Shown: positions 1-26,047 of the stretch, piece by piece
How the letters are laid out: every line of letters starts with the position of its first letter
How positions within the stretch are numbered: the first letter of the stretch is position 1
Virus record (IMG/VR): IMGVR_UViG_3300020187_000183
Coordinates: 1 to 26,047 of that record
From: a virus
Direction: 5' to 3' (one strand)
DNA: 26,047 bases
Program-made: the position numbers and the translations under genes
The notes under the pieces: generated by a model
What the model saw: only the letters and a program-made list of their open reading frames with translations
What the model was told of the DNA's origin: nothing
The model's database searches: none

Positions 1-2
1 GT

Positions 3-50
3 AGCACCGAAGAACGCATTGAGCAAATGCTAGAGGTGATCTCTCTGTAA
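3..50 (+). CDS. 3' end of an upstream gene (partial)
   Basis: An open frame enters from the left edge and reads S-T-E-E-R-I-E-Q-M-L-E-V-I-S-L before a TAA stop at 48-50. The stop is directly followed by the promoter-like motif at 51. The terminase stop at 2577-2579 abuts the next motif in the same way, which supports this being a genuine gene end. Only 15 residues are visible, so no function can be given. The position just upstream of the packaging genes would be compatible with a small terminase or another packaging protein, but nothing in the sequence shows it. Confidence 0.55.
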   Translation, partial: STEERIEQMLEVISL

Positions 51-62
51 TATTTATAATAA
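51..62 (+). promoter_or_regulatory. Putative late promoter motif TATTTATAATAA
   Basis: TATTTATAATAA sits immediately after the upstream stop codon and 12 nt before the ATG at 75. The same 12-mer recurs at 2580, 4475 and 16505, with close variants elsewhere in the window. It contains TATAAT, the sigma70-type -10, and TATTTATA, the reverse complement of the T4 late promoter core TATAAATA. A promoter role is inferred from recurrence and placement. Confidence 0.6.
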
Positions 63-74
63 AACAATATTATA

Positions 75-422
75 ATGAAACGTTCAGAATTAGCAGAATA
101 TATCAAAGAAACCATTGTAGATGTGCTCACAGAGGCATCTCAAGAAGATGTTGAAACTCAAAAAGCTTATAATGACGAATTAGAAAAAACCAAAGAATTA
201 TCTGCAGATTTAACTGAAGATGATGAGGTTGAACCCACAGCTAAAGATATTAAGAAAAACGATTCAATATCTACTATTTCCCGTAAACTACAAGACACAT
301 CTAAAGAGATGAAAGCTGTAGTTAATAAATGGAAAAAATCTGAAGGTGAAGAAAAAGAAGCATTGTTAGCTCGTTTAAAAGAATTAACTAAAATTAAAAA
401 AGAGCTTGAAGGCTTACTTTAA
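75..422 (+). CDS. Small coiled-coil hypothetical protein
   Basis: This 115-residue protein is very rich in Lys and Glu. It starts with a short amphipathic segment (MKRSELAEYIKETIVDVLTE). An acidic linker follows at about residues 35-60, then a long charged helix from about 65 to the end with heptad-like Leu/Ile spacing, so a coiled coil is likely. I do not recognise the family. It lies first in a short operon with the membrane-anchored protein and the large terminase, under the motif at 51. Its stop at 420-422 is overlapped by the next gene. A virion, assembly or packaging role is plausible from context only. The ATG is the first start after the promoter motif and has no Shine-Dalgarno sequence. 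Confidence 0.75.
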   Translation: MKRSELAEYIKETIVDVLTEASQEDVETQKAYNDELEKTKELSADLTEDDEVEPTAKDIKKNDSISTISRKLQDTSKEMKAVVNKWKKSEGEEKEALLARLKELTKIKKELEGLL

Positions 423-1002
423 AAATATACAAACTCTACTAGTTGTAGTATTAGCAGCCCTATTGTTTTTTCAACGAGGCTGCTCTTCTACACCTCCTAC
501 AGAACCCAAAGTTATCACAGAAGTGGTAACCCAATGGGATACTGTTAAAGTAGAACAAACAGAATACGTTCCCCAAATAATTGAGAAAGTAGTAATTAAT
601 ATTGATACATTTACTACACCAATTGATACGGTTTCGGTACTAAAAGATTATTACGCAAAGTATTTCTATACTGATACTATTCAGTTAGATACACTAGGTT
701 CTATTATTGTAAACGATACAATTACTAGAAACTTAATTTCATTCAGAGATGTTCAATCCAACATATTCATCCCAACAACTACAATTACTAATACTGTTTA
801 CCTCTACAAACGCGAATTATTTTGGGGCGTTGCGGTAGGTGGGATGATAAACCCCGTACAAAATGAATCACCAATAAATTATGTTAGCGGTGAATTAATG
901 TACGTTAATAAAAAAAGAAATGTATACGGTTTTGGTTTAGGAGTAGATAAAGATTTCTTCCCTATAGTATCAGGCCGCCTATATTGGAAAATAGGTAAAT
1001 AA
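406..1002 (+). CDS. Membrane-anchored or lipoprotein-like hypothetical protein, TTG start
   Basis: This 198-residue protein begins with a short basic stretch and a hydrophobic segment at about residues 8-23 (NIQTLLVVVLAALLFF). QRGCSS follows, with Cys26 placed where a lipoprotein cysteine would be, although the preceding residues (FQRG) fit the classic lipobox poorly. A Thr/Val/Asp-rich region comes next. The C-terminal third (from about 138) alternates Gly and aromatic residues like a small beta-sheet or barrel. No ATG precedes the hydrophobic segment. The frame is closed upstream by TAA at 385-387, and TTG at 406 is the only usual start codon, giving a 17-nt overlap with the previous gene. 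The stop overlaps the terminase start as TAATG. A spanin-like or envelope-interacting role is conceivable but unproven. Confidence 0.7.
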   Translation: MKAYFKNIQTLLVVVLAALLFFQRGCSSTPPTEPKVITEVVTQWDTVKVEQTEYVPQIIEKVVINIDTFTTPIDTVSVLKDYYAKYFYTDTIQLDTLGSIIVNDTITRNLISFRDVQSNIFIPTTTITNTVYLYKRELFWGVAVGGMINPVQNESPINYVSGELMYVNKKRNVYGFGLGVDKDFFPIVSGRLYWKIGK

Positions 1003-2579
1003 TGGCTGAACAAAATTTAAGGCAAATAATTCAACAGGAATACGTTAAGTGTGCTAGTGATCCGATTCACTTTATGAAAAAGTACTGCTTTATTCAGCAC
1101 CCACAACGTGGACGTATTCCATTTCATCTGTACCCATTTCAAGAAAAAGTCCTAAAACTATTTCAAGAAAATCCATATTCTGTAGTACTAAAATCTAGAC
1201 AGTTAGGTATTTCTACTTTAGGTGCAGGTTATTCTTTGTGGTTAATGTTATTCCATAAAGATAAAAACGTACTTTGTATTGCGACAAAACAGGATACAGC
1301 TAAAAACATGGTTACGAAGGTTAAATTCATGTATGAAAATTTACCTTCCTGGCTTAAAATAGATGCACCTGAAAATAACAAATTAACATTACGATTAAGT
1401 AACGGATCCCAGATTAAAGCAACTTCAGCATCAAGTGATGCTGGTAGATCGGAAGCCGTTTCTTTGTTGTTAATTGATGAAGCAGCATTTATTGAAAATA
1501 TTGGTGAAATCTGGGCCTCAGCCCAACAAACACTAGCTACGGGTGGTGGTTGTATAGCATTATCTACCCCATATGGTACAGGTAACTGGTTCCATAAAAC
1601 ATGGGTTAGAGCAGAAAATCAAGAAAACGATTTCTTACCTATTAAATTACCATGGTACGTCCACCCAGAACGTGACCAAGCATGGAGAGATAGACAGGAT
1701 GAATTACTAGGTGATCCTAGAATGGCAGCCCAAGAATGTGACTGTGATTTTTCTACTTCAGGTGATACTGTATTCTATGCTGAATATTTACAATTTTATG
1801 AACAAACATATATCAAAGATCCTTTGGAGAAGCGAGGCGCTGACCAAAATTTATGGATCTGGGAACCCGCTGATTACTCAAGAACCTACCTTGTTGTTGC
1901 TGATGTTGCTCGTGGAGACGGGAAAGATTATTCTGCATTTCATGTTATCGACATTCAAAGCAATACTCAAGTTGCCGAATATAGGGGTCAAATTGGAACA
2001 AAAGAATACGGACATTTATTAGTAGGTATAGCATCTGAATATAATGAGGCTTTACTTGTAGTAGAGAATGCTTCAATTGGTTGGGCTACTATTCAAACTA
2101 TCATTGATAGAGGATATACTAACCTTTATTATTCAACTAAAAGTGATTCTACAAGAGCTGATTCGTATTTTGACAAATATATGGATACGAGTAAAATGGT
2201 TCCTGGTTTTAGTATGACATCAAGAGTTAGACCTTTAATAATAGGTAAACTCCAAGAATACGTTAATGATAAATCAGTTACAATTCAATCAAAACGCTTG
2301 ATTGAAGAAATGAAAGTATTTATGTGGAAAAATGGACGTGCTGAGGCACAACAAGGATACAATGATGATTTAGTTATGTCATTTGGTATTGGTATGTTTA
2401 TGAGAGATACTTCATTTAAATTTAGCCAACAACATTTAGATATGAGTAAGGCAGCATTAAATAGTATTTCTACTAATAAAGTATCTTGGCAGGGTGGTTA
2501 TAATGCTAATAACATTGCTAATCCATACACACAAGATATAAATGGGAAACAAGAAGACATTAGTTGGCTTCTTAGATAA
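1002..2579 (+). CDS. terL: Terminase large subunit (T4 gp17-like packaging ATPase/nuclease)
   Basis: This is the motor that pumps DNA into the prohead through the portal and cuts the concatemer. The N-terminal ATPase domain shows a Walker A-like loop at about residues 64-72 (KSRQLGIST), Walker B at 155-160 (LLLIDE, catalytic Glu160), and the coupling motif at about 187-195 (ALSTPYGTG). The C-terminal RNase H-like nuclease has acidic residues in VVADVARGDGKD (Asp301), in LVVEN (Glu355), and near the end in GYNDDLV. At 525 residues it is shorter than T4 gp17 (about 610) but complete. The Walker A lysine lies early in the loop, as in other T4-type terminases. The start overlaps the previous stop (TAATG). 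No intein or interruption is visible. Confidence 0.95.
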   Translation: MAEQNLRQIIQQEYVKCASDPIHFMKKYCFIQHPQRGRIPFHLYPFQEKVLKLFQENPYSVVLKSRQLGISTLGAGYSLWLMLFHKDKNVLCIATKQDTAKNMVTKVKFMYENLPSWLKIDAPENNKLTLRLSNGSQIKATSASSDAGRSEAVSLLLIDEAAFIENIGEIWASAQQTLATGGGCIALSTPYGTGNWFHKTWVRAENQENDFLPIKLPWYVHPERDQAWRDRQDELLGDPRMAAQECDCDFSTSGDTVFYAEYLQFYEQTYIKDPLEKRGADQNLWIWEPADYSRTYLVVADVARGDGKDYSAFHVIDIQSNTQVAEYRGQIGTKEYGHLLVGIASEYNEALLVVENASIGWATIQTIIDRGYTNLYYSTKSDSTRADSYFDKYMDTSKMVPGFSMTSRVRPLIIGKLQEYVNDKSVTIQSKRLIEEMKVFMWKNGRAEAQQGYNDDLVMSFGIGMFMRDTSFKFSQQHLDMSKAALNSISTNKVSWQGGYNANNIANPYTQDINGKQEDISWLLR

Positions 2580-2591
2580 TATTTATAATAA
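2580..2591 (+). promoter_or_regulatory. Putative late promoter motif TATTTATAATAA (portal)
   Basis: This is an exact copy of the 12-mer at 51, placed directly after the terminase stop codon and 11 nt before the portal ATG. The spacer is AT-rich and has no ribosome binding site. Confidence 0.6.
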
Positions 2592-2602
2592 TAAACTATA
2601 TT

Positions 2603-4462
2603 ATGGCTGATAAGGGCTTATTTACTAGATTACAAAGATTATTTTCCTCGGATGTTGTTATTCGTAATGTAGGGGGTAACCAATTAAAAACAATTGATAC
2701 TGACCACATTCAAACATCTGGAGAATTTGCAACTAATTCTCTAATGGATAGATACAGAGGTGTGTATCAAAATCCATCCTCTACTTCTTTATATGGTGCT
2801 CAGTTTAATATGAACTATCAGTACCTTAGAACTCAACTTTACTCAGATTATGATGTAATGGATACAGATGCTATTATTGCTTCTGCTCTTGATATCATTG
2901 CTGATGAGTGTAGTTTAAAAAATGACATGGGTGAGGTATTACAAATTAAATCACCTGATGAAGATATTCAAAAAATCTTATATAACTTATTTTACGATGT
3001 ATTAAACATTGAGTTTAACCTTTGGTCTTGGACTCGTCAAATGTGTAAGTATGGTGATTTCTTCTTAAAACTAGAAATTTCAGAAAAGTTTGGTGTGTAT
3101 AATGTTATTCCTTATTCAGCATACCATATTGAAAGACAAGAAAATTTCGACCCAGAAAACCCATCTAAAGTAATATTTAATTACAACCCAGATGGGTTCT
3201 ATGGTGGTTCATCTTCAGGTTATTATAGTGTTCCTAATCAACAGAACGCTAATATGATTACATTTGATAATTATGAGATTGCTCATTTCCGTTTACTTTC
3301 GGATATGAATTATTTACCTTATGGTAGAGCTTATATTGAGCCTGCTCGTAAATTATACAAGCAATATGCGTTAATGGAAGATGCTATGTTAATTCATAGA
3401 ATTGTAAGAGCTCCTGAAAAACGTATCTTTAAAATTAATGTTGGTTCTATTCCACCTAATGAAGTAGAAAACTTCATGCAAAAAACTATCTCTACCCTAA
3501 AACGCACCCCGTATATGGATGAGCAAACAGGTGAATATAACTTAAAATACAATATGCAAAACCTACTTGAGGATTTCTACCTACCAGTTAGAGGAAATGA
3601 TCAAGCAACTCAAATTGAAACTACACCTGGTTTATCATATGATGGTATTCAAGATGTAGAATATTTAAGAGAAAAATTATTTGCTGCCCTTAAAGTACCT
3701 AAAGCATTTATGGGTTACGATGCTGATTTATCAGGTAAAGCAACATTGGCAGCTGAAGATATTCGTTTCGGTCGTACAATTGATCGTATCCAACGTATCT
3801 TAATCTCAGAATTATATAAAATTGCTTTAGTTCATTTATATGCTCAAGGGTATAGAGATGAACAAATGACTAATTTTGAATTAGATTTAACTACTCCTTC
3901 TATTATTTACGATCAAGAAAAGATCGCATTAATGAAAGAAAAAGTAGATTTAGCTGCTCAAATGATGGAAAACAAAATGTTCCCAACAGATTGGATTTAC
4001 GAACATGTATTCCACTTTAGTGAAGATCAGTATGAAGAATATAGAGATTTGATTGTACAAGATCAAAAACGTAGATTCCGTTTAGCTCAAATTGAGACTG
4101 AAGGTAATGACCCACTTACAACAGGACGTTCATATGGTACACCACACGATTTAGCTTCATTATATGGACAAGGTAGAATGGAAAGTGACCCAAGTAATGT
4201 ACCTGATGGATATGATGAGAAAAAACCATTAGGTCGTCCGGAAGAAAAAGTATCTAATATTAATACTCAAGATAATGTATTTGGTAAAGATCGTCTAGGT
4301 AAAAAAGAAATGAAAGTAGATGATCAACCTGGTTTAAGAGAAAGTGCTGAAAAGCAATTCCTTAAAAACCGTTCTTTATTAGAAGCCATGGATAAAGAAG
4401 TAGTGTTTAAATCTGATAAAAAGAAAGAATCTTTATTAGATGAAAAAAACATTAAAGAGTAA
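2603..4462 (+). CDS. gp20: Portal vertex protein (T4 gp20-like)
   Basis: The 619-residue portal subunit forms the dodecameric ring at the packaging vertex, where terminase docks and head assembly starts. Family-typical stretches are the segment around residues 82-103 (SDYDVMDTDAIIASALDIIA), the GxxKY-like central region with many aromatic residues, and GKATLAAEDIRFGRTIDRIQ starting at residue 378. The length is close to gp20 of other T4-like phages (about 520-560) with an added charged, probably disordered C-terminal tail after about residue 510. The ATG follows its own promoter-like motif. In T4 the sheath and tube genes (gp18, gp19) separate gp17 from gp20. Here the portal directly follows the terminase. 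Confidence 0.93.
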   Translation: MADKGLFTRLQRLFSSDVVIRNVGGNQLKTIDTDHIQTSGEFATNSLMDRYRGVYQNPSSTSLYGAQFNMNYQYLRTQLYSDYDVMDTDAIIASALDIIADECSLKNDMGEVLQIKSPDEDIQKILYNLFYDVLNIEFNLWSWTRQMCKYGDFFLKLEISEKFGVYNVIPYSAYHIERQENFDPENPSKVIFNYNPDGFYGGSSSGYYSVPNQQNANMITFDNYEIAHFRLLSDMNYLPYGRAYIEPARKLYKQYALMEDAMLIHRIVRAPEKRIFKINVGSIPPNEVENFMQKTISTLKRTPYMDEQTGEYNLKYNMQNLLEDFYLPVRGNDQATQIETTPGLSYDGIQDVEYLREKLFAALKVPKAFMGYDADLSGKATLAAEDIRFGRTIDRIQRILISELYKIALVHLYAQGYRDEQMTNFELDLTTPSIIYDQEKIALMKEKVDLAAQMMENKMFPTDWIYEHVFHFSEDQYEEYRDLIVQDQKRRFRLAQIETEGNDPLTTGRSYGTPHDLASLYGQGRMESDPSNVPDGYDEKKPLGRPEEKVSNINTQDNVFGKDRLGKKEMKVDDQPGLRESAEKQFLKNRSLLEAMDKEVVFKSDKKKESLLDEKNIKE

Positions 4463-4474
4463 TATCTCCTTATA

Positions 4475-4486
4475 TATTTATAATAA
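4475..4486 (+). promoter_or_regulatory. Putative late promoter motif TATTTATAATAA (core-protein operon)
   Basis: This is an exact copy of the recurrent 12-mer in the 36-nt gap between the portal and the next gene, ending 12 nt before the ATG. It probably drives the five-gene run ending at the terminator at 7795. Confidence 0.6.
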
Positions 4487-4498
4487 ATCCTAGTAGGA

Positions 4499-5356
4499 AT
4501 GAACATTAAACATTCAAAGTATAAAAATACTGGTATCCTTTTCGAATTATTAGTTCGTCAAGTAACAGCTGACACCTTAAATGGTGTAGAGTCTGCCGCT
4601 ATTAAATTGATCCAAAAATATTTCGTTAAGTCCGAATTAGGAAAGGAATATAAATTATATGAAGCGTTAACTAAAACTACTACCCTTACTGAAAGTAAGG
4701 CTAATGTTTTAATCCAAACGTTATTAGAATCCTCTAAAAAGTTAAACCGTAGAGCTCTTAAAAAAGAGAAATATAACTTAATTAATGAAATTAAAACTAG
4801 TTATAACTTAGAAGAATTCTTTAAAACAAAACTTCCACATTATAAAGTACATGCTGCTTATTATATGTTATCGGAAGTACAAAATACTGAAGCTTTAGTA
4901 GATACTAATATTATTGTAAATAATAAAATGACTCTTCTAGAGCATCTTTCTACTTCAGATATTAATGGAGAAAAAGTTGAAGCTGAGGTACTACAAGAAT
5001 TCCAATCATACGATAAAGATACTCGTATGCTTACTTATAGAATTTTAATGGAAAAATTCAATGGTAAGTATGACGGTTTATATACAAGCCAAAAAGAAGT
5101 CTTAAGACAATATGTTAATTCAGTTGACTCAACCCCAGTATTAAGAGAATTTTATAATACTGAGGTAAATAAAATAAAAACTCAATTAAATGAGTTATTA
5201 TCCGAAATTACTGATAAAGCAGTTCAAATTAAAATTAATGAAGTAAATAATCTAATTGAAACATTAGATAAAACTTCAAATGTAACATCTGATAATATTG
5301 TAAATATTCTTCAATACTTAGAATTAGTAGAGGAATTAAAAACAGCTCATGGCTAA
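4499..5356 (+). CDS. Conserved-looking phage structural/core protein, function unknown
   Basis: This 285-residue, Lys/Leu-rich, apparently all-helical soluble protein begins MNIKHSKYKNTGILFELLVRQ. The N-terminal stretch (FELLVRQVTADTLNG) looks like that of proteins found next to the portal in other marine T4-like phages, but that is recollection and not a search. No enzymatic motif, membrane segment or signal peptide is visible. It is the first gene after the portal, in the slot where T4 carries small prohead-core genes (gp67, gp68). The next gene starts 8 nt before its stop, suggesting translational coupling. AGTAGGA lies directly against the ATG, too close for a standard ribosome binding site. 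A head or core assembly role is inferred from position. Confidence 0.8.
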   Translation: MNIKHSKYKNTGILFELLVRQVTADTLNGVESAAIKLIQKYFVKSELGKEYKLYEALTKTTTLTESKANVLIQTLLESSKKLNRRALKKEKYNLINEIKTSYNLEEFFKTKLPHYKVHAAYYMLSEVQNTEALVDTNIIVNNKMTLLEHLSTSDINGEKVEAEVLQEFQSYDKDTRMLTYRILMEKFNGKYDGLYTSQKEVLRQYVNSVDSTPVLREFYNTEVNKIKTQLNELLSEITDKAVQIKINEVNNLIETLDKTSNVTSDNIVNILQYLELVEELKTAHG

Positions 5357-5843
5357 AATTGGCGATACCGAAGTAAAAGGTGGTATACAAACCACTGTAA
5401 CTAATATTGACCCTGAAACGGGTCAGATTACTTGGGACGTTGATTACACAGCAGATTACAAAAAATTATTTAAGGATATTACTGACCTAATGAAAACAGC
5501 TAAAGAGGTAGCTGATATAACAGGTGAAGCTTTTTTTAAAGACCATTATTTAGATATTAGAAAACGTAGAAATGAGTTAAGAACTTATTTACGTAATAAT
5601 AAATCTGAAGAATATGCTCGCATTAAAGGTTTAGATGAAACCAGTACTACAGGTGGAGGCAACAGTTTTTCATCTCAAGCAGGTGCTGGTGCTCAATATG
5701 CTACCCCAAATGCTTTTAGTAAAAATAAAAAAGGTAAATATGCTGATGGAGGTATGTATACTAAAAAGTTTGGCTACAAATTAGTTCCTAAACCACATTC
5801 TACACCAGGTGTAGAAGTTAAATATTTATGGGGGAAGAAATAA
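5349..5843 (+). CDS. Small virion/core candidate carrying a major-capsid-like motif
   Basis: This 164-residue protein has a beta-rich N-terminus (about 1-35), a helical middle (about 36-95) and a Gly-rich, basic C-terminus. Residues 104-116 read GNSFSSQAGAGAQ, nearly identical to residues 75-87 of the major capsid protein encoded at 9248. A potential gp21-type cleavage site, L-D-E (95-97), lies shortly upstream. The tail ends in basic and aromatic residues (GYKLVPK, VKYLWGKK). I do not recognise a named family. The position between portal and protease suggests a head component or assembly factor. The start overlaps the preceding gene by 8 nt. Confidence 0.8.
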   Translation: MAKIGDTEVKGGIQTTVTNIDPETGQITWDVDYTADYKKLFKDITDLMKTAKEVADITGEAFFKDHYLDIRKRRNELRTYLRNNKSEEYARIKGLDETSTTGGGNSFSSQAGAGAQYATPNAFSKNKKGKYADGGMYTKKFGYKLVPKPHSTPGVEVKYLWGKK

Positions 5844-5844
5844 T

Positions 5845-6090
5845 ATGTATAAGTATAAATTAAATTTAAAAGAACGCGATGAAAATCGAGCAGCATACCA
5901 AGAAAAACGTATTGCTGCTTTTCAAGACATTGAAGCACGTTTAAATAGTTTATACCCTTTAATAGATAAAGCTAAAGATGAAACAATAGCTTACTATCAG
6001 GACAAACCAGAATCATATAGTGTTGTATACGCTACTGATTTGATTTTAGATTATTTAAAAGACATTGACAAATTATTAAAACAGCAATAA
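5845..6090 (+). CDS. Small helical hypothetical protein
   Basis: This 81-residue protein is mostly charged helix (MYKYKLNLKERDENRAAYQE at the start, LILDYLKDIDKLLKQQ at the end). No membrane segment or motif is visible. It begins 2 nt after the previous stop, and its own TAA overlaps the next ATG (TAATG), so it is firmly embedded in the core-protein operon. Size and place resemble the small prohead core proteins of T4 (gp67/gp68), but there is no sequence evidence for homology. Confidence 0.7.
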   Translation: MYKYKLNLKERDENRAAYQEKRIAAFQDIEARLNSLYPLIDKAKDETIAYYQDKPESYSVVYATDLILDYLKDIDKLLKQQ

Positions 6091-7160
6091 TGAAAACACT
6101 TCAAGAACAGTACAACCTTATTAAAGAAGGAAAAGGACACAAGGATGTGTTTATGAAAACTGCATTAAGACAGTTTCCTAACTTATTTAATAACCTAACA
6201 AATTTCCCTACAGCAGTAAAGGTATTGAAACAAAAATCAATCCTATCTGAAGGTGTTGGTGGTGTGGTAACTCAGAATACATCTAACCCATTTGCTAATT
6301 GGGAAAAGTTTTTAGCTGAAGAGGCTAAAGCAGTAGAAAAGGAACCTACTAAAGAAGTAGTTGATATGGAAACCCAGGGTTACGATTATAAGGACCCAAA
6401 ACTCATTGATAATTTATATGGTGAAGCTTTTTTACAAGGGTATTATACAGAAATGAAAGATCCTAAAAATGCTGGTAAGACTGTAGATGAGTTAAAAGAA
6501 ATTGTAGCTAAAAATATGACTAAAGATAGAACATATTATGCTACAAATGCTCAGTTTGGTATCAAAGGCATTGGTTATACAGAAGATGCTCCTGGTTTAG
6601 CTGTATCGGATAAAGAATTAAAAGGTAAATATGCTTCATCTGGTATGGAAGAAGTAAAACTTAAAGAAGATGTAATGGCAAATTTAAAAGATTTATTAAA
6701 AGAAACTCTTAGTGGTTATGTTGATGTTCAGCCTATGAATATCCCAGCTCCAGTTCAAGAAGACGCCCGTACAGATGCCGAAGAAGAAGGCTATTTAGAT
6801 GGAATGCGTGATGAAAAAGCAGACGAAAAAGCTAAAGCTAAAAAGAAAAAAGTTAAAAAAGAAACAGTAGATTCTAAATTAGCTGAAATCGAAAAAGCAG
6901 GTAAAATTACTACATTAGAGGCTCAAATTGAGGCTTTAGATGAAGCAATTGAAACTAAAAACCATAGAATTTCAATGGTAACAGAAGATGATAATCTATC
7001 TGAACTAGTTGATAAAGCTAAAATGAAAGAAATGCAACGTGAAGTTAAAGACCTTGAAAAAAGAAAGGCTAAAATGGAAAAGTTGTACGAAAAAATGTGT
7101 GGTAAAGCTTACTCTAAACCAGAGATGGTAGATGAAGTAACTGAAGAGTACGAAGACTAA
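6090..7160 (+). CDS. Putative prohead core/structural protein with an EDARTDAEEEGY motif
   Basis: This 356-residue protein has three parts. An N-terminal domain (about 1-55, MKTLQEQYNLIKEGKGHKDV at the start) looks like a short helical module. A middle part (about 90-185) contains Tyr/Gly-rich segments. The C-terminal half from about 190 is highly charged and probably coiled coil, with KAKKKKVKKE near 250 and heptad-like helices to residue 345. Residues 224-239 (EDARTDAEEEGYLDGM) match two segments of the gp22-like scaffold. That shared motif and the position directly upstream of the protease suggest a role in the prohead scaffold, possibly as a gp21 substrate. The exact family is not recognised. 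Confidence 0.8.
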   Translation: MKTLQEQYNLIKEGKGHKDVFMKTALRQFPNLFNNLTNFPTAVKVLKQKSILSEGVGGVVTQNTSNPFANWEKFLAEEAKAVEKEPTKEVVDMETQGYDYKDPKLIDNLYGEAFLQGYYTEMKDPKNAGKTVDELKEIVAKNMTKDRTYYATNAQFGIKGIGYTEDAPGLAVSDKELKGKYASSGMEEVKLKEDVMANLKDLLKETLSGYVDVQPMNIPAPVQEDARTDAEEEGYLDGMRDEKADEKAKAKKKKVKKETVDSKLAEIEKAGKITTLEAQIEALDEAIETKNHRISMVTEDDNLSELVDKAKMKEMQREVKDLEKRKAKMEKLYEKMCGKAYSKPEMVDEVTEEYED

Positions 7161-7161
7161 G

Positions 7162-7767
7162 ATGAAAAAAGTACTAGTAGAAACTCAACTCTTTAAACCA
7201 CGAGGTTTAATGTTAACTGAAGGGAAACTCTCGAATAGAGGTAACCCTATGGTTGAGGGTATCCTAGCTACTGCTGAAGTAAAAAATGGTAATGGTCGTT
7301 ACTACCCAAAGGAATTATGGGAACGTGAGATCGATAAATACATGGAATCAGTTAAACAAAACAGAGCATTAGGTGAGTTAGACCACCCAGAATCCTCTGT
7401 TATTAACTTAAAAAATGTATCCCATAATATTACTGAAATGTGGTGGGATGGAGATAAAGTATTAGGTAAAATTGAAATTCTACCTACCCCATCAGGTAAT
7501 ATCTTAAAAGCATTAATCGAAAATAATATTACTGTAGGTGTATCTTCACGTGGAATGGGTTCATTAGAAGATAGGGGTGGTGTATTAGAGGTACAAGATG
7601 ACTTCGAATTACTATGTTGGGATTTTGTTTCAACTCCATCTAACCCAGGTTCATATATGGAAATTGTTACCGAAGGTAAATTAGCTCAAATAAATAAATA
7701 TCAAGGTGTTAATAGTATTGTAAATGAAATTTTATGTGCTAATACTTGTACTTGTTATTTAGACTAA
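7162..7767 (+). CDS. gp21: Prohead core protease (T4 gp21-like serine protease)
   Basis: The 201-residue assembly protease cleaves scaffold, core and capsid proteins during head maturation. The family signature is clear: GELDHPE with catalytic His75, VGVSSRGMG with the nucleophile at Ser128/Ser129, and CWDFVSTPSNPG, whose Asp154 may complete the active site. The N-terminus contains the usual NGNGRYYPKELW segment (42-54). The length is close to T4 gp21 (212). The last residues are unusual in being Cys-rich (LCANTCTCYLD). The start lies 1 nt after the previous stop, and a strong terminator follows 27 nt after its end. It would act inside the prohead on gp22, gp23 and core proteins encoded alongside. 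Confidence 0.93.
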   Translation: MKKVLVETQLFKPRGLMLTEGKLSNRGNPMVEGILATAEVKNGNGRYYPKELWEREIDKYMESVKQNRALGELDHPESSVINLKNVSHNITEMWWDGDKVLGKIEILPTPSGNILKALIENNITVGVSSRGMGSLEDRGGVLEVQDDFELLCWDFVSTPSNPGSYMEIVTEGKLAQINKYQGVNSIVNEILCANTCTCYLD

Positions 7768-7794
7768 TACCTCTGTATTGAGGCGCTACCAAAG

Positions 7795-7822
7795 AACGCT
7801 CTCCGAAAGGGGGGCGTTTTTT
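7795..7822 (+). terminator. Rho-independent terminator after the protease gene
   Basis: AACGCTCTCC (7795-7804) pairs with GGGGGGCGTT (7809-7818), including two G-T wobbles, around a GAAA tetraloop. A run of six T covers 7817-7822. It separates the core/protease operon from the scaffold and capsid unit. Confidence 0.85.
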
Positions 7823-7835
7823 ATGTCTCTTTATA

Positions 7836-7847
7836 TATGTATAGCTG
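7836..7847 (+). promoter_or_regulatory. Putative late promoter motif TATGTATAGCTG (scaffold/capsid)
   Basis: TATGTATA, the G variant of the recurrent TAT(T/G)TATA core, lies 13 nt after the terminator T-run. The start codon is 103 nt further on, so this unit would have a long leader, unlike most others here. Confidence 0.45.
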
Positions 7848-7860
7848 TAACGTGAGCAAT

Positions 7861-7881
7861 ATACTATGATCTATATAGTAT
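7861..7881 (+). promoter_or_regulatory. Leader stem-loop before the scaffold gene
   Basis: ATACTAT (7861-7867) and ATAGTAT (7875-7881) form a perfect 7-bp inverted repeat around a 7-nt loop. It would sit near the 5' end of a scaffold/capsid message started from the motif at 7836. It is AT-only apart from one C-G pair, so weak. A role in mRNA stability is speculative. Confidence 0.3.
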
Positions 7882-7941
7882 TCACTATTTAAATAATTCT
7901 TATTACGTCTCCTAATAGGCGTACTCCACAAACTAAATTTT

Positions 7942-7946
7942 GAGGT
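7942..7946 (+). promoter_or_regulatory. Shine-Dalgarno-like GAGGT of the scaffold gene
   Basis: GAGGT lies 4 nt before the ATG at 7951. It is noted because almost every other gene here lacks a recognisable ribosome binding site, so it may mark stronger or different initiation. Confidence 0.4.
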
Positions 7947-7950
7947 AATT

Positions 7951-9222
7951 ATGGCAAACAGAGATCTGCTTAAAGAAGCAATCGCTGACGCAAAAGCACT
8001 TAAAGAAACTGCTATTGCTAATGCAAAAGTCGCTCTAGAAGAAGCTTTCGAACCAAGACTCAAGTCTATGCTTTCAGCTAAACTTGAAGAAATGGAAAAG
8101 GAAGAATTGGAAGAAAGCGATGTTGAAATGAACGAGGCTAAAGAAGAACTCGATGAAAAATCTGATCGTAAAGACGGAGGTGAAGACAAAGAAACTAAAC
8201 GTACAGAAAAAATGAAGTACGGTAAAGACTTAGCTGAAGCTGAAGTAGACGAAGAGATGGATCTAGACGAAATCTTAGCTGAACTCGAAGGTGATTTATC
8301 TGAAGATGCAAGAACTGACGCTGAGGAAGAAGGCTACAAGGACGGTATGGAAGATGAAAAAGAAGACATGGAAGATAAAGACGAAGATGAAGAAATTGAT
8401 CTTGACGACTTATCAGAAGATGATCTAAAATCATTTATCGAAGACGTAATCGCTGATATGGTTACTGCTGGTGAATTAGAAGCTGGTGATGAATTCGAAG
8501 TTGAAGACGAAGAAGTTGAAGACGATGAAGAAATCGATGTAGAAGATGACACAGAAGTAGACGTTGAAGTTAACGAAGCAAAAGAAGAAATCGATGAAGC
8601 AAAAGATGACATGGATGAAGGCTACGGCAAAGATGATATGGATGAAGGCATCATGGATAAATTGAAAAAAGCTTATAACGATAAAGAACTTCTTTCAAAA
8701 ATCGTAACTGTAGATGGTGAAAAAGTATCTATGAAAGATTTATTAGGACTAGCAGGTGCAGGTGCAACTGGTGGTATGGCTAAATCAGGAGCAGGTAAAA
8801 CATCATCCTTAGGTGAAGATGCTCGTACTGATGCCGAAGAAGAGGGTTACCTCGACGGTATGAAAGACGAAAAAGAAGATATGGATGAAATGAAAAAAGA
8901 AATCGAGGAATTGAGATCTGACCTTCACGAAACTAATCTTTTGAACGCTAAATTGCTTTACACAAATAAAATTTTCAGAGCTAAAAACTTAAAAGAAGCT
9001 CAGAAAGTGAAGGTTCTAGAAGCATTTGATAAAGCATCAAATGTAAAAGAAGTAAAACTTATTTTTGAAACTTTAAATGAGGGTATGGTTGCAAGACCAA
9101 CAACTCAAATTAAAGAATCATTAGGTTCAGCTTCTAAACCAGCTGGTGTTGCTAAAAAAGCTCCTATCATGGAAATTGATCCACAGGTAGCTAGATGGCA
9201 AAAACTTGCAGGTTTAAAATAA
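7951..9222 (+). CDS. gp22: Prohead core scaffolding protein (T4 gp22-like)
   Basis: This 423-residue, extremely acidic, helical protein forms the internal scaffold around which gp23 assembles, and is then degraded by the gp21 protease. Support comes from its place between gp21 and gp23, its Glu/Asp/Lys composition, the acidic block at about 140-220, and the C-terminus PQVARWQKLAGLK, typical of gp22 in marine T4-like phages. It is longer than T4 gp22 (269). The extra length includes two copies of EDARTDAEEEGY(K/L)DGM (118-133 and 289-304), separated by acidic sequence and a Gly-rich linker (about 268-285). NEAKEE also occurs twice. It has a clear GAGGT ribosome binding site and a leader of about 100 nt, fitting high expression. 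Confidence 0.9.
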   Translation: MANRDLLKEAIADAKALKETAIANAKVALEEAFEPRLKSMLSAKLEEMEKEELEESDVEMNEAKEELDEKSDRKDGGEDKETKRTEKMKYGKDLAEAEVDEEMDLDEILAELEGDLSEDARTDAEEEGYKDGMEDEKEDMEDKDEDEEIDLDDLSEDDLKSFIEDVIADMVTAGELEAGDEFEVEDEEVEDDEEIDVEDDTEVDVEVNEAKEEIDEAKDDMDEGYGKDDMDEGIMDKLKKAYNDKELLSKIVTVDGEKVSMKDLLGLAGAGATGGMAKSGAGKTSSLGEDARTDAEEEGYLDGMKDEKEDMDEMKKEIEELRSDLHETNLLNAKLLYTNKIFRAKNLKEAQKVKVLEAFDKASNVKEVKLIFETLNEGMVARPTTQIKESLGSASKPAGVAKKAPIMEIDPQVARWQKLAGLK

Positions 9223-9247
9223 TAATTAATATTTAAATTTTAGACAA

Positions 9248-10903
9248 ATGTCACAATTAAATTCTCTTTTGAATGAGTCTGCTGGAAGTTGGAAAAACTT
9301 ACAGTCTGACGCGGCTAAATTAGCCAACAAGTGGGATAAAACAGGTTTGTTAGAAGGTCTTGGTAACGAGAACCATAAAAACAGCATGTCAATGATCCTA
9401 GAAAATCAAGCAAAACAATTAGTAACTGAGATCTCTCAAGATGGTGGTTTACCTACTCCAGGTGCTGTTGGTAACAGCTTTTCTGCTCAAGCAGGTGCTG
9501 GTGCTCAATGGGCTGGTATCGCTTTACCATTGGTAAGAAAGGTATTTGGTCAAATCGCTGCTCAAGAATTCGTTTCTGTACAGCCAATGAACCTACCTTC
9601 AGGTCTAGTATTTTACTTAGACTTCCAGTACGGTTCAACTAAGAACGACGAAACTGGTTCTGATCCTTTAGCTTTCACAGAAGGTGACTCAGTTTACGGT
9701 ACTAAAAACTCAGGTGAGTACCCATTCGAAACTAACGGTGCTGCTGGTAACGGTTTATACGGTCCAGGTAGATTCGGTTTCTCATTGAACTCACACTCTG
9801 AAGCTTTAACTGCTGCTTACACTTCAGCATCTTGGAAAGATGTAGGTTTCGATTCAAACCTATCTGCTTCTGTTGCTGCTGGTGAAGTTGGTAAAGTAAC
9901 TATTACTCGTGCTGCTGTTGTAGCTGCTGGTAACGGTGCTGCTGATGTTGATGCTGTAAGAGGTTTCGCTGCTTCTAACGCAGAAGTTGCTTCTCAGTTA
10001 AACGCATTCAACTATGCTGATGCTACTAACTTGTACTTGTTCGTTTCTCAATCTGCTGGTAACGCAGAGGTTGCTGCTGATTTATTATACTCAGTTGTAC
10101 CACAGGATAACACATTAGGTGATTTCCAAAACACAGCTGCTATCCCAGAAATCAACATCCAAATGCGTTCAATGGCTCTTGTTGCTAAAACAAGAAAATT
10201 GAAAGCTGTATGGACTCCAGAATTCGCTCAGGATTTAAATGCTTACCAAGCATTAGATGCTGAAGCTGAGGTAACAAACATCCTTTCTGAGTACATTTCT
10301 TTGGAAATCGATTCTGAAATCTTAGCTATGTTGATCCAAGATGCTGCAGCTGGTACTGAGTACTGGTCAGCTAACGGTAACGAGTTCTACGTTTCTGGTG
10401 ATGACTTCACTCAGAAAGGTGCTGGTAACGGTGGTTTCTACAACACTCAAGGTCAGTGGTTCCAAACTTTAGGTACTAAAGTAAACAAATTATCAAACGA
10501 AATTCACAGATTAACCTTAAGAGGTGGTGCTAATTTCATGGTAGTTTCTCCAACTGTATCTACTATCTTGGAAAGTATTCCTGGATTCGCAGCTGATAAC
10601 TCAGATGCTGAAAAAATGGAGTACGCGTTCGGTATCCAGAAAGCTGGTCAATTGAACGGTCGTTACAAAGTATACAAAAACCCATACATGACAGAAAACA
10701 CTATCTTGTTAGGTTACAGAGGTACTCAGTTCTTGGAAGCTGGTGCGGTATTCGCTCCATACATTCCATTAATCATGACTCCTTTGGTATACGATCCAGA
10801 TACATTCGTACCAAGAAAAGGTCTATTGACTCGCTACGCGAAGAAAATGTTAAGACCAGAATTCTACGGTAAGATCTACGTAAACGGATTGAACTCTCTA
10901 TAA
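9248..10903 (+). CDS. gp23: Major capsid protein (T4 gp23-like)
   Basis: This 551-residue protein forms the head hexamers. The C-terminus (PLIMTPLVYDPDTFVPRKGL, then RYAKKMLRPEFYGKIYVNGL) and the segment FMVVSPTVSTILESIPGF are characteristic of gp23. The N-terminal about 65 residues form a charged helix that should be removed by gp21. Candidate (L/I)xE sites are LNE10, LLE36 and ILE52, with the near match VTE61. Just after them, residues 75-87 (GNSFSAQAGAGAQ) repeat a motif of the small protein encoded at 5349. Two-fold codons end in C (AAC, TTC, TAC, ATC) more often than in neighbouring genes, as expected for the most abundant virion protein. It has no strong ribosome binding site. It is probably co-transcribed with the scaffold and ends before a strong terminator. 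Confidence 0.96.
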   Translation: MSQLNSLLNESAGSWKNLQSDAAKLANKWDKTGLLEGLGNENHKNSMSMILENQAKQLVTEISQDGGLPTPGAVGNSFSAQAGAGAQWAGIALPLVRKVFGQIAAQEFVSVQPMNLPSGLVFYLDFQYGSTKNDETGSDPLAFTEGDSVYGTKNSGEYPFETNGAAGNGLYGPGRFGFSLNSHSEALTAAYTSASWKDVGFDSNLSASVAAGEVGKVTITRAAVVAAGNGAADVDAVRGFAASNAEVASQLNAFNYADATNLYLFVSQSAGNAEVAADLLYSVVPQDNTLGDFQNTAAIPEINIQMRSMALVAKTRKLKAVWTPEFAQDLNAYQALDAEAEVTNILSEYISLEIDSEILAMLIQDAAAGTEYWSANGNEFYVSGDDFTQKGAGNGGFYNTQGQWFQTLGTKVNKLSNEIHRLTLRGGANFMVVSPTVSTILESIPGFAADNSDAEKMEYAFGIQKAGQLNGRYKVYKNPYMTENTILLGYRGTQFLEAGAVFAPYIPLIMTPLVYDPDTFVPRKGLLTRYAKKMLRPEFYGKIYVNGLNSL

Positions 10904-10927
10904 TAGAGTAAGACCATAGAAATGATT

Positions 10928-10956
10928 GAGCCCCACGTAAGTGGGGCTCTTTTTTT
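10928..10956 (+). terminator. Rho-independent terminator after the capsid gene
   Basis: GAGCCCCAC (10928-10936) pairs perfectly with GTGGGGCTC (10941-10949) around a GTAA loop, followed by seven T. It closes the scaffold/capsid unit. Confidence 0.93.
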
Positions 10957-10958
10957 CA

Positions 10959-10970
10959 TATGTATAATAA
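10959..10970 (+). promoter_or_regulatory. Putative promoter motif TATGTATAATAA (phoH)
   Basis: This G variant of the recurrent 12-mer begins 2 nt after the terminator T-run and ends 21 nt before the phoH start. Confidence 0.55.
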
Positions 10971-10991
10971 ACAATTAAATGTTATCCTTTT

Positions 10992-11723
10992 ATGGCAGCC
11001 AATCATCATAATGATGAGGTTTTCAAACAAAAACGAAAGCCTAAAAATCCAATCAAGTTTAAAATTACGTTAAACGAGGAACAAAAAGAAGCCAAAGCAA
11101 AAGTCCTAGAAAACACAGTTACATTACTAGGGGGTTCAGCAGGTTCAGGTAAAACGTTATTAGCTTGTCAAATCGCTCTCGAGAAATTATTCATGAGAGA
11201 AATCGAAAAAATTATTATAACACGACCTACGGTGAGTAAGGAAGAAATCGGGTTTTTACCGGGTGATCTCCGCGAAAAAATGGACCCATGGGTGCAACCT
11301 ATTTATCAAAATATGTTTGCACTTTATGATAAGGTTAAAATTGAAAAACTTATCGAAGAAGGTAAAATAGAAATCGTTCCTGTATCGTTTATGCGTGGTA
11401 GAACATTTTTAGATTCATGTGTAATTGTAGACGAGGCTCAAAACGTCACACACGAGCAAATGGAGATGATTGTAACACGTTTAGGCTTACGTTCTAAAAT
11501 GATGATATGTGGTGACTCACACCAGACTGATTTAAAGAAAAAATCTGAATCTGGATTTAGATTCTTATATTCAGCAGCTCGTAGAATTAAAAATTTATGT
11601 GCTATCACATTAACAACTAACCATAGAGATTCAATTGTGGAAGATTTAATTGGTTTATATAATGAAGCTGAAGAAAAAGGAATAAATCTAGGCACCTCAG
11701 GTTCTGCTAGAAGGCGTAAATAA
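10992..11723 (+). CDS. phoH: PhoH-like P-loop ATPase
   Basis: This 243-residue protein carries the full PhoH core: Walker A GSAGSGKT (48-55), the IIITRPTVSKEEIGFLPGDL segment (about 74-93), Walker B VIVDEAQN (144-151), and a sensor-like GDSHQTD (174-180). PhoH ATPases are common in marine phages and are often linked to phosphate stress or RNA metabolism, but their phage role is unsettled. The basic N-terminal extension (about 1-25, KQKRKPKNP) may bind nucleic acid or a partner. It has its own promoter-like motif and lies between the capsid and neck genes. Neither neighbour is metabolic, so timing with late genes is likely. No ribosome binding site is evident. Confidence 0.93.
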   Translation: MAANHHNDEVFKQKRKPKNPIKFKITLNEEQKEAKAKVLENTVTLLGGSAGSGKTLLACQIALEKLFMREIEKIIITRPTVSKEEIGFLPGDLREKMDPWVQPIYQNMFALYDKVKIEKLIEEGKIEIVPVSFMRGRTFLDSCVIVDEAQNVTHEQMEMIVTRLGLRSKMMICGDSHQTDLKKKSESGFRFLYSAARRIKNLCAITLTTNHRDSIVEDLIGLYNEAEEKGINLGTSGSARRRK

Positions 11724-11738
11724 TTACCTCTTTTTTAA

Positions 11739-11750
11739 TATTTATAACCA
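11739..11750 (+). promoter_or_regulatory. Putative late promoter motif TATTTATAACCA (neck operon)
   Basis: This variant keeps TATTTATA but not the trailing TAATAA. It ends 9 nt before the ATG at 11760 and probably drives the four-gene neck/tail-completion run. Confidence 0.5.
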
Positions 11751-11759
11751 AAACAAGAA

Positions 11760-12980
11760 ATGGCTAACATTCTAATATATAGTGGTTCATCAGACTTTAC
11801 CGCTGCATCAGCTTCTTATTATGATACCCCATCTACAGGTAGTTCTCCTACCCCATTTGGGTTTTATGATAGTGATGCTCAATTTAAAGAAGATGCTGAT
11901 AAGGTAACAAATTTTTGTGCTCGTAGATTAGGATGGCCTATTGAAAATGTTGAATTACAAGATATTCAATTTTGGGCAGCGTTTGAACAAGCCGTAACTG
12001 TATATGGAAATGAGTTATATGCTTATAAACAACGTGAAGATTACTTATCATTAGAAGGTGCTGAAGGATTTTCATATTCAGCTGGAGCCGATTTTTCTAA
12101 TACATTAGTAACTCCTAATTTTAGCTCCATTGTTAGATTATCCCAACAATATGGTGAACAAGCAGGTGTAGGTGGTAATGTAGACTATCATAAAGGTGTA
12201 ATCCCTTTAACAGCATCAGTCCAAGACTATGATTTAGAAGCTTGGGCCATAGCAAATGATGTAACAGGTAGTAATGGTGAAGCTCAAATAGAAATTAAAA
12301 GAGTATTTTACCAACCATTACCAGCATCATTTATGTTTTTAGGTGATATGGGTTATAATGGTACTGCAATTGCTATGTTTGGTGATACAGCAGGTTATAC
12401 AGCATATGGAGCTAATAGTTTCTTAATGATGCCTTTAAGTTTTGATATGCAAGCTATACAACAAGTCGAGATGTATAGAGATGTATTATTTTCAAACTAT
12501 TCATTTGAGTTAGTAAATAATAAACTTAGAATATTCCCTATACCTAATGCTGATGATGTAAATTCACAATGTCTTTACTTCGAGTATGTTAATAAAATAG
12601 AAAGATTAGACGATAGTTTAACATCAGGTTCAGACCAAGTAAATAATATATCACAATACCCATATAATAATCCTATTTATAAGGATATTAACTCAGTAGG
12701 TAGAAGTTGGATATTTGAATATACATTAGCTTTAACTAAAGAAATGTTAGGGTATGTTAGAGGTAAATACCAAACCGTCCCTATTCCAGGTGCTGAAGTA
12801 AGCTTAAACCAAGGAGATTTAATTGCTTCAGCTAATTCTGAAAAAGAAGCTTTAGTAACTAAATTAAGAGATTATTTCGATCAAACCTCACGTCAATCTT
12901 TATTAGAAAGACGTAATGCTGAATCAACAGCACGTCAAAGTGAATTGGATAAAGTACCAATGGTAATCTACGTAGGATAA
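11760..12980 (+). CDS. gp13: Neck / head-completion protein (gp13-like)
   Basis: The 406-residue protein has a short Ser/Thr-rich start. A conserved-looking block follows at residues 35-68 (FYDSDAQFKEDADKVTNFCA, then RRLGWPIENVELQD). A mixed middle comes next, and then a C-terminal helical part after YVRGKYQTVPIPGAEV. In T4, gp13 and gp14 form the neck that seals the filled head and joins the tail. The assignment rests on order: it is followed by a gp14-size gene and a gp15 homologue supported by sequence. The block at 35-68 also looks like that of marine T4-like neck proteins from memory. It is longer than T4 gp13 (309). The TAA overlaps the next ATG. Confidence 0.65.
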   Translation: MANILIYSGSSDFTAASASYYDTPSTGSSPTPFGFYDSDAQFKEDADKVTNFCARRLGWPIENVELQDIQFWAAFEQAVTVYGNELYAYKQREDYLSLEGAEGFSYSAGADFSNTLVTPNFSSIVRLSQQYGEQAGVGGNVDYHKGVIPLTASVQDYDLEAWAIANDVTGSNGEAQIEIKRVFYQPLPASFMFLGDMGYNGTAIAMFGDTAGYTAYGANSFLMMPLSFDMQAIQQVEMYRDVLFSNYSFELVNNKLRIFPIPNADDVNSQCLYFEYVNKIERLDDSLTSGSDQVNNISQYPYNNPIYKDINSVGRSWIFEYTLALTKEMLGYVRGKYQTVPIPGAEVSLNQGDLIASANSEKEALVTKLRDYFDQTSRQSLLERRNAESTARQSELDKVPMVIYVG

Positions 12981-13552
12981 TGGCATTATACGGAGAAGCA
13001 AGAGATATAAGTTTCTTTAGAAACGTAAATAGGGAATTAATGGCTAACATTATTTCCCAACAATGTGTTTATTACAAATACGATCTTGCTGAAACTAAAG
13101 TTAACCTATATGGTGAAGCTTCTAAAGAAAAATTTTATCATCCTCCTGTATTATTAAATTGTTTAATTGAAAGAGATGATCAAGTTTACCCTGAAAGTGA
13201 TATTAATATTAATTTTAATTGGAATATTACCTTTAGATTTTTAAGAGATGATTTATTAGATAGGGGTAAAGATTTTAATGAAAATTTCCAATTTTCTAAT
13301 AGATATGGAGCTAATTTAGTTCCTGAAGTAGGGGATATTATAGTTTATAATAAAGGATATTATGAAGTATTTAATACAAATGCTAACCAATATTTTGTAG
13401 GTAAAAATCCTGATTATGATTATAAAGATGATAATGGAAATAACCCATTTGGAGATACAGACTTAGAAGATTTTGGTTCTAGCATCTCAATAATAGTTAG
13501 AACTACCAACATCCCAGCTGATAAGGCGGGTATAACATTAGAAAGATTTTAA
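12980..13552 (+). CDS. gp14: Neck protein (gp14-like)
   Basis: This 190-residue protein lies between the gp13-like and gp15-like genes, with TAATG overlaps on both sides. The N-terminus (MALYGEARDISFFRNVNREL) contains a YYKYDL segment, and a YGEASKEKFY segment may correspond to the YxxPDLIFGEDL region of T4 gp14. The middle is aromatic and Asn-rich, with EVGDIIVYNKGYYEV (about 115-129), a pattern resembling the GDLIYFPMDNSLFEI stretch of T4 gp14. It is shorter than T4 gp14 (256). The likely role is the head-tail joining collar. Homology is judged by eye, so confidence is moderate. Confidence 0.62.
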   Translation: MALYGEARDISFFRNVNRELMANIISQQCVYYKYDLAETKVNLYGEASKEKFYHPPVLLNCLIERDDQVYPESDININFNWNITFRFLRDDLLDRGKDFNENFQFSNRYGANLVPEVGDIIVYNKGYYEVFNTNANQYFVGKNPDYDYKDDNGNNPFGDTDLEDFGSSISIIVRTTNIPADKAGITLERF

Positions 13553-14529
13553 TGGCTAAGAATAGCAGAAAACCAGTCCCTAAATCCCAAAAACAAATAA
13601 GTACGGGATTACAAACACCCTTTGATCCTAGGGTGGGTAACCCTAATGGGGCTGACGAATATTCTGTCAACCCCGATATTAATCAATCTGGTATTCCCTT
13701 TAACCGCTCAGAAAAATTATCTCAGAAAGGAGATACATACAAACAATTTGCTGTAGGATTAGAAGATATAGATGAATCTTTATTTTATTATTTTAATGAA
13801 GTAATTAAACCTTTTGTATTCCAAAATGGAGAACGTATTCAGGTACCATTAATTTATGGTAATCCGGAAAGATGGGTACAAATCCAAAAACAAGGTTTTT
13901 ATAGAGATAAATCAGGTGCTATTATGATGCCTATTATAGTAGCAAAAAGAGATAGTATTTCTCGTAATAGAGCATTACCTACTAAAATTGATGCCCAAGC
14001 CTCACAGATTTATTCTTCTTGGCAAAAATCATATAACGAAAAAAACTTTTATTCTAATTTTAATGTATTAAATAATAGGATACAAACTAAACAATTTATT
14101 ACAAATGTTGTTCCTGATTATATTAATCTTCAATATAGTGTAGTTATCCAAACTTATTATATGGATCAACTTAATAAAATTGTTGAGGCAATTAACTACG
14201 CATCTGATTCATATTGGGGTGATCCTGAACGTTTTAAATTTAAAGCTACTATTGATGGATTCCAGAATGCTGTTACTTTAACAGATGGTACAGAAAGAGC
14301 TGTTAAGAGTACATTTAATATTAATATGTATGGATATATAGTTCCAGATGTGATACAAAAGGATTTAAATTCTGTTAAAAAATATAATGAAAAATCAAAA
14401 ATTATATTTTCTATGGAAACTACCTCAAATCCTGAAATATTTATGCCTGACCCACAAACAGCACCTGATGGGAGAACTCGTATGAATGATAATATAGCTA
14501 CCCGTAAAAGAATAAATACAGATGAGTAA
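13552..14529 (+). CDS. gp15: Proximal tail sheath stabiliser (T4 gp15-like)
   Basis: The 325-residue terminator protein would cap tail tube and sheath and dock to the neck. Three segments align by eye with T4 gp15: residues 94-113 (ERIQVPLIYGNPERWVQIQK against a RVPITYASKEHF-type segment), 196-216 (YSVVIQTYYMDQLNKIVEAI) and 256-266 (FNINMYGYIVP). An N-terminal extension of about 75 residues, polar and Pro/Gln/Asn-rich, precedes the conserved core. The C-terminus is polar with DPQTAPDGRTR. It overlaps its upstream neighbour by 1 nt and its downstream neighbour by 8 nt. This gene anchors the neck assignments of the two genes before it. Confidence 0.82.
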   Translation: MAKNSRKPVPKSQKQISTGLQTPFDPRVGNPNGADEYSVNPDINQSGIPFNRSEKLSQKGDTYKQFAVGLEDIDESLFYYFNEVIKPFVFQNGERIQVPLIYGNPERWVQIQKQGFYRDKSGAIMMPIIVAKRDSISRNRALPTKIDAQASQIYSSWQKSYNEKNFYSNFNVLNNRIQTKQFITNVVPDYINLQYSVVIQTYYMDQLNKIVEAINYASDSYWGDPERFKFKATIDGFQNAVTLTDGTERAVKSTFNINMYGYIVPDVIQKDLNSVKKYNEKSKIIFSMETTSNPEIFMPDPQTAPDGRTRMNDNIATRKRINTDE

Positions 14530-14824
14530 CATAAGATTTTTAGATAATGTTTTAGTAACATCACCCGTAGCGGCTTCCGATGCTGTAGGTGGTTCCTTCC
14601 CTAGAATAATATTTTCTGGGGAAACAAAAACGGTATCTGCTAACACTAATAGTTATGCATTTGAAGTATTTAATTTAGGTACTATCAATATTAATGCTGG
14701 TACTGCTGTAACTGTAGGTGGTCAAACTGTCTTCTCTCATGGGGTTTTAAAAGTTGAACAATTACTTTCAAATCAAGGAACCCTCAATATAGGAGGTATT
14801 CTTGTAATAGGTGATGTTATTTAA
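14522..14824 (+). CDS. Small beta-rich hypothetical protein
   Basis: The 100-residue protein is rich in Val, Ile, Thr, Asn and Gly. Short alternating strands (TININAGTAVTVGGQTVFSHG; GTLNIGGILVIGDVI) suggest a small beta-solenoid or beta-sandwich. No catalytic motif, signal or membrane segment is visible. It begins 8 nt inside the gp15-like gene and ends 37 nt before the first repeat-fibre gene. It could be a tail or neck decoration, a fibre-associated protein or a fibre tip, but nothing in the sequence decides this. Confidence 0.7.
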   Translation: MSNIRFLDNVLVTSPVAASDAVGGSFPRIIFSGETKTVSANTNSYAFEVFNLGTININAGTAVTVGGQTVFSHGVLKVEQLLSNQGTLNIGGILVIGDVI

Positions 14825-14836
14825 TAAAAATTATAA

Positions 14837-14848
14837 TATTTATATATA
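14837..14848 (+). promoter_or_regulatory. Putative late promoter motif TATTTATATATA (first fibre gene)
   Basis: This keeps the TATTTATA core and ends 13 nt before the GTG start at 14862. No terminator is visible before it, so read-through from the neck operon is possible. Confidence 0.5.
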
Positions 14849-14861
14849 AACGTACGTACAA

Positions 14862-16454
14862 GTGGCTCAAATTAATCTTACAAACACAGGCACAGCAGGA
14901 ATAGCAACCCCAGAAAATGGGGTTATTGCTGTTTTTTCTAACACTGCCGACAATGGAAAATTATATTATAAATACGCTGATGGAACTATAACAGAGGTTG
15001 CCTCTGGTGGTGGTGGAGGTACTGGTGGTTCATCTGGTACTTCAGGTTCATCTGGTACCTCAGGCTCATCAGGTACTTCAGGTACAGGTTCATCTGGTAC
15101 TTCAGGCTCATCAGGTACTTCAGGTACAGGTTCATCTGGTACCTCAGGCTCATCAGGTACTTCAGGTGATGGTACTTCAGGTACATCAGGTAGTTCAGGA
15201 ACCTCTGGTTCTTCAGGTACATCAGGACAAGCAGGAACTTCAGGTTCAAGTGGTTCATCTGGTAGCTCTGGTTCATCTGGTACTTCCGGATTAGGTTCTT
15301 CAGGTACATCCGGCTCATCGGGTAGTTCAGGCTCATCGGGTAGTTCAGGCTCATCAGGTACAAGTGGTTCATCTGGTACATCTGCTCCAGGTATAACATC
15401 AGGTACTTCAGGTACAAGTGGTTCATCAGGCTCATCGGGTTCATCAGGCTCATCGGGTTCATCAGGCTCATCAGGTTCGTCAGGCTCATCTGGTACTTCA
15501 GGTAATTCAGGAACTTCAGGTTCATCGGGTTCATCGGGCTCATCAGGCTCATCGGGTTCATCAGGTTCATCTGGTACATCAGGAGATGGTACTTCAGGTA
15601 CTTCAGGTTCATCGGGCTCATCAGGTTCATCAGGCTCATCAGGTTCATCAGGTACATCAGGTCAAGCTGGTACTTCAGGTAGTTCAGGTACCTCTGGTAC
15701 AGGTTCAGCTGTAGGTGTAACAGATGGTAGTACAACAGTTAGTAGTGTAAGTACTATTGAATTTACATCAGGTGCTACAGTAACTAACGGTGGTAGTGGT
15801 ACTGCTGAAGTTGCAATCTCTGGTGGTGGAGGTGGTGTTTCTACAGTCCCTGCTAATTCTGCTAGATATACAATGTATAATACTGCAGATATTTCTATCC
15901 AAGCATACTCTACAGGTACTATATATGCGGGTCTATCTTGGAGTAGATCAGGTACAACTGTAACACTTACATCAACAGCACATGGTTTATCAACAGGTAA
16001 TTTTATTGTAGTTCAAGATGGTTCAGATTCACAATATTATGTTACAGTTACAGCTACTGATACTAATACACTAACTTATACTTCAGCTACTAGTGGTACA
16101 GCATCAGGTACAGATGGTGCTTATTTTGCTGCTTTTGCTATTTCAGGAACCCCTACAGATGCTGGGTATACTATTACAGCTCCAGCAGCAGGTTTACCCC
16201 AGTGTATTTCGTTAAATGGTACAGTCTCAGAAAGCAATGGTGGTTCAACTACGATTACTCTCCCTTCAGAAGGGTTTGGTATTAATTCCTCATCTCAATT
16301 ATTTAACATCCCAGCAGTAACAGTAGCAAATGCTGCTGCCGGTACTTCATCTAATGGAGGTAAAGCAAAAGTTGATACTTCCTCACCATTTACTAGTTTA
16401 GTAGTTGAAGGTTTAATATCTTTAACTAAAACTATGTATCACTGTTCATTTTAA
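14862..16454 (+). CDS. Repeat-bearing tail fibre-like protein 1 (GTS/GSS triplets)
   Basis: The 530-residue protein starts at GTG (MAQINLTNTGTAGIATPENG), a type of N-terminus common in phage fibre or structural proteins, with no ribosome binding site. Residues 1-48 form a small beta domain. After a poly-Gly hinge, residues 56-280 are glycine-first triplets of Ser and Thr with two GQA units, one proline (SAPG) and register breaks at GTG, GDG and GLG. Residues 299-326 form a beta-motif (IEFTSGATV, ending AEVAISGGGGG) also seen before the repeats of the next gene. The remaining about 200 residues are a Thr/Ser/Ala-rich beta domain with a STAHGLSTGNFIVV motif typical of phage tail proteins. The likely role is a short fibre or spike, with the C-terminus as receptor-binding or trimer tip. 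Confidence 0.85.
   Translation: MAQINLTNTGTAGIATPENGVIAVFSNTADNGKLYYKYADGTITEVASGGGGGTGGSSGTSGSSGTSGSSGTSGTGSSGTSGSSGTSGTGSSGTSGSSGTSGDGTSGTSGSSGTSGSSGTSGQAGTSGSSGSSGSSGSSGTSGLGSSGTSGSSGSSGSSGSSGSSGTSGSSGTSAPGITSGTSGTSGSSGSSGSSGSSGSSGSSGSSGSSGTSGNSGTSGSSGSSGSSGSSGSSGSSGTSGDGTSGTSGSSGSSGSSGSSGSSGTSGQAGTSGSSGTSGTGSAVGVTDGSTTVSSVSTIEFTSGATVTNGGSGTAEVAISGGGGGVSTVPANSARYTMYNTADISIQAYSTGTIYAGLSWSRSGTTVTLTSTAHGLSTGNFIVVQDGSDSQYYVTVTATDTNTLTYTSATSGTASGTDGAYFAAFAISGTPTDAGYTITAPAAGLPQCISLNGTVSESNGGSTTITLPSEGFGINSSSQLFNIPAVTVANAAAGTSSNGGKAKVDTSSPFTSLVVEGLISLTKTMYHCSF
15027..15701 (+). repeat. GTS/GSS triplet array in fibre gene 1
   Basis: About 75 tandem 9-nt units encode Gly-(Thr/Ser)-Ser. Synonymous codons vary (TCA, TCT, TCC, TCG, AGT, AGC; GGT, GGC, GGA), so the peptide is more uniform than the DNA. 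The phase stays in multiples of three throughout. Confidence 0.95.
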
Positions 16455-16473
16455 AAAAATAAAATTAAATTAT

Positions 16474-16502
16474 AAAAGCCTCCCGTTTGGGGGGCTTTTT
16501 TT
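16474..16502 (+). terminator. Rho-independent terminator after fibre gene 1
   Basis: AAAAGCCTCCC (16474-16484) pairs with GGGGGGCTTTT (16489-16499), with one G-T wobble, around a GTTT loop. The T-run covers 16496-16502. Confidence 0.93.
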
Positions 16503-16504
16503 AA

Positions 16505-16516
16505 TATTTATAATAA
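16505..16516 (+). promoter_or_regulatory. Putative late promoter motif TATTTATAATAA (giant fibre gene)
   Basis: This is an exact 12-mer starting 2 nt after the terminator T-run. It ends 55 nt before the start codon at 16572, leaving room for two leader hairpins. Confidence 0.6.
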
Positions 16517-16520
16517 ACCC

Positions 16521-16542
16521 CTGTTTGGAAAGTGAAAAACAG
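16521..16542 (+). promoter_or_regulatory. Shared fibre-leader hairpin, copy 1
   Basis: CTGTTT (16521-16526) pairs with AAACAG (16537-16542) around GGAAAGTGAA. Nearly the same sequence (CTGTT-GGACAGTGAA-AACAG) occurs at 23503 before the next fibre gene and not before other genes in the window. Immediately downstream, GTATTAT-TTA-ATAATAC (16542-16558) is a second perfect stem-loop. Confidence 0.45.
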
Positions 16543-16571
16543 TATTATTTAATAATACAATTATAATATAG

Positions 16572-19500
16572 ATGTCACAACAATTATTTTTAGGAAAAAT
16601 TAGTTTAGGTCAAGATGCTAATCAAACTAATTTTATAACATTTCAAGGTACTACGGTAGTAGGTTCTGATAGAGTAACTGCTATTTCAACTGGTACTTCA
16701 AAATTTAGAGTAGGCCAAACTATTACTACTGTAGGTAGTGCATTTGCGTCAAATCCTACAATATTATCTATTATTAGTAATACTGAAGTTGAAGTAGATC
16801 AAAATGCAACAACTAGTAGAACAGGTATTTTAGGTTTAAATGCTGGAACAGATTCTTACTACCTTTCAGGTAGTTTTACAGATCCTACCAATAAAAATAC
16901 AGTCCTTGCTGTTACAGGTAGTGATGATGCTGATTTTGAAGGAAATGAATGGGCTTGTATTATTCCCTCTATGGACGAAAATGGAACAGCACTCCCTGGT
17001 GTGTTCCATGTATATGATATTACTTCTGTAGTTGATAGAGATAATAGTTCAGCAGCAATAGATTTTTTCGTTAAATACGGAGAAAGTGGATCTGAAGCTG
17101 ATTATAATCAATATGTAGATACTGGTCAAAGAGTATATGGTTTAGTCCAAAGATCTACTTTAGAAGATTTATCCCCTTCAGTTAGTAAAGGGATTTCAGG
17201 CTTAAATGATCTCCCTGGGGGTATAGAAGTTGCAGGTTTAAATATATTAGTTACAGATTATTTAGATAATTTTACTTTAACAGATATTTACTATACAGGT
17301 TCAGAAGTTTTAATTAATACCCAAAACATGAACTTTACAGGTTCTGGTGTTGAAGTAACAACTTCAGGTTCAGAAGGAGTATTAGTAACTATAGAAGGTG
17401 GTTTAGCTGAAATTCCAGTATCAGCAAGTGATGCTGGAGTTGGTTTAGCAACAGAATTTAATTTTAGTGGCTCAGGAGTAGATGGAGTTACTATTTCAGG
17501 CGGAATCGCCACCGTAGAAATCTCAGGTGGTGGAGGTTCAGGCACTTCAGGCTCTTCTGGTACAAGTGGAACTTCAGGCTCATCTGGTACTTCAGGTAAT
17601 GGTACATCAGGTACATCAGGTTCTTCAGGTACTAGTGGTTCTTCAGGTACATCAGGAGATGGAACTTCAGGTACATCAGGTTCATCAGGTACTTCAGGTA
17701 GCTCAGGTACCTCAGGTAATGGTACTTCGGGTACATCGGGTTCATCAGGAACAAGTGGTTCTTCAGGAACAAGTGGTTCTTCAGGAACTTCAGGTACTGG
17801 TACTTCAGGTACTTCAGGTACTTCAGGTACTTCAGGTACTTCAGGCTCATCTGGTACTTCAGGTAGTTCAGGAACATCAGGTTCATCAGGTACTTCAGGA
17901 TTAGGTAGTTCAGGTACCTCAGGTAGCTCAGGTACTTCTGGTAATGGTACATCTGGTACATCGGGTTCTTCAGGTACATCAGGTAGTTCAGGCACATCAG
18001 GTTCTTCAGGTACATCAGGAGATGGTACATCCGGTACTTCAGGAACAAGTGGTTCTTCAGGAACTTCTGGTTCATCAGGTTCATCAGGTACTTCAGGCAC
18101 TGGTACTTCAGGTACTTCAGGTACTTCAGGTACTTCAGGTTCATCAGGAACCTCAGGTAGTTCAGGAACTTCAGGTACATCAGGTTCATCAGGTACTTCA
18201 GGAACAAGTGGTTCTTCAGGAACAAGTGGTTCTTCAGGAACTTCTGGTTCATCAGGTACTTCAGGCACTGGTACTTCAGGTACTTCAGGTACTTCAGGTT
18301 CATCAGGAACCTCAGGTAGTTCAGGAACTTCAGGTACATCAGGTTCATCAGGTACTTCCGGTACATCAGGTTCATCAGGTACAAGTGGATCATCAGGTAC
18401 TTCAGGTAATGGCACTTCAGGCACATCAGGCTCATCAGGTACATCAGGTTCATCAGGTTCATCAGGTACTTCCGGTACATCAGGTTCATCAGGTACTTCC
18501 GGTACATCAGGTTCATCAGGTACTTCCGGTACTTCCGGTACATCAGGTACAAGTGGATCATCAGGTACTTCAGGTAATGGCACTTCAGGTACATCGGGTA
18601 CATCAGGCTCATCAGGCTCATCAGGCACATCAGGCTCATCAGGTACATCAGGTTCCTCAGGTACATCAGGTAGTTCAGGAACTTCAGGTACATCAGGTAG
18701 TTCAGGTACATCCGGTACTTCAGGTAGCTCAGGTACTTCTGGTAATGGTACTTCAGGTTCAAGTGGTACATCAGGTACATCAGGTTCTTCAGGTACATCA
18801 GGAGATGGAACTTCAGGTACATCAGGTTCATCAGGTACATCAGGCTCATCAGGTACAAGTGGAACATCAGGTTCTTCAGGAACTTCAGGTAATGGTACTT
18901 CAGGTACATCAGGTTCATCAGGAACAAGTGGTACATCGGGTACATCAGGTTCTTCAGGTACTAGTGGTTCTTCAGGTACATCAGGAGATGGAACTTCAGG
19001 TACATCAGGTTCATCAGGTACCTCAGGCTCATCAGGTACTTCAGGTTCAGGAACTTCAGGCACATCAGGCACATCAGGTTCTTCAGGTAGTTCAGGCACA
19101 TCAGGTTCTTCAGGTAGTTCAGGCACATCAGGTTCTTCAGGTAGTTCAGGTACAAGTGGATCATCAGGTACTAGTGGATCATCTGGTACATCAGGTTCAT
19201 CAGGAACTTCAGGTTCAGGTACATCAGGATCATCGGGTACATCAGGTACTTCAGGTAGCTCAGGTACTTCAGGTAGCTCAGGTACTTCAGGTAGCTCAGG
19301 TACTTCAGGTAGCTCAGGTTCATCTGGTACATCAGGAACATCAGGTTCCTCGGGTACATCAGGTTCTTCTGGAACATCAGGTTCAGGTACTTCTGGTACT
19401 AGTGGCTCAAGTGGTAGTTCAGGCACAAGTGGTAGTTCAGGTACCTCAGGAAATGGTGGAACCGCTGGTACTTCAGGTTCATCTGGTACATCAGGTTCCT

Positions 19501-22500
19501 CGGGTACATCAGGTTCATCAGGTACTTCAGGATTAGGTAGCTCAGGTACCTCAGGTAGCTCAGGTACTTCTGGTAATGGTACATCAGGAACAAGTGGTTC
19601 TTCAGGAACAAGTGGTTCTTCGGGCTCCTCAGGTACCTCAGGTAATTCAGGTACTTCAGGTTCATCAGGTACATCAGGTACATCAGGTTCTTCAGGTACT
19701 AGTGGTTCTTCAGGTACTTCAGGAACAAATGGAACTTCAGGTACTTCAGGTACAGGTACTTCAGGTACTAGTGGCTCAAGTGGTAGTTCAGGTTCTAGTG
19801 GTTCATCAGGTACTTCTGGTGATGGTGGAACTGCTGGTACTTCAGGTACATCAGGATCTTCAGGTACATCAGGTTCATCTGGAACTTCTGGTGTTTCAGG
19901 TGTTGATGGTGTTGCGGGTACAGGAGGTTCATCAGGTACTTCAGGTACATCAGGTAATGGTACTTCAGGTACATCTGGTACAAGTGGTTCCTCAGGTACT
20001 TCAGGTTCATCAGGCTCATCAGGCTCATCAGGAACTTCAGGTTCCTCAGGTACTTCAGGTTCATCAGGTTCATCAGGAACTTCAGGTAGCTCAGGTTCTA
20101 GTGGCTCATCAGGTACATCTGGTAATGGTACATCAGGTACTTCAGGTAGTTCTGGTTCTTCAGGTACTTCAGGAAATAGTGGAACATCAGGTTCTTCAGG
20201 TAGTTCAGGTTCTTCAGGTACCTCAGGCTCTTCAGGCACCTCAGGCTCTTCAGGTACCTCAGGCTCAAGTGGTAGCTCAGGTACTTCAGGCTCAAGTGGT
20301 AGTTCAGGTACCTCAGGAATAGGTACTTCGGGAACATCAGGCTCATCTGGTACATCAGGCTCATCTGGTACATCAGGCTCATCAGGCTCATCAGGTTCAT
20401 CAGGCTCATCAGGTTCATCAGGCTCATCAGGCTCAAGTGGTAGCTCAGGTACTTCAGGAAGCGGTACTTCTGGTACTTCAGGTTCATCAGGTACTTCAGG
20501 AACTTCTGGTTCCTCAGGAACTTCAGGCTCATCAGGTACTTCAGGTTCATCAGGTACTTCAGGAACTTCTGGTTCCTCAGGAACTTCAGGCTCATCAGGT
20601 ACTTCAGGCTCAAGTGGTAGTTCAGGTACCTCAGGAATAGGTACTTCGGGAACTTCAGGTAGTTCAGGTACATCAGGATCATCAGGTTCTTCAGGTAGTT
20701 CAGGTACCTCAGGTTCATCAGGTACTTCAGGAACTTCTGGTTCCTCAGGCTCAAGTGGTAGCTCAGGTACTTCAGGAAGCGGTACTTCAGGTACATCAGG
20801 GTCATCAGGTACTTCAGGAACTTCAGGTAGTTCAGGTACATCAGGATCATCAGGTTCTTCAGGTAGTTCAGGTACCTCAGGTTCATCAGGTACTTCAGGT
20901 AGTTCAGGCTCAAGTGGTTCATCAGGAACTTCAGGCTCAGGTACTTCAGGTACTAGTGGATCATCAGGAACTTCAGGTTCTTCAGGTAGTTCAGGAACTT
21001 CAGGTTCCTCGGGTACGTCAGGTTCCTCAGGTACGTCAGGTTCATCTGGTAGCTCAGGTAGTTCAGGTTCTTCAGGTACCTCAGGCTCAAGTGGTAGTTC
21101 AGGTACCTCAGGAATAGGTACTTCAGGAACATCAGGTAGTTCAGGTACCTCAGGTTCATCAGGTAGTTCAGGTACTTCAGGAACATCAGGTAGTTCAGGT
21201 ACCTCAGGTTCATCAGGTACCTCAGGCTCAAGTGGTAGCTCAGGTACTTCAGGAAGCGGTACTTCAGGTACATCAGGGTCATCAGGTACTTCAGGCAGCT
21301 CAGGTTCATCAGGTTCAAGTGGTTCATCAGGAACAAGTGGTACATCGGGTACATCAGGTTCTTCAGGTACAAGTGGTTCATCAGGTTCTTCTGGTTCTTC
21401 AGGTACAAGTGGTTCATCAGGTTCTTCTGGTACTTCAGGTATAGGTTCATCAGGTACTAGTGGTACTTCAGGTAGTTCAGGTTCATCAGGTTCATCAGGT
21501 TCTTCAGGTTCATCAGGTTCATCGGGTTCCTCAGGTTCATCAGGTTCATCAGGTTCATCAGGTACTTCAGGCTCAGCTGGTACGTCAGGTTCATCTGGTA
21601 CATCAGGCAGCTCAGGCAGCTCAGGCAGCTCAGGCAGCTCAGGCAGCTCAGGCTCTTCAGGTACTTCTGGATCAGCTGGTACTTCAGGCTCATCAGGTAC
21701 TTCAGGCTCAAGTGGTTCAAGCGGTAGCTCTGGTAGTTCAGGTTCTTCAGGTTCATCAGGTACATCAGGAAGCGGTACTTCTGGTACATCTGGTTCATCA
21801 GGCACTTCAGGATCATCTGGTACTTCAGGTTCATCGGGTACTTCTGGTACGTCAGGTTCATCAGGTACTTCAGGCTCATCTGGTAGTTCAGGTACATCTG
21901 GTTCTTCTGGTACTTCAGGCTCATCAGGTTCTAGTGGTACTTCAGGTATAGGTTCATCGGGTACTAGTGGTACATCTGGTTCATCAGGTTCATCTGGTAG
22001 TTCAGGCTCATCTGGTAGTTCAGGTTCATCAGGTACTTCAGGCTCATCTGGTACTTCAGGCTCATCTGGTACTTCAGGAACTTCTGGTTCTTCAGGTTCA
22101 TCTGGTAGCTCAGGTAGCTCAGGTAGCTCAGGTAGCTCAGGTTCATCAGGTACATCAGGTTCAGCTGGTACTTCAGGTACAAGCGGTAGCTCAGGTAGCT
22201 CAGGCTCATCTGGTAGTTCAGGTTCATCTGGTACATCAGGTAGTTCAGGTTCATCTGGTACATCAGGTAGCTCAGGTTCATCAGGTAGCTCAGGCTCATC
22301 TGGTAGTTCAGGTTCATCAGGTAGTTCAGGTACTTCAGGTTCATCGGGTACAGCAGGAACTTCAGGTTCATCTGGTAGTTCAGGTAGCTCAGGTAGTTCA
22401 GGTAGTTCAGGTAGCTCAGGTTCATCAGGTACATCAGGTTCTTCTGGTACTTCAGGTATAGGTTCCTCAGGTACTAGTGGTACTTCAGGCAGCTCAGGCT

Positions 22501-23405
22501 CATCAGGCTCTTCAGGCTCTTCAGGCTCTTCAGGCTCTTCAGGCTCATCAGGTACTTCAGGTTCATCAGGCTCATCTGGTAGCTCAGGTTCATCAGGTAC
22601 TTCAGGATCTTCTGGAACTTCAGGTTCATCAGGTTCATCAGGTTCATCAGGTTCTTCAGGTTCATCAGGTTCTTCAGGCTCTTCAGGCACTTCAGGCTCA
22701 TCTGGTAGCTCGGGTAGTTCAGGTTCATCTGGTTCATCAGGTAGTTCTGGTACTTCAGGTGTAATTAATGTTTCATCTTCAGGAAATAATAGAGTATTAA
22801 CTGATATTGATGGTTCAAATGCTACTGCTGAAGAAAACTTAACTTTTGATGGTAATGAATTATTAGTAACAGGTACTATTATAACAACAGGTAGTTTACC
22901 AATTACTGCTGATGATAGTGGGGTTTACTTTAATAATGAAGCCTCAGGTTCTCATATTAGACATAATACACTAGCAGAACTAGAAATTTCATCTAGTGTA
23001 GGGATTAATTTTGTAGGTACTGTAAACCAAGGTATTGGTGCTAGTGGTGGTTCTTTAGTACAAACTCAAACTTTAAGTACTACAATCCCAGCAAATGGAC
23101 TTATAGATGTTCTATCTGTAGCTAATATAACTATGAATTCTACTGATTATTTAGGTTTAAAAGCTGATTATGCTTTAGAAACTCAAATAGGAGGTAGAAG
23201 ATTTGGTACAATAGAAGTAATATTTAATAGTACAATTGCAAGTTTTACAGATAACTCAACACGGGATGTTCCTACTAATGGTACTCAAGGAGATGAATTT
23301 GCAGTACAAGTACAATCTGGTGAATTAGAAGTATTATTTGGTGCTTTTGGAGGTCATGGTAGTGTAGATTTAGCCATGTCATTTAAATTAATAGCAGTTC
23401 CTTAA
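16572..23405 (+). CDS. Giant repeat fibre protein 2 (2,277 residues, GTS/GSS triplets)
   Basis: Residues 1-323 are a unique N-terminal region. It starts MSQQLFLGKISLGQDANQTN and has a VTAISTGTSKFRVGQTITTV beta segment, a mixed middle, and two copies of a beta-motif at 253-277 (MNFTGSGVEV, ending VTIEGG) and 296-321 (FNFSGSGVDGVTI, ending VEISGGGG). Residues 324-2062 are almost pure Gly-(Thr/Ser)-Ser triplets with about thirty single-residue register breaks (GN, GD, GT, GL, GS, GI) and a few variant units (GTA, GVS, GVD). The C-terminal 215 residues start VINVSSSGNNRVLTDIDGSN, a type of head-binding or fibre-tip module seen after repeats in phage fibres, and end in a beta domain. The protein probably forms a very long fibre or whisker. 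The promoter, two leader hairpins and terminators on both sides make it its own transcription unit. There is no frameshift or stop anywhere in the array. Confidence 0.88.
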   Translation: MSQQLFLGKISLGQDANQTNFITFQGTTVVGSDRVTAISTGTSKFRVGQTITTVGSAFASNPTILSIISNTEVEVDQNATTSRTGILGLNAGTDSYYLSGSFTDPTNKNTVLAVTGSDDADFEGNEWACIIPSMDENGTALPGVFHVYDITSVVDRDNSSAAIDFFVKYGESGSEADYNQYVDTGQRVYGLVQRSTLEDLSPSVSKGISGLNDLPGGIEVAGLNILVTDYLDNFTLTDIYYTGSEVLINTQNMNFTGSGVEVTTSGSEGVLVTIEGGLAEIPVSASDAGVGLATEFNFSGSGVDGVTISGGIATVEISGGGGSGTSGSSGTSGTSGSSGTSGNGTSGTSGSSGTSGSSGTSGDGTSGTSGSSGTSGSSGTSGNGTSGTSGSSGTSGSSGTSGSSGTSGTGTSGTSGTSGTSGTSGSSGTSGSSGTSGSSGTSGLGSSGTSGSSGTSGNGTSGTSGSSGTSGSSGTSGSSGTSGDGTSGTSGTSGSSGTSGSSGSSGTSGTGTSGTSGTSGTSGSSGTSGSSGTSGTSGSSGTSGTSGSSGTSGSSGTSGSSGTSGTGTSGTSGTSGSSGTSGSSGTSGTSGSSGTSGTSGSSGTSGSSGTSGNGTSGTSGSSGTSGSSGSSGTSGTSGSSGTSGTSGSSGTSGTSGTSGTSGSSGTSGNGTSGTSGTSGSSGSSGTSGSSGTSGSSGTSGSSGTSGTSGSSGTSGTSGSSGTSGNGTSGSSGTSGTSGSSGTSGDGTSGTSGSSGTSGSSGTSGTSGSSGTSGNGTSGTSGSSGTSGTSGTSGSSGTSGSSGTSGDGTSGTSGSSGTSGSSGTSGSGTSGTSGTSGSSGSSGTSGSSGSSGTSGSSGSSGTSGSSGTSGSSGTSGSSGTSGSGTSGSSGTSGTSGSSGTSGSSGTSGSSGTSGSSGSSGTSGTSGSSGTSGSSGTSGSGTSGTSGSSGSSGTSGSSGTSGNGGTAGTSGSSGTSGSSGTSGSSGTSGLGSSGTSGSSGTSGNGTSGTSGSSGTSGSSGSSGTSGNSGTSGSSGTSGTSGSSGTSGSSGTSGTNGTSGTSGTGTSGTSGSSGSSGSSGSSGTSGDGGTAGTSGTSGSSGTSGSSGTSGVSGVDGVAGTGGSSGTSGTSGNGTSGTSGTSGSSGTSGSSGSSGSSGTSGSSGTSGSSGSSGTSGSSGSSGSSGTSGNGTSGTSGSSGSSGTSGNSGTSGSSGSSGSSGTSGSSGTSGSSGTSGSSGSSGTSGSSGSSGTSGIGTSGTSGSSGTSGSSGTSGSSGSSGSSGSSGSSGSSGSSGSSGTSGSGTSGTSGSSGTSGTSGSSGTSGSSGTSGSSGTSGTSGSSGTSGSSGTSGSSGSSGTSGIGTSGTSGSSGTSGSSGSSGSSGTSGSSGTSGTSGSSGSSGSSGTSGSGTSGTSGSSGTSGTSGSSGTSGSSGSSGSSGTSGSSGTSGSSGSSGSSGTSGSGTSGTSGSSGTSGSSGSSGTSGSSGTSGSSGTSGSSGSSGSSGSSGTSGSSGSSGTSGIGTSGTSGSSGTSGSSGSSGTSGTSGSSGTSGSSGTSGSSGSSGTSGSGTSGTSGSSGTSGSSGSSGSSGSSGTSGTSGTSGSSGTSGSSGSSGSSGTSGSSGSSGTSGIGSSGTSGTSGSSGSSGSSGSSGSSGSSGSSGSSGSSGSSGTSGSAGTSGSSGTSGSSGSSGSSGSSGSSGSSGTSGSAGTSGSSGTSGSSGSSGSSGSSGSSGSSGTSGSGTSGTSGSSGTSGSSGTSGSSGTSGTSGSSGTSGSSGSSGTSGSSGTSGSSGSSGTSGIGSSGTSGTSGSSGSSGSSGSSGSSGSSGTSGSSGTSGSSGTSGTSGSSGSSGSSGSSGSSGSSGSSGTSGSAGTSGTSGSSGSSGSSGSSGSSGTSGSSGSSGTSGSSGSSGSSGSSGSSGSSGSSGTSGSSGTAGTSGSSGSSGSSGSSGSSGSSGSSGTSGSSGTSGIGSSGTSGTSGSSGSSGSSGSSGSSGSSGSSGTSGSSGSSGSSGSSGTSGSSGTSGSSGSSGSSGSSGSSGSSGSSGTSGSSGSSGSSGSSGSSGSSGTSGVINVSSSGNNRVLTDIDGSNATAEENLTFDGNELLVTGTIITTGSLPITADDSGVYFNNEASGSHIRHNTLAELEISSSVGINFVGTVNQGIGASGGSLVQTQTLSTTIPANGLIDVLSVANITMNSTDYLGLKADYALETQIGGRRFGTIEVIFNSTIASFTDNSTRDVPTNGTQGDEFAVQVQSGELEVLFGAFGGHGSVDLAMSFKLIAVP
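17541..22757 (+). repeat. 5.2-kb GTS/GSS triplet array in fibre gene 2
   Basis: This is a continuous array of 9-nt Gly-X-Ser units, interrupted by 6-nt units that break the triplet register. Higher-order and recent duplications are visible: GGTACTTCA x5 at 17799-17843, an 18-bp unit at 19254-19316, GGCAGCTCA x5 at 21606-21650, GGTAGCTCA x4 at 22104-22139 and GGCTCTTCA x4 at 22506-22541. There is no proline in the array. Assembly length should be treated with caution in such repeats. Confidence 0.95.
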
Positions 23406-23430
23406 TAATTAATTAAGATAAAAAAAATAG

Positions 23431-23460
23431 GTGCCCCTCGTTGAGGGGCACTTTTATTTT
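23431..23460 (+). terminator. Rho-independent terminator after the giant fibre gene
   Basis: GTGCCCCTC (23431-23439) pairs perfectly with GAGGGGCAC (23443-23451) around a 3-nt GTT loop, followed by TTTTATTTT. Confidence 0.92.
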
Positions 23461-23474
23461 CTAAAGTATTTTAA

Positions 23475-23486
23475 TATGTATACCTG
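23475..23486 (+). promoter_or_regulatory. Putative late promoter motif TATGTATACCTG (third fibre gene)
   Basis: This keeps the TATGTATA core, 14 nt after the terminator and 47 nt before the start codon at 23534. Confidence 0.45.
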
Positions 23487-23502
23487 ATACGACGGTGTCA
23501 AC

Positions 23503-23522
23503 CTGTTGGACAGTGAAAACAG
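23503..23522 (+). promoter_or_regulatory. Shared fibre-leader hairpin, copy 2
   Basis: CTGTT (23503-23507) and AACAG (23518-23522) flank GGACAGTGAA. It matches the leader element at 16521 almost base for base over about 20 nt. An alternative shorter pairing, CTGT with ACAG at 23510-23513, is also possible. Confidence 0.45.
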
Positions 23523-23533
23523 AAAAATAAACC

Positions 23534-26047
23534 ATGGCAAACGAATTTTTTATTAGGAAAGGTATAATTGTATCTGGCTCTGTAGCAGAAATTATACCCC
23601 CCATCTCAGCTTCTATTATCTCAGCTTCAGCTGATATTGAAGCAGCAAACATTATAACCCCAGGAGATATAACTATATCTGGAAGTATTATTGTAGAAAA
23701 TTTTACTACAGGTACTTCTAATGAAGTTGTAGTATATAATAATACAACTAAAGAATTAGAGGTTAAAACTAATGCCTCTTCATCAGGTACCTCAGGTACC
23801 TCAGGTACTTCAGGTACTTCAGGTAGTTCAGGCTCTTCAGGCTCTTCAGGCTCATCAGGCTCATCAGGTTCATCTGGTACAAGTGGTAGTTCAGGTTCTA
23901 GCGGTTCATCAGGTACTTCAGGTAACTCAGGTACTTCAGGTACTTCAGGTTCAAGTGGTTCATCAGGTTCAAGTGGTTCATCAGGTAGTTCAGGTTCCTC
24001 AGGTACAAGTGGTTCTTCGGGAACATCAGGTTCTTCAGGAACTTCAGGTATAGGCTCTTCAGGTACTTCAGGTACTTCAGGTTCAAGTGGTTCATCAGGT
24101 TCAAGCGGTAGCTCAGGTTCATCGGGTTCATCAGGTACTTCAGGCTCTTCAGGTACATCAGGTTCATCAGGCTCTTCAGGTACATCAGGTTCATCAGGCT
24201 CATCAGGCTCATCAGGTAGCTCAGGCTCAAGTGGTAGTTCGGGTTCATCAGGTACTTCAGGAGTAGCAGGTACTTCAGGAACTTCAGGCTCATCGGGTAC
24301 AAGTGGTTCATCAGGTAGTTCAGGTTCATCAGGCTCATCAGGTTCATCAGGCTCATCAGGTACATCTGGTTCATCAGGTACTTCAGGTTCATCAGGTAGC
24401 TCAGGCTCAAGTGGTAGTTCAGGTTCATCAGGAACTTCAGGTTCTTCTGGTACCTCTGGTAGTTCAGGTACTTCAGGTTCTAGTGGTTCATCAGGCTCAA
24501 GTGGTAGCTCTGGTTCATCAGGCAGCTCGGGTTCATCAGGTAGCTCAGGTACTTCTGGTACAACAGGTACTTCAGGTACTAGTGGTTCATCAGGTAGTTC
24601 AGGCTCTTCAGGCTCATCAGGCTCATCAGGCTCATCAGGTTCATCAGGTACCTCGGGTTCATCAGGCACCTCGGGTTCATCAGGTACATCAGGTAGTTCA
24701 GGCTCATCAGGTTCATCAGGTTCAAGTGGATCAAGCGGTAGTTCAGGTTCAAGCGGTACATCAGGTTCAGCTGGAACATCAGGCACTAGTGGCTCAAGCG
24801 GTAGTTCAGGTTCATCAGGCTCAAGCGGTAGCTCTGGCTCATCAGGTACTTCGGGTTCATCAGGTACCTCAGGTAGTTCAGGTTCAAGTGGTTCATCAGG
24901 CTCATCTGGTAGCTCAGGCTCATCAGGTACAAGTGGTTCAGCAGGTACCTCAGGTACAAGTGGTTCAAGCGGTAGCTCAGGTTCATCAGGTAGCTCAGGC
25001 TCAAGTGGTAGTTCGGGTTCATCAGGCACTAGTGGATCAAGTGGTACATCTGGTTCTTCAGGTAGTTCAGGCTCAAGCGGTAGCTCAGGTTCATCAGGTT
25101 CATCTGGTACTTCGGGTTCTTCAGGAACAAGCGGTAGTTCAGGTTCATCAGGTTCATCAGGTAGTTCAGGCTCATCTGGCAGCTCTGGTACTTCAGGTTC
25201 CTCAGGAACAAGTGGTTCATCAGGTACCTCAGGAAGTTCAGGCTCAAGTGGTAGTTCAGGTTCTTCAGGTACTTCTGGTTCCGCCGGTACTTCAGGTTCA
25301 TCAGGTACCTCAGGTTCTTCAGGTTCATCAGGTAGCTCAGGCTCATCAGGTAGTTCAGGTTCCTCAGGAACAAGTGGTTCATCAGGTACCTCAGGAAGTT
25401 CAGGCTCAAGCGGTAGCTCAGGTTCATCTGGTAGCTCAGGCTCTTCAGGAACTTCAGGTTCATCAGGTACATCAGGTTCTTCGGGCTCATCAGGTAGCTC
25501 CGGCTCAAGTGGTAGTTCAGGTTCTTCAGGAACAAGTGGTTCATCAGGTACCTCAGGAAGTTCAGGCTCAAGCGGTAGCTCAGGTTCATCTGGTAGCTCA
25601 GGAAGTTCAGGTACATCAGGCTCATCAGGAACAAGCGGTTCATCAGGTAGTTCAGGTACTTCAGGCTCTAGCGGTTCAAGCGGTACTTCAGGTTCTTCAG
25701 GTACAAGTGGATCATCAGGTTCTTCAGGTACATCAGGCTCTTCAGGAAGCTCAGGTACATCAGGTTCTTCTGGTACTTCAGGTAGCTCAGGTTCATCAGG
25801 TACTTCAGGTAGCTCAGGTTCATCAGGTACTTCAGGTTCTTCAGGTACAAGTGGATCATCGGGTTCATCAGGTACATCAGGAAGTTCAGGTTCATCAGGT
25901 ACTTCAGGCAGCTCAGGTACTTCAGGCTCAAGTGGTTCATCAGGTACTTCAGGCTCATCAGGTAGCTCAGGTACCTCAGGTAGTTCAGGCTCATCAGGTA
26001 CTTCAGGTACTCCAAGTTATACAGCAATTTGGAAATATGATACTGAT
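23534..26047 (+). CDS. Repeat fibre protein 3 (partial, runs off the window)
   Basis: An ATG at 23534 opens a frame that stays open for 838 codons to the last base, so the 3' end is missing. The N-terminus MANEFFIRKGIIVSGSVAEI, followed by alternating Ile/Ser/Ala segments and GDITISGSIIVENFTTGTSN, is typical of phage tail-fibre anchors. Residues 85-824 are Gly-(Thr/Ser)-Ser triplets with very few changes (single GNS, GVA, GTT and some GSA units) and only one register break (GIG, near 24047). The array is therefore much more regular than in the preceding gene. After it, GTPSYTAIWKYDTD begins the next domain. The gene has its own promoter-like motif and shares the leader hairpin of the giant fibre gene. 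It probably encodes a second long fibre with a different tip. Confidence 0.88.
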   Translation, partial: MANEFFIRKGIIVSGSVAEIIPPISASIISASADIEAANIITPGDITISGSIIVENFTTGTSNEVVVYNNTTKELEVKTNASSSGTSGTSGTSGTSGSSGSSGSSGSSGSSGSSGTSGSSGSSGSSGTSGNSGTSGTSGSSGSSGSSGSSGSSGSSGTSGSSGTSGSSGTSGIGSSGTSGTSGSSGSSGSSGSSGSSGSSGTSGSSGTSGSSGSSGTSGSSGSSGSSGSSGSSGSSGSSGTSGVAGTSGTSGSSGTSGSSGSSGSSGSSGSSGSSGTSGSSGTSGSSGSSGSSGSSGSSGTSGSSGTSGSSGTSGSSGSSGSSGSSGSSGSSGSSGSSGTSGTTGTSGTSGSSGSSGSSGSSGSSGSSGSSGTSGSSGTSGSSGTSGSSGSSGSSGSSGSSGSSGSSGTSGSAGTSGTSGSSGSSGSSGSSGSSGSSGTSGSSGTSGSSGSSGSSGSSGSSGSSGTSGSAGTSGTSGSSGSSGSSGSSGSSGSSGSSGTSGSSGTSGSSGSSGSSGSSGSSGSSGTSGSSGTSGSSGSSGSSGSSGSSGSSGTSGSSGTSGSSGTSGSSGSSGSSGSSGTSGSAGTSGSSGTSGSSGSSGSSGSSGSSGSSGTSGSSGTSGSSGSSGSSGSSGSSGSSGTSGSSGTSGSSGSSGSSGSSGSSGSSGTSGSSGTSGSSGSSGSSGSSGSSGSSGTSGSSGTSGSSGSSGTSGSSGSSGTSGSSGTSGSSGSSGTSGSSGSSGTSGSSGTSGSSGSSGTSGSSGSSGTSGSSGTSGSSGSSGTSGSSGSSGTSGSSGTSGSSGSSGTSGSSGSSGTSGSSGSSGTSGTPSYTAIWKYDTD
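23786..26005 (+). repeat. 2.2-kb GTS/GSS triplet array in fibre gene 3
   Basis: About 247 triplet units are nearly uninterrupted. Serine codons alternate widely (TCA, AGT, AGC, TCT), with many GGTTCAAGTGG and GGTTCAAGCGG variants that are rarer in the earlier arrays, so the array has its own DNA-level history. Confidence 0.95.

Follow-up and report, generated by a model that had tools for sequence, protein, structure and literature searches.

The locus studied here raises the question of why two head proteins of one phage should carry the same peptide three times. The window (the whole stretch of 26,047 nt that was analysed) is an IMG/VR virus record, and the peptide is found in internal head scaffold proteins of a marine phage. 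The initial annotation proposed that the peptide was kept by selection, either as a docking site for the portal, capsid or protease, or as a calcium-binding or cleavage-linked acidic helix.

The repeated peptide and its carriers

The core of the motif, EDARTDAEEEGY, occurs on the plus strand at nt 6759, 8302 and 8815, which corresponds to residue 224 of the protein encoded at 6090 and residues 118 and 289 of the protein encoded at 7951..9222. All six frames were searched, and no other occurrence was found in the window. At each of these positions the motif ends as EDARTDAEEEGY[LK]DGM. The stretch common to the three copies is 22 residues long and 86–91% identical, i.e. longer than the initial annotation gave: copy A reads EDARTDAEEEGYLDGMRDEKAD (6759..6824, plus strand), copy B reads EDARTDAEEEGYKDGMEDEKED (8302..8367, plus strand) and copy C reads EDARTDAEEEGYLDGMKDEKED (8815..8880, plus strand). 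Across relatives the full unit spans approximately 21–24 residues and can be written as [LIVM]xE-[DN]ARTDAEEEGYxDGMxDxKxD. In ungapped local comparisons among the head-region ORFs of the window, the motif pair scored 107 versus a shuffled maximum of 72; hence the shared stretch is far above chance. Searches of the motif-bearing proteins of the window against Pfam and PHROGs produced no meaningful family match.

The proposed identities of the neighbouring genes were confirmed: the motif-bearing proteins are flanked by a portal (phrog_213), a gp21-like prohead core serine protease (7162..7767, plus strand; Peptidase_S77, PF03420, 7.9e-33; phrog_207, 2.8e-58) and a Gp23 major capsid protein, MCP (9248..10903, plus strand; PF07068, 1.6e-73). 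Together with the position of the scaffold gene they form a T4-type head cluster. The N-terminus of the protease, MKKVLVE-TQLF, resembles LLIE-TWGQ of T4 gp21 upon direct comparison with the T4 sequence. Copy A is located in a core-protein candidate of 356 aa (6090..7160, plus strand; N-terminus MKTLQEQYNLIKEG), encoded between the portal and the protease, in the place of gp67/gp68 in T4; further it is referred to as the 6090 protein. It also shares the pentapeptide VQPMN with the MCP; since only two 6090 homologues have VQPMN, we rejected it as a meaningful link, and it is probably due to chance or very local.

Copies B and C are located in a protein of 423 aa (7951..9222, plus strand), whose gene lies downstream of the gp21-type protease (PF03420) and upstream of the gp23-type MCP (PF07068). 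No match of this protein to a curated gp22 family was found in PHROGs or Pfam; given its position, its homology to the ORF in the corresponding place of Flavobacterium phage immuto and its helical acidic make-up, it is treated here as a putative gp22-like scaffold and not as a proven member of the family. Among GenBank phages, homology was detected only to the scaffolds of immuto, Microcystis phage Mel-JY01 and uncultured phage LR756508, which are the closest named relatives. The order protease – scaffold – MCP is matched in immuto and likewise in Mel-JY01, which has extra small genes.

AlphaFold2 models were built for both motif-bearing proteins. As their overall confidence is low (pTM 0.29 for the 6090 protein and 0.25 for the scaffold), only the contrast between ordered and disordered regions was used. 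The 6090 protein is predicted to have a helical N-terminal part, a disordered linker at residues 167–255 and a C-terminal coiled coil at residues 260–337, with copy A inside the linker (pLDDT about 40). Copy B is predicted to be disordered (pLDDT below 50 over scaffold residues 118–147), and copy C to start in disorder, with only its tail entering a long helix (residues 298–345). The copies thus appear to reside in or beside disordered linkers, and the models lend no support to an acidic helix.

A search of related phages, suggested in the initial annotation, recovered the motif not only in relatives of the scaffold but also in 6090 homologues and in some other proteins. The scaffold used as a query against viral contigs yielded 80 loci, and scans with degenerate DNA patterns added many more; the first of these scans yielded unrelated acidic proteins and was rejected. 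After the first scans the carriers comprised 270 proteins, duplicates from overlapping loci included: 215 were scaffolds, 46 were 6090 homologues and 9 were of other kinds. Of 134 unique, complete scaffolds, 131 contain the motif: 47 have one copy, 60 have two and 24 have three, while the other 3 have none. In some scaffolds the copies are arranged head to tail with an exact 24-residue period. In the scaffold alignment the copies occupy several places and no single orthologous one. For the 6090 protein, 27 of 113 unique complete homologues carry the motif. A further carrier is a protein of 399 aa (L138) encoded upstream of the terminase in the contig nearest to the window. In one phage group, three or more protein families thus carry the motif. 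A looser scan aimed at other lineages retrieved only gp22-type scaffolds plus one further protein of the MDNFN type. Other scaffolds carry unrelated repeats.

The motif is absent from the scaffolds of the isolates immuto and Mel-JY01. These two, along with the three motif-free complete scaffolds, show that the motif is not required for gp22-type assembly. No motif-bearing isolate was recovered among GenBank phages. A tblastn search with the motif alone against GenBank phages gave no match; low-complexity filtering very likely masks the motif, hence this is no evidence of absence.

Predicted protease signature upstream of the peptide

Each copy in the window is preceded by a predicted cleavage triplet: V-Q-E before copy A (6753..6761, plus strand), L-S-E before copy B (8296..8304, plus strand) and L-G-E before copy C (8809..8817, plus strand). 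The T4 protease gp21 cuts after L/I-X-E (PMC9026906). The MCP site is I-x-E in Mel-JY01 and V-x-E in the phages studied here (LVTE-ISQD in the window), and because of the latter the rule was widened from L/I to LIVM. The motif borders fit the widened rule, with the cut predicted after E. In the scaffold contexts aligned on the core, P1 is E in 189 of 190, P3 is one of LIVM in 188 of 190, and P2 is variable; for the whole gp21-type lineage the respective counts are 248 and 235 of 249. In the 6090 family P1 is E in all 26 homologues, and P3 is T in 11, V in 9, M in 5 and L in 1. Since these contexts are not independent events, unrelated upstream flanks were also counted as clusters, which partly corrects for the dependence: 20 of 22 conform in every member, given a background of 6.35%, defined as the share of positions in the same scaffolds fitting [LIVM]xE (binomial P 2e-22). 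Two observations weigh against cleavage at these sites, namely this very frequency of [LIVM]xE in acidic scaffolds and the T at P3 in 11 of the 26 copies of the 6090 family.

Of 45 distinct cases in which a relative lacks the motif at a given site, 39 still have [LIVM]xE there, usually with A or S after it. This figure is to be read with the flank filter in mind, as it favours conserved P1 and flanks, and a few of the cases are alignment shifts where the relative does carry the motif. An example is the site of copy C, where relatives without the motif keep I/V-G-E and then have A. The behaviour of P3, compared in a hand-copied subset of 40 rows, is more telling for that reason: P3 switches residue in 16 of 40 pairs, yet it is hydrophobic in 37 of 40. 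The persistence of [LIVM]xE without the motif indicates that the site stands on its own and that the motif is a segment which can be exchanged downstream of it. No conserved cleavage site was found at the downstream end of the motif, so that a discrete 24-mer would be released only from tandem copies or by chance sites: the exact 24-residue tandem units are bordered by predicted sites at both ends, and the single copies have no conserved downstream site.

A second lineage with the same core

The same core was found in a second group of contigs (L212-type; further, lineage 2), where the portal belongs to another family (PF04860 just under the curated cut-off; PHROGs portal families, 3e-40) and the protease is of the XkdF type (PF14550). 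In 32 of 32 pairs the motif carrier is the ORF directly upstream of the putative MCP, i.e. in the scaffold position. A sequence search of the PDB with this putative MCP gave no match, hence its identity rests on position. The motif is absent from more distant relatives of the lineage-2 motif protein. Codon identity between the two lineages is 0.54. The residue before the core is M or F in 34 of 34 lineage-2 cases, and in 20 of 20 from searches unrestricted at that position, versus E in the gp21-type lineage (Fisher p 3e-29). As the core is common and the residue upstream of it lineage-specific, the border lies immediately ahead of D/N. Most simply, each lineage's own protease would cut before D/N, which is a conjecture for lineage 2. 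As a prediction, the proposed link with cleavage is well supported: [LIVM]xE precedes the core in one lineage, and M/F takes its place in the other.

The motif might instead serve purely for docking during assembly, of scaffold with scaffold, shell, portal or protease, with [LIVM]xE being part of a recognition surface and not a cut site. The disordered linkers predicted around the copies would suit such a motif, as would its presence in several protein families, and the 20 fixed prime-side residues are not accounted for by cleavage alone, since L/I-x-E is all that T4 gp21 requires. However, it would be odd for a single surface to have upstream residues that track the protease class while the core is fixed, or an [LIVM]xE that stays where the core is absent. 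We therefore regard pure docking as unlikely. That the same core is carried by two lineages differing in their portal and protease families, and apparently in their capsid protein, further speaks against docking to one particular gp20, gp21 or gp23.

The recurrence of the peptide behind a presumed protease site, and in the scaffold-position protein of an unrelated phage group, suggests a tag for assembly or maturation that can be reused. One scaffold peptide in unrelated capsid systems would be unexpected and points to a common partner. Conceivably, although we hold it doubtful, (D/N)ARTDAEEEGYxDGxxDxKxD is a portable module gained separately by unrelated head systems, each time behind their own protease signature, and binding a common partner, the simplest candidates being the peptide itself and an assembly factor of the host. 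Alternatively, the peptide would bind a host factor, such as a chaperone or protease, or act as a host-directed tag, hence its presence in unrelated phages. Besides the two lineages, this is consistent with the rarity of the exact core among 84,980 prokaryote species genomes: it was found in only 5 contigs, phage-like wherever read and some of them in Flavobacteriales MAGs, so the motif is not itself a common host sequence. On the other hand, immuto and Mel-JY01 manage without the peptide, and it is not known that the two lineages share their hosts. A host-directed role is held to be improbable.

Selection, likely role and comparison with known prohead cores

At identical residues, codon identity among the three copies of the window is only 0.42–0.53, in line with the synonymous divergence noted initially. 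It equals 0.63 within scaffolds, 0.58 between the scaffold and the 6090 protein and about 0.59–0.60 between genomes, compared to 0.59 expected from codon usage only, whereas residue identity between copies is about 0.85. Random codon choice at such residue identity implies selection on the peptide and an old origin of the copies; peptide-level selection is supported by synonymous sites that appear randomised across hundreds of copies. The tandem 24-residue copies, the few recent tandem pairs (two with codon identity of 0.89–0.95) and the unrelated repeats of other scaffolds could suggest that an acidic low-complexity stretch, serving no purpose as a peptide, was recently duplicated or spread by gene conversion at the DNA level. 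For most copies this is contradicted by the codon values above and by the conserved R, T, G, Y and G, which are not low-complexity residues, and it is very improbable. The same holds for a metal- or cation-binding element, calcium-binding included, which would agree with the acidic composition only: specific non-acidic residues are fixed, Pfam gave no metal-binding match and the sequence has no EF-hand-like loop. Neither of the two outcomes that the initial annotation named as refuting it, lack of conservation in homologous core proteins and recent DNA duplication of the copies, was found.

We favour, with moderate confidence, a selected linear module in disordered linkers of prohead core proteins that is cut just before its first residue, giving rise to acidic fragments. 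The module, which the gp22-like scaffold has in common with a few partners in the core, starts exactly at P1' of a site predicted for the prohead protease. As the head matures, the gp21-type enzyme would cut before every copy, and the core would be broken into acidic fragments beginning with (D/N)ARTDAEEEGY, similar in kind to the small pieces of gp22 and gp67 that T4 retains; the 24-residue tandem unit has a mass of about 2.8 kDa and a charge of −8. The fixed R, T and GYxDG imply that there is a specific partner, and its being unique to gp20, gp21 or gp23 is made less likely by the distribution over two lineages. Speculatively, either before cleavage or afterwards, these residues and the spaced acidic ones may bind a target that both lineages have, whether this is the peptide itself, some part of the HK97-fold shell, cations or a host factor.

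The MCP arm following the VxE site is imitated after an [LMIV]xE site in another protein, the 5349 protein (LVTE-ISQDGGLPTPGAVGNSFSAQAGAGAQW vs GLDE-TSTTGGGNSFSSQAGAGAQYA). The two arms co-vary over 60 distinct pairs (partial Spearman 0.67 with MCP body distance controlled for; Mantel p 0.002). This parallel supports the favoured reading and suggests that peptides beginning at a cleavage site are conserved for a role after the cut.

A near-invariant peptide at predicted protease sites, varying in presence and copy number and accompanied by a second protease, makes core cleavage and the role of a released peptide testable by comparison. It also bears on the assembly and breakdown of the T4-type core and on the role of retained small peptides. 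The mature T4 head contains a 2.5 kDa fragment of gp22 in 115 copies and a 3.9 kDa fragment of gp67 in 139 copies (PMC9026906). The phages studied here resemble T4 in the order portal – small core genes – protease – scaffold – MCP, in the acidic helical scaffold and in the many L/I-x-E sites that the scaffolds carry. In contrast, the T4 gp22 and gp67 sequences contain no such repeated conserved peptide, whereas here the module is present in several proteins, and the C-terminal fragment of T4 gp22 with a mass fitting 2.5 kDa has a charge of −1 and is barely acidic, compared to −8 for the 24-residue unit.

The capsid targeting sequence (CTS) of T4 IPII and IPIII (MKTYQEFIAE-A) is likewise a short peptide found in several core proteins and bordering a gp21 site. 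However, the CTS is N-terminal, lies on the P side and is removed at its C-terminal border, while the motif is repeated and, in all families found, lies inside the protein, on the P' side of the site. The N-terminus of the 6090 protein, MKTLQEQYNLIKE-G, does resemble the CTS; cleavage of this type was rejected for the 6090 family, as the E is not kept in all homologues, and stays a lead. Prohead proteases of giant phages also follow a three-residue rule ending in E, S/A-X-E in phiKZ and A-X-E in SPN3US, applied to many head proteins (PMC9026906, PMC10052503); here, P3 is L/I/V/M and a long conserved prime-side peptide is added. Compared with these systems, the motif, which is real, selected and wider than initially seen, is best filed as a variant of gp22-type core processing with an unexplained cross-lineage spread.

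The arms of the major capsid protein and the 5349 protein

The segment of the 5349 protein located directly after LDE (5640-5702) resembles, by sequence comparison, the N-arm of the mature major capsid protein (MCP), which directly follows the VxE site (9431-9514). The two arms co-vary over 60 distinct phage pairs (partial Spearman 0.67, Mantel p 0.002). Processing may therefore turn the 5349 protein into a head component that occupies the binding site of the MCP arm.

Repeats in scaffolds and in long ORFs

The window scaffold contains a run of short segments ending with [VIM][ND]E (EVNE AKEEIDE AKDDMDE GYGKDDMDE G; residues ~204-243, approximately 8560-8680), and in relatives this position is the site of a motif copy. 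The motif is absent from the scaffold of Flavobacterium phage immuto (L081:9001-10242), which carries a different direct repeat of ~63 residues (EGFEQWLDSVSAQMDKFGKN...), each copy being preceded by VNE or LEE. The scaffold of the uncultured phage LR756508 has a repeat of its own, DGYEPV[TS]G. Three long ORFs of the window (14862-16454, 16572-23405 and 23534-26047), the middle one encoding 2277 aa, consist mostly of GTSGSSG repeats and probably encode tail or fibre proteins.

Termini of non-scaffold proteins

In another contig, a non-scaffold protein (L262:5421-5732) carries the motif after VAE near the C-terminus, and its C-terminal end, ARFKKLAGLI, is similar to the conserved scaffold tail [RW]xKLAG[IL]. 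The window ORF at 75-422 starts with MKRSELAEYIKETIVDVLTEA, a helix-like N-terminal stretch ending with LTE-A that is retained in relatives as MK[KR]SELxxxIK...L[ST]E[AV]. Several otherwise different ORFs of the compared contigs (L146:9396-9988, L138:7110-8309, L232:9-762) share the N-terminus M[DN]NFDL[RT]KYLAEGKL; this sequence or a variant of it opens some of the non-scaffold proteins that carry the motif. With its LAE ending, this N-terminus is similar to a capsid targeting sequence.

Follow-up and report, generated by a model that had tools for sequence, protein, structure and literature searches.

The window analysed here, a 26,047-base IMG/VR virus record (IMGVR_UViG_3300020187_000183) that is probably a piece of a larger virus genome, carries three neighbouring genes built largely of Gly-(Thr/Ser)-Ser triplets (Table 1). 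Upstream of them lie genes for a terminase, a portal, a head protease, a major head protein, a PhoH-like protein and a head-tail adaptor. The portal protein shares 61% identity with that of Flavobacterium phage immuto, the nearest cultured relative, and 49.5% with that of Microcystis phage Mel-JY01. The source is an uncultured T4-like phage that has immuto among its relatives. No host genome came up when genome contigs were scanned with the 406-aa neck gene, and tRNA and Rfam scans gave no matches.

Table 1. Positions of the neck and fibre features in the window.
Feature	Position	Strand	Remarks
325-aa neck gene	13552-14529		labelled gp15 in the preliminary description
100-aa gene	14522-14824		between the 325-aa neck gene and gene 1
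Fibre gene 1, 530 aa	14862-16454	+	GTG start; open reading frame and translation, PF01391
Gene 1 Gly-X-Ser array, 224 aa	15027-15698	+
Gene 1 C-terminal tip	15699-16451	+	predicted beta-rich (AlphaFold2, Foldseek)
Terminator-like hairpin 3' of gene 1	16474-16499	+	consensus scan only
TTTATAATAAA element	16507-16517	+	upstream of gene 2; candidate phage late promoter
Fibre gene 2, 2,277 aa	16572-23405	+
Gene 2 N-terminal region, 323 aa	16572-17540	+	first 274 aa conserved
Gene 2 Gly-(Thr/Ser)-Ser array, 1,740 aa	17541-22760	+
Gene 2 C-terminal tip	22755-23402	+	opens with the post-array motif NRVLTDIDGSNATAEENLTFDG
Terminator-like hairpin 3' of gene 2	23429-23453	+	consensus scan only
Fibre gene 3, 838 aa visible	23534-26047	+	truncated by contig end
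Gene 3 Gly-X-Ser array, 741 aa	23786-26008	+	652 residues of unbroken triplets within

The preliminary description placed the fibre genes downstream of gp15. The 100-aa gene, however, intervenes before gene 1. The name gp15 itself found no support, since PHROG, Pfam and PDB profile searches with the 325-aa product gave no significant match; only gene order, namely its position after the match to head-tail adaptor Ad2, suggests this identity. Elements like TTTATAATAAA stand a little upstream of several gene starts (53-63, 2582-2592, 4477-4487, 10961-10971 and 16507-16517), and the window has 14 such sites with at most one mismatch, where 2.1 would be expected. Possibly, TTTATAATAAA acts as a phage late-promoter element.

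The arrays, which span 8.1 kb in total, had previously been given 225, 1,739 and at least 740 residues, and these sizes are correct to within one residue. All three match the Pfam Collagen family PF01391, with E = 1e-20 for gene 1, 2e-190 for gene 2 (617 bits against a cut-off of 27.2) and 1e-105 for gene 3. The gene 2 array has 37 single-residue breaks of the type Gly-x-Gly. The contig stops inside gene 3, so that three is a minimum for the number of fibre genes. An open frame of 1,799 aa also runs antisense through the gene 2 array (17291-22690, minus strand); it probably arises from the small range of codons in use and is not a gene.

The arrays are real coding sequence under selection at the protein level. 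All 919 glycine positions retain glycine, although the third base of the codon varies (heterozygosity 0.42–0.44). The Y position is serine in 852 of 868 triplets, the X position is serine or threonine in 859 of the 871 positions counted, and threonine is almost wholly restricted to X. Serine at Y is drawn from both codon families, TCN and AGY; because single-step routes between them cross other residues, this argues for selection on serine. According to Tandem Repeats Finder, the units of the main arrays match each other at merely 62–72% in DNA, yet the protein is nearly invariant. The longest exact repeat measures 89 bp, compared with about 42 in gene 2 when independent codon choice was simulated, which indicates that some duplication is recent (for instance the copies at 18111 and 18270, 159 bp apart) and that the majority of the copies are old.

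These repeat statistics also bear on the possibility of assembly artefacts, which the preliminary description named as what would refute it, or of repeats collapsed or expanded so that the true lengths are very different. The window is a metagenome contig with just 39 bp left after the array of gene 3, and the locus end cuts 18 of the 51 arrays of at least 600 aa. However, a common 150-bp read is longer than the longest exact repeat, only 56 of 10,906 77-mers recur, and long arrays were also assembled from other samples (1,968 residues in locus L007, at least 2,093 in L009 and at least 2,219 in L058). We therefore regard an artefact as very unlikely.

Comparison with related loci revealed a modular architecture. 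Residues 1–274 of gene 2 share 31–34% identity with proteins in L011, L012, L017, L058 and L218, and this conserved N-terminus ends in FxGSGVxVxxSGSxGVxVxIxGG, which is the array junction in the relatives. Behind this one N-terminus, array length ranges from 0 in L012 and L017, where the same junction runs directly into another domain, through 249 residues in L218, 342 in L011 and the 1,740 of the window, to at least 2,219 in L058. The N-terminal 46 aa of gene 1 are found with 57–80% identity at the same position in ten loci, some of which belong to one virus (80% in L006, 61% in L007). In related contigs, the 325-aa neck gene is followed by the 100-aa gene and these 46 residues in conserved form, while the array and tip differ. 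In the nearest relatives by neck gene (L006, L007 and L009) the second fibre gene is a different one, and hence fibre genes appear to be exchanged; in L007 and L009 there are again about 2,000 array residues. The gene 1 homologue of L006 (11312-12991) contains several short arrays with linker modules between them; two of these modules have the same sequence (AGGSTNEVLQKASNTDYDYQWATFSS). A 'NASS' motif ahead of arrays proved not to be a general feature (1 of 248).

The loci thus show a conserved N-terminal anchor, an array at a fixed junction, a variable tip and a neighbourhood of structural genes, the features of a phage tail or host-recognition fibre. Together with the Pfam matches and matches to PHROG families 5073 and 6320 (tail fiber; E as low as 5e-166), the related loci support the earlier assignment of these genes as fibre genes on collagen-type triplets, and a fibre role of all three is likely.

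The tips offer some hints about function. The AlphaFold2 model of the gene 1 tip (mean pLDDT 74.5) gave its best Foldseek matches in the PDB to the endosialidases of phi92 and K1F (best E 4.8e-3); in BFVD the best match was a protein of an uncultured phage (E 4e-16), and a protein named 'Endosialidase, beta barrel domain' matched with E 1.7e-4. In this model the tip holds a small barrel that weakly resembles the endosialidase beta-barrel of phage tailspikes. The gene 2 tip shares 49% identity with L011 across 151 aa, and its opening motif also comes after arrays in other loci. Downstream of some arrays lies a motif like NRVxTxDGxxxxAExNLTFDG, the AExNLxF core of which occurs in 15 of 219 downstream flanks against 0.5 expected from shuffles. 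Neither the tip nor the N-terminus of gene 2 matched a solved structure by sequence, the structure model of the gene 2 N-terminus was poor (pLDDT 49), and the end domains of genes 1 and 2 found no relatives in INPHARED.

Collagen-like proteins of E. coli prophages form true triple helices that melt at 42 °C without hydroxyproline (PMC3368898). This precedent, the strict glycine spacing, the protein-level selection and the distinct end domains favour a trimeric collagen-type shaft with a receptor-binding tip, and judged from its sequence the array would more probably than otherwise form a trimeric triple helix. A stable helix is not assured, because the arrays are nearly free of proline and carry threonine at X. 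The gene 1 array has one proline and those of genes 2 and 3 have none; lysine and arginine are absent. Bacterial collagens, by contrast, typically have proline at X (19–31%) and threonine at Y (PMC8968730), and the proline-rich make-up that is usual for them, if not strictly defining, is not seen in the gene 2 and gene 3 arrays. Searches of the PDB gave no structure of such a sequence; the matches there were ordinary collagens, alike in glycine spacing. A match to a 'spindlefibril' chain was set aside as a Gly-Ala-Pro repeat whose likeness is limited to this spacing. The preliminary description estimated a shaft of about 0.5 micrometres for gene 2. Its arithmetic is right (1,740 × 0.286 nm = 498 nm), and this half-micrometre length would hold solely for a continuous triple helix.

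Alternatively, the array might be a flexible, largely disordered Gly/Ser/Thr linker, an entropic tether or brush that joins the end domains without any collagen helix. Sequences of this type are in common use as flexible linkers, and the proline-free arrays of genes 2 and 3, with their mostly small polar residues, would suit such a role. Yet a disordered linker does not need glycine at exactly every third position, and not one of the 919 glycines was lost despite the varying synonymous sites; nor would it confine threonine almost entirely to X or keep the gene 3 array in perfect phase for 652 residues. This explanation is thus unlikely. The preliminary description also considered folding into polyglycine-II bundles, which would yield a compact spike or brush. 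A polyglycine-II fold is known from the glycine-rich adhesin domains of phage S16 gp38, and some fibre genes of relative G002 are richer in GG motifs. However, adhesins of the gp38 type are defined by glycine-dense motifs separated by reversing loops, whereas the window arrays contain neither: X and Y carry no glycine, regular turns for reversing direction are absent, and unbroken triplets run on for up to 652 residues. Such bundles fit poorly, and we consider them very unlikely.

Where the contigs of relatives extend further, the fibre genes occupy an island between the neck and tail-sheath genes that also holds glycosyltransferases. Three relatives whose contigs reach the tail sheath (G001, G002 and G009) have several tandem Gly-X-Y genes upstream of the sheath gene; glycosyltransferases come after these genes, and 2OG-Fe(II) oxygenase or PhyH genes stand close by. 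One G009 protein ends in an S74 chaperone domain, as found in tailspikes. Counted over distinct records that reach the sheath (G017-G019 taken as one), all 4 records with arrays have PF00534 glycosyltransferases between the arrays and the sheath, while of the 16 records without arrays 1 has them between neck and sheath (Fisher p = 0.001), although the records are related and not independent. Enzymes of related glycosyltransferase type were found at 10 of 120 array loci from a separate, unrelated pattern scan compared with 0 of 120 random loci, a modest enrichment. The p values for glycosyltransferases overstate the case, since the records share ancestry. The window itself ends before the glycosyltransferase region.

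One might imagine a half-micrometre, proline-free triple-helix shaft of Gly-Thr-Ser and Gly-Ser-Ser whose serines and threonines are O-glycosylated by the glycosyltransferases of the same island, its reach being tuned by gain and loss of triplets. We consider this elaboration doubtful; it is equally open that the glycosyltransferases modify the host surface instead. Hydroxylation of the collagen was dropped as an idea: oxygenases were not enriched close to arrays (2 array loci compared with 1 random locus), and the gene 2 and gene 3 arrays have no proline or lysine. A genome search with PF13640 missed the G001 oxygenase that hmmscan found, so that absence in that search is no evidence. In G001, a 776-aa protein (L201 9126-11456) carries GT4- and GT25-like domains, and the last 250 residues of this protein resemble a 2OG-Fe(II) oxygenase, a likeness for which Pfam gave no confirmation. 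One relative (G027:C1) has two adjacent tail-sheath matches, at 16489-16995 and 18661-19143.

Taken together, we favour the following explanation as a whole, with a probability of roughly 0.65. The genes, at least three, would encode host-recognition fibres. Each protein would consist of an N-terminal anchor on the virion, a Gly-X-Y shaft placed at a constant junction, and a tip at the C-terminus, with three chains probably wound into a collagen-type triple helix. Array length would then set the distance of the tip from the virion, and the tip would bind a glycan or protein of the host surface. The arrays may grow when blocks of triplets are duplicated in frame and shrink when such blocks are lost, with selection holding each third residue as glycine. 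Should the shafts be helical, these phages would carry adhesins longer than the T4 virion, with lengths that vary greatly behind one anchor. The shafts, which range between related genes from 0 to more than 2,000 residues, are worth microscopy, and the natural length series offers a way to study the effect of fibre reach on adsorption. The near absence of proline also poses a biophysical question, namely whether a collagen helix is possible without it.

How unusual is this architecture? The fetched viral loci contained 285 non-redundant Gly-X-Y arrays with a median of 229 residues, of which 11 had at least 1,740; among the 199 arrays with both flanks, three reached 1,740, the gene 2 array included. 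Most of these loci had been fetched by array or neck-gene searches and are not a random sample. Random viral loci contained clear repetitive arrays in 2 of 120 cases (L290 and L342), and two more scanner matches resemble chance. A protein search of phage records with the array found no matches, probably owing to low-complexity masking, and a distant DNA search did better. The unusual virion architecture announced in the preliminary description is therefore a weaker case than was claimed, given these counts and a 735-kb phage with three consecutive genes of the same kind. Fibres of this collagen type were known before and are fairly common among viruses; complete arrays of such length are rare, not unique.

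Several known systems share parts of this design. The profiles of PHROG 5073, 6320 and 1806 (tail fiber, collagen like minor tail) match the array regions of the window. These matches lie in the repeats, whereas the end domains match none of the three, which points to a shared type of repeat rather than to descent. Collagen-like shafts or linkers also occur in the adhesion devices of S. aureus phage 80alpha (FibU) and streptococcal phages (Tal), but there the segments are short (about 30 residues in FibU) and the hosts Gram-positive (PMC7048315, PMC9437275). EPclA and EPclB of EHEC prophages are phage fibres with an N-terminal domain, a collagen repeat without hydroxyproline and a C-terminal trimerising domain, as in the window; they differ in an adjoining alpha-helical coiled coil, in their other end domains, in belonging to E. 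coli prophages and in size, the whole protein being about 47 kDa with its tag, so that the collagen domain is far shorter (PMC3368898). Pelagimyophages, for which collagen-repeat structural proteins have been reported, have a host recognition cluster that, like the island of the window's relatives, is variable, lies among structural genes and combines tail fibres with glycosyltransferases; it sits between VrlC and gp14 instead of between neck and sheath genes (PMC7029224). The 735-kb uncultured phage LR756501 likewise has three consecutive Gly-Thr-Ser array genes, one with 2,339 array residues in two blocks, carried in a frame of 2,816 aa (L350 17895-26345, minus strand); its N-terminal regions differ from those of the window, and the phage is much larger.
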